Of a DNA stretch of 64,000 nt, positions 1-64,000 are shown piece after piece. Positions within the stretch are counted from its first letter, which is position 1. The number at the start of each line of letters is the position of its first letter. A program made the translations under genes and the position numbers. The DNA lies in assembly GCA_013178125.1 (NCBI GenBank), contig JABLXJ010000014.1, forward strand, positions 1 through 64,000, written 5' to 3'. The notes under the pieces were generated by a model that saw nothing but the letters and a program-made list of their open reading frames with translations, had not been told where the DNA came from and did not search any database. Origin of the DNA: Bacillota bacterium (GTDB taxonomy: Bacteria; Bacillota; SHA-98; Ch115; JABLXJ01).

Positions 1-219
1 AACAACTAGGGAAGCCAACTCTGAATTGCTCATACACTAATGATACACTATGACGGCGGGAAAAGCCAGATCCAAATTTTGCAGCCAGTTGGAGCCAGAT
101 ATTGGTGGAACTTTGACGGAACCCTGGGTAGGGAGCGACCGCCCCGACCGCCCGCTGCCTTATTCCCGATGTCTGAAGAAAAGGGGCTTGCGGTGGCCCA
201 TATAGCCCCATTTGCGCCA

Positions 220-975
220 TCACGCCATCACGAGGCCACCGTCAACATTGATAGTCTGGCCTGTGATGTAGCTCGCCCCATCAGATGCCAAAAACACGAC
301 CGCGGGGGCTACCTCCTCAGGCTCCCCCAGCCGCCCCATCGGGGTCTCCACCATCCAGCGCCCGATGTTGGGTTCCACGCGGCCATCCAGGATCTCCGTC
401 TTTATCCTGCCCGGGGAGACGGAATTCACGGTTATACCATAGGGAGCGAGTTCCTTTGCGAGGGATTTTGTGAACCCGATCACCCCTGCCTTGGACGCCG
501 CATAATGGGCGTGGGCAACCGAGCCGCGCATCGCCGCCTGTGATGAGATGTTGATGATCCTCCCGGACCTGAGGCTTATCATGTGGGGGATTACAGCCTT
601 CGAGCAATTGAACACCCCCTTGAGATTGATATCGATGGTCTCGTTCCATTCCTCCTCGGTCATGTCCTGGACCCGGGCCGTGGTGAAAATCCCGGCATTG
701 TTGACGAGGATATCGATCCTACCGAACCGGGCCAGCACGTCATCTACCATGGCAGCGACTTCCCTGGCAGATTGCACCCTGGCGCAGACTACAAGGCCCT
801 CCACTCCCATATCTCTAATACAACTCAAAACCTCCTCAGCACGATCCCTGTGAGCAGCGTAATTTACAACGACACTGGCGCCTTCTCCTGCCAGCGCCAG
901 GCAAATCGCCCTCCCAATGCCCCTCGACCCGCCAGTTACAATCGCCACTTTGCCCGTAAGCCCTGTTGCGTTCAC
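220..975 (-). CDS. SDR-family NAD(P)-dependent oxidoreductase (FabG-like)
   Basis: This is a classical short-chain dehydrogenase/reductase that would oxidise or reduce a hydroxyl/keto group with NAD(P)H in the cytoplasm; the substrate is not evident. The N-terminal cofactor motif TGGSRGIG, the NNAG motif and the catalytic YxxxK (YAASK) are all present, and the C-terminus GQTINVDGG is typical. I place the start at the GTG at 975, giving 251 aa, the usual family length. A longer frame to 1017 would begin inside a palindrome. The GTG overlaps the stop of a short leader ORF (GTGA) that has a strong ribosome binding site, so translation may be coupled. It lies beside a decayed URO-D-like gene, and nothing in its surroundings shows the substrate. 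Confidence 0.85.
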
Positions 976-1028
976 AGAAACTCGGTGTAGGATGCCTCCC
1001 AATGAATTGGGAGGCATCCTACACCCAT
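972..1028 (-). CDS. Possible 18-codon leader ORF upstream of the SDR gene
   Basis: On the minus strand an AGGAGGAGG ribosome binding site stands just upstream of an ATG at 1028. The frame runs 18 codons ([18 protein letters not shown]) and its TGA overlaps the SDR start as GTGA. It is the only good ribosome binding site upstream of the SDR gene. Most of the leader lies inside the perfect inverted repeat at 984-1025, so ribosome movement could affect hairpin formation. It may be a real leader peptide, or the 5' remnant of a gene lost at the palindrome. There is no homology evidence either way. Confidence 0.35.
984..1025. repeat. Perfect 20-bp inverted repeat with 2-bp centre
   Basis: The left arm (984-1003, beginning GGTGTAGGATGCCTCCCAA) is the exact reverse complement of the right arm (1006-1025), separated by the two bases GA. 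No T-run follows on either strand, so a simple terminator is unlikely. It covers the 5' end of the SDR transcript unit. It could be an operator, a translational attenuator hairpin or a mobile-element relic. Confidence 0.8.
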
Positions 1029-1113
1029 GCCCTCCTCCTGCTAGACTGTGGACTTCTCATGCTGCCAGCCATCAGCACGCTGCAATACCCTTCGGCCCCG
1101 CGCAGGTTGTTTT

Positions 1114-1295
1114 TTAGCCTTCCTCCAGCCACGCTTCAAAAACGGCCTCGATATTCTGCCGAGGATCCTTAACGCCCCACTCGCACTGGGCAATTACTCC
1201 CCCGCCTTTGCCATCCAAAGCCCGCCGCACCCTCCGCATCGCCTCTTTAATCTCTTACGGAATCCCAAAAGGAGAGAATATGCTGGCGATCTATC
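1114..1295 (-). pseudogene. C-terminal remnant of a URO-D-like (methyltransferase-type) gene
   Basis: Reading the minus strand from about 1295 to the stop at 1114-1116 gives a peptide containing SPFGIP, then an in-frame TAA, then EIKEAMRRVRRALDG, GKGGGVIAQCEWG and NIEAVFEAWLEEG. This matches the end of uroporphyrinogen-decarboxylase-superfamily proteins (SPFGIP, the GGG(Y/V)I strand, the final ENxxAxxEA helix). The in-frame stop and the missing N-terminal three quarters make it a relic. Three intact relatives occur elsewhere in the window (7531, 10973 and 29555). It marks the left edge of the AT-rich block. Confidence 0.6.
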
Positions 1296-1679
1296 TCTCC
1301 CTAGGTAGGTACTTTCGCGAGAGATTTTCTCTCGCCAATCGATCAATTCATCAAGAGCCGGGTGGAATTCGTTTTGTCGAGCAATATATATCAGCCTTCT
1401 CATTATTGCATCGTATGGCTTAATCATACTGCATATTACACGTAATTGCAACTACTATCCTTGCAAACCAGTCGCTTCCTAAACCTTAGAACTGGAAATT
1501 CGACCTCCTCCGAGACAATTTCTACCACCCAGAAAGGGTTTTTGGAGCTTACTCCTAGGATTATATCCTTCCTACATTAAATTAAGCTCCAACTTCGGGC
1601 GAGTGTGATATAGCTCGACGCTAAAGCCTGGCTTTCAAATCTCTTACAACGCAGCATTACCAAAGTGCTTTGATGTTTT
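1296..1679. other. Gap without a supported gene
   Basis: No complete ORF with a ribosome binding site or recognisable domain is visible. A short open minus-strand stretch (about 1440-1555) reads like ordinary protein but has no start or identifiable family, so it may be decayed coding sequence. Base composition shifts here from the GC-richer left end to the AT-rich block. Confidence 0.4.
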
Positions 1680-2555
1680 TCAAAGGGCCTTGAACTCAGG
1701 TATGGCTAGACTTGCGGCTTCAGGGTTGGAATTGGAAGCAAAATGCTGGTAGATGATCAAACGCTCGATACTCATGCATTCTACCTTTACTTTGTCGGCG
1801 GCGCATGCTGCGACGAAAAACTCATCGCCACCCAGATCTTCCCGCGTCATGAATATGGAGGCAGATTCAATCTGACTCGGCTCTTTGCCCGGTACCCATA
1901 CCCTACCGTGCCCACCAAGCACGATGGCACCAAAGGCCGCCTTTTCTTGAATCTCCCATGTATATGACGGGTTGATAACGGTTTTCTTTGCGCTATATAG
2001 GTCGGGATTAGTCTTTTCGCTAGCTTTACCGCATCGGTAGATGACGAAAGCTTGAGAGCCAGCGTCCTGCTCACGTACTTTTACCGGCGGCCGGAAGTAC
2101 TCTTGCCGAAAATTCTCTGTGTTGCCGGAATTCTTGCACCGTATCATGGAAAGCATATACTCGCAGACCTTTTCAAACCCGTCATCCCTGATGGTGACAG
2201 GTAAGTCCCTATCAATAAGGTCGGGCGGCATTACCATATCATTCACTCTGGATTCTGGGATACAGGTAACATCGGAATCCACTTGGAGTTCATAGGTTAC
2301 AAGCGAGCCTGGGGCATGCAACGTGCAAGGAGGCATGTACCAGCCGGTCCCCGGTACCAGATTAATCGTATTAGCCAGATCGGTTAGACGGTTATCTCCT
2401 CTAAAATAAGCTTTCAAATAGCCTAAGATCTGACTATCCGTATACGTGCGATCAACACCCATCGAAGTAGCAGGATAAGCGTTTCTATTCATGCCGGAAA
2501 ATCCCGCCGGTACGCTCGATTTCTTGCTCAATAAATTGCCTAATTTTCTTTTCAT
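1680..2555 (-). CDS. Cupin-fold protein of a carbohydrate cluster
   Basis: The 291-aa frame contains VPGTGWYMPPCTLHAPGSL followed by VTYELQVDSDV. This cupin signature resembles sugar-isomerase-like cupins near phosphomannose isomerase, where the HAPGS segment carries a metal-binding His. A second cupin half (GAIVLGGHGRVWVPG) lies near residues 210-225. I infer metal-dependent binding or isomerisation of a sugar. The N-terminus has no convincing ribosome binding site, and the first 50 residues look short of the family's usual start, so it may be 5'-truncated. It is the last gene of the AT-rich minus-strand block, after a 242-base gap (2556-2797) holding only short decayed-looking coding scraps. 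I do not recognise a precise enzyme. Confidence 0.6.
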   Translation of the reverse strand: MKRKLGNLLSKKSSVPAGFSGMNRNAYPATSMGVDRTYTDSQILGYLKAYFRGDNRLTDLANTINLVPGTGWYMPPCTLHAPGSLVTYELQVDSDVTCIPESRVNDMVMPPDLIDRDLPVTIRDDGFEKVCEYMLSMIRCKNSGNTENFRQEYFRPPVKVREQDAGSQAFVIYRCGKASEKTNPDLYSAKKTVINPSYTWEIQEKAAFGAIVLGGHGRVWVPGKEPSQIESASIFMTREDLGGDEFFVAACAADKVKVECMSIERLIIYQHFASNSNPEAASLAIPEFKAL

Positions 2556-2797
2556 CAGTCAATCTTTGAAAGGTTAAAGTTTTGTCGAGTAGACATATCG
2601 ATTTTGCTTCCTTTCTAAGCAGTTATCATTGAAAAAGTGCGTTTTCTCCGGCCGTAACTACATAATCTCCTCTTGGAGTTCTTATCGAAGCTGGTACTCC
2701 TCTCTAATGATGGAATGAAAGTCTCTTGCGCCATCTCTTAAGGTTAGTACCGTGGATGAAAACAGATATTCTTTATTTATAGCTATAACTGTTTCCT

Positions 2798-3058
2798 TTA
2801 CTTCCCACAGACTATCTCATCAGCATCTCCTAGAAGCGCAATGGGAGTACCTATTGGGACAGTCTCCCCCTCACTAACCAATATCTTTAGCAAAACGCCA
2901 GAGATGGGGGATTCTACCTCTAACGTACTCTTTTCCGTCTCCACCTCCAGGAGAATTTCGCCTTTTGAAACCCGCTCGCCGACTTGCTTTTTCCAACTGG
3001 CTATGGTCGCCTCTTCTGACATGTGTCCTAGCTTGGGCATTATAAATTCTACCGCCAT
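2798..3058 (-). CDS. Free-standing lipoyl (biotinyl/lipoyl) domain protein
   Basis: The 86-aa product is a single lipoyl domain: it begins MAVEFIMPKLGHMSEE, has the ETEKS hairpin with the likely lipoylated Lys43, and ends with the GxPIALLG strand. Such domains carry acyl groups in 2-oxoacid dehydrogenase complexes. Here it stands alone, without an E3-binding region or E2 acyltransferase domain, and no E2 or E3 is in the window. A GGGGGTTGGCA ribosome binding site favours the ATG at 3058 over an upstream frame. It follows the isomerase-like gene by 32 bases and lies 1.7 kb downstream of E1-beta/E1-alpha on the same strand. It should serve those E1 proteins, but how the acyl group leaves is unexplained. 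Confidence 0.85.
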   Translation of the reverse strand: MAVEFIMPKLGHMSEEATIASWKKQVGERVSKGEILLEVETEKSTLEVESPISGVLLKILVSEGETVPIGTPIALLGDADEIVCGK

Positions 3059-3090
3059 TGCCAACCCCCATTTGTTTTTTGATTTCAAGA

Positions 3091-4467
3091 CTATTTAACT
3101 ACTACCGGCTTGAAATCTAGAATCTCACATACTTCTACCAATTCTGCTATCCAATCACCATATACCATGTGCAAGTGGTTAGACCGAACTGCATCTATAA
3201 ACTCATTCCGATTACAAAGCAATTTTAGGAATGCATGTGGGCGCTCCCAGATGGTCTCCCTTAACCTCTCACGAGGCAGTTCAACAACCTCAACTGGTGC
3301 AATTAACATTTCATATTTTTCGGATTCCCGACTAAGCCGTGCAACAGTTGCATGACCAGGACGTGCTACGTGCTGCGGACATGTACCCCCATACCTCCAC
3401 TTAAATTCATGTACACCCTCTCGCTCCCAGTAAACATCTTTTTTACATTTAGCGAAATCGGTCGGTTGGGACCCACAGTTGCAAGTGGTGAGCACATTAT
3501 CCTTCAAATTGAACTCCGTCAGATCGGTGAACAACACGGGGCCATCGGCAAGCATCTTGAGAATTTGCATCGTTAACGCTCCATTCAGATCAGCCTCGCA
3601 AGCAAAGATAAATCGTTCCTTGGGACCTTGGTCATCTTCAGCATCCCCCATGATGGCGTGAGCTAGACAGAAAGTAGTATACAACCTAGGCAATTCAGGT
3701 AGGCATTTGACCGCAATGAAGTCATAACCTTTCTCGGCTGACAACTCCTTTAATGCCAAATATAGTTTGATCTGCTTTATAATCACATCCTCACTAGCCA
3801 CTAGTTTACCGAAGGTATCCTTCATCCATTGCAGAAAGGAAAAAGCACGACTATTGTCTATTGCCTCTGCACGATCAATCACTTCCATCTGCTCGAAAGA
3901 ATCAATCTCGGTGCCAAATTTTACCCTTACCTCATTAGGATCACATACGGCCGTCACCATCCCCATTGAACGTCCGCCACCAACACCCAGCACTTGGCCT
4001 CTTAAACCCTTCGCAGCACATGCGGCATTTAAAAGGCATTTAACCTTTTTTCGAGTCTCATCATCATCAAAGAGACCATAAACCAGATGAGCGTGGCACC
4101 CCAGTTCTGCCATAGCCCCTCGTGCGATAGCACCGCCAACCAGTCCACAGGTTCCAGGAGTTGCATCTCCCCAAATCACAACCGGGACATCTGCCTCTAA
4201 CGCAGCCGCCGCGGCACAATTAGCGTAGGTCCACGTGCCTACATAAATGACAAGTGCATTTATTCCTCGTGCCCGGAGGCTCCGTCCTGCCGACCTCATT
4301 TCTTCATAGGTTCGATGCAGGGGACCTTCATCCAACACATCAAACCCCATATCTTCCAAAGCGTTTTTTATTACATTATGCGTAACGGCAACTCTCTCTA
4401 ATACTTCCTTCGCCCACGTATTGTCAGGTGACATAGTTGAAATTAATCCTATTGTTCTATGGTTCAT
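3091..4467 (-). CDS. L-fucose/L-arabinose isomerase-family protein
   Basis: This 458-aa protein resembles the FucI/AraA isomerase fold: an N-terminal Rossmann-like part (GLISTMSPDNTWA, then LVIYVGTWTYANC), a middle substrate domain with VLGVGGGRSMGM, and a C-terminal part with FACEADLNGALTMQIL and HMVYGDWIAELVEVCE. Family members interconvert aldoses and ketoses using Mn2+ bound by Glu/Asp/His; the acidic residue in CEADLNGA is a likely ligand. A GGAGAGGG site 8 bases upstream supports the ATG at 4467. Its substrate is unknown. The lipoyl-domain gene follows after 32 bases and the E1 genes lie upstream across a 259-base gap containing a 27-codon orphan frame. The family is certain enough; fucose as the substrate is not claimed. 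Confidence 0.75.
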   Translation of the reverse strand: MNHRTIGLISTMSPDNTWAKEVLERVAVTHNVIKNALEDMGFDVLDEGPLHRTYEEMRSAGRSLRARGINALVIYVGTWTYANCAAAAALEADVPVVIWGDATPGTCGLVGGAIARGAMAELGCHAHLVYGLFDDDETRKKVKCLLNAACAAKGLRGQVLGVGGGRSMGMVTAVCDPNEVRVKFGTEIDSFEQMEVIDRAEAIDNSRAFSFLQWMKDTFGKLVASEDVIIKQIKLYLALKELSAEKGYDFIAVKCLPELPRLYTTFCLAHAIMGDAEDDQGPKERFIFACEADLNGALTMQILKMLADGPVLFTDLTEFNLKDNVLTTCNCGSQPTDFAKCKKDVYWEREGVHEFKWRYGGTCPQHVARPGHATVARLSRESEKYEMLIAPVEVVELPRERLRETIWERPHAFLKLLCNRNEFIDAVRSNHLHMVYGDWIAELVEVCEILDFKPVVVK

Positions 4468-4744
4468 AAAAAATGCCCTCTCCAATTCATCAAATTTGAT
4501 TTTACGGGTTTAATACTTGCCATACTCCCTACTGACTCCTAACCCAGCTCGATAACGACAACTTTGAAGCGGGGTTTTCCAAAAATAGCATTGATAGAAC
4601 CGGGAACAAAATCACCACCCATCTACAGCTAAGGCACACGCGCTTTACATTCTCACGAATAGTTTCCACCGGTCCGTACTAGGGGCGACCCCAAGTAATA
4701 CATATCTTTAATGCCCCGTTGTGTTATAACTAAAGACTAGCTAC

Positions 4745-5731
4745 CTACTCAAGGACCTCCCGAACACCTGCAATAATCCATTCATCATTTGGCACTACGG
4801 ATTTTTCGATCTTCCCGTATGGAATTCCCGTTCTCATACCACATATACGCTTTACCGGTTTCTTTAGATCGCCAGAACACTTTTCTGTTACCACTGTAGC
4901 TGCTTCAGAGCTCCAACCGCCCTCTGCCGGAGCCTCAGTCACCACGACGCAGTGTCTAGTCTTTGATACCGAATTTACGAGTGTCTCTTTATCCAGAGGC
5001 CACAGAGTCCTGGGATCCACAATTTCACAAGATATTCCTTCTTTGGCCAGCTTCTCTGCTGCTTCAAGGGCATGCAAAACCATCCAGGACGTAGCAATAA
5101 TTGTAACATCAGTCCCTTCACGCTTAATATCTGCTACTCCAATGGGTACCACATATTCATCTTCCGGCACATCACCTTTAGTAAAATAGAGGGATTTATG
5201 CTCGATAATTATAACAGGGTTATTATTTCTAATAGATGATTTCAGCAGCCCCTTCATATCATAGGGAGTCGATGGCATAACCACAATTAATCCTGGGACG
5301 TTAACAAACCAGTTCTCCAGACTCTGCGAATGTTGGGATGAATTGCGCATCCCTACCCCGCCTTGGGTCCGAAAAACCACCGGAACATTAACCGTCCCGC
5401 AGGAGAGTTGGTGATACTTACAAGCATGGTTTATAATCTGATCCATTGCAATGGTAATGAAATCTATATACATTATCTCAACAACCGGACGCATCCCCAT
5501 TACAGCACTTCCGACAGCACATCCTGCTATAGCCGCTTCAGAGATTGGCGCATCCTTAACGCGTTCGGGGCCGAATTCTTGCAACAACCCTTTCGTTGCC
5601 CCGAACAGATTTCCCCACCGACCTATATCTTCGCCGATTAAATAAACGGCCTCGTCACGTTTCATTTCTTCACGCAAGGCCTCACGTATCGCATCACAGT
5701 ATGTTATTCTTTTAACTTTACTCCCTGTCAT
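4745..5731 (-). CDS. 2-oxoacid/acetoin dehydrogenase E1 component, beta subunit
   Basis: The 328-aa protein has the transketolase-type pyrimidine-binding domain (ITYCDAIREALREEM, IGEDIGRWGNLFGATKGL, RVKDAPISEAAIAG, the QGGVGMRNSSQHSQS loop) and the C-terminal transketolase domain (VDPRTLWPLDKETL). With E1-alpha it should form a ThDP-dependent alpha2beta2 enzyme that decarboxylates a 2-oxo acid or cleaves an acyloin and passes the acyl group to a lipoyl domain. The start ATG overlaps the E1-alpha stop by 4 bases, showing translational coupling. AcoB/PdhB-like proteins are close in pattern. No E2 or E3 follows, unlike ordinary aco or pdh operons. Confidence 0.9.
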   Translation of the reverse strand: MTGSKVKRITYCDAIREALREEMKRDEAVYLIGEDIGRWGNLFGATKGLLQEFGPERVKDAPISEAAIAGCAVGSAVMGMRPVVEIMYIDFITIAMDQIINHACKYHQLSCGTVNVPVVFRTQGGVGMRNSSQHSQSLENWFVNVPGLIVVMPSTPYDMKGLLKSSIRNNNPVIIIEHKSLYFTKGDVPEDEYVVPIGVADIKREGTDVTIIATSWMVLHALEAAEKLAKEGISCEIVDPRTLWPLDKETLVNSVSKTRHCVVVTEAPAEGGWSSEAATVVTEKCSGDLKKPVKRICGMRTGIPYGKIEKSVVPNDEWIIAGVREVLE

Positions 5732-6705
5732 TTCAGCCGGCCTCCCTCAGCTAAAGGAATCATAACATGATCGGTTGCCTGTTCTACTGTTGGGAATGGC
5801 TGTTCTAATGCCCAAGCAAGGTCGGATTCAAGCTCCCTGACCACTTCCTGTTCCAATGCGATGAGAACGGACTCTTCAACCCCTTCCTCTAAGAGACGGG
5901 CCTTGCAACGGGCAATGGGGCATTTTTTCCGCCACCATTCTACCTCATCCCTCGTTCTATACGTATATTCCGGGTCACCACCGTAGTGTCCCCTCGTACG
6001 ATAGGTTATCGCCTCGATGAAGACTGGCCCATCTCCTGATCGAGCCGCGGTCACGCCCTTCTCAACAGCGGCCAGTACCTCTTCTACATCGTTTCCATCC
6101 ACCATCACGCCCTCGAGGCCATAGGACGCTGCACGTTTGGAGATCGGATAGACAGAGACGAACTCGCGTACCGGCATAGCCTCGCCATACTGGTTATTCT
6201 CGCATATATAGATCACAGGTAATTTCCAGATAGCAGCCAAGTTGAGGCCTTCATGGAACGAACCGGTATTAGAAGCACCGTCCCCAAAGAAACACACACA
6301 GATACGACCTTTCCCCTCGCGTTTCATAGCCATAGCGATCCCTGTTGCAATCGTAATGCCGCTGCCAACTATCGATCCGCAGAAAAAGTTGTTTGGGGTA
6401 TCAATCCACTGCATTGGACCACCAATACCCTGGCTGACTCCTCCCCGTCTTCCAAGCATCTCACAGAAAATCTGGCGAGGTGTGCTTCCTTTAGCTATAG
6501 AGTGACCTTGTGGACGGTGAGTCGAGATCACCGCGTCGTCGGGCCTAAGATTTGTACACACCCCTACGGCAACTGCCTCCTCTCCACTGTAGGGGTGGAA
6601 TCCATCCATAATTAAATCCTTCATTTTAAGATCAAGACACATTTCGTCAAAATGCCGAAGCACGAGCATCTGTCGATATAGCCCTAATAATTTGTCTCTA
6701 TCCAT
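5728..6705 (-). CDS. 2-oxoacid/acetoin dehydrogenase E1 component, alpha subunit
   Basis: The 325-aa protein carries the ThDP-Mg motif starting GDGASNTGSFHEG (residue 141) and ending CENN (about residue 171), plus the HRPQGHSIAKG loop near residue 63 that acetoin and pyruvate E1-alpha proteins use at the active site. With the beta subunit it should perform ThDP-dependent decarboxylation or acyloin cleavage. A perfect AAGGAGG lies 8 bases before the ATG. The upstream cyclase-family gene overlaps it by 8 bases, so the three genes are coupled. AcoA-like versus PdhA-like specificity cannot be settled by eye. Confidence 0.9.
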   Translation of the reverse strand: MDRDKLLGLYRQMLVLRHFDEMCLDLKMKDLIMDGFHPYSGEEAVAVGVCTNLRPDDAVISTHRPQGHSIAKGSTPRQIFCEMLGRRGGVSQGIGGPMQWIDTPNNFFCGSIVGSGITIATGIAMAMKREGKGRICVCFFGDGASNTGSFHEGLNLAAIWKLPVIYICENNQYGEAMPVREFVSVYPISKRAASYGLEGVMVDGNDVEEVLAAVEKGVTAARSGDGPVFIEAITYRTRGHYGGDPEYTYRTRDEVEWWRKKCPIARCKARLLEEGVEESVLIALEQEVVRELESDLAWALEQPFPTVEQATDHVMIPLAEGGRLK

Positions 6706-7378
6706 TGTTTAAACCTCCTTCTCGGATGGCCACAATGCGGACGGGGCATGCGTCAATCCCCTTGATCGGCAGTGGTAGGATAAAGACGGTTACTCGTTTA
6801 TCTCCAATAGCTGCAAGGTTTGTTGCCGACTCCACCATAGCGATATCATGTTTGAACATGTTCAAATGGTTCGGCTGGTAATCCGTACCGGGCACTTCGA
6901 AGCCCGCGGCGTCCGTCCCTATTATAGAAGGATTAAAGGAGATCAACCACTCCATCGCCTCGACTGTCAGGTATGGCTGCTCTGCCCAGCGCTCCGTCCG
7001 AAAGAACTTATCCATGTCGGTCCGAATAAAGATCATATCACCTTCCTGGATACGGTCAGCATGGGCTTGAACCTCCTCGAGTGTGATCGCTTCTCCATTT
7101 GCCTTATGGGAAAAATCAAGGACCACAGCCTCCCCAATAAGCCTTTCAACGGGATAATCGGCCGCATCAGCCCCTTCCTTCCAATGATGATACGGAAATT
7201 CAATATGCGTTCCCATATGGGACGACATGTTGATCTCACTCAGAACATACCAGATGTCGGGTCGGTGTTTAACATCTGGAAGCAATTCTGTTACATCAAA
7301 GGTGCGAGTCTCTAATTTGAAATTTTCTTTCTCTGGAATCATAGGATGGCTCAATTCAATAATGAAGTCTTTTCTCAT
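6698..7378 (-). CDS. Cyclase-family metal-dependent hydrolase (kynurenine-formamidase-like fold)
   Basis: The 226-aa product starts DFIIELSHPMIP and has the hallmark HMGTHIEFPYHHW, a variant of HxGTHxDxPxH in which Asp is replaced by Glu, followed by a VLDFSHKANGEAI strand. Members of this family (Pfam Cyclase) bind a divalent metal and hydrolyse amides, lactones or similar bonds. GAGGAG before the ATG at 7378 decides the start over an upstream frame. It overlaps E1-alpha by 8 bases, so it probably prepares the 2-oxo or cyclic substrate for the E1 enzyme or acts on its product; that is inference. Confidence 0.8.
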   Translation of the reverse strand: MRKDFIIELSHPMIPEKENFKLETRTFDVTELLPDVKHRPDIWYVLSEINMSSHMGTHIEFPYHHWKEGADAADYPVERLIGEAVVLDFSHKANGEAITLEEVQAHADRIQEGDMIFIRTDMDKFFRTERWAEQPYLTVEAMEWLISFNPSIIGTDAAGFEVPGTDYQPNHLNMFKHDIAMVESATNLAAIGDKRVTVFILPLPIKGIDACPVRIVAIREGGLNNG

Positions 7379-7530
7379 ATCAATTCTCCTCGCCTGCCTA
7401 CGTTTATTCCACAACTGAGATAGCACCGAGCATTTATGATTAACCTACGCGATACTGAGCGGGCCATTTAGCCGATGATTCTCCACTGTAAATCCCGAAA
7501 ATCAAACTCTATTGGTTCAAGATGTATGTC

Positions 7531-8685
7531 TCATTCTTTCCCTATTAGTTTCCACTTTTGTTCCAAGTAGTATAGATAGTTTTTCAGTGTTACATCAGGT
7601 GGAATTAGGTGATCCAAGTGGGGGATATATCCACCCTGTTCCAGCAATGGAGCAATTCTCTCCAGTTCTTTGTCAATCGCATCCTTACCGGAAATCAGTA
7701 CTCTCTTGTCAATGCCCCCTTGGAGTAAAACCTTCTTACCATATTTCTTACGTAACATAAACATATCTGTACCAGCAGCAACCTCACAGGGGAACATTAT
7801 GTTGATACCAGCATCCAACCACCCCGGCACAAGGTCATGAATGAGGCCGTCACAATCAACACTTTGTAAGCAACAACCGTGTTTTTCAAGTATAGCAGTC
7901 ACACGTTTATATAGTGGTACCATCAACTTTTCGAACGTGCGAGGACTGATTAAGGGTCCATAATTGAAACACATATCTTCCCACCAGCTAAAACGGTGAA
8001 TGGGTACATCGTCAGGCACCTGTTCCAGACTATTGAGAATAAGTTGGAGATGATGATCAAGCATCTCTTCTACAAGAGCAGGATCATCATAAAGAAGATA
8101 CGAAAGACCTTCCACCCCTAACCAGTTACGTAACTGCCCGTAAAAACCTGTTGCCGTGGATGTGACCTCGAATCCGGCAGCTGCAGCCTTACGTGCCTGA
8201 TCCCAAACTTTGGGATCAATCTTTCTAACTGGAGACTCGATGCGGAGACGCTTTTTAAATTCTCCCCAATCTAAGCGGTTTTTGACAGGATATTCGAGGT
8301 ATTGAGGGATACTCGCGAAACCACTTTTATGCTTGTACCAGCGGGCGATAGTACCATCTCTATCGCGTCGAACTTCAGTCTCTTCATCTTCCTCAAGTAC
8401 TACGATTTCATAGGGTGGGTCAATATCGGTGTAAACTGGAATATTAACTTTACCCTTATAATAACCCTCCACTAACTGGTCTAATCCAAAATAATCGGCA
8501 AAGATATTAGAAAACGCATCATCACCGATTGTGTCAACCAACTCTTGCGGAAACCCCTGTTTGACCCAAGCCTGGATTGTTTGTGGCCAGTAACCAAATT
8601 CAACATCAGGGACACGATCGATTTCCTTATAAGTGAAGGTCTTATATATACGGGTTTGAGGTTCAATGAATTGCTGTGTAACCAT
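7531..8685 (-). CDS. Uroporphyrinogen-decarboxylase-superfamily protein (methyltransferase-type)
   Basis: The 384-aa protein has the URO-D TIM-barrel layout, with VEEMLDHHLQLIL mid-protein, then ISPRTFEKLMVPLYKRV, KHGCCLQSVDCDG and VLLQGGIDKRVL. Heme URO-D and the corrinoid methyltransferases MtaA/MtbA share this fold. The HxCG zinc motif of the methyltransferases is here HGCCLQSVDCDG, so metal binding may differ. No corrinoid protein or methyltransferase partner is encoded nearby. Such genes are often found in carbohydrate clusters with unknown role. It sits between the cyclase and the glycosidase-like gene on the same strand, with a TGAGGG ribosome binding site. Confidence 0.75.
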   Translation of the reverse strand: MVTQQFIEPQTRIYKTFTYKEIDRVPDVEFGYWPQTIQAWVKQGFPQELVDTIGDDAFSNIFADYFGLDQLVEGYYKGKVNIPVYTDIDPPYEIVVLEEDEETEVRRDRDGTIARWYKHKSGFASIPQYLEYPVKNRLDWGEFKKRLRIESPVRKIDPKVWDQARKAAAAGFEVTSTATGFYGQLRNWLGVEGLSYLLYDDPALVEEMLDHHLQLILNSLEQVPDDVPIHRFSWWEDMCFNYGPLISPRTFEKLMVPLYKRVTAILEKHGCCLQSVDCDGLIHDLVPGWLDAGINIMFPCEVAAGTDMFMLRKKYGKKVLLQGGIDKRVLISGKDAIDKELERIAPLLEQGGYIPHLDHLIPPDVTLKNYLYYLEQKWKLIGKE

Positions 8686-8766
8686 ATTTATTCCCTCATT
8701 TTAGTATAAAGCCGTCTTCGTTATGCCCCTCACAGCGAAGGGTTGCATCGCCGGAGTATTGCCAAT

Positions 8767-10848
8767 TTACTCGTACTCTAAAGCCAACATTAAAAAAGTC
8801 TCTAATCTTGGGGCAGTAAATTCTGCATAGTCTTCTCTACACTCATAACTTAATTCTCTTTCATCCGGAAGTATTATGAAGCGTTTAACTCTCTTGTTAC
8901 CTAATCTTATCCTGACCTTTATCTCATTAATTGGAATGTTGGGTAATTCTTCCTGAAAGTTGAGTAGGTTAACAATATATCGTTTTTTATCCGTTTGGTG
9001 AAATGCAGTTATCTCCACCGACTTTGGAGCATCGCTTTCGAATACAAATGGACTTCGGGAAAGTAACCTGATTAAATTGATAAATATCTTATGATGATAT
9101 TCAACATTTTCTAAATCACCGGCCACATAGATTACTTTTCCTTTACCATATCTATTGAGAACGACGGCAGGATAATCCGTCCATATACCTGGAGGATTAC
9201 TGTGAATAGAAGCATAACGCCTTATATCTTTAGGATCCGTGTATGGAAGAACTATTTTCCCTAAAACATTAGTATCTTTTTTTACCTCGATCTTTAATTG
9301 AGAACCATAAATACTTAAAGGGTATTTTGGGGTATAATCAAGGAAGACATCCTTTCCTTCCTCCGTTGGAGAAATATAAGTGAAATTCTCTTTCGTTTCT
9401 CCTAGATAAGAAATACCAAAGACATCAGCTAATAAGAAATTATCTTTTCTGATTCCACCTTTAGTGATCAAGGAAGTATATTTGCTTGCATATAAGCTAC
9501 CACCAGACTTAACATAATTTTTGATTGCCTCAACTTCTTCTTCGTCCATCATTAACACATTGGGGAGTACAAGTACCTGATACTGCGAAAGTTCCCTGAT
9601 GTTCTTTTTTGTGACAACCCCAAAGGGGATATGATGATTTATAAAAGACTTAGCAACACTAAGTGTAGCATCTAAATGAGGTATTTTATCCGAGATTTCT
9701 AGGATGTTAGAACGACCCTTGATAACATTTTCTCCACTATATTCCGGGTCAAATTTTGACTCAGTACTGAAATAAATAGCAACATCTTGACAAAATTGCC
9801 CTCCAAGGTATTTCTCGTATTCTTTTATTTTACGGTAAATTTCCCCCATTGTACTATAAACTCTTTTGTTCAAAGTCCCTACAGGATCAATGGCATCTAT
9901 AAATATAAAGGCTCCGCCATTAACTAGAGCTGAAAACGCCTTGGCTTCTAGTAATTCCTTAGGTTTTAGCGTCGTATGATCTTTTAGATTTACGTTAGAA
10001 GAGGTCTCGAAACCAAAGGGCTTATTTTCGGTAAGATTGTAAAGAAGCTTGCAGACAAAAGAACCTTGCAAAGCATTACCATAAAAATCACCTTGTAAAA
10101 AATCGCTTTCTTTACTAAGTCCCACAGTCACCCCCCACCGCCAAGAAGCTGTATATGTCGAAGACTGGTGTTCAACACTGACATCTGGTTTTATTTTCTT
10201 TACTGTAGAAGTAGCTAAAGCAGCAAAGTCGATTAACCATTCTTCTCTTTTACGTTGAAAGGTTACCCACTTTGGATCCTCCCAATTAACGACTCTAGGC
10301 AGTTCACCACCAACCTCTTCAGAGTACCTCTTCTGGCAAGAAGAACAATAGCAGACCTCAGGCCAGAATGTCATGTCAAAACGAATCCCTTCAAATTCAT
10401 AGTTGTTGCAGATTTCTTTAATTTGTTCTACAACGAAATCTCTATATGGAGAATTTGGACAGCAAACACCATAACGACTATTTTCAGCTGCTTCTTTACC
10501 ATCTGCAGTAATAATCCTCCAATCAGGGAAATGATTATACGTCCAGTCATTAAAAATCAGACTATAATAAACCACTACTTTGATTCCCTTCTGATGGCAA
10601 AGATCAATTACTTCTTTTAATATATTTCTCCCCTTAAGCCCCTTGTGCATCTCTCCTACCTTTGTGGGATAATTACAAAGACCTACATGGGAATGGGCGT
10701 ACACTACCGCTGACTCAGCTTGAGATAACTGTAACATCTCTACATATTTCTCCGAATCAAATTCAGATAAGAATTTCTCATCCCAATCTGTAATATGCAT
10801 ATCTATTACATTTCTACAATAAGCACTTTGGTACCACTTCTTTTGCAT
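8767..10848 (-). CDS. Glycoside-hydrolase-like protein with TIM barrel and GATase-like domain, family unassigned
   Basis: The 693-aa product begins with a TIM-barrel-like region (GRNILKEVIDLCHQKGIKVV, GIRFDMTFWPEVCYCSSCQKRY) seen in GH42-, GH29- and GHL10-like proteins. A beta-galactosidase-trimerisation or GATase-like middle follows (QVLVLPNVLMMDEEEVEAI, NYVKSGGSLYASKYTS), then a C-terminal beta region. There is no signal peptide, so it should act in the cytoplasm on an imported oligosaccharide. AGGGGGATAAAG before the ATG at 10848 decides the start. Catalytic acids cannot be assigned with certainty; Asp in GIRFDMTFW is a candidate. This gene is among the most AT-rich in the window. It lies between two URO-D-like genes and downstream of the ABC transporter genes. 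Confidence 0.65.
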   Translation of the reverse strand: MQKKWYQSAYCRNVIDMHITDWDEKFLSEFDSEKYVEMLQLSQAESAVVYAHSHVGLCNYPTKVGEMHKGLKGRNILKEVIDLCHQKGIKVVVYYSLIFNDWTYNHFPDWRIITADGKEAAENSRYGVCCPNSPYRDFVVEQIKEICNNYEFEGIRFDMTFWPEVCYCSSCQKRYSEEVGGELPRVVNWEDPKWVTFQRKREEWLIDFAALATSTVKKIKPDVSVEHQSSTYTASWRWGVTVGLSKESDFLQGDFYGNALQGSFVCKLLYNLTENKPFGFETSSNVNLKDHTTLKPKELLEAKAFSALVNGGAFIFIDAIDPVGTLNKRVYSTMGEIYRKIKEYEKYLGGQFCQDVAIYFSTESKFDPEYSGENVIKGRSNILEISDKIPHLDATLSVAKSFINHHIPFGVVTKKNIRELSQYQVLVLPNVLMMDEEEVEAIKNYVKSGGSLYASKYTSLITKGGIRKDNFLLADVFGISYLGETKENFTYISPTEEGKDVFLDYTPKYPLSIYGSQLKIEVKKDTNVLGKIVLPYTDPKDIRRYASIHSNPPGIWTDYPAVVLNRYGKGKVIYVAGDLENVEYHHKIFINLIRLLSRSPFVFESDAPKSVEITAFHQTDKKRYIVNLLNFQEELPNIPINEIKVRIRLGNKRVKRFIILPDERELSYECREDYAEFTAPRLETFLMLALEYE

Positions 10849-10972
10849 CTTTATCCCCCTAATCCCAATATTCCATTGCAACTTAAATTGGTATCCTTCT
10901 AGAACCGGATCATTACATTCTTATAATCATCATCCATAAATCACCTTACCAACTTTCGGATATAGTTTAAGG

Positions 10973-12004
10973 TTACATACATTTACTATTGCTATAATCA
11001 CAGAAAGCTTCGTATACTGCTCTGATATTATCATCGGGAGTTCTGTAATCAATATCGGGAACAGATAACTCGAACTCGGTATCTTGGTGAATTGAATCCA
11101 TAATCCGTCTAACATCCTCAACGAGGTCTTCCCTTGAAGCCGACATCAAGCGTTTTGCACTAAATATATAACTAATGCTAGCCTTCGGGAAAGTATCACA
11201 CACCTTCCTCAGATTTGATTGCCATCCAACTTGAATATATGAAACATTATCATGGAGAGCATATTGGTCGATCATACGATCTACAACACCACAGTGATGG
11301 ATTCCGAATGATGGAAACTCTTCCGATAGTCTATGATCATGTTTATAGAGAAACCGGCTGTAGATTTCTGGTGAGATAAAATCTACAGTGCAATTAGCAA
11401 TAACTAAGCGGAGCGGTGTCTCACCGTGCCGCTCCATTAATAATAGTGCAAGTTGGGCAATGGTTTCTCGTATTATTTCAAAAAGCCTATGAGCCAGCTC
11501 CGGGTTTTCATAGTAGTCAATGAATAATTGTTCTCCTCGAAGTTTAAAGGCGATATTTTGTACTCCAAGATTCCAGATAGAAGAAGTTTCCCGACCGTAC
11601 CGCTTTCTAATTTCGTCCCACTGCCTAATAAGCGGTGCTATAGGGTACGAATTATAAATATCAGGTACCTTAAGGTTTCTGATGTCCTCATCCCCAAGTC
11701 GCATTGGAACTTCCCAAGGAAAGTTATCTTCAGGTAGTTTTACCTGTGCACCAAAAAGTGCTGGAATCAAAGCATTGGCGAAAGGTGGAAAAAATAGTCC
11801 TTCCGGATCATCTAGTGGACCTGGCTCCGGGTTATCATCGCCTAAGCCAATGTCACCAAAGCGCTGGTAGAGATATTTCTGCATTTTCCTATGGATATTG
11901 CTTCTATACTCGAAATCGAAAGTGTAAGACTTTCCGAACTTAATACCATAATTTTTATTCCACCATGACGGAAGAAACACGAAATGTATTGTTTTATTAC
12001 CCAT
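10973..12004 (-). CDS. Uroporphyrinogen-decarboxylase-superfamily protein with HxCG motif
   Basis: The 343-aa product has the URO-D-like barrel (ALIPALFGAQVKLPEDNFPW, LFIDYYENPELAHRLFEIIRE, ISPEIYSRFLYKHDHRL) and retains FGIHHCGVVD, a match to the HxCG zinc-binding segment of MtaA/MtbA-type methyltransferases. It differs from the 7531 and 29555 proteins, which lack this exact motif. Substrate and methyl donor are unknown. It follows the inner permease gene by 53 bases in the same direction and belongs to the same presumed transport operon. The ATG at 12004 is preferred because AGGAAGAAG precedes it. Confidence 0.7.
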   Translation of the reverse strand: MGNKTIHFVFLPSWWNKNYGIKFGKSYTFDFEYRSNIHRKMQKYLYQRFGDIGLGDDNPEPGPLDDPEGLFFPPFANALIPALFGAQVKLPEDNFPWEVPMRLGDEDIRNLKVPDIYNSYPIAPLIRQWDEIRKRYGRETSSIWNLGVQNIAFKLRGEQLFIDYYENPELAHRLFEIIRETIAQLALLLMERHGETPLRLVIANCTVDFISPEIYSRFLYKHDHRLSEEFPSFGIHHCGVVDRMIDQYALHDNVSYIQVGWQSNLRKVCDTFPKASISYIFSAKRLMSASREDLVEDVRRIMDSIHQDTEFELSVPDIDYRTPDDNIRAVYEAFCDYSNSKCM

Positions 12005-12057
12005 TGTACCCACTTCTTCCTAAATTCTAATCCCACAACAAATCTTCATCTACAAGG

Positions 12058-12900
12058 TTACCTAAACGAACCCAATGTCATACCACGCATAATATTCTTG
12101 CTAAAAATTAGATAGAAGACAATCATCGGTACAGTTGCAATTGATAATCCGGCGAATAATGGTCCCCACGATGTCTGACCCCATAAACCCCGGTATCCTA
12201 AAAGACCTACAGGTAAAGTCTTGACATTATTACCCCAAAGGAGAACCATTCCCAGAAAAAGCTCATTCCAAAATGCAATAAAGTTTACAATTGCCACAGC
12301 CGATAGGGCTCCTTTAGAGATGGGGGCTACTATATACCAAAAGACTTCTAGTTCTTTGCAACCATCAACTCTAGCTGCATCTTCAAGCTCTGAAGGGAAT
12401 CCTCGAAAATAGGATTGGAGAATTAAGATAGACATTGGTAACCCGACTGTAGAATATACTAGAATTAATCCGGGGTACCTGTTGAGTAGGCCCATTGTCT
12501 TGATTAGGTGATACAACGGAATGATCAATGAATGCATCGGGACAGCAACCATTCCAATTAAAAGCATCAAAAAGAACCTCTGCCCTTTAAATTTATATCG
12601 AGCAAGAGCGTACGCCGCCAGGGTAGCAATTAAAGTCAATGCAATCATGGTAGCCGATACGACAATTAAACTATTACTGAAGTATAAGCGGAGAACAACG
12701 TTACTCTTTTCACCGGTCCAAGCTATAGGGTAGTTCTTAAAAGTGGGCAGCCACGCCAACTTCAATGGGAATTGAACAATCTCTTGAGAAGTTTTAAGGG
12801 ATGTATTTAACATCCATATTAACGGTAGAAACTGGACTAGGGCCCACCCAATTATAACAACAAAGAGAATAAACATACCGACATTGTATCTCTTTTTCAT
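12058..12900 (-). CDS. Carbohydrate ABC transporter permease (MalG-like)
   Basis: The 280-aa inner-membrane protein shows six hydrophobic segments and the cytoplasmic EAA loop (EDAARVDGCKELEVFWYIVAP) that docks the ATPase. The C-terminal MTLGSFR is typical of MalG-type CUT1 permeases. AAGGAGTGGAGTT precedes the ATG. It pairs with the permease ending at 12936 (35 bases upstream) and the binding protein at 14072. No ATPase gene is present, as is common in Firmicutes that share one MsmX/MsmK-type ATPase among CUT1 systems. Confidence 0.92.
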   Translation of the reverse strand: MKKRYNVGMFILFVVIIGWALVQFLPLIWMLNTSLKTSQEIVQFPLKLAWLPTFKNYPIAWTGEKSNVVLRLYFSNSLIVVSATMIALTLIATLAAYALARYKFKGQRFFLMLLIGMVAVPMHSLIIPLYHLIKTMGLLNRYPGLILVYSTVGLPMSILILQSYFRGFPSELEDAARVDGCKELEVFWYIVAPISKGALSAVAIVNFIAFWNELFLGMVLLWGNNVKTLPVGLLGYRGLWGQTSWGPLFAGLSIATVPMIVFYLIFSKNIMRGMTLGSFR

Positions 12901-12935
12901 AACTCCACTCCTTCATTTTTTCAGCTATGGGTATC

Positions 12936-13889
12936 TTAACCTTCATCAGGTGCTTGCTCAAAACGTACTGCCCGCAAGTAAAACCAAGCTAATATCATTT
13001 CAAGCATCAACATTATTACAGAAATAGCGGATCCATAACCGAAGCGTCTAAACCAGAAAGCAACGTTATACATATATAATGAAAGAACTTCGGAGGCTTG
13101 TCCCGGACCGCCTTTAGTTATTACAAAGACCACATCAAATACTTTAAATGAGTTGATAACCTGCAACATCGTTACTATTGCTAAAACAGGTTTTATCATT
13201 GGAAGAATGAGATACCATACCTTTTTCCAAAAGGTAATTCCATCAATTTCGGCAGCCTCGTACATCTCAGTTGGAATACTCTCCATTGCCGTAAATAGAA
13301 ATAGCATCGGATAACCCGAATATTGCCAAATATTGATTGCAGTTATAACCCACATTACCAAGCTGGGATTACCGAACCAATCGGGTGCTGTAATGCCAAC
13401 CAATTTCAAAACCAGCTTAACGGGCCCGCCGATCGGGTGAAGAAGATTACCCCAAAGAATACCGACAGCTGTAATAGATAAAATCACATTCATAAAGAAA
13501 GCTGTTCGAAAGAAACGCCAACCTTTAATCTTAATATGCAAAGCTAGAGCAGTTAAAAATCCGATTAGGAGAGTACCAAAAACGGATCCTACTGTATATT
13601 TTAAAGTGTTTCCCAAGGCATTAAAAAATCGAGGATCCCGAAACAATCCTACAAAGTTTTCAAACCCGATGAAAATCTTCGATCCGAACCCATTCCACTG
13701 ATATAAGCTCAGGACTAGTGCATTGAAGAGTGGATATACCATAAATACGATTAACATCAACACAGCAGGAGTGATAAGGAAATAGGCAAAGGCTTGACGC
13801 TGGGCCTCCAATGACCTTCTTCTACTGGCACGATTTGTCATATTAGATCCATATCTAGAGTAGCTTTCCAAGTTCGTTGGTCTATTCAT
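12936..13889 (-). CDS. Carbohydrate ABC transporter permease (MalF/UgpA-like)
   Basis: The 317-aa membrane protein has six segments, the EAA loop (YEAAEIDGITFWKKVWYLILP) and the periplasmic-side signature of UgpA-type proteins (FVITKGGPGQASEVLSLYMYN). It forms the channel with the MalG-like partner that follows. An AAGGATG site precedes the start. A stable hairpin lies between this gene and the upstream binding-protein gene and probably lowers permease relative to binding-protein expression. Confidence 0.92.
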   Translation of the reverse strand: MNRPTNLESYSRYGSNMTNRASRRRSLEAQRQAFAYFLITPAVLMLIVFMVYPLFNALVLSLYQWNGFGSKIFIGFENFVGLFRDPRFFNALGNTLKYTVGSVFGTLLIGFLTALALHIKIKGWRFFRTAFFMNVILSITAVGILWGNLLHPIGGPVKLVLKLVGITAPDWFGNPSLVMWVITAINIWQYSGYPMLFLFTAMESIPTEMYEAAEIDGITFWKKVWYLILPMIKPVLAIVTMLQVINSFKVFDVVFVITKGGPGQASEVLSLYMYNVAFWFRRFGYGSAISVIMLMLEMILAWFYLRAVRFEQAPDEG

Positions 13890-13982
13890 GTGACCACATC
13901 CTTTTAGGCCTTTTCTCTCGTTTTTAAACTATATCTCGAATTTAAGACTGTACTTAAAACTCCTCATTGACGAAAGGAGCCA

Positions 13983-14033
13983 CCGGATGGAGGCCCTTAT
14001 TAGCCATAAATAAAGGTAATGACCTCCACCCGG
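13983..14033 (-). terminator. Intergenic hairpin between binding-protein and permease genes
   Basis: On the minus-strand transcript CCGGGTGGAGG pairs with CCTCCATCCGG (11 pairs with one G-U) around a loop that itself contains CCTT/AAGG pairing. No T-run follows directly, so it is more likely an mRNA-stabilising or partial attenuation element than a full terminator, as known between malE and malF. Confidence 0.6.
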
Positions 14034-14071
14034 AAGAGAATCTCACTTTTATTCCCATTTTTAGTTAATTG

Positions 14072-15355
14072 CTACTTTTTTGCTCCACGGACTCGCGCTG
14101 CTACTTTATCCAACTGAACTACGGCTTCTTTCGGGCTAACCTGACCCCCGATGACCTTTTGGACGACGCTCCGTAGTTCAGCGTAAAGTTCGTTGCCCCA
14201 GAAGGTAACAATCTCGTCAGTTGTATCATATTTACCACTGCCAAATAGCTCCATTATTTCAATGGCAATAGGGTCAACCTTGCTACCTTTAAAACTTTTA
14301 CTTGTAAGATCGGTGCGAATCGGCATAGCCCCTGTCGTCGCGACGATCTTTTGTCCCTCCGTGCTCAACACATAGTTATAGAAATCAGCGATGATATCCT
14401 TTGTCCGCTGATCAACATAAGCAGACAGAATATACTCATCGGGATATGAAACAGTTAGCACAATGGGTATATTATTATGAACTTGGGGGAATAGGAAGAA
14501 GCCTAGCTCGTCACCCAATCCTTTTCTAAGTTCGCTAATGATCCAAGTTCCGCTTTCATACATGGCGCCCTTCCTATTCAAGAAAACCTGTCGCGCTTCC
14601 ATATCATCCATAGATAGTACACCGTCGCCCCAAACCCCTTTAGTTTCCATATCACGCATAATCTGGAACGCTTCTGCAAATCCAGGATAATCGCCCATCT
14701 TAACCTCGTTACGTGTCATATATAGTATCTTATTGTACTCTTCGAGTGGAGTCGTTCGAGAAGCAATAACCTGATACATGTGGAATCCAGGCCAAGCGTC
14801 GCGATCCCCCATCAAAAGGGGTTGGTAGCCTGCTTTCCGCAACTTAGCACTTATAGTGAATAAATCTTCCAACGTTTTTGGTGTTTCAATTCCAACCTTA
14901 GCAAAGATCGCCTTATTGTAAAAGATGAGTGGAGTTGTGACAAAGGCTAATGAGAAATGATACATACTACCGTTAATCCGGTGGGTATTTAAATGTTTTG
15001 GAAGAAAGCTCCACCAGCCATACTTTTTATAATATCGATCAAGGTTCTCTACGGCTCCTGTTTCCACCAAGGCCGGCACATCGCCCGATCCATAATTGAG
15101 CCAACCTGTTGGTGGGGCACCTGGCGTAGACATGATAACAGGAAGTGTAGCCCGCTGTTGTTCCTGTTCCATAACGGTCAAGGTAAACTTGACATCTGGG
15201 TGCTTAGCTTGATATTTCTCTATCAATTGTGATAAGTATTCGACCATACTACCTGGACATGTCACAATTTCAATCTTCGTGGAAGCAAAGGTAAAGGATG
15301 CCTGGGCAAATAACATAGCAAATATTGATAACAAAAGAATAAATCTCTTCATCAT
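14072..15355 (-). CDS. Extracellular sugar-binding protein of an ABC transporter
   Basis: The 427-aa protein starts with a signal peptide (MMKRFILLLSIFAMLFAQA, cleaved near SFTFAS) and continues as a family-1 solute-binding protein (KIEIVTCPGSM, YQAKHPDVKFTLTVM, GWLNYGSGDVPALVETG). There is no lipobox Cys, so anchoring is not obvious. It should deliver a sugar or oligosaccharide to the two permeases encoded downstream. GAGGAGGTAAACA precedes the tandem ATGs. It is the first structural gene after the LacI regulator at 15727. Confidence 0.9.
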   Translation of the reverse strand: MMKRFILLLSIFAMLFAQASFTFASTKIEIVTCPGSMVEYLSQLIEKYQAKHPDVKFTLTVMEQEQQRATLPVIMSTPGAPPTGWLNYGSGDVPALVETGAVENLDRYYKKYGWWSFLPKHLNTHRINGSMYHFSLAFVTTPLIFYNKAIFAKVGIETPKTLEDLFTISAKLRKAGYQPLLMGDRDAWPGFHMYQVIASRTTPLEEYNKILYMTRNEVKMGDYPGFAEAFQIMRDMETKGVWGDGVLSMDDMEARQVFLNRKGAMYESGTWIISELRKGLGDELGFFLFPQVHNNIPIVLTVSYPDEYILSAYVDQRTKDIIADFYNYVLSTEGQKIVATTGAMPIRTDLTSKSFKGSKVDPIAIEIMELFGSGKYDTTDEIVTFWGNELYAELRSVVQKVIGGQVSPKEAVVQLDKVAARVRGAKK

Positions 15356-15726
15356 TGTTTACCTCCTCATGATTTTTGGACGTATCTTGAAAGCACTCAT
15401 AAACTGATATAGCTATTTTTATATAACACTTTCTACTCCTAGATTAGACCCACTATTTCGTCTGGAAATTTGTTTGGACTTCGCATAACAACCCCAATAG
15501 TAACTCAACTCATCCCAGATTCTACATGACTATCCATTCCATCACCTCTTCCCTTTCAACGTCTTCTTCCTCCTGAGGGCTACTGTACTTTCATACGTGT
15601 AACTACCGAACATATCCCTCCTTTAGAAGGGATAGAAGGACCTATTCAGAAACTCCCTCCGCGCTAAAGGCTTGGCTTCCAGCATACCCTTCCTGCTGCA
15701 CTACCTCCACCATTACAAAACCCAGA
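15356..15726. other. 371-base gap between LacI regulator and transporter operon
   Basis: No gene is seen. It should contain the promoter and LacI-type control region of the transporter operon, but no clear TTGACA/TATAAT pair or CG-centred LacI operator could be identified. A short minus-strand open stretch at about 15635-15710 resembles leftover coding sequence without a start. Confidence 0.4.
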
Positions 15727-16782
15727 TCAGTAGAAAGGGAACTCGTCACGTTCAACTGGAACGACAGTCGTGGACGTCGCCCGGATAACTGGCCGACAGG
15801 GGATCAATAACGGCTCAGCGCCGGCCACAGCTACCGGCGCGGTATCATCAACGCTATCGGGATCAATTAAATAAAGGAAGCTGCGAGCCGCTGCCTGACC
15901 GATTTCATACATAGGCAACTGGACACTGGAAAGCCTGGGCCGGGTGATGTGAGTCACTTCCCGGTTGTCGAAACCGATGATCCCTAATTCATCCGGAACG
16001 GTGACGGATTCTTCGTGAGCCGCCTGTAAAGCTCCTACAGCCATGAAGTCATTCGCTACAAAAATAGCGTTAGGATGGACCTGGCTCAAAAGTTCCCGGG
16101 CATGCCGGTAGCCGCTGTCTGGTTTCCAATCGCCATAACGAACGAGTTCGTGGGTGTAAGGAATTCCATTATCTATTAAAGCCTCCTTAAAACCTTGTAA
16201 CCTCGCTTGGCAGGCATGCCAGGTGTATGGCCCGTTAATCATGGCGATTCGTCGATAACCTTGGCCCACCAAGTGGACGGTAGCTGCATAAGCTCCTCCA
16301 CGCTCATCGGGCAATATGGTCGGATAGCGTCCACTGGCGGGAAGGCAGTGAGCATAAACCGATCGGACCCCGGCTGGTATCCAGCTATCGTCAAGAATTC
16401 GGATCCAACCCCCCGCTATTAACAAGCCAGCTAGATGGCCCTGCTTGAGTAATGAAAGAAATGGCTCAACCCCGCCGAAATTCGGGCCGGCTTGACCAAG
16501 AAAAAGGGTCCACCCCCGTTCCCGTAACCAACTTTCAGCCCCAGCAGCCATAGCGCTAACTAAGGGGCTAGCTAGGTTATCGGTGATAAAAGCCAGCATA
16601 TTTGCCTTCCCGGTACGGAGGTTACGCGCTAGACTATTAGGCTGATAACCCATTTCCACTGCTATCTTGATAATCTTTTTCCGAGTGGGGCCACTTACAA
16701 GAGAGCTGCCGCTCAAGGCCCGGGAAACTGTAGAGGGGGAGACCCCCGCTCGTTTGCCGATATCATATATAGTTACTGACAT
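15727..16782 (-). CDS. LacI-family transcriptional regulator
   Basis: The 351-aa repressor has an N-terminal helix-turn-helix (VTIYDIGKRAGVSPSTVSRA, then LSG), the hinge helix (YQPNSLARNLRTGK) and a periplasmic-binding-protein-like effector domain (IFVANDFMAVGALQAAHE, LGIIGFDNREVTHITRP). It should repress the adjacent sugar-uptake operon until an inducer sugar binds. I start at the ATG at 16782 because AAGGATG precedes it at proper spacing; upstream in-frame ATGs would add residues not found in the family. Its base composition is nearer to the GC-richer DNA than to the operon it precedes. Confidence 0.9.
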   Translation of the reverse strand: MSVTIYDIGKRAGVSPSTVSRALSGSSLVSGPTRKKIIKIAVEMGYQPNSLARNLRTGKANMLAFITDNLASPLVSAMAAGAESWLRERGWTLFLGQAGPNFGGVEPFLSLLKQGHLAGLLIAGGWIRILDDSWIPAGVRSVYAHCLPASGRYPTILPDERGGAYAATVHLVGQGYRRIAMINGPYTWHACQARLQGFKEALIDNGIPYTHELVRYGDWKPDSGYRHARELLSQVHPNAIFVANDFMAVGALQAAHEESVTVPDELGIIGFDNREVTHITRPRLSSVQLPMYEIGQAAARSFLYLIDPDSVDDTAPVAVAGAEPLLIPCRPVIRATSTTVVPVERDEFPFY

Positions 16783-16791
16783 AGGCATCCT

Positions 16792-16811
16792 TTTTGCAAT
16801 CCAATGCAAAA
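16792..16811. promoter_or_regulatory. Inverted repeat upstream of the LacI gene, possible autoregulatory operator
   Basis: TTTTGCA and TGCAAAA form 7-bp arms around a 6-bp centre, 10-29 bases before the LacI start. It lacks the usual central CG of LacI operators, so the assignment is tentative. Confidence 0.3.
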
Positions 16812-16926
16812 GCTAAAAGTTAAACTAACTCAATAATTATATGGAGTTACCCCGGGTTCACAAGGTACCATTAATGGAATCGATTGCAACCAAAAATAAC
16901 CTTTCTATTTTCGTCGCTTATAATAT

Positions 16927-17448
16927 TCAACACCATAATGCATATTCCTGCTTACTCAAAAAATTTCTTGTTAGAGGTAGCACCCAGACCTTCCCGTTCC
17001 ACTGGGAGGCATCCCAGACTGCCGGCATGAAGTCATCAACATCAAACCAGGCTTTGTCGGTGAGCTTCGAATTCGAAATATAGGTATTCAGTGGCTCGAC
17101 GAAACCTGCCTTCGCATACTGTGGGATAAACATAAGGTCGGTCATCACGACATCGAATATGCCGCTCCGGGAGGCGAGATCCACCAGTGTCTTTTGATGG
17201 AGCTCGAGCTCCGGGTATTTCTGGATCCGGACCTTTATCCCGGTAAGCTTCTCGAACTCAGGAATCTGCGGCTCGAGCTGGTCGGTCTCGTTCGTCAGCA
17301 GCAAAGCCACCACGATTTGCTCGCCTTTGCACTGCCCCCAGTCAATCTTGGCATCACGCGGCGGAGCAGCGAAGACTTGCATCGCTGAAACCGATAATGC
17401 CAACAGTATCACTAGACCAAATAGTGCCAACCGGCCATTAATCTTCAT
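16927..17448 (-). pseudogene. 5' fragment of an ABC sugar-binding protein gene
   Basis: The frame encodes a good signal peptide (LALFGLVILLALSVSAMQVFA) and roughly the first 155 residues of a solute-binding protein (GEQIVVALLLTNETDQLEPQ, FDVVMTDLMFIPQYAKAGF, DASQWNGKVWVLPLT). It then runs into 13 unrelated codons and a stop at 16927. Binding proteins are normally 400-450 aa, so about 60 percent is missing. The break near 16970 coincides with the change to AT-rich DNA, so insertion or deletion of the neighbouring block probably cut the gene. A truncated secreted product may still be made. Confidence 0.8.
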
Positions 17449-17719
17449 CTCTCAGACTACCTCCTCGGGCATTATGCCACAGTCTTGGAATCTGGTCCCT
17501 CTCTGACTGAATGTATTAAACTTCATCCCCGAATCAAACCATACAAAATTATGAGATTACGATAACCCTATGAGACTGTGGTAGCTGCAGCCCCCCTTCC
17601 CGCCATCTATTAGCTATTCTAATCCCCGGGCCCCATTCCCGGACGTGATAGCAGCTCAGGCAGCTTGGGGAGTTCCGCCCCGCTCCTCCGCTCCCACACT
17701 CCCTCACTTCTTCACTCCT

Positions 17720-18628
17720 TTACTCCTTCACATACTGCCGCCAGTACTCCACAGACTCCTTGAGGTCGTCAATCACGCGGTCTTCATCCGGATAGAAGGC
17801 TTTATGGCTTACCTCAAATACAAGGAGCACCTCCTCCGCCCCTGAATCCTCTATGGCCTTCAGGATATCCTGCGGCTTGATGACCCCCTGTGCATTGTAT
17901 TCGCTCGTAAACGGCCAGTGGCGACTACACTCCTTATCTGTCTGCTGAATGTGTATAACAGGCGCAACCTTCCCAAACGTCCTTATCCATGCGCAGGGAT
18001 CCGCATCGGCAGGGTCGCCCGAGTTTACCGAGCCGTGCCCTACATCAAGGCAGAGCCGCATCGGGACCGCCATGTTAGCGCAACGCTCCAGGAGCCCCGA
18101 GGTCTCTGATATGGTGCAGGCCATCTCGCGCGGCACCGAGGTAGGCTCAAACATCAGGTACTCGAGCCCCACCTCCGCAGCATAGTCAGCCAGACGGCGA
18201 TAAGCCTGGACCGCCTGCTCCGTGATGTATTCCCTTCTCTGGGGGTCAGCGGTGTCTCTTGCCGACATGATTGCGAAACAAGTCCCGGTCCCCTTGGCGC
18301 CCAGCATCGCCGCCTGCGCGATGAGCCTCTTCATCCACCTCTCGCCCTCTGCCCTTATCTCATCATCCGGGTGGCCGAGATAGTGTTGATGGGCGAAATG
18401 GCCGCCGAATGCGGCATATATCTGTATCCCGTACCTGTCACATGCGGCCCGGGTCTCTGCGCAAACCCTCTTCTGGATAGCATCGGGGAGATAGGGGTCG
18501 AGCAGGTCGCTCGCATATTGGACGTAGCGCAGCCCGAGCTCCTCGCCTACAATCCGCGTCCACTCCTCTGGCTCCGTATAGCGGTTTGCCGCAAAGTTAC
18601 AATTCATGCCAAGCAGTACCCTCGCCAT
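17720..18628 (-). CDS. TIM-barrel sugar (phosphate) isomerase/epimerase
   Basis: The 302-aa protein is of the xylose-isomerase-like TIM-barrel family: LEYLMFEPTSVPREMACT carries the metal-binding Glu, MRLCLDVGHGSVNSGDP the Asp/His pair, PVIHIQQTDKECSRHWPF a further His, and VLLVFEVSHKAFYPD the last Glu. These bind one divalent metal and interconvert keto- and aldo-sugars or epimers. A GGTGAGG site precedes the ATG. It is the last intact gene of the DeoR/kinase/dehydrogenase cluster and would isomerise an intermediate of that pathway. The substrate is unknown. Confidence 0.8.
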   Translation of the reverse strand: MARVLLGMNCNFAANRYTEPEEWTRIVGEELGLRYVQYASDLLDPYLPDAIQKRVCAETRAACDRYGIQIYAAFGGHFAHQHYLGHPDDEIRAEGERWMKRLIAQAAMLGAKGTGTCFAIMSARDTADPQRREYITEQAVQAYRRLADYAAEVGLEYLMFEPTSVPREMACTISETSGLLERCANMAVPMRLCLDVGHGSVNSGDPADADPCAWIRTFGKVAPVIHIQQTDKECSRHWPFTSEYNAQGVIKPQDILKAIEDSGAEEVLLVFEVSHKAFYPDEDRVIDDLKESVEYWRQYVKE

Positions 18629-18639
18629 ATCCCTTGCCT

Positions 18640-18800
18640 CACCTTTTCATTTAACGCTATTTCATTTAACGCTGTGCCTATATTTGCGTTTAGTGTATAC
18701 CACCCTCGTTTAATGCTGCGCCATTCCCATCCAATTCTGTGCCGCGCCAATCTCATTCGATGCTCCCATTCTCGTCGATGCCACGCTGATCTCGTTCAGT
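18640..18800. repeat. Degenerate tandem repeats in the intergenic space
   Basis: Units of about 15-20 bp related to TTCATTTAACGCTGTGCC recur seven or eight times with progressive divergence (for example TCGTTTAATGCTGCGCC and ATTCTCGTCGATGCCACGCT). They fill the whole gap between the isomerase and dehydrogenase genes. Unit length and sequence drift distinguish them from CRISPR repeats. Confidence 0.7.
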
Positions 18801-18801
18801 C

Positions 18802-19845
18802 CTACACCCACGGCTTTACGACAACCTTCATCCCTTCCCTCGACTCCATCAGCCTGAAGCCCTCCTCTATCTGATCGAGAGGGATCACGTGCGTTATCAG
18901 CTTACGCGTATCGATCTTGCCACTGGCGATGAGCTCGAGAGCCTCCCGGTTTCCCCTCCCTGTGCTCGAGGAGGCACCGGTGATTATGCACTCGCGGTAG
19001 TGGACGATGTTCGCATCCAAGGTATTGAGGGAATCGCTATGGGCCAGGCCGCCGAAGAAGCTTATCCTTCCCCGCTTGGCCACCATTTGCACCGCTTGCG
19101 CCTGTGCCTCCTTCGAGGCGCAGGCAACTATGACCACGTCCGCCCCCCACCCATCTGTTTCCTGGAATACGCGCGCTACAAGATCTTCCTGACCCGCGTT
19201 GACAAATACGTCGGCGCTGAACTTGCGGGCAGCCTCGAGCCTGCCGGGGGAACGGTTGGCTAAGATGATCTTGCCTGCACCCCTAGCCCTGGCGAGCTCC
19301 ACATGGACGCAGCCGGCGGGCCCTGCACCTATCACGACCACCGTATCTCCCTCGTTAATCCCCACGCGCTCCTGGCCATTAATGCAGCATGCGATGATCT
19401 CGGCCAGGCTCGCATCCTCATAGCTGACCCCGTCCGGGATCTTGTTGACGAAACCTTCGGTTATTGCCTTTCCGGGCGGGACATGGTACTGCGCGAACCC
19501 CCCCGGCCAGGCATAACCGATAGATATCATGTTCTCGCACAGGTTCTGGTAGCCCCTCTGGCAGCTGCGGCAGCTGCCGCACGAAATACCGGGGGCGACT
19601 GTCACGCGATCCCCAACCTTCAGGCCCTTCACGAGTGGACCGGCCGCCTCGATTATCCCGGCCGTTTCATGGCCAATAACCTGCGGAAGCTTCGCCCTCT
19701 TATCCCCCCGGCGATAGATTCTAAGATCCGTGCCGCAAATCGCACAGGCCTCAACCCGAATCATGACACTATCATCGAGAAGCGCAGGTTCGGGCACTTC
19801 CTCAATGCGCAAGTCGTTCAGGGCATGGACTACTGCAGCTTTCAT
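18802..19845 (-). CDS. Zinc-dependent MDR alcohol/polyol dehydrogenase
   Basis: The 347-aa medium-chain dehydrogenase has the catalytic-zinc residues (ACAICGTDLR and the GHETAG motif), the structural-zinc loop CGSCRSCQRGYQNLC and the NAD-binding VVVIGAGPAGCVHVELA. It should oxidise a secondary alcohol of a polyol or sugar. GGGAGGGAGCAGGTAG precedes the ATG. It belongs to a series of three MDR genes (one broken) between the kinase and the TIM-barrel isomerase, which suggests sequential oxidation of a sugar alcohol. Confidence 0.88.
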   Translation of the reverse strand: MKAAVVHALNDLRIEEVPEPALLDDSVMIRVEACAICGTDLRIYRRGDKRAKLPQVIGHETAGIIEAAGPLVKGLKVGDRVTVAPGISCGSCRSCQRGYQNLCENMISIGYAWPGGFAQYHVPPGKAITEGFVNKIPDGVSYEDASLAEIIACCINGQERVGINEGDTVVVIGAGPAGCVHVELARARGAGKIILANRSPGRLEAARKFSADVFVNAGQEDLVARVFQETDGWGADVVIVACASKEAQAQAVQMVAKRGRISFFGGLAHSDSLNTLDANIVHYRECIITGASSSTGRGNREALELIASGKIDTRKLITHVIPLDQIEEGFRLMESREGMKVVVKPWV

Positions 19846-19861
19846 CTACCTGCTCCCTCCC

Positions 19862-19975
19862 CGGAAGTCTCTTTCTGAAGGTCTCTTTATTTGGAAGCCT
19901 CTTAGAATTCTAATTAGAAGTCTTGCTAGGAAGCTCTCTAGGAAGCTCACTCGGAATCTTGCCAGGAGTATGGTC
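19862..19975. repeat. Degenerate tandem repeats between two dehydrogenase genes
   Basis: A 10-15 bp unit related to GGAAGCTCTCTA recurs along the gap (GGAAGTCTCTTTC, GGAAGCCTCTTAG, AGAAGTCTTGCTA, GGAAGCTCTCTA, GGAAGCTCACTC, GGAATCTTGCCA). The copies are diverged and no open frame uses them. Confidence 0.7.
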
Positions 19976-19981
19976 GGAAAA

Positions 19982-21073
19982 TCATCCAAAGTCCTCTGTT
20001 ATGAAAAGCACCTTGTTGAAATACTCGGTCTTGTTTTTCAGCATCTCAAAGACCTTCGGGGCATCATCCAGTCTAAACCGGTGGGTCACCAGTGGGGCGA
20101 TCTTGATCTCGCCGCGCTCCATAAACCCCAGGACGGTCTCCCAGTCATGATGCGGGTATGAAGTGAATTCAAACCCCCACGTTCCGGCGATGCTGACCTC
20201 CTTGCGAAGTATGGTGGTATATGTATCCGGGCTGAGGCGGATCTCGCTGCCGGGCCGGCCAATCAGAACGATACTGCCCATCCGCCTGACGGCGTCGACC
20301 ATCGTATTGAACGTGAGCGGGGATCCAGCTGCCTCGACGGCCAGGTCGACCCCGCGACCACCCGTAAGGGAATTGATTACCTCCCTGGCGTCCTCGCGCG
20401 AGGCATCTATTGTTGCTATTGTTGCCTCGATCCCCAGGGCTCTTACGGCATCAAGCTTCTGTCTCTGGACGTCTACCGCAAACACCCGCCTGGCGCCCAG
20501 GGCCACCGCACACTGCGCCACCAGCGCCCCGATGGCGCCCACCCCGAAGACCGCAACCTCGCTTCCCGCAAGCTCACTCCCGGCCCGCCTCAGCGCATGC
20601 AGCGCAACGGCCACCGGTTCCGTAGCGGCACCCAGCTCGAAATCAACCTGTGCTGGGAGTCGCACAACGTTTGTCACCGGCACCTTGACGTATTCAGCGA
20701 AACCGCCGTCACAGCGGGAGCCAAGATAGGTGTAGTTGATACAGTGGAAATAGTTTCCTCTTTCACAATATATACACTTGCGACATGGTATACAGGGTAC
20801 CACGGTGACGCGATCCCCGGCCCTGATAGGGTTGGCACCGGGCGAACTGGCGCCGGGCCCGACCTCAACCACCTCGCCGGAGAATTCATGGCCCGGGATG
20901 AGGGGATGCCTGTAGGCCCCTGTTACCATAACACGAGGGATATCGGAGCCACAAACGCCCGCGGCCTTGACATTGACCAGGACCTCCCCCGGTCCCGGAA
21001 CAGGCCTCTGGACCATTTCGCAGCGGATATCGCCGGGACCGTGAAGGACAGCGGCCTTCATGGTAGCAGGCAT
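19982..21073 (-). CDS. Zinc-dependent MDR dehydrogenase (sorbitol/polyol-phosphate-dehydrogenase-like)
   Basis: The 363-aa protein has the catalytic-zinc motif AAGVCGSDIPR, GHEFSGEV, the structural-zinc CRKCIYCERGNYFHC and the cofactor motif VAVFGVGAIGALVAQCAVALGA. GatD-like galactitol-phosphate dehydrogenases have a similar PGHEFSG and GSDIPR arrangement, but polyol versus polyol-phosphate cannot be decided. AGGAGGG about 11 bases upstream favours the ATG at 21073 (MPATMKAAV). It lies upstream of the second MDR gene in the same direction. Confidence 0.85.
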   Translation of the reverse strand: MPATMKAAVLHGPGDIRCEMVQRPVPGPGEVLVNVKAAGVCGSDIPRVMVTGAYRHPLIPGHEFSGEVVEVGPGASSPGANPIRAGDRVTVVPCIPCRKCIYCERGNYFHCINYTYLGSRCDGGFAEYVKVPVTNVVRLPAQVDFELGAATEPVAVALHALRRAGSELAGSEVAVFGVGAIGALVAQCAVALGARRVFAVDVQRQKLDAVRALGIEATIATIDASREDAREVINSLTGGRGVDLAVEAAGSPLTFNTMVDAVRRMGSIVLIGRPGSEIRLSPDTYTTILRKEVSIAGTWGFEFTSYPHHDWETVLGFMERGEIKIAPLVTHRFRLDDAPKVFEMLKNKTEYFNKVLFITEDFG

Positions 21074-21237
21074 GGTAATCAGTACCCTCCTCAGGATCTC
21101 CACGTTGCCGACCTTAACCCCTTCGGCCCTCATCAATAACCCCTTCGATTTCGATCAACCTTGGACCTCGGATTAAATGTCGACGGTTGATCCAATACAA
21201 ATGTGGTGAGTCAAATATGAATACCCGATTTGCATTT

Positions 21238-21902
21238 TCAGACTTCGACAACTGCCTTGATTACTTCGTCCTTGCGCCGCGAAGCCAGCTCAAAGGCGTC
21301 CACAACCTGAGCCAGCGGGAAGGAATGGGTGATGAGCGATGCGGTGTCAACCCTCCCGCTACCCAGGAGGTTGATGGCCTCCGGGTAGACGTTGGAATAC
21401 CGGAACATGCCCTTGACGTCGAGCTCGCGCACGCCGATGGTCTGAATGTCAATGGGGACCTCGGGCTCGTTGACCCAGCCCACCAGCACGACCGTTCGGC
21501 CCTTGGACGCGCTACGTATTGCTTGTTGCGTGGTAACTGTGCTCCCCGCAGCCTCGATTACGATGTCAGCGCCCTTGCCCTCCGTAAACTCCATCACTGC
21601 GTCCACCGTGTTCCCCTTCGATGCGCCCACGATCCGCGTGGCACCGAGGCGAGAGGCCAGCTCCAGCCGCTTTGGGTAGATATCCGAACCAATGATGTTG
21701 GTAGCTCCCTTTGCCTTCGCCACCTGGAGAACAAGGAGACCAATGGGGCCCAGCCCGAGGATAGCTACGGTTTTACCTATCTCAAAGCCGGCGCGGCGTC
21801 CTACATACACGGCCACCCCCAACGGGGTGTTGGGACGTCCACCTCTCTAATCTCAATCCTTTTCGGACCGCAGAGGAAAGCTGCGCGCATCTTGTCACCC
21901 AT
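21238..21902 (-). pseudogene. MDR dehydrogenase gene with internal deletion
   Basis: From the ATG at 21902 (with an upstream AGAGGTGGGGG site) the frame reads MGDKMRAAFLCGPKRIEIRE and VDVPTP, a typical MDR N-terminus. It then breaks near 21830 and resumes in another frame as LGVAVYVGRRAG and the cofactor domain VAILGLGPIGLLVLQVAKA to the stop at 21238. The missing segment, judged from relatives about 110-120 codons, includes the catalytic and structural zinc sites, so the product cannot be an active zinc dehydrogenase. It lies between the kinase and an intact MDR gene. Confidence 0.8.
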
Positions 21903-22260
21903 TAACCCCCACCTCTTTCTTGAAGCCTTTCCGCTGAGGCCCCCGGCACGTTTCTCAGGATGGGCCCTTTTTCACAACTCAAGCCCGGCGGATAACTGGA
22001 TGCCTGAGCGAGTCTGAGCGGTCACCTAGCGCTGTCATTCAGCATGTGCTGTCATTCAAATTCACTATGAAGGCACGAATTTGTGCGGATTGAGTTAGAC
22101 TTTATGCCACTACGACAAATCTGCTGTTTTATTTATGTTCGTCTATGTTATTCTAAGTTCTACATTGTTGGGGAAAATCCTCCTGCCTTTATAAATTTTT
22201 GTTGCATCGCCTTTGTTGTGTATTTGCTATATGGATTTGTCATATGACTTCACCAGCATT
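21903..22260. other. Gap without a gene; orphan ribosome binding site
   Basis: On the minus strand TTTATAAAGGCAGGAGGATT (about 22176-22200) looks like a good ribosome binding site, but the nearest ATG is followed at once by TAG. The rest has no open frame of note. This is probably what remains of a lost gene or leader between the kinase and the broken dehydrogenase. Confidence 0.4.
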
Positions 22261-23772
22261 TCATTTGCTCCGGAATATGGCCTTGACGCTGGGATAAATC
22301 CTCTCAAAGACAGGCATGCGTTCGTCATAGAGCGCTGCCAAGTTCTGGTCGGGCGTAAAAACCTCTCCAGGCTTAACCATAACCCCCGCGGCCTGGGCGA
22401 CAGACTCATATTCCCCCAGGGCTGTTGCAGCAAGTATTGCAGCGCCGAGGCACGGGCTATCTGATACCTCGAGCGACACTACCTTGGTCCGGAACATATC
22501 CGCTTTAAGCTGCAGCCATGTCCTGGACCTGGAGCCGCCACCGGTGGCCCTCAATTCCTTCACCTGGAACCCCAGGCCGGACAGGTATTTCAGGTTGAGC
22601 TTCATCTCAAAGGTAACGCCCTCGATGATAGCCTTTATGATCTCCGCTTTGGTGGTGGATAGCGTCAGGCCAACTATAGCCCCCTTTGAGGATGGGTCAC
22701 AGTAGGGGGTCCCGGAGAACGCGAAGTGCGGGAGGACGTAGATGTCTGAAGGACCTGAAGAACGGCTGCTTGCCTTCTCCAAAATGACATCATACACGTC
22801 GCGACCGGCTGCGCGAGCCTCCTCAATCTCCTCCCTGCCAAAGGTATCACGGTACCACTTCAATAAGGCCCCTGCAACCAGGTTGAATGCGACTGTGATA
22901 TAGGTATCCTCGAGCACATATGGATAGCACGGGTAATTGTATCTGCACATATCATCCTTGAGGATGGGCACCGGGGAAACTAGGGCTATACTCTCGGTGG
23001 TCCCTGTGGCATCCATGCCTATATCGGGTCCTGTAACTCCAGCCCCCAGAGCCCCCGCTGCCTGGTCGTGGGCCCCCACGACCGCTACGACGTCGCTCCT
23101 GAGGCTAAGCTCATCCGCCGCGGACTTACTGATCCTCCCAATGATCTCCCCTGAAAGGTGGGGCTCGGCCAATTTCGATTCGTCAATCCCGACGATATCC
23201 ATTAACTCGGTGGACCATCTCTTCGTGATAACGTCGAACATCATCGTCTTGCCGGCGAGAGAGAAATCTATTACAGGCTGGAGTCCCAGCTTATAATGAA
23301 TGTAATCCTCATAACATAAGAATTTCCAGGCGTCTCTGAAAACCTCCCTTTTATTCTCCCTTAGCCACAGCAGTTTGCAGGCGGTATACATGCCACTGAG
23401 AGGTATGCCCGTTATTTTGAATATCCGGTCCCTTCCTACGTTCTCTTCCAGCACCTCGACCATTTCAGCGGCACGGCTGTCAAACGTGACTATGCTGTTA
23501 TCCAGGACATTGCCGCGGCGATCCACCGGGATGACGGCTTCACCCTGCGCTGAAACGGATAGGGCTCTGACCTCGTCCCCGGCCATCCGCGCGACCTCCC
23601 GCACAGATTCCCTTACTCGCTCCCACACCACTGTTGGATCAAGCTCGGCCCAGCCCGGCCTGGGATGTATAAGAGGGTATTCCCTGTAAGCAGCCGCCCG
23701 GACGCTGCCACGCTCATCGAAGATCAAAGCCTTACAGCCTGTAGTCCCGACATCTATCGCCAGCACCGCCAT
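22261..23772 (-). CDS. FGGY-family carbohydrate kinase (xylulokinase-like)
   Basis: The 503-aa protein starts VLAIDVGTTGCKALIFDERG, the FGGY N-terminal phosphate-binding motif. It has GAHDQAAGALGAGV and GMDATGTTESIAL mid-protein, and ELRATGGGSRSRTWLQLKAD (C-terminal ATP-binding signature). It should phosphorylate a ketose or polyol with ATP in the cytoplasm. It is 15 bases downstream of the hexuloisomerase gene in the same operon. Xylulose, ribulose and erythrulose are all plausible substrates; the context does not decide. Confidence 0.88.
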   Translation of the reverse strand: MAVLAIDVGTTGCKALIFDERGSVRAAAYREYPLIHPRPGWAELDPTVVWERVRESVREVARMAGDEVRALSVSAQGEAVIPVDRRGNVLDNSIVTFDSRAAEMVEVLEENVGRDRIFKITGIPLSGMYTACKLLWLRENKREVFRDAWKFLCYEDYIHYKLGLQPVIDFSLAGKTMMFDVITKRWSTELMDIVGIDESKLAEPHLSGEIIGRISKSAADELSLRSDVVAVVGAHDQAAGALGAGVTGPDIGMDATGTTESIALVSPVPILKDDMCRYNYPCYPYVLEDTYITVAFNLVAGALLKWYRDTFGREEIEEARAAGRDVYDVILEKASSRSSGPSDIYVLPHFAFSGTPYCDPSSKGAIVGLTLSTTKAEIIKAIIEGVTFEMKLNLKYLSGLGFQVKELRATGGGSRSRTWLQLKADMFRTKVVSLEVSDSPCLGAAILAATALGEYESVAQAAGVMVKPGEVFTPDQNLAALYDERMPVFERIYPSVKAIFRSK

Positions 23773-23787
23773 AGTTACTCTGCCCCC

Positions 23788-24345
23788 TCATTCCAAATTG
23801 GCGTGCGCGGCCCACATCTGTTCCTCGGTAATACCAAAACGCTCCTTCAATTTCATGGAGACGCTATCGAAGAATATCAGGAGGCTCTGCTCATATAAAC
23901 TACCCATGGGTTGGACAGACTTGACCTCATCCGGGCGATGAAGCTTCGTGGGGCACCGCAATGCCACAACGCAATCGGCTATTCTGCCCAGGTTCGATTC
24001 CTTATGTGCCGTTATAGCCGCGATCCTCGCCCCATGCTGCCGAGCGAGCCGGGCTATATTTAAGGTTGTCATAGTCTCACCCGAGCCCGAGCAGGCGACC
24101 AGTAGATCATTCCCGCTAATTGGGGGGATCGTGGTTTCCCCGACTACATAGCTCCTTATACCCAAGTGTCTGAGACGCTTGGCGAAAGCCTGGGCCATGA
24201 ACATGACGCGCCCGACCCCGATAACAAATACCTTGTCTGCATCAAGAATCGCCTTGATAAAGGAATCAACCTCGGCTTCGTCCAGGCCGGATAGGACATC
24301 CCCTATCTCCTGCAGAATCAAGCTTCCTACCTTGCGGAGCTCCAT
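23788..24345 (-). CDS. 6-phospho-3-hexuloisomerase-like SIS-domain protein
   Basis: The 185-aa single-SIS protein matches the PHI pattern: VFVIGVGRVMFMAQAFAKRL, HLGIRSYVVGETTIPPI, LLVACSGSGETMTTLNIARL and the C-terminal MGSLYEQSLLIFFDSV. PHI isomerises hexulose-6-phosphate to fructose-6-phosphate in ribulose-monophosphate chemistry. No partner hexulose-phosphate synthase is encoded nearby, so it may act on another 3-ketohexose phosphate made by the adjacent dehydrogenases and kinase. AAGGGG precedes the start. Confidence 0.8.
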   Translation of the reverse strand: MELRKVGSLILQEIGDVLSGLDEAEVDSFIKAILDADKVFVIGVGRVMFMAQAFAKRLRHLGIRSYVVGETTIPPISGNDLLVACSGSGETMTTLNIARLARQHGARIAAITAHKESNLGRIADCVVALRCPTKLHRPDEVKSVQPMGSLYEQSLLIFFDSVSMKLKERFGITEEQMWAAHANLE

Positions 24346-24577
24346 AATTACTTACCCCTTTCCAATTTGATTTGATCCGATTTAATTCCCAAGATGAAAA
24401 CGACCTTCATGAAATTAACTTCAAGGTGTTAGAAAAGCGGGGACTCAGCCTGGCACAAGGCGCAATAGCTAAGGCGTAATACAGAGGTTCTAAAGTCGAG
24501 CCGACAGCATCCCGGGGGTGGAGGGGGGCATCCCGGGGGACCGGATCCAAAACGCACCCGAGAAGGGCCTCTGGGGG

Positions 24578-25342
24578 TTAACGGGCCACGATAACTTCAA
24601 TCGACCTCTTTTGCAGCCCTTCGATGTATTCGGGCGGGACCTTGTCGTCAGTGACTACGTAGGTAACGCTCTCGAGTGGGGCTACTTGAATCAGCCCAAC
24701 CTTGCCAAACTTGCTATAATCCGAAAGAAGGACAACCTCAGAGGAGACTCTTATCTTGTTTCTTTTCACTTGAGCCTCCGCAGGGTCGTTCTCGGTTAGA
24801 CCTGACTCAAAGCTAATCCCCTTTACAGCAATAAATAGCTTATCCGCGTGAAGCTTCAAAAGGAATTCCTCTGTCTCAGGCCCAACGAGCGAACCGGTCG
24901 AGTGCCTGAGCATGCCACCGAGGCAGATTACCTGGATCGTAGGACACAGCATAAACTCAGAAGTAAGATATGGGGAGTTCGTTATGACCGTCAGGTTTGA
25001 AAAGCGCTTGAGCTCCTGGGCAAAGTAATAACAGGTCGAACTTGCATCGAGGAAAATGGATTCCCCATCCTTGACCATCTGGGCGGCCCTCTTGGCGATT
25101 CTCTTCTTCTCCTCGGCATGGATATGCAGCCGGAGAGCCAGGAGAGGGGTGCCGTTGGTGCTGAACTTCGAGACCGCGCCGCCGTAGGTCCTTTTCAGCG
25201 CAAAGGTCTTATCCAGATAGTCGAGATCCCGCCGGATTGTCATCTCGGAGACATTAAGTTCCTGGCTCAACTCGCTGGTGGTGACGCTTTGCTTCTCCTC
25301 CAACATCTCGAGGATCTTCATTCTACGTTCTTCCGCTAACAT
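24578..25342 (-). CDS. DeoR-family transcriptional regulator
   Basis: The 254-aa protein has the N-terminal winged helix (RRMKILEMLEEKQSVTTSEL, VSEMTIRRDLDYLD) and the DeoR sensor domain (IFLDASSTCYYFAQEL, LTVITNSPYLTSEF). DeoR regulators respond to sugar phosphates and control adjacent catabolic operons. It heads the minus-strand cluster of hexuloisomerase, kinase and dehydrogenases and probably regulates it. Its ribosome binding site is weak. A 7-bp direct repeat (GATCTGC twice, 25434-25447) lies about 95 bases upstream in AT-rich DNA and could be a binding site. Confidence 0.88.
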   Translation of the reverse strand: MLAEERRMKILEMLEEKQSVTTSELSQELNVSEMTIRRDLDYLDKTFALKRTYGGAVSKFSTNGTPLLALRLHIHAEEKKRIAKRAAQMVKDGESIFLDASSTCYYFAQELKRFSNLTVITNSPYLTSEFMLCPTIQVICLGGMLRHSTGSLVGPETEEFLLKLHADKLFIAVKGISFESGLTENDPAEAQVKRNKIRVSSEVVLLSDYSKFGKVGLIQVAPLESVTYVVTDDKVPPEYIEGLQKRSIEVIVAR

Positions 25343-25761
25343 TTGGGTTTCCGACTCCCGCTTTTAGATTTTCCGCTTTTCAATTCCGAGTCTATAACAA
25401 AAACAAGCTACATACGAACTTACTTACACATACGATCTGCGATCTGCAACATTTCACCTACAAATAACATTTATACCATAATATAAATATAAAACCCGGA
25501 CAATAAGACTAGACCAATGCAAATAGAGGTCGTTATGGCAATTGAACTGGACATAACCGGAAAACCAGTTTTACCTGAGAGGTGTTTACCTGTATTGTTT
25601 TATGTTCTTCTATGTTCGACATGCACATCAAGAATCCTTCTGTGGCGACAAAAGTTTTCTTGCCGTGCATAAGGTCGCGGATAAGATGAGTGTGACTGAG
25701 ATGTTGGAAAAATAAATAGCAGCGTGGCTCTGACATCTGGTACAAATGCAATATAGCTGTA
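25343..25761. other. Promoter-like AT-rich gap without a gene
   Basis: The stretch 25400-25500 is AT-rich and likely carries the deoR promoter (minus strand). From 25500 to 25761 short frames exist on both strands, but none has a ribosome binding site or recognisable domain. Confidence 0.4.
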
Positions 25762-25995
25762 TTAGGCGTTACTTGTTCCTTCAATAAAAGAGATAATCCT
25801 CCGGGCCAAGACCAGGGCTTCTCTAGCATCTTTTTCTGAAGGGAGACTCTCTGATAAAGAGCCGGGTAGGGTGTCGGGGTAATGCGTAGGGATATGGAAT
25901 CGATCTAGAGAATACAAATCATCCGCAAGACAAAGCAGACGCCGACTGCTTGGGAATACTCTCCCAAAGCTGCCGGCGTTTCTGAAATAATACAC
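25762..25995 (-). pseudogene. C-terminal remnant of a HEPN-domain protein
   Basis: The frame encodes RLLCLADDLYSLDRFHIPTH, then YPDTLPGS and a final helix DAREALVLARRIISFIE. This is the C-terminal half of HEPN proteins (the YIPTRYPDALPGG segment, then the DAxEALxxAxxIxxFV helix), which usually pair with a nucleotidyltransferase as a toxin-antitoxin module. The first helix with the RxxxxH active site is missing and no partner gene is present. The gene appears truncated and inactive. Confidence 0.55.
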
Positions 25996-26045
25996 AGAGC
26001 GGGTGATGCCGCCTTAGGGGATCTATCCACACGCTCTATTACGCT

Positions 26046-29000
26046 CTACTGCAACAGAAAAGTGCATATCTCGTGCTTAGCCAGGTGGAATCTGAGGGTA
26101 CCTCCCTCGAGCTTTATCCCACTCCCGGGACTGGCCATGGTCGCCGGAACTGGCCGCTCGATGATGTCCAGCTCTGTAACCTTTGAAACATTAAATCCGA
26201 ACAAAACCTCAACATCCGCCTCGCGGCCTTCACTCTCATAGACCCGGATTACCAGGCCATTATCATCCTCGGCCCGCTTAAAAGCGGATATCATCGCATT
26301 ACCGGGGTTCACCCGCACGAATGACCTGGACTCCGGGAGACTCATAACCTCAGGGCATGCGGGGCACGCCTCAGCGGTCTCCGAAGTCTTGGTAGCATCC
26401 AACGACTCCCCGGCAAGTTCCCCGGCTACCCCAGTTAGGGGAAGCGCCAGGAGGGGGCGATTAACCTCTTCGCCGCGGCGCGGAGTCCCGGCCTCGCGCC
26501 AATCGCCCTCATGCGGGTAGATCGAATACACAAATCGGTGCAGCCCCTGGTCGGGGTGGGGATCAGGCTCGTAGCTCGTGCGTAAGAGCGTAATGCGCAT
26601 GGTGTTACCCGATACATCGAAACCGTACTTGCTATCGTTTAGGAGGCTAACTCCATATTCATCGTTAGAGAGATCCACCCAGCGCAGGGCGGGCACCTCA
26701 CGCCCATCGGCAGGGCGCTCTATATACCCATATGGTATCTCAAAGGTTGCCCTGGCACCTGGAATGTCCGGCGTAAAGGCGGCTTTGAGCATGGGGGCAT
26801 CCTTATCAGGCCCGGATTCCTCCCGCCAGTCGATCTCCGTTACGAAATCTACCCGCTTGATGCCACGATAGATGGTGATCTCCTGCGAGATAGTGGAATG
26901 TCCTACATGGTGGGTGACCCTTATCGCCCCGCGAACCGGGCCCGCCTCCACCAGCTCTACCTGAGCTCCCCGGATCAGGTTTTCGACCCGGCTGATTCCC
27001 CCGATAATCCAGGCCGACATGTCGTGGGGCACTTCGTAGAGCACCTGCAGGAGGTTGTTATACACGGGCTGGACATGAGGCTGGCGCTCCTTCGTCATAG
27101 CCATGCGCCTTGCAGCCTTGTCATACACCTCCGTAAGGCAGCCGGAGTCAGGGTCTACCTTTAAGCTGAGATATTCATTCTCCAGGCGCCAGTCCTGTGC
27201 CGAGGCGAGAACCCCGGCTTCAGGACCCGCATCTCTAACATCCCTACCCTCCCGCTCCAAACCCCAACTACAATCCCCACAGCCATCTCCATCTCCATAT
27301 CCATACCCATGTCCCTCTCCATGTCCCTCTCCATCTCCGTTGCACAGGTAAAAGACTTTATACCCAAGGGATGGCACACCGGGCGCGACGAAGATGAGCT
27401 TATCCCCGGCAAGCTGCACAGGGTGTGGGGTCCCGTCCGCCTCCTTTATCACCGGCTTTTCCGGCAACTCGAGGCCTGCGGTGGGCAATGTCACTACGTC
27501 CGTGCGGTCCCACCCGAGCGAATTAAAGACTACTATGGGGACACCGGCTACACCCTTGGGCACACCTTTGCCAGGTATGTCTTTGGCTATGTCCAGGAGC
27601 GCCTGGCGAATGACCGCCGAGGCATATTCCTCGGCGCTCCGGGCGAGGCGGTCCGAATACCTGTAAGATGGCCCGATGGCGCTGCCGTCCAGTATATCGT
27701 GGAATTGGTTGAAAAGGGTGATGTCCCAGGCCTTCCAGAGCAGGTCATAGGGGTATGAAGACCCCATGAGGGAGGATATGGCAGCAAAGGTTTCGGCATC
27801 TAACAGGAGGTTCTCGCACCTCCGGTTGTGTCGCTTGATGTCTGCGTGGGTGGTATAGCAGCCATCGAAGACAAAATTGAGCTCATCCCGGACTACCGGA
27901 AGCTCGGGGTTCTCCTTCGCTACAGCATCGAAGAAATCCACCGCGCGGGATAGCTTAACATGTGGAAATCCCGGTTCTCCATCGAGGGCCTTTGCCTTGG
28001 CGATCTCCGCCCTGGTTGGGCCGCCGCCGTGATCCCCGACGCCATAAACGATCAGGCTATCTTTGACTCCGACCTCCTCCTTGAGCATCAGGGCGCGACC
28101 TATAAGCTCCGCGGGGTCTGCCACATTGTTATATGTGTTCGGCTCGTTGAATGCCATCACCCGGGAGCCGTCGGGCCCTTCCCACCAGTAGAGTGGGATA
28201 CCCTTGCCCGCCCGCATGTGGTAGTAATAGTCAATCCCTGTTTTCTTGAGTATCTGGGGCAGGGTCCAGGGGTGTCCGAAGGTATCCGGCTCCCAGCAGA
28301 TCCTCGGCTCCACCCCGAACTTATTCATGAGATAGCGCTTTGAATAGAGAAGGTGGCGTGCGATGGACTCCCCCCTGGCCATATTGAGGTCGCCCTCAAC
28401 CCAGGTGGAGGCCGTCACCTCCCACTGGCCCGAACGGATCTTCTCTTGTATCCTCTCAAAGAGATGCGGGAATTTCTCCTCAGCCGTCTTATACAGGAAG
28501 GCCTGGCTCTGAGAGAAGCGGAAGTCGGGGATATCATCCATGATCCTGGTAACTGTCTCAAAATCCCTGCGCACCACATCGAGTGTATCCTCCCATGGCC
28601 AGAGCCAGTTCATATCGATGTGAGCGTGGCCGACCATATGTATGGTATATGATTTCGCCAGGCCCTGCTTTTCCTTGAGGATCTCCCGGGCCTGCCGGAG
28701 GCTTAATCGCACACGCTCCCAGTCCCTCTTGTAAAGTGCGTCCAGGTCAACAGCATCAGCTGCCCGCCCGGCCACACCGGAGCGCCCTTCAAGAGTAGAA
28801 CGCCCTTCAAGGACGGAGACGAAACGCAGCGCCTCGATTGTGGCCTCGAGCTCAAAGATGAGATCTTCCACCGCGCTGTATTCAACCACCATCGCCGGGA
28901 CCGCTGCCAGCCCCTCCTTGGAAAACGCATGAATGGCTACGACGAACCTGTCCCCCGGCTTGACCGATTTTGAAAGCATAAGCTTCGGCCCGCGGAGATC

Positions 29001-29342
29001 CGCCCAGTATGGAGCGAAGAAGATACGTTTCCCGTTCACGTAGACCTCGGTGCCTATAAACATTACGAAAGAGGATAGCTCAGCCACGCTACCTGTGACA
29101 TCTATCCCCTCCACACCCGGGGGGACCAGTATCTCCCGTCGAAACCAGGCCTCGCCCCTTCGCGCATCCCAGGAATGGGGCAAGTTTACCTCCTGCCAGC
29201 CCGAGTCATCAAAATCCATATCCGGCGCCTTGCGAGCAGGCCCCTGGAAATATCGGCAGGGATTTGTCCCGCGATAGCCCTTCAAGTCATTCAAAACCTC
29301 GCTAACGGCCCGGTAGACTTCTTCCACCATTTTTGTGCTCAC
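26046..29342 (-). CDS. GH38 alpha-mannosidase
   Basis: This 1098-aa retaining alpha-mannosidase has the zinc-binding HIDMNWLWPWEDT (near residue 240), the nucleophile Asp in ICWEPDTFGHPWTLPQIL (near residue 350), the HGGGPTRAEI loop and C-terminal GH38 beta domains. With no signal peptide it should cleave imported mannosides in the cytoplasm, using Zn2+. A low-complexity GDGEGHGEGHGYGYGDGDG insert (DNA 27282-27340) interrupts the linker between catalytic and C-terminal regions. A GTG start at 29342 is assumed. It pairs with the second GH38 gene and the URO-D-like gene just upstream. Confidence 0.92.
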   Translation of the reverse strand: MSTKMVEEVYRAVSEVLNDLKGYRGTNPCRYFQGPARKAPDMDFDDSGWQEVNLPHSWDARRGEAWFRREILVPPGVEGIDVTGSVAELSSFVMFIGTEVYVNGKRIFFAPYWADLRGPKLMLSKSVKPGDRFVVAIHAFSKEGLAAVPAMVVEYSAVEDLIFELEATIEALRFVSVLEGRSTLEGRSGVAGRAADAVDLDALYKRDWERVRLSLRQAREILKEKQGLAKSYTIHMVGHAHIDMNWLWPWEDTLDVVRRDFETVTRIMDDIPDFRFSQSQAFLYKTAEEKFPHLFERIQEKIRSGQWEVTASTWVEGDLNMARGESIARHLLYSKRYLMNKFGVEPRICWEPDTFGHPWTLPQILKKTGIDYYYHMRAGKGIPLYWWEGPDGSRVMAFNEPNTYNNVADPAELIGRALMLKEEVGVKDSLIVYGVGDHGGGPTRAEIAKAKALDGEPGFPHVKLSRAVDFFDAVAKENPELPVVRDELNFVFDGCYTTHADIKRHNRRCENLLLDAETFAAISSLMGSSYPYDLLWKAWDITLFNQFHDILDGSAIGPSYRYSDRLARSAEEYASAVIRQALLDIAKDIPGKGVPKGVAGVPIVVFNSLGWDRTDVVTLPTAGLELPEKPVIKEADGTPHPVQLAGDKLIFVAPGVPSLGYKVFYLCNGDGEGHGEGHGYGYGDGDGCGDCSWGLEREGRDVRDAGPEAGVLASAQDWRLENEYLSLKVDPDSGCLTEVYDKAARRMAMTKERQPHVQPVYNNLLQVLYEVPHDMSAWIIGGISRVENLIRGAQVELVEAGPVRGAIRVTHHVGHSTISQEITIYRGIKRVDFVTEIDWREESGPDKDAPMLKAAFTPDIPGARATFEIPYGYIERPADGREVPALRWVDLSNDEYGVSLLNDSKYGFDVSGNTMRITLLRTSYEPDPHPDQGLHRFVYSIYPHEGDWREAGTPRRGEEVNRPLLALPLTGVAGELAGESLDATKTSETAEACPACPEVMSLPESRSFVRVNPGNAMISAFKRAEDDNGLVIRVYESEGREADVEVLFGFNVSKVTELDIIERPVPATMASPGSGIKLEGGTLRFHLAKHEICTFLLQ
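27282..27340. repeat. Hexamer-type repeat inside the GH38 gene
   Basis: CCATCTCCATATCCATACCC and similar 6-bp units (CCATNT / CCCTCT) recur about nine times within the reading frame and encode alternating Gly with Asp, Glu, His and Tyr. The frame is preserved because the unit is a multiple of three. Confidence 0.8.
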
Positions 29343-29554
29343 TTTTAACCCTACCCCCTCGTACCCCTAGGAGATTGCTCGAAAACCTTCACAGCCTTCA
29401 TATGTTGTAGCCATCCTTAGGAATTGTCCCAAATATATTGTGGGATGTAGCCCCTTCGATAGGGTTTCCGAGCATATTCCTAGGCAGCTTTGCGCCGGAC
29501 CTGTATGTCGCTATGTTTTATCAAGGGCGCCTCAAAAACGACCTCAAAAACGAG

Positions 29555-30685
29555 TTATTGGGATTCATTCACAACCTCCCCCACCAGCCGCACCCTTTCG
29601 ATATCCCCATCCGGGGGAATTTCATCTGATATCCCCAACACAAGGCGCGGGTGAAATAATTTTACGACCTTCTTTGCACATTCAACAAGCGTCTCTATTG
29701 GATACGACGGGAGAAAATATACAGCCGGAATCCCGTCAAGGAGCACCATATCTCCCAGCGCCTCCTTGATCTCCTCCAACGTTACATCCCCTTGCGGCAA
29801 CGGGGTTGCGGCCTCGATCCCGTCCCACGGGCAATCGCGCAGGTACGGCAGGAGGGGCTTCATCGCTCCGTCCACATGGATATGAACGAATTTGCCCGCC
29901 GCATGTAACTGCTCAGTACGTGCGCGATAGTAAGGTATGAGGCGTTCGCGCCATATCACCGGCGAATCCATATATGCGTCGATATTTTCTCCAAGGTTCA
30001 GTATATCCGTGGGGCACTTGCAAAGAATATCATACATGGCATCATCCGCCCTGCTCGCTACTTCTATGTAACGCTTTATGACCCCGGGGTAGTCATGCAG
30101 CATGTAGATCGCTCGCTCAAATCCTACATGGTTGATAAACAACCCCTGAATGGGTGAACGGCGAAAATAGAATTGCGGCGCACCGCGTTTGCCGACGCGT
30201 TCCACGTCCTGCTCATAGGCTTCCTGATCCCAATACCATTCTTCGTCCTGGAGGATGAATTCCAGCACCCGGAAGTCCTCTGGCCGCTTGATCTTGTATT
30301 CGACGTTGTAAGAGGAAATCTTCCATTCATCAAAATGCAAGACCTCGGTCAGGGTCCCGACAGGGGTCTCCCAAATATACCTGAGGTTTCTTTCATCCTC
30401 CAGCCTGCTGGTGACCTTTACTTTGCTGTACCGCACGCCCAACCCGTTGCAAAAGTAACGAACGGATGCGTGGCAATAGTCGTAGACATCAAGCAGGTCG
30501 GCGTCGCGCAGGTGCGGCGGCAGGGTGCCTCGCTTTTTGTTTACATTGTACCAAAACTCAAGCCTCGGTTGCCAGACCACCCCGCCCGGGTCTTCCCCTC
30601 GGAACACCGCCAGATTCATATCACGAAAGCTGCGGTCTTGATTTGTCCTGTCTCCTTGATTTACCCTATCTCCCTGATTTGTCAT
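29555..30685 (-). CDS. Uroporphyrinogen-decarboxylase-superfamily protein in the mannosidase cluster
   Basis: The 376-aa product has the URO-D-like barrel (GVVWQPRLEFWYNVNKKRG near the N-terminus, HDYPGVIKRYIEVASRADDA, TDILNLGENIDAYMDSP, VLLDGIPAVYFLP). The zinc motif position reads KFVHIHVDGAMKPL, with a second His in place of Cys. The N-terminus repeats NQGDR/NQGDR/NQDR, created by an 18-bp tandem duplication. GAGAGGG before the ATG at 30685 decides the start. It lies between two GH38 genes on the same strand; its role with mannosides is unknown. Confidence 0.7.
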   Translation of the reverse strand: MTNQGDRVNQGDRTNQDRSFRDMNLAVFRGEDPGGVVWQPRLEFWYNVNKKRGTLPPHLRDADLLDVYDYCHASVRYFCNGLGVRYSKVKVTSRLEDERNLRYIWETPVGTLTEVLHFDEWKISSYNVEYKIKRPEDFRVLEFILQDEEWYWDQEAYEQDVERVGKRGAPQFYFRRSPIQGLFINHVGFERAIYMLHDYPGVIKRYIEVASRADDAMYDILCKCPTDILNLGENIDAYMDSPVIWRERLIPYYRARTEQLHAAGKFVHIHVDGAMKPLLPYLRDCPWDGIEAATPLPQGDVTLEEIKEALGDMVLLDGIPAVYFLPSYPIETLVECAKKVVKLFHPRLVLGISDEIPPDGDIERVRLVGEVVNESQ

Positions 30686-30832
30686 GTATACCCTCTCTCC
30701 CTGAGCTGCTATATCAATCCATATAGCACCTGAGCCCACCTGACGGTGACATCTATGCTACGGTCTTGCCGGCCTACCTTATCATGGCAACTTTTTTACC
30801 GGTCTCACGTGTTCACCGGCTGGGGGTGGCAA

Positions 30833-33800
30833 TTATATTACCACCCCGCACTCTACCATGAACGTCCTGATCTCATAGGGTTTGATGAAGAATTTGAGTT
30901 TGTTGCCGCTGAACTCCACAGGCGCCTCTTCCCGCTCCATCAGGTTGCACTCTCGTGCAGCCTTGATGGGGAATCCGAAGCTCAGGGTCACTGGACCGCG
31001 CCTGTTGCCATACTCGTAGACCCTCACTACCGTGGCCTCACCGTCCTCGGCCTTCTTTACCGTCTCCACGATTACATTGGGCGCATCCACCCTGATAAAC
31101 GAGAAGCTATCGGGAAGGAGGTTATCGCTCTCACCCTGGCCCTCCCCGCTCTGGTTCCCGTTCAAGACAGCGACGCCCCTCAAAGGATAGTTGAGGCTAT
31201 AGCCCTCCCTGACCGTCCCACCCTGGTACCAATCCCCAGGATGGGGGTAGAGGCTGTAGGTGAAGGTGTGATGGCACTTATCCGCCAGCGGATCGGGTGC
31301 GATTGCGGACTTGATGAGGGTTAGCCTCATCACATTATCCTTTATGTCATGGCCGTACTTGCAATCATTGAGGAGGGAGACGCCGTAACCGCCCTCTGAA
31401 AGGTCGGCCCACTTGTGCCCGCAGGTCTCAAAGCGCGCATAGTCCCAGCTTGTGTTCCAGTGGGTCGGGCGCTCCACGTTTCCAAACTGGATCTCATAAG
31501 TCGCCTTTGTAGAACGAACATCCACCGGGAATGCGACCTTGAGGAGGAGCTGGCGCTCCCTCCAATCAACCTCGGTCCTGAAATCTACCCTGGGGATGGC
31601 CCGGTAGATGGCGAGTCGTTGGGTTATGATGGAATTCATAAACCTCCAGACGAGCTTCAGCACACCCCGCTCCGGGCCGGCCTCCTCCACGGTCGCCTCC
31701 ACCAGGTCGGTGACCTCCCACATCTTATCCCTGTAGAAGATGTCGATATCCCATGCATCATGCCGTAGAGGCTTATCCTCGAAAACCTGGATGATGTTTG
31801 CCCGGGCGCCCGGCGCCAGGACCTCCCTCCCCTTAAGCTTATCCCAGATGGATGTTATCTGCCCCGCAGGGTTGAGGGAGATGATGAAAAACCTATTTTC
31901 CAATCGCGCAGGGGCAATACTGATCTCACCTGATGCGAGAGGCTCTGACTCTCCTCCATTCAGGCCCACAGGCTCCCCTTCCTCGAGGTAGACCGCCTTA
32001 TACCCGAAAGCCGGGACATTTTCAACATAAAGAAGAAGCTCCTTCTGCGCCTCTACGACCTGGCTCGCAACCGGCCGTCCACCTGCGTCCACAAAGCGCT
32101 TCCCCTCAAAGGCAGGGTCCCACGGGACGATCACCACATCCGACCGCTCCCAGGAGAGGGAGTTGAATACAACTATCGCCTCCCTCTTCTTCAGGCTCAT
32201 ATTTGCCACAAGGTGCCCAAGCGCCCCCTCCAGGACCCGGTTCGCCAGCATTGCGACCTCCTCGTAATCCCTTGCACAATCCTCGTAAACCTCACGTATT
32301 GAGGACCCTGGGAGTATGTCATGGAATTGATTCAAAAGTATGAGCTCCCACCCGCGGTTTATATCCTCCTGCGGGTAGATAAATCCACGCCCGAAGGCCT
32401 TTGCCAGGCATGAAAACCCTTCCGCATCGTGGTAGAGAATCTCGGATAGCCTGTTTGCCCTCTTGTTGTGGGCTTGAGACGTATAGGTCCCCCGGTGGTA
32501 TTCAAGGTAAAGCTCCCCATCCCACACCGGTAGTCGCGGGTGATCCTTGACCTTCTCTGCAAGCCGTTCGAAGAAGGGCTCCGCCTTACCTACCTCCGCC
32601 CTCGGAATCCCTGGCACGTCCTTGAGGCGCCTCGCCATCTCCAGCATCGTGCGGGTTGGCCCGCCTCCACCGTCTCCAAAGCCGAAGGATAAGAGGAGCT
32701 CGTCGTTTATCTCCTTTTGCCGGTAGTTATCCCAAATGCCCTTCAATGTAGCAGGTGTGATTTCGCCGTTATATGTAAAGAACCACCAGTTCTCGTCACC
32801 GCCATGCGGTGTGGTGATGAAGTGCGTCAGGACCTCTGTGCCATCCATGCCCCGCCACATGAAGGTATCGTATTCAGGCCGGTTGTATTGATTCCAGCTG
32901 ATCTTCGTGGTCATGAAGTATTCAAGCCCGCTCTTCTTGATTATCTGCGGGAGGGCCCAGCTATACCCGAATACATCAGGAAGCCACAGCACCTTGCACT
33001 CCCTCCCGAACTCCTGCCGGAAGAACCTGGTCCCAAACAGGAGCTGGCGCACCAGCGACTCGCCCGAGGTGACGTTGCAATCGGCCTCGACCCACATGCC
33101 TCCTTCGGGCTCCCACTGCCCTGAGGCTACCTTCTCCCTTATCCGGGCGTAGATCTCAGGGTGGTCCTCCTTGATGAACTTATAGAGCTGGGGCTGGGAC
33201 TGGATGAAACAATACTCCGGATAGAGTTCCATAAGGTGAGTCGCGGTCGAGAAGGTGCGCGAACACTTCTCGCGGGTGTGCCGGAGGGGCCATAGCCACG
33301 CTACATCGATGTGTGAGTGGCCCACGCAGGTAACCCTGGGCTTGATGCCGCCCCTGGGGAGCCTGGCCATGGCGGAGTCAAGGCGTCTCCTCGCCTCCCT
33401 GATAGATTCATAGAATGCATCTGACCCAGGCTCGCGCCAGTCGATGTAGCCTACTGCATCGTCCAGGATATTGAGAAGGGCTATCCCATCAGGTGAATCC
33501 GGCCCGAGCACCCCCACCGCCTCGATCCCCGCCTTGAGTGAATAGTAGAGGCTGTCAGCGTCCCGGTCGATCAAGACTAGCTCCGCAGCCTCAAAGACAT
33601 GCTCCGCTTCCTGCATCCCGCTCGTGGCCTTGATGGCTATAACGAGGCGCGGCGCGGCCTCATCTGTGGCACCTCCGGTCGCCGTAGTCCCTGCAGTCCC
33701 TGCAGTAACCGTGGTAGCCGTAGCTACCGTAGCTGCCGTAGTAGCAGTGGTAACCATGGTCGCGTTAGCTCCGGTAGTCACGTCAGCCCCCGTACCGCCC

Positions 33801-34351
33801 GCCATGGTGTTGACCATGGCTGGGGTAAGGATGACCTCTGTGTGGTTCCTGTCGATCCCGCAAATCGGCCGGCCGTTTATATACAGCAACCCCTCGGGCC
33901 CGCTCAGGTGGGCATTTTCACCGCTAAAGAGGCGGAGGTGCAACGCGAGAAGCCTCCTACCTCCATCATCGCGCCTGCGCCGCTCATCCTCATGCCTGAC
34001 CCCATCATCCCCGGGCCTATACCCATTTCCATTTGGGCTATCAAAGCCCCCGGATTCGCCCTCAAATTCAGAATACGCCCACTCAGGAGGTATCTCCACC
34101 TCCCCCCGAAACCACATTGTCACATCCCGGCCGCCCCACCGGCTGCCGATTTCAAAGCTATCCCAGGCTGAATCATCATAGCCCACGCGACTTGCGCCCT
34201 CGGGGTCCCCTTCAATGCAACGCAAATTCGTTACCGGCCTGCGTGCGCTGTAGATGAAGCTGCCGAGCTCAGCCACGCGCCCCTGAATTTTCTCCCCGGT
34301 AAAATACATGGATTTAGCTACAGATAAATCCCCAGTAGACATCCCCAGCAT
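30833..34351 (-). CDS. GH38 alpha-mannosidase with long low-complexity insert
   Basis: This 1172-aa enzyme has HIDVAWLWPLRHTREKCSRT (zinc site, near residue 345), VLWLPDVFGYSWALPQI (nucleophile Asp, near residue 458) and FGFGDGGGGPTRTM. It resembles the large cytoplasmic GH38 mannosidases and should remove mannose from imported oligosaccharides. AGGAGG five bases before the ATG at 34351 sets the start. A Thr/Ala/Gly/Val-rich insert of about 40 residues (DNA 33681-33800) interrupts the N-terminal beta domain, and a KHDE-poor Arg/Asp-rich stretch precedes it. The second GH38 gene in this cluster is quite divergent from it, so the two may differ in linkage preference. Confidence 0.92.
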   Translation of the reverse strand: MLGMSTGDLSVAKSMYFTGEKIQGRVAELGSFIYSARRPVTNLRCIEGDPEGASRVGYDDSAWDSFEIGSRWGGRDVTMWFRGEVEIPPEWAYSEFEGESGGFDSPNGNGYRPGDDGVRHEDERRRRDDGGRRLLALHLRLFSGENAHLSGPEGLLYINGRPICGIDRNHTEVILTPAMVNTMAGGTGADVTTGANATMVTTATTAATVATATTVTAGTAGTTATGGATDEAAPRLVIAIKATSGMQEAEHVFEAAELVLIDRDADSLYYSLKAGIEAVGVLGPDSPDGIALLNILDDAVGYIDWREPGSDAFYESIREARRRLDSAMARLPRGGIKPRVTCVGHSHIDVAWLWPLRHTREKCSRTFSTATHLMELYPEYCFIQSQPQLYKFIKEDHPEIYARIREKVASGQWEPEGGMWVEADCNVTSGESLVRQLLFGTRFFRQEFGRECKVLWLPDVFGYSWALPQIIKKSGLEYFMTTKISWNQYNRPEYDTFMWRGMDGTEVLTHFITTPHGGDENWWFFTYNGEITPATLKGIWDNYRQKEINDELLLSFGFGDGGGGPTRTMLEMARRLKDVPGIPRAEVGKAEPFFERLAEKVKDHPRLPVWDGELYLEYHRGTYTSQAHNKRANRLSEILYHDAEGFSCLAKAFGRGFIYPQEDINRGWELILLNQFHDILPGSSIREVYEDCARDYEEVAMLANRVLEGALGHLVANMSLKKREAIVVFNSLSWERSDVVIVPWDPAFEGKRFVDAGGRPVASQVVEAQKELLLYVENVPAFGYKAVYLEEGEPVGLNGGESEPLASGEISIAPARLENRFFIISLNPAGQITSIWDKLKGREVLAPGARANIIQVFEDKPLRHDAWDIDIFYRDKMWEVTDLVEATVEEAGPERGVLKLVWRFMNSIITQRLAIYRAIPRVDFRTEVDWRERQLLLKVAFPVDVRSTKATYEIQFGNVERPTHWNTSWDYARFETCGHKWADLSEGGYGVSLLNDCKYGHDIKDNVMRLTLIKSAIAPDPLADKCHHTFTYSLYPHPGDWYQGGTVREGYSLNYPLRGVAVLNGNQSGEGQGESDNLLPDSFSFIRVDAPNVIVETVKKAEDGEATVVRVYEYGNRRGPVTLSFGFPIKAARECNLMEREEAPVEFSGNKLKFFIKPYEIRTFMVECGVVI
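33681..33800. repeat. Hexamer-type repeat expansion inside the second GH38 gene
   Basis: Units related to GTAGCC/GTAACC/GCAGTC recur across about 120 bases and encode runs of Thr, Ala, Val and Gly. The reading frame remains open. Comparable inserts are in the other GH38 gene and in hypF. Confidence 0.8.
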
Positions 34352-34544
34352 CATGTCCTCCTTGCAGCATTCTTGCAGCATTCTATAATCGCAATACCAT
34401 TATTCTAATCTCTCTAACTTTGCCCAGGTTTGGTGGCTGAAAACCGCCTCATTTCATTACCACAATGGCGGACAGGTTCCCATACCAGCTATCCCTGCTT
34501 CAACTCGTATTCGCCTCGCCTCAGCGCTTATTCAATTACTGCCC

Positions 34545-35429
34545 TTATTTCAACTGCTGGCCAAAAAGTCCTGCCACAAACCAATTCTGGAATAAAAGGA
34601 ATAGAACCACCGGGGGGATCAAGGCGAGGATCCCGAGGGCACATAGGCCTCCCCAGTAAGTTCCCCACACGCCTAAGAATGATAGCACCCCCTGAGGCAA
34701 GACCCGGTGGGTTGGGGAGGAGGTAAGGGCGAAGGCATACATATAGTTGTTCCATGAATTGATGAAGATAAATATGATCACCGCGACAAGACCGGGGGCC
34801 ATCATGGGGACAGCCACCCGCCACAGGACCTGAAACCGGGAGCACCCGTCAATCAGCGCAGCCTCTTCGATCTCGTAGGGGTTGGCCAGGATGAAATTTC
34901 GCAACATCCAAATAGCAAAGGGCATATTGAAAACGGTATTGGCGATGATAACGGCCAGATAGGTATCGTACAGCCTCAGGCGGTTCATGTAGGCGATAAG
35001 GGGAACCAGGATCGCCACCGCCGGGAGCAGGGGCAACACCAGGAATAAGATTCCAAACTGGCGTCCCGGGAATTTGAAGCGTGCCAGGGCATAGGCTGCT
35101 AGCAGGGCTACAGGTGCAGCTATGGCAATCGTCCCTGCCGTAATAGCCAGGCTATTACGGAGGTATATATAGAGTTCGGGGCGCTGGAAGAGCGCCCGGT
35201 AGTGCTCAATCGTAAACTGAGAAGGAATGAGTCCGGAATCATATCGGGGGGCAAATGACGTCCGCACCCCCCATAGTATAGGGAACAGGCAGAAAAGCGC
35301 GATCCCGAAAAAAGCAATCCACGTAAGGATATTTTGTATGTCTTTCCAGGTCTCCCTCCAGATAGTCCTCCTACCTTGCCTTCCCTGTTGACCTGATATG
35401 CTGCCATTCTCCGCCTGCATTAAGCCCAT
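34545..35429 (-). CDS. Carbohydrate ABC transporter permease (MalG-like)
   Basis: The 294-aa membrane protein has the MalG-type segments and EAA loop (EIEEAALIDGCSRFQVLWRVAVP). GAAGGAG before the second ATG (35429) favours that start. It follows the partner permease directly and, with the binding protein, forms a CUT1 importer whose ATPase is not encoded here. It lies downstream of the GntR/LacI regulator and next to the mannosidases, so mannosides or related oligosaccharides are likely substrates. Confidence 0.92.
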   Translation of the reverse strand: MGLMQAENGSISGQQGRQGRRTIWRETWKDIQNILTWIAFFGIALFCLFPILWGVRTSFAPRYDSGLIPSQFTIEHYRALFQRPELYIYLRNSLAITAGTIAIAAPVALLAAYALARFKFPGRQFGILFLVLPLLPAVAILVPLIAYMNRLRLYDTYLAVIIANTVFNMPFAIWMLRNFILANPYEIEEAALIDGCSRFQVLWRVAVPMMAPGLVAVIIFIFINSWNNYMYAFALTSSPTHRVLPQGVLSFLGVWGTYWGGLCALGILALIPPVVLFLLFQNWFVAGLFGQQLK

Positions 35430-35431
35430 AC

Positions 35432-36421
35432 TCATAGCTCCTTCACTCCCCTCAAGAGCCGCAGGTAAAAGAACATGAAGACAATGCTTATCATAATAAG
35501 TATCACCCCGATTGTAGCGCCCGTGTTGAGGTCGAAGTTAATAAAGGACAACTTGAAGAGGCGAATCGCCAGGGTTTCAGTGGCGTAGCCGGGGCCACCC
35601 TGGGTAAAGGCGTATATACTCTCGGCATCGTGCAGGGTCCACATCGTAACGGTAAGGAGAGATATGCCGAGCTCGCTCCTGGTGAGAGGAAAGGTCACGT
35701 TAGTGAACCTCTTCCAGCTTCCTGCCCCGTCCACCTTCGCCGCATCATATACTTCGTCGGGGATAGTCGCTATGCCGGCCGCCAAAAAGAGCATGATGAA
35801 CGGAAAAGAGCGCCAGAAGCTATGGAAGATGATCATAAACATGGCCCACTTCGCGTTGGCAAGCACTACCACCTGTTCCCCAGTCAGCCTCTCCAGCAGC
35901 AGGGCGATGGGACCCATGTTTGGGTCCACCAGGGAACGAAAAAGCACTGTGCTAACCACGGGCGCGATGATCCAGGGCAAGAGGAAAACGCCGCGGAAAA
36001 AACGCACCTGGGGCAGTTTGCTGGTGATAAGGATCGCGGCTGCATAGGCAAGAGGGGTTGAAAGGGCGATGTTGCCTACCACGTACACAACCGAGTTTTG
36101 AAGGTTGGTCGCGAAACGGGCCTCCCAGAATAATCTCAGGTAGTTTAACAACCCTGTCCAGCTTGTTGTCCCGTCCAACCTGGTCTTCTGAAGGCTCAGC
36201 AATATGCCAGCAATAATCGGCGATATCAGAAAGGCCAGCAAAATAGCTACGGCAGGAAATAGAAAGAGGTAGGGGAGCCTGTACTTCCCTAAATACAGGC
36301 TCCCGCTCCTGCGCAGGCGTGAAAGCCTGCGCAGGTCCTCATTTTCGATGCTGGACGGCAACTGTGACAGGTGTTGTGTACCTTTCCTGTTGCTCTTGTT
36401 ACTCTCCAGCATATTGGGCAT
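35432..36421 (-). CDS. Carbohydrate ABC transporter permease (UgpA/MalF-like)
   Basis: The 329-aa protein has an N-terminal cytoplasmic stretch, six hydrophobic segments, the EAA loop (YDAAKVDGAGSWKRFTNVTFP) and the FTQGGPGYATETLAIRLF segment of this family. The ATG at 36421 has GAGGAGGAG five bases upstream and overlaps the end of the binding-protein gene by 23 bases, so the genes are tightly coupled, unlike the hairpin-separated transporter at 12-15 kb. Confidence 0.92.
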   Translation of the reverse strand: MPNMLESNKSNRKGTQHLSQLPSSIENEDLRRLSRLRRSGSLYLGKYRLPYLFLFPAVAILLAFLISPIIAGILLSLQKTRLDGTTSWTGLLNYLRLFWEARFATNLQNSVVYVVGNIALSTPLAYAAAILITSKLPQVRFFRGVFLLPWIIAPVVSTVLFRSLVDPNMGPIALLLERLTGEQVVVLANAKWAMFMIIFHSFWRSFPFIMLFLAAGIATIPDEVYDAAKVDGAGSWKRFTNVTFPLTRSELGISLLTVTMWTLHDAESIYAFTQGGPGYATETLAIRLFKLSFINFDLNTGATIGVILIMISIVFMFFYLRLLRGVKEL

Positions 36422-37742
36422 TGTACTCCTCCTCGAACTTCTTGAGCGTTTTCGGAATAGGGGCCTTATTCACCAGGATCTCCTGCAGTGCGGCAGCCAC
36501 GGTATCGGCCAGCTCTCCATAGTGGGCGGTTGGAGGCATCCCTTTACCCTTGGCTACAGCGAGACGCCAGGTCTGGTAGAACGGGGTCTGCAGCTCCGGC
36601 TTCTGCCATAGGGAGGCCCGAGGAGGAAGCCCCGCATCGGGGTATGCTATAATGTTTTCGGGCTTTAATATGAACTCGATCAACTTGAACGCCTCTTTGG
36701 GATGCTGGCTCAGCTTATATATGGACAGGGACCACGTATTGGTGAACTGAGCCTGTGGAGCTGTGGGGGTTATAGCCACATCGGCTATAACTGGCTTACC
36801 CTGTGGAGTTGGCGGGAAAACGCCCTTAAGCCATCCCTTATCTTCCAGCACGGATATCCAGTAGCTGCCCCAACCCCATGCCATGCCGAGCTTGCCATCG
36901 AGGAAAGGTCGAAGTATATCGTCATCGTAGGTGCCGGACACAGCCCACTCAGGGGTTATCTTGTGGGTGTATATTACATCGTAAGCGAACTGTGCAGCCT
37001 TCGCACCGGCATCGCTGGCGAAGGTCGCCTTCTTAGTCTTTGGATCCCAGAGCTCTCCGCCATAGTGCCACACAAATGGAGCAAAGTATAGTTCAATAGT
37101 AGCCCTGGATGGCCCGTAGTACATCCCCAGGCCCCAGACATCGGTTTTCTTATCTCCGTCGGTATCTCTGGTCAGCCTCTTGGCGCAGGCTATCAGCTCT
37201 TCCAGGTTCCTAGGGGGGTTATTCGGGTCCAGCCCTACCTGCTTGAACATGTCGCGGCGATATACTAAAGCGCGGGTGTGAGCACCCGTGGGCAGGCTGA
37301 ACTGCGCCTTGCCGAAGATCCCACTGGCCCAAGCAGCGCTCCAACTGAAATCCTCTATCTCTTTCTTCGGCCAGCTCTGAATATATGGAGAAAGATCCAA
37401 GAGATCACCTACCAGGTTGTGCTGGGCCATCAGTTGCGGGGATGTAAAGAATACGTCATGCTGCTTTATTCCAGCGCGGTAATCAGCCATTGCTTTGACA
37501 TCTATCTGGTCCCACTGGAATATCTCCTGCTCTACCTTGATATTTGGGTTTGCCGCCTCAAAAGCCTTGATTACCCTCCCCAACCATTCATAGGTCAGCC
37601 TCACGCCCGGGCCGCCCATGGGATCATATAGATGTCCAATCTTGATAGTCACCGGCTTCTGCGCAAAAACAGTCAAGGATATCCCCATTACCAGGATCAG
37701 AATCAGCCCCATGATTACACCCGATGATATACACTTCCTCAC
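36399..37742 (-). CDS. Extracellular sugar-binding protein of an ABC transporter
   Basis: The 447-aa product begins with a signal sequence (SGVIMGLILILVMGISLTVFA) and is a family-1 solute-binding protein (IKIGHLYDPMGGPGVRLTYE, AFEAANPNIKVEQEIFQWDQ, AWGWGSYWISVL). AGGAGGTG six bases before a GTG at 37742 is a better start than the upstream ATG. It should capture a sugar for the two permeases that follow. The neighbouring GH38 enzymes suggest a mannose-containing oligosaccharide, but this is inferred from position only. Confidence 0.9.
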   Translation of the reverse strand: MRKCISSGVIMGLILILVMGISLTVFAQKPVTIKIGHLYDPMGGPGVRLTYEWLGRVIKAFEAANPNIKVEQEIFQWDQIDVKAMADYRAGIKQHDVFFTSPQLMAQHNLVGDLLDLSPYIQSWPKKEIEDFSWSAAWASGIFGKAQFSLPTGAHTRALVYRRDMFKQVGLDPNNPPRNLEELIACAKRLTRDTDGDKKTDVWGLGMYYGPSRATIELYFAPFVWHYGGELWDPKTKKATFASDAGAKAAQFAYDVIYTHKITPEWAVSGTYDDDILRPFLDGKLGMAWGWGSYWISVLEDKGWLKGVFPPTPQGKPVIADVAITPTAPQAQFTNTWSLSIYKLSQHPKEAFKLIEFILKPENIIAYPDAGLPPRASLWQKPELQTPFYQTWRLAVAKGKGMPPTAHYGELADTVAAALQEILVNKAPIPKTLKKFEEEYNAQYAGE

Positions 37743-38010
37743 AACCAGCACCTCCTGAATTTTGCGTGTAATCTTAAGAGCTACTCTCAAATATTTACAC
37801 TAAATTTAATATGTAGCCTATCAATGTTGAAGTTTCGTTTAATATCTTTCAATATCACAACCTTTCCGTCGTTATCCTACTCATCATCCAACCTACATCG
37901 ATCCAGCTCCAGCCCCCTGTCCCCCATTCTCACCTCCAGCATGGCAAAGTCCTCCAGCATGACAATCCTGATGACCTGCCATCACCCCCAACTTCATTAC
38001 TCCTCGCCCC

Positions 38011-39279
38011 TCATGTCGACATGGCCGGCTCCAACACTCCCCCGCTCGACTCCCTTATAATGAGCTCTGTCGGGAGGGTTATAAACCGGTCTTCGACTGG
38101 TTTGCCGTCGATCATGTCAAACAGCATATGCGCCGCGGTCACTCCTATTTCGGGACCAGGCTGGTAGACGAGCGAGAGACGCAGGGGAAGGTAAGCATCA
38201 AGGCCGCGCCCGTCGAATGTTATCATAGCAATATCGCCGGGTATCTTCAGGCCCAACTCCCGGCATAACCTCAAGAACGTAACGGCTACGCGCTCATTCA
38301 GTGTGATGACCGCAGTAGGCCTTATCTCCTTAAGATAACTGATACACCCGCCTATATCGCTATCAGCCCTGCCATCCAGGAGAGATGACAGCTCCGCTAC
38401 CTGAACATACCAAGGATACGAATCGAAGACCAGGGTTGGTTCATACGGAATATCCGCAACCTTGAGGGCGTGCCTGTAGCCTCGCAGGCGTTCAGCGACC
38501 GAGGTCGTTGACAGGTTGTGTGTTGTGATGAAACCGATGCGGCGGTGCCCGAGGCTTATAAGGTACCGTGTTGCCGCAAACGCGCCACCGAAGTTATCCG
38601 ATGCTACAGCGCAGGCGTTTGAGCCGGTAAGATAGCGGTCTACCAGGACTATAGGGTATCTCGCTTCAATGAGGTTGCGCACAAAAGCATGAGCCTTGCT
38701 GCCATCAACGGGCCAAAGGGCGATGCCACCCACGTCATCCTTGACCAGTTTGTCAAGGACGTCGAGCTCAATTTGAGGATCGTTGGCAGAATTCACCGTG
38801 AAGGCAGTAAAACCGCGGCTCCTGGCGGCCTGCTCCAGGCCGGATGCGATATCCCCCCCATACTCTGTATGCAGGGGGCTGGCTACAATGGGGCCGACAA
38901 AGGCTATATTTGGCCTCCGGCGGCGGGCGCCGGCACCGGCTGGCCTATGGGCAGCCTCCTTGCCAGAATCGCTGGTGGAATTGCTGCCATCATCATGTCC
39001 AGCCTCGCTTGCGCCCGCCGCGCCTGCGGATTCGAATTTACGCATAGCGCGCACGAAGGTCCCCTTCCCCTGCGCACGGTAAAGCAGCCCCTCCGCCGCC
39101 AGCTCCGCGAGGGCCTGCCTTGTTGTTATGCGGCTCACTCCAAACTGGCGCGCCAGCTCCGCTTCGGATGGGATTCTCTTGCCGGGCTCAAAGCGGCCGC
39201 TTGCAATCTCTCGCTCGATGTATGCCTTTATCTGCATATATAATGGTGCAGCGTTTGGCGAAGTCATTATATCATCCAT
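38011..39279 (-). CDS. GntR-type DNA-binding / LacI-type sensor transcriptional regulator (AraR-like architecture)
   Basis: The 422-aa regulator joins an N-terminal GntR winged helix (APLYMQIKAYIEREIASGRF, PSEAELARQFGVSRITTRQA) to a LacI/PBP-like sugar-sensing domain (IGFITTHNLSTTSVAERLRG, IAMITFDGRGLDAYLP). A low-complexity Ala/Gly/Ser linker of about 45 residues (near residues 85-130) separates them. It should sense a sugar and control the transporter and mannosidase genes. Its promoter region contains a short AT-rich palindrome. Confidence 0.9.
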   Translation of the reverse strand: MDDIMTSPNAAPLYMQIKAYIEREIASGRFEPGKRIPSEAELARQFGVSRITTRQALAELAAEGLLYRAQGKGTFVRAMRKFESAGAAGASEAGHDDGSNSTSDSGKEAAHRPAGAGARRRRPNIAFVGPIVASPLHTEYGGDIASGLEQAARSRGFTAFTVNSANDPQIELDVLDKLVKDDVGGIALWPVDGSKAHAFVRNLIEARYPIVLVDRYLTGSNACAVASDNFGGAFAATRYLISLGHRRIGFITTHNLSTTSVAERLRGYRHALKVADIPYEPTLVFDSYPWYVQVAELSSLLDGRADSDIGGCISYLKEIRPTAVITLNERVAVTFLRLCRELGLKIPGDIAMITFDGRGLDAYLPLRLSLVYQPGPEIGVTAAHMLFDMIDGKPVEDRFITLPTELIIRESSGGVLEPAMST

Positions 39280-39322
39280 AAGGTTTTGTCCCTTTCTTGT
39301 ATCATATAAAAACTGAACTCGT

Positions 39323-39336
39323 ATATAATGTTATAT
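39323..39336. promoter_or_regulatory. AT-rich palindrome upstream of the GntR/LacI regulator
   Basis: ATATAA-TG-TTATAT lies about 45 bases before the regulator start. It could be its operator or part of a -10 region; both fit. Confidence 0.3.
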
Positions 39337-39472
39337 CGTTTATTCGTCACCACAGCCCAAATTCCTCCTAATGTGTGCGCCTTCACGTGAAATATTCTTA
39401 CCACCACGTAATAACCCCTTGGCAGCCCTTTGATGCGCGGTGGTATGGTGGTATTGACAGGTTGCTATGACA

Positions 39473-39946
39473 CTATGATATTGTGAGAATAGGGTGCCTG
39501 TATAACCTCACATAGACCGGTAGCGGTCCCCCGATTAGCGGCATGGCGTAGTCTATGAATTCCCGCGTCACGAAGTTTCCCCCGGCATTTATGAAATCAT
39601 CGGGTAGCTTCTTCTCGGCATTTGCTATCTCTTCGAGGTCCGCAAGCCCTGTTGTACATCTATACCCAGGGCCTTCCTCCCTCACCAGGATCACCATCTT
39701 ATCCGTCTCGCCATCTGTCGCATAGCGCACCGCTGCCTCCCCCACCATGTAAGCTTCCTTCAAGTCTACCTCAGATACGCATACCATGGACATCCTCTGT
39801 ATGGTGCCAGGCTTGTCAAACCTCGCCTTTAATCCGAGGTTGTTTGAGATCATCTTGCAGAGTGCATCAGCAGCTCCACCCAGCTGTTTATGGCCAAATG
39901 CATCAACATCTATAGCCCTGGATGAGGTGAAAAGAAGGTTACCCGA
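39473..39946 (-). pseudogene. C-terminal fragment of a 6-phosphofructokinase (PfkA/PFP family) gene
   Basis: From about 39946 the minus strand reads GSGNLLFTSSRAIDVDAFGH, KQLGGAADALCKMISNNLGL and KARFDKPGTIQRMSMVCVSE, then VREEGPGYRCTTGLADLEEI. That is the C-terminal third of the ATP- or PPi-dependent phosphofructokinase family (HxQLGG, LGLKxRxxxPGTIQR). The active-site half with the PRTIDN-type motif is missing and there is no start or ribosome binding site. It begins within bases of the IolO-like gene's stop, which suggests a deletion that removed the first part of the gene. Confidence 0.8.
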
Positions 39947-39954
39947 TCCTTTCC

Positions 39955-40773
39955 TCAGACTTCCTTTCCTTTAACCCGTTCCATCCATCTGGCCGTTGCG
40001 AGAAGCGCCTCCTCACTCGTAGGCATGGGGAGTATCTCAGCCGACAAGAAACCGTTATAACCTATCTCTATAAGCGCATCCAGGACTGGTTGAAAATCTA
40101 TGTGACCGAGACCAGGGGCCCACCTGTTGCTATCAGCTACGTGAACATGCCCGATCCTGCCCTTCGCGCGTCTTATGCTTCCCTCGATAGATGCTTCCTC
40201 GATATTCATATGGAAGGTATCAACCAGAAGGGAGATATTGGGCGCGCCGACAGAATCAAGGAAAGCTAAAGCATCATCTACGGTGTTTATCAGGTCAGTC
40301 TCATATCGATTTATGGGCTCCAGCACAAGCTCGACTCCCATGCCTTCTGCGTATCCAGCAAGGCTTGCCATGGCATCTTTAACCCATGATAATGTCACGT
40401 CATAAGGTATCCCGGCGGTATGCCCGCCATGCACCAAGCCTATGATAACCTTGGAGCCGAGCTTAGCCGCAAGATCGATGTGGCTTTTTACTCGTTCGAG
40501 GGCCGCCTTTCTGATTTTTATATCGGGACTTGAAAAGCTAAGCCCATCCGTCCCGAATGCCTGGCCCGTGCCGATCGCGGGAACCGGTAAACCTGTCGCC
40601 TTTAGCACGCGCTCGAGGGCCGGGATATCCACGGCTCCAGGATCGCGGATCGCGAGCTCGACCCCGTCGAAGCCGAGCTCTGTGACCTTCGCGACGCTTC
40701 TTTCGAAGCCATCCTTCAGGGCAAGGGCAGAGAAACGGGCATCCGGTGTGGAAACCGCAATGGCAGTTTTCAC
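39955..40773 (-). CDS. iolO: TIM-barrel epimerase of the inositol route (IolO-like, 5-keto-L-gluconate epimerase)
   Basis: The 272-aa TIM-barrel protein has GVELAIRDPGAVD, IGTGQAFGTDGLSF, VLEPINRYETDLINT (metal-binding Glu), LLVDTFHMNIEE (Asp/His) and HVADSNRWAPGLGHIDF. These segments agree closely with what I recall of Thermotoga maritima TM0416, shown to epimerise 5-keto-L-gluconate to D-tagaturonate in the inositol pathway. GAGGAG before a GTG at 40773 sets the start; the upstream frame is not family-like. It lies downstream of IolN- and IolM-like genes, as in Thermotoga, which strengthens the call. Direct alignment is needed to confirm. Confidence 0.75.
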   Translation of the reverse strand: MKTAIAVSTPDARFSALALKDGFERSVAKVTELGFDGVELAIRDPGAVDIPALERVLKATGLPVPAIGTGQAFGTDGLSFSSPDIKIRKAALERVKSHIDLAAKLGSKVIIGLVHGGHTAGIPYDVTLSWVKDAMASLAGYAEGMGVELVLEPINRYETDLINTVDDALAFLDSVGAPNISLLVDTFHMNIEEASIEGSIRRAKGRIGHVHVADSNRWAPGLGHIDFQPVLDALIEIGYNGFLSAEILPMPTSEEALLATARWMERVKGKEV

Positions 40774-40865
40774 GTTATTACAACTCCTCTTGATTTTGTT
40801 TCTCAGCCTTACCATTCTCGTATTTCTATCATAATTCATCTACTACATTGTTTCTCGCTAATTGT

Positions 40866-41837
40866 CTACGCCGGCGGATATACGAGCGAGTAGATGCTTC
40901 TACCGCCTGGAGCGAGCGGACCCTTGATGGCAGCCTCGACCTCCTCGCGAGGGCGCTGGCTCATCTCCTCGATAGGTGGAAGCTTGCCCGGAGGGAACGT
41001 CTTCAAGATATCGTCGTGGAGCTTTACCATGTAATCGAGAAGAGCCTCGACACCTGGGCGCGCCTTCTCGGCGTCGGCTGCGGTAGCCTTGCCAACTACT
41101 CCCTCCGGCGTGGCAGCGAATTCAGCAGGCCCACATCCAACCTGGCCGTACCAGGCTATTGGCCTGTGGAGCAGGTTCCCTGCCTTGTCTACGTGGCCGT
41201 CTGGCAGATAGGCCCGCGGCTTCGTATCGACGGCATCCTCCATGCGAATCATCTCGGGAAACAGCGCTAAAGACCAGGAGGTCTCAACTTCGTCGGCGTG
41301 AATGAAGTTGGTTTCATATGGGCCGCCCTCGGACTTCAGCTTGAAGTAATCCTGGACAGCGTGATACCAGTTCAGATTGACTATCACGGCAGGGACCTGA
41401 TAGGTCTTGGCAAACTGGTGAATAGCTGTCGGGATAACGTATTCCTGGCCGTGACCATTGAGCAGGATCATCTTTCGGAAACCCATGTTCCAAAAGCCTG
41501 CCATCATAGCTTTGAGCTGTCCTATGAAGATCTCCTCGGGCACGATGATGGTTCCAGGCATCCCCATGTGGTGGAATGGGTGTGACCCGTACCATACTGG
41601 TTGGGCAACCGTGCAGCCCGTTTTGAGAGCTACAGCCTCAGCCATGCGGGTGACGAGGAACGTATCTTCCCCGATGCATGCGTGCGGGCCGTGGTTCTCC
41701 GTAGAGCCTACGGGGACTATTAGGATATCATCCTTTTTGAGGCGCTCCTGGATTTGTTTCCATGTCATGTTTTGAAGGTAAACTCCTGTCGCGAGATCCA
41801 TATGTCCGCCTTTAGGCGGAATCTGCCAGTTAGACAT
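40866..41837 (-). CDS. iolN: Creatininase-family hydrolase, IolN-like (3-dehydro-scyllo-inosose hydrolase)
   Basis: The 323-aa protein has the creatininase-family metal sites: VGSTENHGPHACIGEDTFLV, PVWYGSHPFHHMGMPGTIIV, LLNGHGQEYVIPTA and FIHADEVETSWSLALFPEM. It starts MSNWQIPPKGGHMDLATG after AGGGGGG. The sequence style and its place between IolM- and IolO-like genes match T. maritima TM0413, which opens the ring of the diketo-inositol to 5-keto-L-gluconate. Creatinine hydrolysis itself is unlikely in this setting. Confidence 0.75.
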   Translation of the reverse strand: MSNWQIPPKGGHMDLATGVYLQNMTWKQIQERLKKDDILIVPVGSTENHGPHACIGEDTFLVTRMAEAVALKTGCTVAQPVWYGSHPFHHMGMPGTIIVPEEIFIGQLKAMMAGFWNMGFRKMILLNGHGQEYVIPTAIHQFAKTYQVPAVIVNLNWYHAVQDYFKLKSEGGPYETNFIHADEVETSWSLALFPEMIRMEDAVDTKPRAYLPDGHVDKAGNLLHRPIAWYGQVGCGPAEFAATPEGVVGKATAADAEKARPGVEALLDYMVKLHDDILKTFPPGKLPPIEEMSQRPREEVEAAIKGPLAPGGRSIYSLVYPPA

Positions 41838-41886
41838 TTCGAAGCCCCCCTAATTCTTAATCTGTTTTGTTTTCATTTCATGGATT

Positions 41887-42897
41887 TTATGGGGAAACTA
41901 CTACCTTGATCGCCTCTCCATTCTTCATTGCCTCGAATCCCTCGAGCACCTCGCTGAGCTTGAGCCTGTGGGTTATGAGCTTTTGAACAGGGATCACACC
42001 AGATTCGAGGATCTTTACGGCCATAGGGAAGGCGAATTTCGCGATATAGGTCCCAAGGACCGCAACCTCATACCGGGTTATATCAAATTGCTTAACCTCG
42101 GGCCTTGCGTGCTGGTTCATCCCGAAGATAAGCACCTTTCCGCCTCGTTTGACGAGCCCGACGGCATCTGATAGAAGCGACCCTACAGCATCGACTACAA
42201 CGTCTGCTCCTACCTCCGTCTCTCTTTTTACTATAGTGGCTAGATCTTCATTCTTGGGGTTCACCACAAGGTCTGCTCCACTTTCCTTTGCGTATCTGGC
42301 GCGAAGGGGAAGCACCTCGGCCACAATTATCTTCCCGGCACCAGATGCCTTGAACATCTGGGTGAAAAGGAGGCCGATTGGACCTGCTCCAAGGATTACG
42401 GCCGTCTCTCCCGGTTGAAGCCTGACCTTCTGGGTTCCATTTACTACGCAGGACAGGGGCTCGGCAAAGACTGCAATCTCGGGAGGGACATCCCTTGAAA
42501 TCCGGTGAAGGGCCTTTGCCGGGGCGACGTTGTATTCGGCGAAACCGCCATTCATAAATATACCTAGAGTCGTCATATTCTCGCACATGTTAGGCATTCC
42601 AGAACGGCAATATACGCAGTTCCCACAGGTCAGATTGGGGTCGACTACGACTCTATCACCCTTTTTGATCGTTGTTACGCCCGGGCCTACATCCAATACC
42701 TCTCCGGCATACTCATGACAGAGGATGCTTCCGGGAGTTGCGGGATGTCCCGGGGGGACAGAGAGAATATGCACGTCCGTGCCGCAGATGCTTGCCGCCT
42801 CGACCCTGAGGAGGACATCATCATCTTGCGCGATTTGGGGTTTGGGGACGTCGCGGAGTGCTAATTTCCCCTCGCCCTCAAATACCGCTGCCAGCAT
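41887..42897 (-). CDS. Zinc-dependent MDR dehydrogenase within the inositol cluster
   Basis: The 336-aa protein has the catalytic-zinc motif ASICGTDVHI with HEYAGEV, structural-zinc CGNCVYCRSGMPNMC and NAD motif AVILGAGPIGLLFTQMF. It resembles sorbitol/iditol dehydrogenases. GGGAG precedes the chosen ATG (42897). It lies between the iolM- and iolN-like genes, the slot that would need the first step (inositol to scyllo-inosose). No Gfo/Idh-type IolG is in the window. It may therefore replace IolG, or act on another polyol. Confidence 0.8.
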   Translation of the reverse strand: MLAAVFEGEGKLALRDVPKPQIAQDDDVLLRVEAASICGTDVHILSVPPGHPATPGSILCHEYAGEVLDVGPGVTTIKKGDRVVVDPNLTCGNCVYCRSGMPNMCENMTTLGIFMNGGFAEYNVAPAKALHRISRDVPPEIAVFAEPLSCVVNGTQKVRLQPGETAVILGAGPIGLLFTQMFKASGAGKIIVAEVLPLRARYAKESGADLVVNPKNEDLATIVKRETEVGADVVVDAVGSLLSDAVGLVKRGGKVLIFGMNQHARPEVKQFDITRYEVAVLGTYIAKFAFPMAVKILESGVIPVQKLITHRLKLSEVLEGFEAMKNGEAIKVVVSP

Positions 42898-43017
42898 TGG
42901 CATCATCTCCCTTTGTTTTAATTGGTCTTGCAATCGGTTTCAGAGAAGGCCTGTTTAATACCGTGTTGGAACCACAGGAGGTGGTTATGCATTTTATTCC
43001 CGGCCTAAATGGTGACG

Positions 43018-44202
43018 CTAATCCATCACACAGGATATCTTGCACTCCGCACGATCGGTCTGCAACCGGATTATGTTCTCGGGTACCTCATCCAGGGAGA
43101 TGCGCTTGGTGATCAGCGGGAGCATATTCATACCGGATGCCATGGAGCTGATAACCCGGGGGAATGTGCCATGCCCGGAATGCCCTTGAGCACCCACGAT
43201 TTGAGCTCTCCTGACTTGGAACACCTCACCCGTGACAGGGATCTTGGCATCGGCCCGGGCTACGATAACGACCGTGCTATTGATCATCCGACCTTCCCAG
43301 ATCGCTCGTTCAATACCAGGAAACACGACATGCGGCAGCCCCGTGGCCTCAAGATAGAGCTTTGCCCCGAGCCCATTAGTGATCTCGAGGACTCGCTCGG
43401 TGAAATCCTCTTTAGTCGGGTTTATGACGTAATCTGCTCCCATCTTGCGTCCGAGCTCAGCCCGACCCTCCGAAGGCTCTGAGAGAATTACCTTTGCTGC
43501 TCCTGATCGCTTGAGTATCGTCACCGCTGCAAGCCCTATAGGACCTCCTCCCAGGATTACGACGTTATCGCCGGCTCTGATGCCGCCCCCGCGCTCAATT
43601 ACGGCATTATATGCGACGCTGGTTGGCTCTACAAGGCTTCCCGCAAGGAATAGATCATCATCCTTGTAGACACCTCTGAGTTCCTCCAGGCTCCATAGAT
43701 ATCTGGCATCCACTTTAATGAATTCCGCAAAAGCTCCGTCCACGCTGAACCCCAGCTCCTGTAATGCCTCGCAGTGGTTAGGGTAGCCATCGGCGCACGG
43801 ACGGCAACTCCCGCACCAGAGCATCTCCTCCGCGCATACGGCCTCGCCGGGCTCAAAGCGTTTCATTGTCCTCTTATTGACGGCCCTCTCCCCGGCCTCG
43901 ACGACGACCCCTGAAAATTCGTGTCCAAGGACGCACGGAAATGCCGTGAGCCCCGGGTAGAAGATGTAACCATCTTCACCGGCCTGAGCCATATGTACGT
44001 CGCTTCCGCATATGCCGCAGGCCTTCACCTTGATTAGGACCTCAGTCGGCCCTGGCTTGGGGATCTCCTTATCTGTTAGCGAGAGCTCTGGGTTCCTCCA
44101 GACTTTGCTTCCAAGGTAGGTTAGCTTACCGTCGATGTCCTTAGACCCGAGCTTGAAACCGGGTTTGGGATCCCATTTTGCTGATAACACTACTGCCTTC
44201 AT
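43018..44202 (-). CDS. iolM: scyllo-inosose 3-dehydrogenase-like MDR enzyme (IolM-like)
   Basis: The 394-aa zinc MDR protein carries an unusually long N-terminal region (LSAKWDPKPGFKLGSKDIDG, KLTYLGSKVWRNPELSL), then ACGICGSDVHMAQAGEDGY, CGSCRPCADGYPNHC and VVILGGGPIGLAAVTILK, and ends with AQIVGAQGHSGHGTFPRVIS. Length and these segments match what I recall of T. maritima TM0412 (IolM), which oxidises scyllo-inosose at C3. It is the first gene of a four-gene minus-strand run ending with the IolO-like gene. The LacI gene upstream, with an operator at 45454, is the probable regulator. Confidence 0.8.
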   Translation of the reverse strand: MKAVVLSAKWDPKPGFKLGSKDIDGKLTYLGSKVWRNPELSLTDKEIPKPGPTEVLIKVKACGICGSDVHMAQAGEDGYIFYPGLTAFPCVLGHEFSGVVVEAGERAVNKRTMKRFEPGEAVCAEEMLWCGSCRPCADGYPNHCEALQELGFSVDGAFAEFIKVDARYLWSLEELRGVYKDDDLFLAGSLVEPTSVAYNAVIERGGGIRAGDNVVILGGGPIGLAAVTILKRSGAAKVILSEPSEGRAELGRKMGADYVINPTKEDFTERVLEITNGLGAKLYLEATGLPHVVFPGIERAIWEGRMINSTVVIVARADAKIPVTGEVFQVRRAQIVGAQGHSGHGTFPRVISSMASGMNMLPLITKRISLDEVPENIIRLQTDRAECKISCVMD

Positions 44203-44392
44203 GATGCTCAGGCGGCCCCTTTAAGTTTCAAAAGCGGGCGCCCTTTCCCCTCCTTTACCTCTCGCTCTTACAGTAATAATGCCCTCTATGACCTATTACT
44301 CGATACGATATACACCATTCGTTACATAAAACCATCACCTCCTCGCGCTTTACATTACCTATCAATGCGACTGTCGGACGCGGTGCGAATCT

Positions 44393-45412
44393 CTATTGAG
44401 GTGCAAATCCACTTGTTTTACGGATTTGAAGCTTTGGGGGCAATATGATGCGCTGTGGCTCGCGTTGTGCCTGCGGAGATTCTATCTTCTCCAGGAGGAG
44501 TCGTGCAGCGATTGCCCCTATGTCGTATTTAGGCTGAGCCACCGTCGTAAGCTGAACCAGGTGCAGGGATGCAGGGGGTATATCATCGAACCCCACAAGG
44601 GATATATCCTCAGGAACGCGAAGGCCAGCTTCAAATATTGCTTCAAGTGCCCCTATCGCCATGAGATCGTTGGCCGCGAAGATCGCAGTAGGCACTTTTT
44701 CTGTCTGGAGGAGACGCTTCGCTGCAGCATACCCTCCTTCCTGTTTAAAGTCACCGGCCTCGATCTGGCACTGGTCGGCAGCTAGACCGGCCTCCGCCAT
44801 GGCCTTCAGATAACCCTTCTCTCTATCTATACTTGCCGAGACGCCCTGAGTACCGGCTATGAAGGCGATCCTCGTATGGCCGAGGTCTAAGAGATGGCGA
44901 GTGGCTTGATATCCTCCAAGGACGTTGTCAACAATCACAAGATCAGCGTCATGCCCTGATAGCTCACGGCCTGCGAGCACGAAGGGCATGTTGCGCTTAG
45001 CCAGCGCAGAAAGGTCCGTCGTCCCGATGCGAACTGAGGCAAATATGATTCCGTCGACTCGCTTTTGAAATAGCAATTGTATGTAGCTAGCCTCCCTCTC
45101 TGGCCGGCCATCCGTGTTACAAAGAAAAACATTGCGATTGTATGCACGCATAACATCTTCCACGCCCCTTGCCAGCTCAGGGAAAAAGGGGTTAGTTATA
45201 TCGTTGATTATGAGGCCGATTGTTCCTGTTCTTTTAGTTGCAAGCCCGCGGGCAATATCATTTGGCGAATATCCGAGCTCTTTTATGACTTCAAGGACAC
45301 GTCTTTTCGTATCCATATCAACAACCGGGATATTGTTGACGACACGCGATACTGTGGATTTTGAGACGCCCGCGGCTTTCGCTACGTCGTTGATGGTTAT
45401 GGGCACAGACAT
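44393..45412 (-). CDS. LacI-family transcriptional regulator of the inositol cluster
   Basis: The 339-aa repressor has the helix-turn-helix ITINDVAKAAGVSKSTVSRV, the hinge NDIARGLATKRTGTIGLI and an effector domain (FAANDLMAIGALEAIFEAGL, ISLVGFDDIPPASL). The start is uncertain within 15 bases: ATG at 45421 or 45412, or GTG at 45406, which has the best spacing to GGAGG. It is directly upstream of the iolM-like operon in the same direction (190 bases). A perfect LacI-type operator stands about 40 bases upstream, so autorepression is likely. Confidence 0.9.
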   Translation of the reverse strand: MSVPITINDVAKAAGVSKSTVSRVVNNIPVVDMDTKRRVLEVIKELGYSPNDIARGLATKRTGTIGLIINDITNPFFPELARGVEDVMRAYNRNVFLCNTDGRPEREASYIQLLFQKRVDGIIFASVRIGTTDLSALAKRNMPFVLAGRELSGHDADLVIVDNVLGGYQATRHLLDLGHTRIAFIAGTQGVSASIDREKGYLKAMAEAGLAADQCQIEAGDFKQEGGYAAAKRLLQTEKVPTAIFAANDLMAIGALEAIFEAGLRVPEDISLVGFDDIPPASLHLVQLTTVAQPKYDIGAIAARLLLEKIESPQAQREPQRIILPPKLQIRKTSGFAPQ

Positions 45413-45453
45413 ATCCTCCATGCGCGGTCGCGTAAGGATAATAGAAGTTTATT

Positions 45454-45467
45454 TGCAAACGGTTTCA
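45454..45467. promoter_or_regulatory. LacI-type operator, TGCAAACGGTTTCA
   Basis: The site fits the LacI-family consensus TGNAANCGNTTNCA at every fixed position and lies upstream of the LacI gene in the leader or promoter. No second copy was spotted before the iolM-like gene. Confidence 0.75.
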
Positions 45468-45565
45468 TTGTCTTTTATTCAACGCTACCGCTGCAATTCC
45501 TCCTTCGGGATAAAATTTCTTACCGCACATAAGATTATGGAACGGAGAGATGAATGGGATAGATA

Positions 45566-45607
45566 TAAAAAGCGCGCCCGGCAAACGTAGTGTAGTGTGC
45601 CGGGCGC
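45566..45607 (-). terminator. Rho-independent terminator (minus strand)
   Basis: GCGCCCGGCA and TGCCGGGCGC form a perfect 10-bp stem with a 14-base loop. On the minus strand it is followed by GC and TTTTT. It lies about 130 bases past the stop of the metallophosphoesterase fragment and would end transcripts coming from the tRNA-His side. Confidence 0.8.
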
Positions 45608-45735
45608 CCTTGTATGTCCATCTGGAGTCTAACCAGAAACCCACATCATACTGCCTCATAACCCGTTATGTTGCCCTGATCCTATATTAAATAGGATTCT
45701 CAGGCTAACATCCCCCGGTCGGGAGGCATATTTGA

Positions 45736-46128
45736 TTACTTTCCCCTGCGCTCGAACTCGAATATTCGCACTCTATCGTCTTCGCTCCCGAGGCGTAAAG
45801 CGGCAATCTCGGTGCTCATGCGCAACCTGCTCTTTTCCACGAGCTGTTTATTAGATATCTGCGCCCAATTCAACTTTACGTATATGGTATCTGCTCCTTT
45901 TTTGCCGACCTCAACGATGCGGTAGGCATTGGGGTACTCGACTAATGCGGAGGTCGCTACATATATCACACCATTCTTCTCTTTGATATCCATGCCGTGA
46001 TGTTGACCAGTGAATACCATTTTCACATTGGGGTAGGACTCCAGTATGCTTCGCACCTCTGTCGCGTTAGTCGGCAAATACCTGGGATCATCCTCCCAGC
46101 CGAAATGTAGCGAGGCGAGGTTACACAT
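45736..46128 (-). pseudogene. C-terminal fragment of a metallophosphoesterase-like protein
   Basis: The frame reads ATEVRSILESYPNVKMVFTG, QHHGMDIKEKNGVIYVATSA and LVEYPNAYRIVEV, the C-terminal part of calcineurin-like phosphoesterases (the GQHHG motif corresponds to GHxH). The metal-binding N-terminal motifs (DxH, GDxxD, GNHD) are absent. The open frame runs upstream through tRNA-His, which cannot be real coding sequence. I therefore treat 45736-46128 as the leftover of a truncated gene; a short product from the ATG at 46128 is possible. Confidence 0.55.
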
Positions 46129-46228
46129 ATATTGCCCGGGGGTAAAAAATGCGTAAAATCGGAGCTGTCGTGGCGGGGCCGGCATCGGCATCATATTGAG
46201 GGAAATAGGTCCTGAAATATAAAAAAAA

Positions 46229-46305
46229 TGGGGTGGATGATGGGATTCGAACCCACAACCCCTGGAGCCACAGTCCAGTGCTCTGACCGTTGAGCTACAT
46301 CCACC
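46229..46305 (-). tRNA. tRNA-His (GTG)
   Basis: Acceptor stem GTGGATG/CATCCAC, extra 5' G (G-1) opposite C, D-loop AGCTCAACGGTCAGAGC, anticodon arm CTGGA-CTGTGGC-TCCAG with anticodon GTG, T-arm GTTCGAATC and encoded CCA are all present. The G-1 is diagnostic for tRNA-His. A consensus promoter lies 42 bases upstream. Confidence 0.95.
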
Positions 46306-46346
46306 GCAAAACGCGTGAAACCTTTGCAGTTCTATTGACAGTTCCA

Positions 46347-46376
46347 ATTATATCAGGATACGTGCCAGCGTGTCAA
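46347..46376 (-). promoter_or_regulatory. Sigma-A promoter of tRNA-His
   Basis: Minus-strand TTGACA (46371-46376), an 18-base spacer and TATAAT (46347-46352) match the consensus at every position. Transcription would start near 46340, about 35 bases before the mature tRNA. Confidence 0.85.
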
Positions 46377-46524
46377 GGGGCGGCGCGCATCCATGCATCC
46401 ATGGTGCGCATCCATGGTATTCTTGCCCATCTATACCTCATTCATGCATGAATTCGTGGTCATTAAGGCAATACTTGATACAGCAGCATCCCGGGCGGGG
46501 GATACATCCCAGGTGGAGGATAAG

Positions 46525-49476
46525 ATGCGGGTACATATCACGGTGACCGGAGAGATCCAGGGAGTCGGGTTCAGGCCATTCATCTATCGCGTAGCCAAGG
46601 CCTGCGGCCTATCAGGATGGGTTGCGAATACCCTTGAAGGAGTCGAGATAGAATGGGAAGGCCCTGAAGCCTCAATTGAAGCAGGGCTTCAGACGCTGAG
46701 GGCTCGCCCTCCCGCAATTTCAACCATAAAGGCGATCCGGGTCCGCAAGATGCCCTCCCAATGCGCACGCGAGATATCTCCATCGTGTGAGACATTCTCC
46801 CGGTGCGCGGCAGGTAATGCTGCGATTCCGAGCTCGACCCCGGAAAACGCACGGACCAAGGGATTTGTTATACGCCAGAGTCAGATCGACAGGGATCGGT
46901 ATAGACGCGCATGGGTTGAGTATGTTGAGTATAAAGAGAATAGCCGGGGGAATAGGCGTGGGGAAAGCAGGGATAACGGTGGCCTGCTTCTCATTATGCC
47001 CGACATCGGACTCTGCGATGATTGTAGGATGGAGCTCCTATCCCCCGGAAACCGAAGATTCCGTCATCCCTTCATTAGCTGCACCTACTGTGGACCTCGC
47101 TTCACCATAATCTCGGGGGTTCCGTATGACCGGGAGAAGACATCGATGTCGCGTTTTGAGCTATGCGGCGAATGCCGCAGGGAGTATGAAGACCCCGGGG
47201 ACCGGCGCTACCACGCGCAGACTGTAGCGTGCCATGGTTGCGGCCCGCGACTCGAGTTCATCGCGCCGCACCTGGAAGCAGGCCCGAGTTTAAGCCCGGT
47301 GACCCCGGGGACCGGCCCGACCAATCAGGGCGGCAACCATATCTACGGCAACCATAGCGACCCGTGTCACACGACCGACACGATTGACGCGATTGACGCG
47401 GCGGTCGAGCTTCTCGCTGCCGGCAAGGTCGTAGCAGTGAAAGGCATTGGGGGATATCACCTGGCATGTAATGCGATGGATGAATCCGCGGTGCGGTTGC
47501 TCAGGGAACGCAAGCAGAGGGAGGACGAGCCCTTCGCTGTCATGATGAAGGATATTGATACGGTTCGCCGGTACTGCCATGTTTCACCTGAAGAAGAAAA
47601 GCTCCTGTTAAGCTGGGAAAGACCGATAGCCCTCATCACGCCAAAGGCCGCGGCCACCGGTGGCGTAAGTGATGCAAGTGCAGGCGGCACGCGCGTAGGC
47701 TCCGGTGCAGATACAGACGCAGGTGCAAGTGCAGGGGCAGGTACAGGCTCACGCGGGAACAGAACGGGCGCCGCAGGAGAAGATAGCGCAGCCGTAGCAG
47801 GCCTGGCTCCCAACGTGTCGGGCCGGAGCCGCTACCTCGGGGTGATGCTCCCCTATACGCCCGTCCACGAATTACTCCTGGCGCATACGCGCTGTCCGGA
47901 GGTCCTTGTGATGACCAGTGCCAATAGGCATGAGGAGCCGATGATCTACGGCTCCGACCCTGGCTCCGACGCCCCTAACTCCGACAGCCATAACTCTGAC
48001 GACTATAGCTGCGACGACTATAGCTCTGACGGCCGTCCCGACTCACGCCTTGACTCGCGCCTTGGGACCCTCGCCTGCGGGATCCTGACGCACGACAGGC
48101 CTATTCTGCGGAGGTGCGATGACTCAGTGGTGCGGGTTCAATCCGGCCGCCCCGTCATCATCCGGCGCTCCCGTGGCTATGTCCCGAGGCCGGTCCCGGT
48201 CTGCACCCCTGCCCGGCACTCAGGTCGCGCCCCGGCGATCCTGGCCATGGGGGGACATATGAAAAATGCCTTTTGCATCGCCAAAGGAGATATAGCCATC
48301 CCGAGCCAGTACATTGGCGACCTGGAGAGCCGGGAGGCGCAAAGGGAATATGAGATATTTATCGTCGATTTCCTCAAGCTTTTCAGATTCCGGCCTGAGC
48401 TGATAGCCTGCGACCTGCACTCGGGCTACTATTCAACCCGGCATGGACTTCACCTGGCCCGGGAATGGGGGATACCGGTCGTGAGAATTCAGCACCATCA
48501 CGCCCATATCGCCTCCTGCCTGGTGGAAAACGGTATCAGCGGCAGCGCCATAGGGGTTGCTTTCGATGGGACCGGCCTTGGATGCGACGGCCAGCTCTGG
48601 GGCGGCGAATTCCTATTTTACTCGCCCTGCCGGGGCGGTAGCGGGAATCATAGTCCCTTTGCACCCTTCGATAGCCCCTTCGTACGTTGGGCCCACCTCT
48701 CATATATACCGATGCCAGGCGGAGAGAAAGCCATCCGGGAGCCCTGGCGGATGGCTGCGGCTTACGCCGCTTTAGCCATCGGCGAAGACATATCGGCCGC
48801 CCCCCTCCCCTTCCGTGGCAGGTTGCAAGATGGTAGGTGGGGTCTCTTATGGCGAGCCACGACTGAGGGCTTGAAGGACGGACGCACGCTCCTGACCTCT
48901 AGCGTTGGGAGACTCTTCGATGCCATATCCGCCCTAATCGGTCTGCGTGAGACAACAACCTACGAAGGCCAGGCCGCGGTGGAGCTTGAATCCGAGGCTG
49001 TAAATGGCTATGGCTATGGCTATGGCTACGGGCCCGAGGTATACCCGTATGCGATATCCGGGGCGGAAGGTGACATACCCTGGACCATCGACGTGATGGA
49101 GATGATTCGAGAGATCATGCAAGAGATGATATCCGGCGTCCCCAGGGCCAGGATCGCCAGGAAATTCCACCACACCCTGGCCACGATTATAGTTGACGTC
49201 TGCCGGAGGATCAGGAAGATAACGTCCTGTAATACAGTTGCCCTGAGCGGCGGGGTATTCCAGAATGAGCTCCTTCTCTCGGATACGCTCTCTCAACTCG
49301 AGGGCGCTGGATTTACAGCTCACATACATCATCTGGTGTCAACCAATGACCAAGGCATCTCCCTAGGGCAGGCCATACTCGCTTCCGCTGTGGCTGGCAC
49401 CGTTATCGCTCGCACCGCTATCGCTGATTCCGCTGTCATCGGCCCCATCGCCCATGCGGGCGCAACAAGAGGCTAA
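46525..49476 (+). CDS. hypF: HypF, carbamoyltransferase for [NiFe]-hydrogenase cyanide ligands
   Basis: HypF makes the thiocarboxamide on HypE from carbamoyl phosphate and ATP. The domains are in the usual order: acylphosphatase (MRVHITVTGEIQGVGFRPFI), two zinc-finger halves (LCDDCRMELL/CTYCGPRFT and LCGECRREYE/CHGCGPRLEF), a YrdC-like domain (KGIGGYHLACNA) and a Kae1-like domain with RIQHHHAHIASCL near residue 655. GGAGG before the ATG at 46525 fits the acylphosphatase start. At 983 aa it is over 200 residues longer than usual (about 750-780). The excess is in low-complexity inserts at DNA 47280-47400, 47665-47775, 47950-48060 and 49000-49035. It starts the hypFCDE operon. Confidence 0.93.
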   Translation: MRVHITVTGEIQGVGFRPFIYRVAKACGLSGWVANTLEGVEIEWEGPEASIEAGLQTLRARPPAISTIKAIRVRKMPSQCAREISPSCETFSRCAAGNAAIPSSTPENARTKGFVIRQSQIDRDRYRRAWVEYVEYKENSRGNRRGESRDNGGLLLIMPDIGLCDDCRMELLSPGNRRFRHPFISCTYCGPRFTIISGVPYDREKTSMSRFELCGECRREYEDPGDRRYHAQTVACHGCGPRLEFIAPHLEAGPSLSPVTPGTGPTNQGGNHIYGNHSDPCHTTDTIDAIDAAVELLAAGKVVAVKGIGGYHLACNAMDESAVRLLRERKQREDEPFAVMMKDIDTVRRYCHVSPEEEKLLLSWERPIALITPKAAATGGVSDASAGGTRVGSGADTDAGASAGAGTGSRGNRTGAAGEDSAAVAGLAPNVSGRSRYLGVMLPYTPVHELLLAHTRCPEVLVMTSANRHEEPMIYGSDPGSDAPNSDSHNSDDYSCDDYSSDGRPDSRLDSRLGTLACGILTHDRPILRRCDDSVVRVQSGRPVIIRRSRGYVPRPVPVCTPARHSGRAPAILAMGGHMKNAFCIAKGDIAIPSQYIGDLESREAQREYEIFIVDFLKLFRFRPELIACDLHSGYYSTRHGLHLAREWGIPVVRIQHHHAHIASCLVENGISGSAIGVAFDGTGLGCDGQLWGGEFLFYSPCRGGSGNHSPFAPFDSPFVRWAHLSYIPMPGGEKAIREPWRMAAAYAALAIGEDISAAPLPFRGRLQDGRWGLLWRATTEGLKDGRTLLTSSVGRLFDAISALIGLRETTTYEGQAAVELESEAVNGYGYGYGYGPEVYPYAISGAEGDIPWTIDVMEMIREIMQEMISGVPRARIARKFHHTLATIIVDVCRRIRKITSCNTVALSGGVFQNELLLSDTLSQLEGAGFTAHIHHLVSTNDQGISLGQAILASAVAGTVIARTAIADSAVIGPIAHAGATRG
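47665..48060. repeat. Low-complexity repeat inserts within hypF
   Basis: Two separate tracts lie in the YrdC-like region: 47665-47775, with GCAGGTGCAAGTGCAGG-type hexamers encoding Ala, Gly and Ser; and 47950-48060, with GACTATAGCTCTGACGG-type units encoding Ser, Asp and Tyr. The two stretches flank conserved sequence (the YLGVMLPYTPVHELLL block). A third short tract, GGCTAT repeated at 49000-49035, encodes GYGYGYGYG in the Kae1-like part. Confidence 0.8.
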
Positions 49477-49664
49477 GTCGTAGGATCGACGGCCATATTG
49501 ACTGTATTGATCGGATGGCCGGACTGGCCAGATGGGCTGGCTCGGCCGGATTGGCCAGCCGTGAATTGACAATGAAAATTGATAATGAAACTGAAGATGA
49601 TGGTAAGAATGATAAAGAAAATGGAAAGAGCGAATAAAGATAAACAGAGGGAGTGCTGAAACCC

Positions 49665-49937
49665 GTGTGTATCGCGTTTCCTGGCATGCTCATAAGCATC
49701 GATCCCGATAACCAAAAGGGCTGCGTGGATTTCCTGGGGGTGAAGCGGGAGGTCTGCCTCTCGCTTGTTCCCAGTGCAAAAATCGGGGACTTCGTCCTTG
49801 TTCATGCTGGCTTTGCGATCGAGCAGCTCGACCCCGACATGGCGAAGGATCTTACGTCAATGCTCGAAGAACTTGGAGAGAAGCTAGAAGAGATCTATGG
49901 GTCTGAATCTCTTGCACATGAATCTTTTGCATATTGA
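49665..49937 (+). CDS. hypC: HypC, [NiFe]-hydrogenase maturation chaperone
   Basis: The 90-aa chaperone carries the Fe(CN)2CO group with HypD. It begins MCIAFPGMLISID when read from the GTG at 49665, placing the essential Cys at position 2 as in all HypC proteins, and has GDFVLVHAGFAIEQLD. An upstream ATG would bury that Cys, so GTG is preferred. It overlaps the leader part of the hypD frame. Between hypF and hypC is a 175-base gap with degenerate repeats (GGATGGCCGGACTGGCCAG-type). Confidence 0.92.
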   Translation: MCIAFPGMLISIDPDNQKGCVDFLGVKREVCLSLVPSAKIGDFVLVHAGFAIEQLDPDMAKDLTSMLEELGEKLEEIYGSESLAHESFAY

Positions 49938-49962
49938 TCCCTTGAACATGGATCTCTTGCGC
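49897..49962. repeat. 15-bp degenerate tandem repeat at the hypC/hypD junction
   Basis: Four units of 15 bp (GAATCTCTTGCACAT, GAATCTTTTGCATAT, GATCCCTTGAACAT, GATCTCTTGCGCAT) run in tandem. They extend the hypD frame upstream as NLLHMNLLHIDPLNMDLLRI and also form the C-terminus of HypC in another frame. Confidence 0.8.
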
Positions 49963-51081
49963 ATTTTTAGAGATAAAGCCCTGGTGAATCTTCTGGCCGA
50001 CAGGCTCAGGGCATATTCCGGCCCACCGGTGAGATTCATGGAGGTATGCGGTACGCACACGATGTCCGTTTTCCGCAACGGGCTTCGCGCCCTCCTGCCT
50101 CCCAATATTCACCTCCTTTCAGGGCCAGGCTGCCCCGTCTGCGTTACGCCGTCCGGATTCATAGATCAGGCGATCAGGGCCGGCACAAGGAGAGATACAA
50201 TAATCACAACATTTGGAGACCTCATACGGGTGCCGGGGTCATTAGGCACCCTTGAGCGGGCCCGGGCAGCGGAGGCTGATATCCGCATCGTCTACTCGCC
50301 CCTCGACGTGCTGCCTATAGCTCAGGCGAACCCGGGCAAGCTCGTGGTATTTCTGGCAGTGGGCTTCGAGACTACAGCCCCTGGTATTGCGCTCATGATC
50401 CAGGCGGCCGAATCCAGGGGCATTCCCAACATCAGCATACTGCCAGGCCTGAAGCGCATGCCCCCGGTCCTGCGGGCGCTGGCATCTCCCGGGGCTGGGG
50501 GGCACGGGCTGGACGGCCTCATCTGCCCGGGACACGTCGCCGCCATCATCGGTGCAGACTCATTCGGATTCCTCGCCGGTGAATGCGGGCTTCCGGCCGT
50601 GATCGCGGGATTTGAGCCGCTTGACCTGATGCTCGCCATATACAAGCTCATCAATCAGGTTGACCAGATTAACCGTGGAATACGTGAAGCTCCAGGGCTG
50701 GAAAATGCATACAAGAGGGTGGTAAAACCAGGGGGGAATACGATAGCCTGGGCAAGAGTGCAGGCTGTATTTGAGTGGTCCACCTCGGTCTGGAGGGGAT
50801 TCGGGCCGATCCCCGGATCTGGAATGGCGCTCAGGGCCGGCTACGCCCACAGGGATGCCCGGGTGATCCTCGGGCTCGACCCGGAAGAGACCATGACCGA
50901 TAACCTGGCGACGGGATGCGAGTGCGGCCTGGTCCTGAGGGGGCAGCTTTCTCCCCCCGAATGCCCGATGTTTGCGCGTGGCTGCTCCCCGGAAAGCCCG
51001 CGCGGGGCGTGTATGGTCTCCTCAGAGGGGGCATGCGCAGCCTATTACCGCTACCGCCATAGAGATGTCATAGGAGGGTGA
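49948..51081 (+). CDS. hypD: HypD, [NiFe]-hydrogenase maturation iron-sulfur protein
   Basis: HypD scaffolds assembly of the Fe(CN)2CO unit with HypC and HypE. VRFMEVCGTHTMSVFRNGLR, LLSGPGCPVCVTP, GFETTAPG and CPGHVAAIIG are present, and the C-terminal Cys cluster (CECGLVL, ECPMFARGC, ACMVSSEGACAAYY) binds the [4Fe-4S] centre. The ATG at 49948 (MDLLRIFRDKALVN) aligns with known N-termini; the upstream 17 codons are repeat-derived. Its stop overlaps the hypE start region. Confidence 0.93.
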   Translation: MDLLRIFRDKALVNLLADRLRAYSGPPVRFMEVCGTHTMSVFRNGLRALLPPNIHLLSGPGCPVCVTPSGFIDQAIRAGTRRDTIITTFGDLIRVPGSLGTLERARAAEADIRIVYSPLDVLPIAQANPGKLVVFLAVGFETTAPGIALMIQAAESRGIPNISILPGLKRMPPVLRALASPGAGGHGLDGLICPGHVAAIIGADSFGFLAGECGLPAVIAGFEPLDLMLAIYKLINQVDQINRGIREAPGLENAYKRVVKPGGNTIAWARVQAVFEWSTSVWRGFGPIPGSGMALRAGYAHRDARVILGLDPEETMTDNLATGCECGLVLRGQLSPPECPMFARGCSPESPRGACMVSSEGACAAYYRYRHRDVIGG

Positions 51082-51086
51082 TGGCT

Positions 51087-52262
51087 ATGCAAGATCAAGC
51101 TGTCGTTCAATATATGGATCAATGCATAGATCGAGATGTAATAACGCTCGCGCATGGTGGAGGGGGCGAACTAACTTACGAGCTCATCAAGGAGGTATTT
51201 CACCCTTGCTTTCATAGCCCATACCTCGATATCCTGGATGACGCCGCTCGCCTGAATATAGGGGTGGAAATGGGCACAGGCTGCCAGGGACATGACACGC
51301 TATCGCTATCGCTCCTCCCGCCTGAGCCTCCCGGCCAGCCGGCCACCGCCATGCAAGGGTGGGCGAGCTTACAGATCGCCGTTACTACTGATAGCTTTGT
51401 GGTAAGGCCGCTCTTCTTCCCGGGCGGGGATATTGGAAAGCTCGCGGTCTGCGGCACAATAAACGACCTCTCGGTCAGCGGTGCGCGCCCCCTAGCCCTG
51501 ACGTGCTCCGTTATCCTCGAGGATGGCTTCCCCCTGGATGACCTGCGCTGCATAATCGCATCCATGGCCCGGGCAGCCCGGGAGTGTGGTGTCCAGATCG
51601 TGACGGGCGATACGAAAGTCGTGGAGAGAGGGGCCTGCGGCGGGGTTTACATTAATACGACCGGACTGGGCGCCGTGTTACATCACACATCCATCAGCGG
51701 CATGAATGCACGCCCTGGTGACAGGATCCTCATCTCAGGGACCATAGGCGATCATGAGGCTTCGATCCTCCTGGCACGGCTGGAGTCGGGTTTCGAATCC
51801 GACCTGACAAGCGATGTGGCGCCGGTATGGCCGGTGGTGGAGCGGCTCCTCGATTCCCCATTTGGGCGTGATATCCATGCCATGAGGGACCCCACTCGCG
51901 GCGGTGTAGCCGCAGCCCTGAATGAGATCGCGCTGCAATCAGAGATCGAGATTCTCATTGATGAAGCTGAGCTGCCTGTGAAGCCACAGGTGAGCGCCAC
52001 CTGCGAGCTCCTGGGGCTGGACCCGCTCTACCTGGCGAGTGAAGGAAAGGTTTTGATATTCGTGTCGCTCGAATCCTCCCGCCAGGTCCTTGATATACTG
52101 AAATGCCATCCCCTGGGACGGGAGGCGCGCGTCATAGGGGAGGTAGCCAGGAAGCGCCGGCCTCGAACAGCGGCCGGCGGCCGGGTCTGGCTCAAGACGG
52201 CCTCAGGGGGAATGCGGGAAGTGCCCATGCCCGCTGGCGTGAGCCTCCCACGTATCTGCTGA
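51087..52262 (+). CDS. hypE: HypE, [NiFe]-hydrogenase maturation dehydratase
   Basis: HypE dehydrates its C-terminal thiocarboxamide to the thiocyanate that supplies cyanide. The 391-aa protein is of the AIR-synthase (PurM) type: ITLAHGGGGELTYELIKEVF, VTTDSFVVRPLFFPGGDIGK, RDPTRGGVAAALNEIA. It ends PRIC, with the terminal Cys that carries the cyanide precursor. AGGAGG nine bases upstream favours the ATG at 51087 over GTG 51078 or ATG 51081. It is the last gene of the hyp operon; hypA, hypB and the [NiFe] enzyme are not in the window. Confidence 0.93.
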   Translation: MQDQAVVQYMDQCIDRDVITLAHGGGGELTYELIKEVFHPCFHSPYLDILDDAARLNIGVEMGTGCQGHDTLSLSLLPPEPPGQPATAMQGWASLQIAVTTDSFVVRPLFFPGGDIGKLAVCGTINDLSVSGARPLALTCSVILEDGFPLDDLRCIIASMARAARECGVQIVTGDTKVVERGACGGVYINTTGLGAVLHHTSISGMNARPGDRILISGTIGDHEASILLARLESGFESDLTSDVAPVWPVVERLLDSPFGRDIHAMRDPTRGGVAAALNEIALQSEIEILIDEAELPVKPQVSATCELLGLDPLYLASEGKVLIFVSLESSRQVLDILKCHPLGREARVIGEVARKRRPRTAAGGRVWLKTASGGMREVPMPAGVSLPRIC

Positions 52263-52264
52263 AC

Positions 52265-52400
52265 CTGGTCTAAATACGGTGGCTAAACCCCGGCAGCTAA
52301 ATCCGGTGGCGCTGGCGACTTCGAAATTACTTCCCTGCCCCTTTGCTCTCTGCTCCCTGCTCCCTGCTCATTCCCCTGCTCATTGCGGTCGCATCGGAGC
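52265..52400. repeat. Degenerate repeats after hypE
   Basis: CGGTGGCTAAACCCCGGCAG / CTAAATCCGGTGGCGCTGGC and then CTCCCTGCTCCCTGCTCATT with CCCTGCTCATTGC are short imperfect tandem copies. No gene is present between hypE and tRNA-Gly. Confidence 0.6.
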
Positions 52401-52474
52401 GGGCATCTTCAGGCGCCTTCGTGGAATAGCACATCGTCGCGGAACGGTAATTGTCGCGAAGCGGTACATAAAAA

Positions 52475-52549
52475 TGGAGCGGATGACGGGATTCGAACCC
52501 GCGGCCCTCGGCTTGGGAAGCCGATGTTCTACCACTAAACTACATCCGC
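52475..52549 (-). tRNA. tRNA-Gly (CCC)
   Basis: GCGGATG/CATCCGC acceptor stem, AGTTTAGTGGTAGAAC D-arm, TCGGC-TTCCCAA-GCCGA anticodon arm with anticodon CCC, GGTTCGAATCC T-arm and encoded CCA (discriminator T) are all present. A promoter lies 69 bases upstream. Confidence 0.94.
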
Positions 52550-52617
52550 TCGCAAGGTAAAGCTCTCAACGCTTTATCTTTAAATTTATACCTTTGAAAA
52601 AGTCCCTGTTGCTACAT

Positions 52618-52646
52618 ATTATACTTAAGATCCACCCGGAAGGCAA
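52618..52646 (-). promoter_or_regulatory. Sigma-A promoter of tRNA-Gly
   Basis: Minus strand: TTGCCT (52641-52646), 17 bases, TATAAT (52618-52623). It gives tRNA-Gly its own promoter in addition to any read-through from tRNA-Val. Confidence 0.7.
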
Positions 52647-52677
52647 GTACCTCCCGGTCGTTGAATTTCACGGAAAA

Positions 52678-52754
52678 TGGTGGGCGAAACAGGACTTGAA
52701 CCTGTGACCTCCTAGATGTGAACCAGGCGCTCTGGCCAGCTGAGCTATTCGCCC
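52678..52754 (-). tRNA. tRNA-Val (CAC)
   Basis: GGGCGAA/TTCGCCC acceptor stem, AGCTCAGCTGGCCAGAGC D-arm, CCTGG-TTCACAT-CTAGG anticodon arm (one G-U pair) with anticodon CAC, AGGTTCAAGTCCT T-arm and encoded CCA are all present. Confidence 0.94.
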
Positions 52755-52799
52755 ACTTCCTTCATTACCGGTATCAACGGTTCCTTCCCGGCAGAATTT

Positions 52800-52828
52800 A
52801 TTATACTATATCCCCCTCAAAAAAACAA
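52800..52828 (-). promoter_or_regulatory. Sigma-A promoter of tRNA-Val
   Basis: Minus strand: TTGTTT (52823-52828), 17 bases, TATAAT (52800-52805). The mature tRNA starts about 45 bases downstream. Confidence 0.75.
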
Positions 52829-52926
52829 GTGAGGGAGAGGATTTAGTAGGGAATTTTCCCATTCGCATCATCATAGTATCCATGGTAGTATCCATAAGTC
52901 TTACCCATAAGCCCTACCCATGAACC

Positions 52927-53319
52927 TTACCCGTGAATCAACTGCGGCAGGCATCTCACGCATACCCAGAGGCTCTCGCCCTTCCACCTGCAAGGCATCA
53001 GGGCTCGGTCCTCCTCGCCCGCCCCGCACCTGAAGCACCTCTGCGAGATGTAGACTCCGGCCCCGGTCCGACCCGCCATATGCTCGGCGACTGCGGCCTC
53101 CGAGAAATCCGCCGCTTCCCGCTCCTCGATGGATAGAGCCCCTGTCGGGCATACGGCGAGGCAAAAGCCCGCCCCGTCGCAGAGCTCCTCCCGGAGGACC
53201 TTTGCCTTGCCGTCAACAATCTGAATTGCACCTTCGGCGCATGGGGTGACACACAGCCCGCAGCCGGTGCACTTCTCCTCGTCGATTCTGACTATCTTTC
53301 TCACTTGCCGGTTAGACAT
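52927..53319 (-). CDS. Two-cluster ferredoxin with C-terminal zinc-ribbon-like tail
   Basis: The 130-aa protein has a canonical [4Fe-4S] motif (EKCTGCGLCVTPCAEGA; Cys17, 20, 23, 27). In the second motif, CDGAGFCLAVCP, the expected Cys50 is Ala, leaving Cys47, 53 and 57 plus Asp48. The C-terminus has CFRCG and CVRC pairs (Cys95/98 and 120/123) like a zinc ribbon. Ferredoxins with this CDGxGxCL second motif are, as I recall, common beside hybrid cluster protein genes in Clostridia. It follows the cooS-like gene by 46 bases in the same direction and is its likely electron partner. Confidence 0.85.
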   Translation of the reverse strand: MSNRQVRKIVRIDEEKCTGCGLCVTPCAEGAIQIVDGKAKVLREELCDGAGFCLAVCPTGALSIEEREAADFSEAAVAEHMAGRTGAGVYISQRCFRCGAGEEDRALMPCRWKGESLWVCVRCLPQLIHG

Positions 53320-53365
53320 GTTCTACTTCACTTTCCTTAGCTCCTTGGCTCCTTAGTTCCCGACC

Positions 53366-55246
53366 CTATATACCCAGCGCCTGCCTCTTAGCCACGATAT
53401 GCCCTTCGATGCCGTCCACTGCAGCCACAGCATCTGTCTCCACGGCCAGCTTACCGCCGGTGAGGCCCTCCACATCCCGGGTGAGGAGATTCACCACGTC
53501 AGGAGCACCAGTTACAGGAGGCACCGGCGATACATGTGTGTAGAGGCCGAGCGCCACTGCTGAAAAGGCATCAATAACCGCCTTCTGCTCCATGTATTCA
53601 GGAGCGGTCACCGCCACGGGAAGCTGGGCTGCATCAACACCAAGCGCATTCGCCACGGCCCCGACCAGGAGCGCAAGCCTGCCGGTATCAGTGCAGGTCC
53701 CGAAGCTGAGGACCGGCGGGATTCCCAAAGCCCTGCAGACCGCCTTCAACGCGTCGCCTGCGATCTCCTGGGCATCAAGGGAATTCAAGCCCGCAACCTG
53801 GCATGCCGCGTTACCGCAACCAGCCGAAAGCACCAGCATGTTGCGGCGTATGAGTTCCCGGGCGACCTCGGTTGTCATCGTATCCTGGCCGCCGTTCTTC
53901 AGCGATGTGCAGCTGACCAGCGCAACGACGCCCTTTATAGAACCGCTCTTGATGGCCTCGAGCAGAGGGTCCAGCTTCCCACCCAGCGCGCCGAGCACGG
54001 CCTCGGTGGAAAAGCCCGTTAGTATCCTGGTCCGCTTCAGGTCCCGGGCAGCGCGGTTCGCGTTCGCTTTCGCCCTGCGCCTCTTGAAGTTCTCTATCGC
54101 TATATCGATGATCTCGAGGGCCTGCTCGCCTACGTGCTCAGGGTCATATATGATCCTCTTCTCCACCCCGGGCACGCCGACCAACCTGGATACGGAGACG
54201 AGGGTTGCGCCATACCTCTCGGCTAGTGGACCAAGCGAAGGCAAGGAACAGTTCATATCCATGGCGAACACATCAACCGCCCCGGTGGCCAGGGCGAACT
54301 CCTGGGCCAACCAGTTGCCGGTAAGCCCCACAAAGACATCGTCACACGGCACCCTCTGCATTATCTCCTGGCCTGTTTCAATGGACCCGACGATTCTCAG
54401 CCCTTTTGCCCCGGCCTCCTGCGCCCTCCTCTGGACCTCCCGGGACCGGGCAGCCTCTATAAGAGCCATGCCTACAAAAGGCTCGTGACCGTTGGGGAGA
54501 ATATTGACGTAATCTGGATCGAGGATGCCAAGATCTACATACGCCTCATGGGGGCTGGGCGTGCTGAAGAGGGCATCCTGCACGATCTCGAGCGGCACGA
54601 GCGCGCCATAGCAGCTTGCGATACCAAGGCGCAATGCATTCTTCGCGAGCGACACATAATCACCATCGATGTTAGTCATTGCCCGCGCAGTCGAATCCAC
54701 GAGTTCACTCGCGGGTCCACCTGGGAATATGCCGAGATCGCGCCACAGCTTTTTCCTGGACTCTGGTGCAAAGGCATTGACAAGCACGGACTCCTCCGCG
54801 CTGTCCTGGTGAAGCGCGGCCAGCATAGCATCGGCGGTCACCTTCTCATAGCCATCGCTGCCGGTCGAGATCCCAAATGCATTCGCCAGCAGGTCCAGCT
54901 TTCCCCTGTCCTTGATCTGGAATGGAGTCCTGCCTTCTGCTGTCGCCTTAAGCGTCCTGGCCACCTCCCGGGCGTGAAAGACATAGGCTGCTATTCCCAT
55001 ATTCGCCCTGTGAACCATGTTGCGCATAACCATGCCATTTGCATCTATGCCGCACGCTCCCCTGTCAGCCTTCCGCATGATCCTGCATGGTCCCATGGAG
55101 CACAGCTGGCAGGTTATACCCTGCTCACAAAAGCTGCACCTGGCTCCCTGGGCCTCGAAGCGCTCCACCACGCTTTCAACCCCGGTATCCTTTAGCCCTC
55201 CATGCATCCTCCGGATCGACTCGTGTTCGCTTACCTTCTCCAACAT
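53366..55246 (-). CDS. cooS: Divergent CooS-family (carbon-monoxide-dehydrogenase-like) protein
   Basis: The 626-aa protein aligns by motif over the whole length of monofunctional CooS. D-cluster Cys37/Cys40 form a CX2C (the [2Fe-2S] type described for Desulfovibrio) instead of the longer spacing, and B-cluster Cys are at 46, 49, 54 and 65 (GITCQLCSMGPCRI). For the C-cluster, His254 (NGHEP), Cys333 (DMNC), Cys446 (VSCTS), Cys477 (SAGC) and Cys518 (GTCTD) are kept. The position of Cys295 of C. hydrogenoformans CODH-II (GICCTGNE) reads GSIETGQE, so Glu290 replaces that ligand. Glu at this place is reminiscent of hybrid cluster protein, so CO oxidation is doubtful. No cooC, cooF or ACS gene is nearby. 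GGGGAGGAG precedes the ATG. Confidence 0.88.
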   Translation of the reverse strand: MLEKVSEHESIRRMHGGLKDTGVESVVERFEAQGARCSFCEQGITCQLCSMGPCRIMRKADRGACGIDANGMVMRNMVHRANMGIAAYVFHAREVARTLKATAEGRTPFQIKDRGKLDLLANAFGISTGSDGYEKVTADAMLAALHQDSAEESVLVNAFAPESRKKLWRDLGIFPGGPASELVDSTARAMTNIDGDYVSLAKNALRLGIASCYGALVPLEIVQDALFSTPSPHEAYVDLGILDPDYVNILPNGHEPFVGMALIEAARSREVQRRAQEAGAKGLRIVGSIETGQEIMQRVPCDDVFVGLTGNWLAQEFALATGAVDVFAMDMNCSLPSLGPLAERYGATLVSVSRLVGVPGVEKRIIYDPEHVGEQALEIIDIAIENFKRRRAKANANRAARDLKRTRILTGFSTEAVLGALGGKLDPLLEAIKSGSIKGVVALVSCTSLKNGGQDTMTTEVARELIRRNMLVLSAGCGNAACQVAGLNSLDAQEIAGDALKAVCRALGIPPVLSFGTCTDTGRLALLVGAVANALGVDAAQLPVAVTAPEYMEQKAVIDAFSAVALGLYTHVSPVPPVTGAPDVVNLLTRDVEGLTGGKLAVETDAVAAVDGIEGHIVAKRQALGI

Positions 55247-55405
55247 GCTTTTCTCCTCCCCTTTTTCTTGGTTTTTGTGTCTTGTTTTTCTTGGTCTCCC
55301 ATATGGGCTTTATTTTAGAATAGGTCTTATCTTAGATTAGACCCCGAGCCACTGGCATAGCGCCACAGGCAATGGAAATATGATTTGAGAATGACCAGGT
55401 AATTT

Positions 55406-55864
55406 TCAGGCTAGGCCCCCATGCCACGGTGCGACACCTTCGCCCGGGTCATCACCATACTGCTGCCTGGTAAGCCCCTCCAGGGTTATACTCTCGAGAA
55501 ATCCTACAAACTCCCTTTGAATACCGACCCAGCTCTCCCGGAGCTTGCAGGTGTCCCAGCGTTCGCAAGCATCCCTGCCAAGAAGGCAGCGATTGACGGC
55601 TATAGGTCCTTGAATTGCCTCCACTATCTCACGAGCCGTTATATCTCTTGGGTCCCGCCCAAGCGAGAACCCACCTCGAGATCCTCTAGTGGAAACAAGG
55701 AGCCCAGTGCCTACAAGCTTCCGGAATATCTTGCGCAGAAATTCCTCCGGGATGTTCTCGGCCGCAGCAATTTCCGCGATCGAGAAAACATCGCGCGACG
55801 GCTGGCCTGCCATATATACGAGCGCGCGGAGCGCGTAATCTGTGTTCCTCCTGATAAACTCCAC
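55406..55864 (-). CDS. Rrf2-family transcriptional regulator (IscR/NsrR-like)
   Basis: The 152-aa regulator has the Rrf2 winged helix (MEFIRRNTDYALRALVYMAG, IAEIAAAENIPEEFLRKIFR, STRGSRGGFSLGR) and three Cys (93, 100, 106) in the loop that binds a [2Fe-2S] or [4Fe-4S] cluster. Cluster-bound Rrf2 proteins sense iron-sulfur status or nitric oxide. It lies 159 bases upstream of the cooS-like gene in the same direction and so is its probable regulator. Confidence 0.9.
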   Translation of the reverse strand: MEFIRRNTDYALRALVYMAGQPSRDVFSIAEIAAAENIPEEFLRKIFRKLVGTGLLVSTRGSRGGFSLGRDPRDITAREIVEAIQGPIAVNRCLLGRDACERWDTCKLRESWVGIQREFVGFLESITLEGLTRQQYGDDPGEGVAPWHGGLA

Positions 55865-56445
55865 AACTGCAACCCCTATCCAACATGATCGTATTAAGTA
55901 TTGACTTTAATATCTTCCCAATTAATACTTTCTATATCGAACACCTTCGCATTAAACACCTTCGTGATTATCCTTATTATTTATTATCCTTGGCATCCTC
56001 GGTTTTGAACCTGTGATTCTCATCACAATTCTATACAGGACTATTTTAGTCCCATATCTTCGAGATGTCAATACCCAAAATCAACACCCCAAAGTAGAGT
56101 CCCACCTGATTCATCCCCGGGAATATGCGTGCCACATATGCGCGCCACACGCACGCTATGAAATGGCCCGCTCCATTCCCCAAGGTTTCATATGGAATAT
56201 ATGGAACATGTGGAATATGAAAAAGGAAAATCATGAACTTCGTCGAATGAATCAACGGGTTATAGAAATCAATGGATTATAGAATTATAATTGCAAACGA
56301 TCCACGGCTTATATCTAAGCTTGATTTAATTACATCCAGAATGTTGAACGGCAAATCTGCCGGGGCGTTTTTGTGCCGGTGTTTTCCATGATGGGTAGCA
56401 CTGCTGCTAAAGCACTGCTGATACGTAAAGCTTGGGGGTGGGGCT
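55865..56445. other. 581-base gap between Rrf2 and GAF genes (divergent control region)
   Basis: No gene is supported. The Rrf2-proximal 100 bases are AT-rich, with overlapping inverted motifs (AAGTATT ... AATACTT, TATTAA ... TTAATA) that could be Rrf2 sites. At 56195-56230 GGAATATATGGAACATGTGG is a short degenerate repeat. A small hairpin (CGGCA-AATC-TGCCG) followed by GGGCGTTTTT lies near 56350-56373 on the plus strand, upstream of the GAF gene; its role is uncertain. Confidence 0.45.
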
Positions 56446-57558
56446 ATGGAGATTGAATTCAGAAAACGAGCCCTTTGCGAGATGTGCGAAGCTGTGAATT
56501 CCGCGCTGGAACTCAGGGAGGCTCTGGAGGTCATCACAAAGAATGCCGTTGATAAGCTGGGGCTCAAGGCAAGTTCCATCAGGCTCTTGGACCCCAAAAG
56601 GGAGATATTGGAGATAGCGGCAGCCTGCGGGCTGAGTGACGCATACCTCAAGAAGGGCCCCGTCAAGGTCAGCAATAGCCAGATCGATAGGGAGGCTCTA
56701 GGGGGCAAGCTGGTCTTTGTATATGATGTGACAAGCGACCGCCGCGTCCAGTACCCAGAGGAGATGAAAAGGGAGGGTCTATCCTCCCTCCTGTGTATAC
56801 CGATCTCCTTTAAGGGCCAGCCGATCGGGGTATTGCGGGCCTACACCGGGGAGCTACACGAGTTTACACCCGATGAGATCGACGTCCTCTGCATCCTTGC
56901 AGCCCAGGGCGGGGTAGCGATAAGAAATGCCAGGCTTCACCACAGGACGCGCACCCTTTCTGAGATTGCAGGGAGAATAAATTCCACCCTCGAACTTGCA
57001 GAGGTCCTGGATCTCCTGGTGGAGAACGCGGCGAAAGCCCTGGATGTCAAGGCTGCCTCGCTCAGGCTCTTAGATCGTTCGGGGAAGAGGCTCGTTGTCA
57101 GCTCGGCCTATGGCCTGAGCGAGGAATATCTCCAGAAGGGGCCTGTAGATGTTGAGCGGAGCATACTTGACGGGGAGGTGCTCTCCGGAGGGCGCCCTGT
57201 GAAGCTCCTGGAGGCTGCAGAAGACCCCCGCTTTCAATACCGCCAGGAAGCCGAGCGAGAAGGAATAAGGTCGGTGCTCTGCGTCCCTCTTTTTGTGAAG
57301 GAAAAGCCTGTAGGGGTGCTCAGGGTTTACACTGAAATGCCGTATGACTTCGCGGAGGATGAGGTCGATTTCCTTACTGCGCTTGGCAACCTGGGGGCGA
57401 TCGCCATCGAGAATGCGAGGATGTACAAGGAGCTCAAAGATAACTACGACCGGCTTATGACGGACATAGCGGCCCTTCATGAGTGGGGAGGCGGGCGTCA
57501 TGGAGTGCATGGAACACAGGGAACACCACAGGGAACACAAGGAGACTTGCGCGGATGA
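56446..57558 (+). CDS. Tandem GAF-domain protein upstream of the hydrogenase genes
   Basis: The 370-aa protein consists of two similar GAF domains: CEAVNSALELREALEVITKN to the end of domain one near residue 165 (GGVAIRNARL), then AGRINSTLELAEVLDLLVEN to LGAIAIENARM near residue 325. Paired blocks such as YLKKGPVKV / YLQKGPVDV and SSLLCIPISFKGQPIGVLR / SVLCVPLFVKEKPVGVLR show internal duplication. There is no output domain, so it may sense a small ligand or redox signal and act through protein contact. The last 25 codons (GVHGTQGTPQGTQG) are repeat-derived and overlap the next gene. GGGGGTGGGGCT precedes the ATG. Confidence 0.85.
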   Translation: MEIEFRKRALCEMCEAVNSALELREALEVITKNAVDKLGLKASSIRLLDPKREILEIAAACGLSDAYLKKGPVKVSNSQIDREALGGKLVFVYDVTSDRRVQYPEEMKREGLSSLLCIPISFKGQPIGVLRAYTGELHEFTPDEIDVLCILAAQGGVAIRNARLHHRTRTLSEIAGRINSTLELAEVLDLLVENAAKALDVKAASLRLLDRSGKRLVVSSAYGLSEEYLQKGPVDVERSILDGEVLSGGRPVKLLEAAEDPRFQYRQEAEREGIRSVLCVPLFVKEKPVGVLRVYTEMPYDFAEDEVDFLTALGNLGAIAIENARMYKELKDNYDRLMTDIAALHEWGGGRHGVHGTQGTPQGTQGDLRG

Positions 57559-57940
57559 GACTTGCGCGAATGAAGCTCACGCGGGTAAGGCTTGCGCGGG
57601 CGAGACGATAGCCCAAGCTACAAGAGCCGCGGGCCAAGCAGAGGGGAAGACTGCAGGACTTACTGAGATTGTAATTGGAATGGCCACATGCGGGATAGCC
57701 TCGGGCGCAGAGGCCGTATTCAGAGCCTTTGAGGAAGCCTTGAAGGAGAAAGGGCTCGCGGATGCCAGGGTCACCGGGACGGGATGCCTAGGAAGGTGCG
57801 TAAAAGAACCCCTCGTAGAGGTGATCAGGCCGGGCGAACCGCCGGTGTTCTATGCAAATGTGACCCCTGAGAAGGCCCGCGAGATAGTAGATCGCCACAT
57901 AGGGAAGGGAGAGGTTGTCGCCGAGCTGGAGCTAAGGTAA
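57500..57940 (+). CDS. Thioredoxin-like [2Fe-2S] ferredoxin subunit (HndB-like)
   Basis: The 146-aa protein ends in a thioredoxin-like [2Fe-2S] domain (IVIGMATCGIASGAEAVFRA, TGTGCLGRCVKEPLVEVIR), like HndB of the four-subunit NADP-reducing hydrogenase of Desulfovibrio. The N-terminal 45 residues (EHREHHREHKETCADETCAN, EAHAGKACAGET) are a repeat-derived extension not typical of the family. GGGGAGG before the ATG at 57500 sets the start. It overlaps the GAF gene by 59 bases and precedes the NuoF-like gene, so it should be an electron-transfer subunit of the hydrogenase. Confidence 0.8.
   Translation: MECMEHREHHREHKETCADETCANEAHAGKACAGETIAQATRAAGQAEGKTAGLTEIVIGMATCGIASGAEAVFRAFEEALKEKGLADARVTGTGCLGRCVKEPLVEVIRPGEPPVFYANVTPEKAREIVDRHIGKGEVVAELELR
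57505..57605. repeat. Repeat tract overlapping the GAF/HndB-like junction
   Basis: ACAGGGAACACCACAGGGAA and then GACTTGCGCGGATGAGACTT-like 15-bp units occur in tandem with drift. They are read in two frames: as the GAF C-terminus and as the HndB-like N-terminus. Confidence 0.75.
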
Positions 57941-58145
57941 GCGGCGACGATGGGTGTTGGGCTTCTAGGCTTGAAGTTCGAGGCTCGAGGCCCGAAGCTT
58001 GCTGCTAAAGCCTGGGTAGCTAAATCACAACAGGCGGGGTGGCGATGGGCGATATCGGGGGCTGGGTCATGGTATTCATGATATTGCGGCGAAACTGAGT
58101 CGAGCGGAGCTGAGAGCTTACGGGGTTACGGGGGTTGAGGGATTG

Positions 58146-59927
58146 ATGGAGGTACTGATCTGTTCCGGGACGGGTTGCCTTGCTTCTGGCGCGAAGAACC
58201 TCGAGAAGCGGCTCGAGGAGGAGATAGAACAAAACGGCCTCGCAGGAAAGGTCCGGCTCACCGAGGCGGGGTGTCTTGGGCTTTGCGAGAAGGGGCCTAT
58301 CCTGCTCGTATATCCGGGGGGCATTCTCTATGCGGGAGTTGAGGCCGGTGATATAACCGAAATAGTGCAGAAGCACCTCCTGGGCCGCCAGGTGGTGGAG
58401 AGATTAAGATATAACGGGCCCGCCCCGAAGGTTCCCGTACGAAGCATAGGCGACGTAGGTTTCTACCGCAAGCAGCTCCGGGTCGCGTTGAGAAACTGCG
58501 GCATCATTAACCCCGGGAGCATAGAAGATTATATGGGTGCCAGGGGTTACAGGGCCCTCAGTAAGGTGCTCACGGCTATGAGTCCGCAGGAAGTCGTCGA
58601 TGAAGTCAAAACTTCCAAGCTCCGGGGGAGAGGTGGCGCCGGGTTTCCAACCGGCATAAAATGGCAGTTTGTGGCCGATGCAAAAGGAAAAAGGAAGTAT
58701 GTCATATGTAACGCCGACGAGGGTGACCCCGGGGCCTTTATGGACCGCAGCATTCTTGAGGGGGACCCGCACAGCGTCATCGAAGGCATGATCATAGGTG
58801 GGTATGCAATCGGCTCCAATCAGGGTTATATATATGTGAGAGCCGAATATCCCCTGGCTATTGAGAGGCTCCAGGGGGCTGTCGAGCAGGCTGAGCGCTC
58901 CGGGTTCCTCGGGAGGAACATCCTCGGCTCGGGGTTTGACTTTAATATAGAACTGAGGTTCGGCGCGGGAGCCTTCGTATGCGGCGAGGAGACGGCGCTC
59001 ATCGCCTCTATCGAAGGCAGGCGAGGCATGCCAAGGCCGCGCCCTCCCTACCCGGCCACAAGCGGCCTGTGGGGGATGCCCACCCTGATAAACAATGTTG
59101 AGACATGGGCGAATATCCCTCCCATTATCCTTGAAGGGGCAAGGTGGTTCGCCAGCATCGGCACTGAAAGGAGCAAGGGAACGAAGGTCTTCGCGCTCGC
59201 CGGAAAGATAAACAATACTGGGCTCGTAGAGGTCCCCATGGGGATAACGCTCCGTGAGATAATCTTCGATATCGGCGGCGGGATCCGAGATGGCAAACAG
59301 TTCAAGGCCGCTCAAACCGGCGGCCCCTCGGGCGGGTGCCTCCCCGAGAAATACCTCGACATTCCCATCGATTACGACAACCTCCTCCAGGCGGGTTCGA
59401 TGATGGGTTCAGGTGGACTCATAGTCATGGACCAGGACAGCTGTATGGTGGAGGTGGCGAGGTTCTTTTTGGAGTTTACCCAGGATGAATCGTGCGGGAA
59501 ATGCACCCCTTGCAGGGAGGGCACCAAACGGATGCTCGAGATCCTGACTCGCATTACGCAAGGCAAGGGGGAGCCAGCTGACGTCGACAAGTTGCTGCGG
59601 CTCGGCAGGATGATAAAACGAGCTTCGCTGTGCGGGCTCGGTCAGACGGCGCCAAACCCCGTCTTGAGCACCCTCGAGCATTTCAGGGAGGAATACGAGG
59701 CTCACATCCTCGAGCGGCGGTGCCCTGCCAGAGTGTGCGTCGCACTCCTCAACTACTTCATAGATGCAGAAAAGTGCATTGGCTGCGGGCTCTGCAAGAA
59801 GGCTTGCCCCACCGGGGCCATCTCAGGTGAATTGCGTAAGGTCCATGTTATCGACCAGGAGAAATGCATCAAGTGTGGAGAGTGCGCTAAGGCCTGTAAG
59901 AAATTCAAGGCTATTTATCGCGCCTAG
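58146..59927 (+). CDS. NuoF/HndC-like flavoprotein subunit of the NAD(P)-linked [FeFe] hydrogenase
   Basis: The 593-aa subunit starts with a thioredoxin-like [2Fe-2S] domain (ICSGTGCLASGAKNLEKRL, AGCLGLCEKGP), then the NuoF NADH/FMN core (KLRGRGGAGFPTGIKW, CNADEGDPGAFMDRSILEGD, GAGAFVCGEETALIASIEG) and the SESCGKC-type [4Fe-4S] site (ESCGKCTPCREGT ... LCGLG). A two-cluster ferredoxin tail follows (CIGCGLCKKACPTGAI, CIKCGECAKACKKFK). It would exchange electrons with NAD(P)H and pass them to HydA, and in bifurcating enzymes also to ferredoxin. The ATG at 58146 is used. The gap before it (57941-58145) holds a short repeat tract and nothing else. Confidence 0.92.
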   Translation: MEVLICSGTGCLASGAKNLEKRLEEEIEQNGLAGKVRLTEAGCLGLCEKGPILLVYPGGILYAGVEAGDITEIVQKHLLGRQVVERLRYNGPAPKVPVRSIGDVGFYRKQLRVALRNCGIINPGSIEDYMGARGYRALSKVLTAMSPQEVVDEVKTSKLRGRGGAGFPTGIKWQFVADAKGKRKYVICNADEGDPGAFMDRSILEGDPHSVIEGMIIGGYAIGSNQGYIYVRAEYPLAIERLQGAVEQAERSGFLGRNILGSGFDFNIELRFGAGAFVCGEETALIASIEGRRGMPRPRPPYPATSGLWGMPTLINNVETWANIPPIILEGARWFASIGTERSKGTKVFALAGKINNTGLVEVPMGITLREIIFDIGGGIRDGKQFKAAQTGGPSGGCLPEKYLDIPIDYDNLLQAGSMMGSGGLIVMDQDSCMVEVARFFLEFTQDESCGKCTPCREGTKRMLEILTRITQGKGEPADVDKLLRLGRMIKRASLCGLGQTAPNPVLSTLEHFREEYEAHILERRCPARVCVALLNYFIDAEKCIGCGLCKKACPTGAISGELRKVHVIDQEKCIKCGECAKACKKFKAIYRA

Positions 59928-60060
59928 CTACCATCTAGCTACTACCCAGCTACTGCCTGGCTACTAGCTATCCTAGCTGCTTACCCTAGTCCTGGCTAGG
60001 GCCTGCTTCCAGGCCTAGCTCAGTTAGAATACCAGCTAGAATATTAGTCCCGGCGGCATC
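59928..60060. repeat. CTAGCTA-type degenerate repeats between hydrogenase genes
   Basis: Units related to CTAGCTACC / CAGCTACTGCCTGG recur about ten times (CTAGCTACCATCTAGCTACT, ACCCAGCTACTGCCTGGCTA, GGCTAGGGCCTGCTTCCAGG) between the NuoF-like and hydA genes, where an operon would normally have a few bases. Confidence 0.75.
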
Positions 60061-60088
60061 CGGCGGTATGATACCAGGGGGGATCGTC

Positions 60089-61858
60089 TTGGAGGTTATA
60101 ACCCTTACCATTGATGGGCGTAAGGTCGAAGTCACCGAGGGGACCACAATAATGCAGGCTGCGGATTCCATTGGCATCCATATACCTAGGCTCTGCTACC
60201 ATCCTCAGCTCAGCGTCGAAGGCGCATGCCGTGTGTGCGTGGTTGAGGTCGAAGGAGCCAGAAACCTCGCTGCCAGCTGTGCGACCCCGGCATCGCAGGG
60301 GATGGTGGTTCATACCTCGACCCCGGAGATCAGGCAGATCCGGAGGGACATAGTAGAATTACTCCTGGATAACCATCCCAAAGACTGCCAGATTTGCGAA
60401 CGCGACGGTAACTGCGAACTCCAGAGGCTGGCCTACGCAATGGGTGTAAGGGAACGCCTGTTTGAGGGTGAGAGGAAGCAATATGATCTGGACCTTTCAT
60501 CTCCCTCGGTAATCAGGGACCCCAATAAGTGCATTCTGTGTGCGCGGTGTGTGAGGGTGTGCAGCGAGATCCAGGGCGTCTCCGCGATCGGATATTCCGC
60601 CAGGGGTTTCAAAACAGTTATAATGCCGGAATACAATGCCCCGTTCGAGGAGACCGTATGCGTTACATGCGGCCAGTGCATCAATGTATGCCCTACGGCC
60701 GCGTTCCTCGAAAAGGATAGCACCGAGGAGGTCTGGGAGGCCCTCTCCAGCAGGAAAAAGCATGTAGTGGTTCAAATAGCTCCCTCCGTGCGGGCAGCCA
60801 TTGGCGAGGGATTCGGGCGCGAACCCGGCGTCGCGTTCACCGGCCAGACCGTCGCCGCCCTGCGGAGGCTGGGTTTTGCGCGGGTATTTGACACCCAGTT
60901 CGGCGCCGACCTGACAATAATGGAGGAGGCAAGCGAGCTTGTGGACCGGCTCGAAAGGGGCGGCCCCCTCCCCATGATAACCTCGTGTTCGGCGGCGTGG
61001 ATCAAGTTCTGCGAGCACTTCTACCCCGAACTCCTGCCCAACCTTTCAACATGCAAATCCCCTATGAGCATGCTTTCAGCCATAATCAAAACATATTACG
61101 CTGAGAAGATAGGCATAGAGCCGGGGGATATCTTCGTTGTCGCGGCGATGTGCTGCACGGCCAAGAAGTTCGAGGCGAGACGGCCGCAGCTTCGAGCGAG
61201 CGGCTACCAGGATACCGACGCCGTCATAACCACCCGCGAGTTGATCCTAATGATGAAGAGTATGGGCATAGACCTGCCTTCCCTCGAGGAGGAGGACTTC
61301 GACCATCCCCTGGGATTTTCCTCGGGAGGCGGGACGATCTTCGGGACTACGGGGGGCGTGATGGAATCGGCGCTCAGAACCGCATACTATTTCATGCTTG
61401 GAGAGACGCTTGCGGAAATAGAATTCACGCCTATCAGGGGGCTCGCAGGAATCAAGGAAGCCGCGTTGAGCTTTGGCGCGAGACAACTCAATGTAGCGGT
61501 CGCCCACGGCCTCGGCAATGCCCATAAACTTCTCGAGAGAGTTCTGAAAGGCGAGAAACATTATGATTTCATAGAAATAATGGGCTGCCCCGGCGGGTGT
61601 ATCGGTGGAGGCGGGCAGCCTTACGCCGGTTACGGGGCTATACCTCTGGACCCGCGAATTCTGAGGAAAAGGGCTGAGGCCCTTTACGGAATCGATAAAA
61701 ACAAAACGGTGCGGCGTTCTTACGAGAACCCCGAGATACAGCGGCTCTACAGGGAGTTTCTCGGAGCTCCTTTAAGCGATAAGGCACATAGGCTTCTGCA
61801 TACGAGCTTCGTGGCGCGCGAGCCGAGTGGGATCCGCCCGAGGCAGCGTAGTTGGTGA
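60089..61858 (+). CDS. hydA: [FeFe]-hydrogenase catalytic subunit (HydA/HndD-like) with variant H-cluster motifs
   Basis: The 589-aa catalytic subunit has an N-terminal [2Fe-2S] domain (Cys36, 47, 50, 64), the His/Cys cluster (NHPKDCQICERDGNC), two [4Fe-4S] motifs (CILCARCVRVC and CVTCGQCINVCP) and the H domain. Its loops differ from consensus. L1 reads TSCSAAW instead of TSCCPxW, L2 reads MCCTAKK instead of MPCTAKK, and L3 reads MGCPGGCIGGGGQP instead of MACPGGCINGGGQP. In CpI numbering the second L1 Cys (300) is an H-cluster ligand, here Ser. A TTG start at 60089 fits AGGGGGG spacing and the usual N-terminus. It should evolve or oxidise H2 with the NuoF- and NuoE-like subunits if the variant cluster is functional. 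Confidence 0.9.
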   Translation: MEVITLTIDGRKVEVTEGTTIMQAADSIGIHIPRLCYHPQLSVEGACRVCVVEVEGARNLAASCATPASQGMVVHTSTPEIRQIRRDIVELLLDNHPKDCQICERDGNCELQRLAYAMGVRERLFEGERKQYDLDLSSPSVIRDPNKCILCARCVRVCSEIQGVSAIGYSARGFKTVIMPEYNAPFEETVCVTCGQCINVCPTAAFLEKDSTEEVWEALSSRKKHVVVQIAPSVRAAIGEGFGREPGVAFTGQTVAALRRLGFARVFDTQFGADLTIMEEASELVDRLERGGPLPMITSCSAAWIKFCEHFYPELLPNLSTCKSPMSMLSAIIKTYYAEKIGIEPGDIFVVAAMCCTAKKFEARRPQLRASGYQDTDAVITTRELILMMKSMGIDLPSLEEEDFDHPLGFSSGGGTIFGTTGGVMESALRTAYYFMLGETLAEIEFTPIRGLAGIKEAALSFGARQLNVAVAHGLGNAHKLLERVLKGEKHYDFIEIMGCPGGCIGGGGQPYAGYGAIPLDPRILRKRAEALYGIDKNKTVRRSYENPEIQRLYREFLGAPLSDKAHRLLHTSFVAREPSGIRPRQRSW

Positions 61859-61891
61859 TACTTGGTGTATGAGGGAGTGGAGGGATGCGGC

Positions 61892-62479
61892 GTGTCATGT
61901 GAAATTGAAGGTTGTGATTCCAGGGAACCAGCCTCGCGCTCACGCGAGCCGCAGCCGCCGGAACCACTGGAATCACTGAAATCACTGGAATCAGAGGATA
62001 AGAGATGGCAGGCAATAGACCAGCTCATCCAACAGCATAAGGATGATGACAATCCTCAAGGGGCATTAATTGCCATTCTCCACCGGGCTCAAAGCCTGTT
62101 TGGTTACCTTCCCCGTGAATTGCTCGATAAAGTGGCACTCAGCCTCGGCATTCCCCGGGCAGAGGTTTACGGGGTGGTAACCTTCTATTCCTATTTCACC
62201 CTCCAAAAGAGGGGGAAGTGCAGAATCTCCGTGTGCCTTGGAACTGCATGCTATATTCGGGGATCCGGCAAGGTCCTGGAAGCCCTGAAAGAGCGGCTCG
62301 GGATAGATGTCAAGGAAACCACCAAAGACGGGCTTTTCACCCTGGAAGCCACCCGGTGTGTAGGTGCCTGCGGGCTTGCGCCCGTGGTGGTGGTAGGCGG
62401 CGAGGTCCATGGCCGGGTCCGGCCGGAGGATGTCCCCGAGCTCCTGGAACGGATCCGCTTCCCAGGGATGCCGGCTTGA
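61892..62479 (+). CDS. NuoE/HndA-like [2Fe-2S] subunit of the hydrogenase
   Basis: The 195-aa product has a helical N-terminal part (LIAILHRAQSLFGYLPRELL, VYGVVTFYSYF) and the thioredoxin-like [2Fe-2S] domain with CLGTACYIRGS and TRCVGACGLAPVV, as in the 24-kDa subunit of complex I. It completes a four-subunit Hnd/Hyd assembly. A GTG at 61892 with GGAGGG six bases upstream is preferred to the upstream TTG. The first 35 residues (EPASRSREPQPPEPLESLKS) are repeat-derived and atypical. Its place after hydA is unusual; in most hyd/hnd operons the NuoE-like gene comes first. Confidence 0.9.
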   Translation: MSCEIEGCDSREPASRSREPQPPEPLESLKSLESEDKRWQAIDQLIQQHKDDDNPQGALIAILHRAQSLFGYLPRELLDKVALSLGIPRAEVYGVVTFYSYFTLQKRGKCRISVCLGTACYIRGSGKVLEALKERLGIDVKETTKDGLFTLEATRCVGACGLAPVVVVGGEVHGRVRPEDVPELLERIRFPGMPA

Positions 62480-62513
62480 TTCCAGAGCGCAAGCCGGGCA
62501 ATGGCCTGGGCTA

Positions 62514-63446
62514 TCATTTGATGTTGCGGATTCCTGCTTCCCTTGCCGCATTCAGCGCATCCCGGTATTCGCGCCTTGTGATCGGACGCGCAATCCTGGG
62601 AAAATCCTTGGCCTTAAAGGTAGGGCGGTACTGGTCCATCACATTTACAAAGGCGTCCGGAGAGATCTCTTCGGCAATAACCTTCATCACCTGCCCGGTT
62701 GCAGCCTGGTTTTCGGGCATTACAAGATGCCGGATTATGAGCCCTTTCAATGCAATCCCATTCTCATCCACCACCAGGTTTCCGACCTGGCGGTACATCT
62801 CCTTGACGGCTTCTCGGTTAATTTCTGCATAATCTCCAGCATCAGAATACATGGCTGCCATTTCAGAATCCCCATACTTCATATCAGGCATGTATATATC
62901 GACGGCCCCATCAAGTAGTCTCAGAGTCTCAACCCTTTCATACCCGCTGGTGTTGTATACCAGCGGGAGGGACAGTCCCTTTTTTGCTGCGATACCTGTT
63001 GCGGCGAGAATAGGGGCCACATAATGGGTGGGGGTAACCAGGTTTATATTATGGCAGCCAGCCTCCTGCAGGCCTAACATGACCTCGGCCAGCTCTTCGG
63101 GGGGGATGAGGTCTCCCTGTGCCATATAGCTTATATCAAAGTTTTGGCAAAAAACACACCTCAAGGTGCAATATGCAAAAAAAATCGTGCCAGAGCCACC
63201 CCAGCCTACAAGCGGGGCTTCCTCTCCGAAATGTGGACCATAGCTGGCCACTACCGGATCCTTTCCGGCGCGACAGTACCCTTTCTTACCCGCGGTTCTG
63301 TCAACATGGCAGAGGCGGGGACACAAATCGCAGTCTGCAAGCCTTTCGTATGCCTTGCTGATTCTTGCCTGCAATTCCCCACTGGCCAGGAGCTTCAGGT
63401 AACCTGGCCGGAAGCGTTTCGGGATTCCATCCATAACTCTCATCAC
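62514..63446 (-). CDS. Radical SAM protein of the PflA-like (PflX) family
   Basis: The 310-aa protein has the radical SAM motif CTLRCVFC (CxxxCxxC) after GWGGSGTIFFAYC, preceded by CDLCPRLCHVDRTAGKKGYC (additional Cys group near residues 39-58) and followed by the barrel core (INLVTPTHYVAPILAA, VDIYMPDMKYGDSE). This is the uncharacterised PflX/COG1313 branch related to pyruvate-formate-lyase activases. No glycyl-radical enzyme gene is nearby. It converges on the NuoE-like gene with 34 bases between the stops. The start is uncertain; the ATG at 63434 is an alternative. Confidence 0.85.
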   Translation of the reverse strand: MMRVMDGIPKRFRPGYLKLLASGELQARISKAYERLADCDLCPRLCHVDRTAGKKGYCRAGKDPVVASYGPHFGEEAPLVGWGGSGTIFFAYCTLRCVFCQNFDISYMAQGDLIPPEELAEVMLGLQEAGCHNINLVTPTHYVAPILAATGIAAKKGLSLPLVYNTSGYERVETLRLLDGAVDIYMPDMKYGDSEMAAMYSDAGDYAEINREAVKEMYRQVGNLVVDENGIALKGLIIRHLVMPENQAATGQVMKVIAEEISPDAFVNVMDQYRPTFKAKDFPRIARPITRREYRDALNAAREAGIRNIK

Positions 63447-63687
63447 ATAACTTTCATAAAAACCCGGCCATTTTTATTCTACCCCGCCGGGTTTAGGTTT
63501 ATAGGAGTCCCATTCCACCTTCATCATAGTTGAAGCAACCATCTACCAATATAATATATCGTGATTGTTGAGAAACGATTGAGCCCCCTTCGTAAATATA
63601 GTAGACTCGAACTTAGGCTTATTCCTTTTGGAACCATTTGCACATGAGGGAGTCACTAGACCCCAATCATCCACGGGGGTGAATCTA

Positions 63688-64000
63688 ATGCATCCGAACG
63701 CTGAGCGAGTTCAGGCTGTACTTACATCACTTGGGTATAATGGCAGGTGATGGAGCTAGCTGAGAGCACCCGCACGTCTGCTGAGGCTGCTGCAGCCATT
63801 GGCACGACCGTTGCCCAGATCGCAAAGAGCCTAGTTTTCCTCGCAGGAGAGAAACCGGTTCTTGTAATAGCTTCCGGGGTAAACGGGATTTCCCTGGATA
63901 AATTGGCGAGGCAACTTGGCACTCCGGTTGGACGGGCGAACGCCGATATGGTAAAGCAGATAACAGGGTTCCCGATTGGCGGCGTGCCACCCGTGGGTCA
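63688..64000 (+). pseudogene. ybaK: YbaK/ProX-like Cys-tRNA(Pro)/prolyl-tRNA editing protein, frameshifted and cut by window end
   Basis: From the ATG at 63688 (GGGGGTGA upstream) the plus strand reads MHPNAERVQAVLTSLGYNGR and meets TGA at 63748. Shifting frame by one base continues as VMELAESTRTSAEAAAAIGT, TVAQIAKSLVFLAGEKPVLV, IASGVNGI and GFPIGGVPPVG to the window end. This is the YbaK/ProX editing-domain family (AKSLVF and GFxIGGVPPxG). A single missing G near 63745-63748 explains the break. It may be a real mutation or a sequencing error. The rest of the gene lies outside the window. Confidence 0.75.

Follow-up and report, generated by a model that had tools for sequence, protein, structure and literature searches.

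Introduction

CooS proteins in which a glutamate takes the place of Cys295, a ligand of the CO dehydrogenase (CODH) C-cluster, have been described before as hybrid-cluster proteins (PMC6344411, PMC9311411). Their group, clade D-1, was defined by Inoue et al. (PMC6344411), and its prototype, CooS-V of Carboxydothermus hydrogenoformans, was studied by Jeoung et al. and combines the typical CODH fold with a Ni-free Fe/S/O hybrid cluster (PMC9311411). CooS-V neither oxidizes CO nor reduces CO2, NO reduction is not detectable, hydroxylamine is turned over with a kcat of 0.13/s, and the hybrid cluster has potentials about 300 mV lower than in E. coli HCP (PMC9311411). The same study reported that the cluster rearranges with redox state and turnover is poor, that the substrate channels open upon reduction, and that the C295E variant of CODH-II is Ni-deficient and inactive (PMC9311411). 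A CX2C-bound [2Fe-2S] D-cluster has been tied to O2 tolerance in the CODH of D. vulgaris, according to the passage of PMC9311411 that cites Wittenborn. As to genomic context, a 2026 clade survey found no clear operon pattern for clade D genes, 64% of which were solitary (PMC13056359).

The hybrid cluster protein HCP offers the second comparison. FrdX was named as the gene adjoining hcp (PMC545781, PMC1274295), hcp-frdX operons have been published, and knockdown of frdX makes C. difficile NO-sensitive (PMC1274295, PMC12915319); in the literature we found no paper tying FrdX to a CooS of the D-1 kind. Many proteins of anaerobes annotated as CO dehydrogenase are of the Glu type, so that CO metabolism is wrongly inferred from them. 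Here we describe such a gene in a stretch of 64,000 nucleotides of a Bacillota genome (GCA_013178125.1, contig JABLXJ010000014.1, positions 1 to 64,000; the window), where it stands in a conserved unit with a regulator and a ferredoxin.

The CooS-V-type protein and its locus

Three genes on the minus strand of the window are transcribed in the order rrf2-cooS-fd. The first-pass annotation had placed cooS between an Rrf2 regulator with three cysteines and a ferredoxin with a CDGAGFC motif, an arrangement borne out by the ORFs and the sequence, although the interval that it delimited (53366-55864) spans only rrf2 and cooS and the ferredoxin ORF lies just outside. Translations read by eye indicate hydrogenase maturation genes (hypF, hypC, hypD and hypE-like, 46393-52262) on one flank of the unit and, on the other (56446-59927), a divergent double-GAF gene followed by NuoE/NuoF-like genes; among these flanking genes, the family scan covered the GAF gene and a [2Fe-2S] thioredoxin-like gene.

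The cooS gene (53366..55246, minus strand) encodes a protein of 626 aa, labeled CODH/prismane by NCBIfam and Pfam. Among solved structures it matches CooS-V best (PDB 7b7q; E 1e-214), at 717 bits compared with 404 for the CODH that comes second, and the window protein and CooS-V align end to end with 341/623 identical residues (about 55%). The alignment places E290, within GSIETGQE, on E295 of CooS-V, with no Cys at this position, and pairs H254, C333, C446, C477 and C518 with H259, C338, C449, C480 and C521, so that all residues of the Fe/S/O cluster of CooS-V are kept; these six positions are the ones that the first-pass annotation had read from the letters. The D-cluster pair that it had noted is likewise present (C37/C40, CX2C, Gly41 to Cys), and the B-cluster cysteines are C46, C49, C54 and C65; a CX2C bridging cluster and a [4Fe-4S] B-cluster are predicted beside the hybrid cluster. 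Three further residues had gone unmentioned: a second Glu of the hybrid-cluster type, E553, equivalent to E556 of CooS-V, whose counterpart in D. vulgaris HCP is E494 (PMC9311411); Y88, which occupies the position of the CODH acid-base His; and N332, where other CODHs mostly carry Gln.

In CooS-V numbering, Y91, E295, N337 and E556 are invariant over 98 D-1 type proteins (the window protein and 97 others), and Cys295 is kept in 22/22 other CODHs, which mostly have His91 and Gln337, whereas position 91 is Tyr or Asn and position 337 Asn in a minority. With the diagnostic residues kept in 97/97 of the other D-1 proteins and Cys295 in all 22 CODHs, this pattern is not due to chance. The tree of CooS clades, a quick tree of 116 sequences with long branches among the rows outside D-1, puts the window protein within D-1, which is split from the rest by a branch with a support of 100. 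Its subgroup comprises Bacillota MAGs, Armatimonadota-type MAGs (WS1, Zipacnadia) and neighbors such as Desulfurobacteriaceae, and is separate from the Clostridia-type subgroup that holds CooS-V itself. The window protein thus shares with CooS-V of C. hydrogenoformans all cluster ligands, the CX2C D-cluster and the Tyr at the acid-base His position, but belongs to another D-1 subclade and is accompanied by an Rrf2 with a private operator and by a FrdX-type ferredoxin. Against the HCP family model TIGR01703 it reaches 59.3 bits, far under the cut-off of 360.8.

We therefore regard the window protein as almost certainly of the CooS-V type and not a CODH, in line with the view taken in the first-pass annotation. 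By analogy with the crystal structures of the homologue, from which both the type of cluster and the missing CO activity are taken, it is expected to hold an Fe/S/O hybrid cluster. That such a protein is not a CODH is well supported but already published; the genomic context is the new part.

The Rrf2-type regulator and its predicted operator

The rrf2 gene (55406..55864, minus strand, GTG start) encodes 152 aa with three putative cluster cysteines, C93, C100 and C106, spaced C-x6-C-x5-C; Arg109 stands at the position of the IscR ligand His107, so that the Cys3His set is not present. The protein falls below the curated models of IscR, NsrR, RirA and CymR, with 76 bits against a cut-off of 207.55 for IscR (TIGR02010) and 60.8 bits against 182 for NsrR (NF008240). 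Upstream lies a sigma-70 type promoter of the unit (TTGACA-N17-TAAAAT, 11/12 matches; 56043..56071, minus strand), whose -10 box is covered by the perfect palindrome GGACTA-AAA-TAGTCC (56038..56052, assigned to no strand), the predicted Rrf2 operator, present in one copy in the genome.

This arrangement is conserved. In 9/9 related genomes with a cooS match rrf2 lies directly upstream of cooS, and in all nine it is preceded by TTGACA-N17-TA(A/G)AAT whose -10 hexamer is overlapped by AGGACTA-N3-TAGTCCT or a closely similar sequence, within flanking DNA that has diverged. The exact 12-base palindrome GGACTA-N3-TAGTCC occurs once per genome in 7/9, always at the rrf2-cooS promoter, the other two having near matches; a reversed-pattern control gave three sites in the 17 class genomes taken together. 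A counterpart precedes rrf2 in four Armatimonadota-type loci, where the gene order is rrf2-fd-cooS; there, TGGASTA-N3-TASTCCA or a sequence close to it comes after TTGACA. On the D-1 tree the Rrf2 label needs 2 changes, so that counts of loci are not counts of independent events.

The operator matches 20/25 positions of the IscR type-1 consensus ATASYYGACTRWWWYAGTCRRSTAT, a string given in PMC3899308 and others, compared with 19 or fewer in other 250-base stretches; the core GACTA-N3-TAGTC is shared and the flanks differ. In its core it looks like an IscR type-1 box and not like an NsrR site, and neither the operator nor the score of the protein supports the analogy to NsrR drawn in the first-pass annotation. 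The window regulator resembles the IscR/NsrR branch as a winged-helix Rrf2 with three Cys whose palindromic operator overlaps the promoter and has a core like that of the IscR type-1 box, but differs from it in falling below the models named above and in having a single site per genome, which makes it a local and not a global regulator. Given the conserved promoter and palindrome, the single site and the Armatimonadota-type counterpart, autorepression by a dedicated Rrf2 is the simplest reading, and we infer that Rrf2 likely represses its own promoter through the predicted operator. A regulator serving only this unit would also fit the decay seen in one genome (G009, L224/L198), where cooS has been lost, the rrf2 reading frame ends after 37 codons and the -35 box has decayed, but the operator and the ferredoxin are kept, a pattern to be read with care in a draft assembly.

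In another genome (G014, L022/L225) promoter and rrf2 are intact, but 345 residues are missing from the N-terminus of CooS and 97 from that of the ferredoxin, through either a real deletion or a misassembly. Just downstream of the Rrf2 operator lies a CRP/HcpR-like palindrome (TGTGAT-GAGA-ATCACA, 56012-56027), which is not conserved in the closest relative (L028) and may therefore be due to chance. Neighboring HcpR-like CRP/FNR regulators, found within 5 kb at 11/80 D-1 loci, were considered and dropped, similar ones occurring near 2/20 other CODHs and 4/20 hcp loci.

The FrdX-type ferredoxin

The ferredoxin gene (52927..53319, minus strand) starts 46 bp downstream of cooS and encodes 130 aa, with an N-terminal FrdX-type domain defined by CX2CX2CX3C followed by CDGxGxCxxxCP, seven Cys of which are invariant across the family. 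As the second Fe-S motif has three Cys only, one cluster may be a [3Fe-4S] or use another ligand. The domain is 64% identical to that of a FrdX adjoining hcp in another Bacillota genome, and the first-pass suggestion that the ferredoxin is of the kind that accompanies hcp is borne out. The C-terminal FrdX domain (WPVQL...VPCC) is absent, its place being taken by a CX2C...CX2C tail of about 40 aa that is also found in the kin of the window form; AlphaFold gave the ferredoxin a pLDDT of 54 and no usable fold for the tail.

Relatives of FrdX lie within 3 kb of D-1 cooS in 18/80 loci, which are spread over six lineages or more (Bacillota, Armatimonadota-type, Nitrospirota, Methanoperedens-type archaea, Thermoplasmata and an actinobacterium) and in several gene orders and orientations. 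None was near CODHs of other clades (0/20 loci, with just weak generic ferredoxin matches of 28-45% identity), and 2/20 hcp loci had one; from the FrdX side, hcp was within 1.5 kb in 14/30 Bacillota FrdX loci. The majority of D-1 loci lack both FrdX and Rrf2 within 3 kb, and with 10 changes required on the D-1 tree to account for the FrdX label, these counts again are not independent events. All neighborhoods were taken from draft genomes. The short ferredoxin is found outside the unit as well: in the sister genus it stands alone, with no cooS. We consider it rather probable that the FrdX-type protein is the redox partner of the window CooS.

With the hcp-frdX pairs of the HcpR regulon the window unit has in common the hybrid-cluster Glu ligands and an adjoining ferredoxin of the same family. 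It differs in that its enzyme is CooS-type and far from the HCP cut-off (59 of 360.8 bits), its regulator is an Rrf2 and not the CRP/FNR-type HcpR, and its ferredoxin carries a short Cys-rich tail in place of the long C-terminal domain.

Elsewhere, a FrdX gene (L173, 982-2196) stands beside an Rrf2 gene 49% identical to that of the window, with no hcp or cooS within 1.5 kb, and in two ferredoxins (L029, 10546-11058; L030, 10549-11103) a long Gln/Pro-rich repeat linker separates the ferredoxin domain from the Cys-rich tail. The genome of Methanoperedens BLZ2 encodes a pair of D-1 CooS paralogues (L061, L071), and FrdX lies near just one of them.

Distribution of cooS-V, hcp and other CODH genes

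The class of the window organism is represented by 17 genomes, nine of them with a cooS-V match, which in one is a fragment only; seven of the nine, counting the fragmentary one with its partial copy, have the ferredoxin. No HCP was found in the genome of the window. D-1 cooS and hcp, the latter searched for with PF03063, never occur together in the 17 genomes; we do not take this as strong evidence of mutual exclusion, because few lineages bear on it, with hcp confined to one genus within the class, and both genes share genomes outside it. The genome of the window encodes a second CooS, with the full Cys set including Cys295, in a complete CODH/ACS operon on another contig. No cooC-like gene was seen adjoining the window cooS, and a genome search with a generic, approximate CooC N-terminus query returned candidate ATPases, of which two map to the contig that bears the CODH/ACS operon.

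Possible function of the unit

On balance, the unit is best read as encoding a self-repressed, FrdX-fed, low-potential hybrid-cluster reductase. Rrf2, carrying an Fe-S cluster on Cys93, Cys100 and Cys106, would occupy the palindrome at the -10 box and silence its own promoter, which would become active again when NO, oxidants or a lack of iron modify or destroy the cluster. The enzyme would be a Ni-free homodimer in which a [2Fe-2S] D-cluster and a [4Fe-4S] B-cluster feed the Fe/S/O hybrid cluster, with the FrdX-type ferredoxin as the likely electron donor. Once reduced, it may in turn reduce a small oxidized molecule; hydroxylamine, NO or another N-oxide is the most likely candidate, and the choice of substrate is the least certain step. 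Kinship to FrdX and the hybrid cluster suggest an N-oxide, yet this may not be the substrate, since CooS-V does not detectably reduce NO, is very slow with hydroxylamine and has potentials about 300 mV lower (PMC9311411). With these assays of the homologue, an IscR-like operator and a short FrdX devoid of the hcp-linked C-terminal domain, caution is in order, and N-oxide detoxification, close to the nitrosative-stress role proposed in the first-pass annotation, is put forward as a tentative function. Broader still, and doubtful, is the idea that Rrf2-CooS-V-FrdX forms a second, independently evolved FrdX-dependent hybrid-cluster detoxification system, in which a former CODH with the ferredoxin partner of HCP would replace HCP in lineages that lack it, under a dedicated single-operator Fe-S repressor. 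A conserved repressor, a private single operator and an hcp-type ferredoxin are in any case concrete handles on the function of CooS-V-type proteins, the inducing signal being readable from the promoter and the electron donor testable in a reconstituted assay, and this operon context contrasts with surveys reporting clade D as mostly solitary (PMC13056359).

The same hybrid-cluster enzyme could instead protect against oxidative or Fe-S stress, acting on peroxide, sulfur or another low-potential substrate, with Rrf2 as an IscR-like sensor of Fe-S status and not of NO. This alternative is credible, if short of probable: the IscR-like operator (core GACTA-N3-TAGTC, 20/25) points as readily to Fe-S or oxidative stress as it does to NO, and the very low cluster potentials of CooS-V (PMC9311411) and the link of a CX2C [2Fe-2S] D-cluster to O2 tolerance in D. 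vulgaris CODH, in the passage citing Wittenborn, agree with it, but the kinship of FrdX leads to the NO-responsive hcp system (PMC12915319), and Rrf2 has Arg109 in place of the IscR His and scores 76 of 207.55 bits with the IscR model. A redox-sensing or regulatory protein with no metabolic substrate, the role that the authors of PMC13056359 propose for clades C and D, appears unlikely: redox-driven cluster rearrangement and poor turnover of CooS-V would suit it, but an enzyme is suggested by the opening of the substrate channels upon reduction (PMC9311411), by the dedicated ferredoxin linked to cooS and by a fully conserved cluster pocket. A working Ni,Fe CODH, with Glu substituting for Cys295 at no loss of function, has next to no probability despite the CODH/prismane label and the CODH/ACS operon of the organism, as the Ni,Fe ligand set is incomplete (E290 where Cys295 is required), CooS-V has neither CO activity nor Ni and the C295E exchange leaves CODH-II inactive and deficient in Ni (PMC9311411), Cys295 is kept by the other CooS of the genome, in the CODH/ACS operon, and no cooC-like gene adjoins the window cooS.

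Two CODH-like proteins (L131, L133) with rrf2 directly upstream retain Cys295 but have Tyr91, Asn337, Glu556 and Gln558 (CooS-V numbering), an intermediate residue set.
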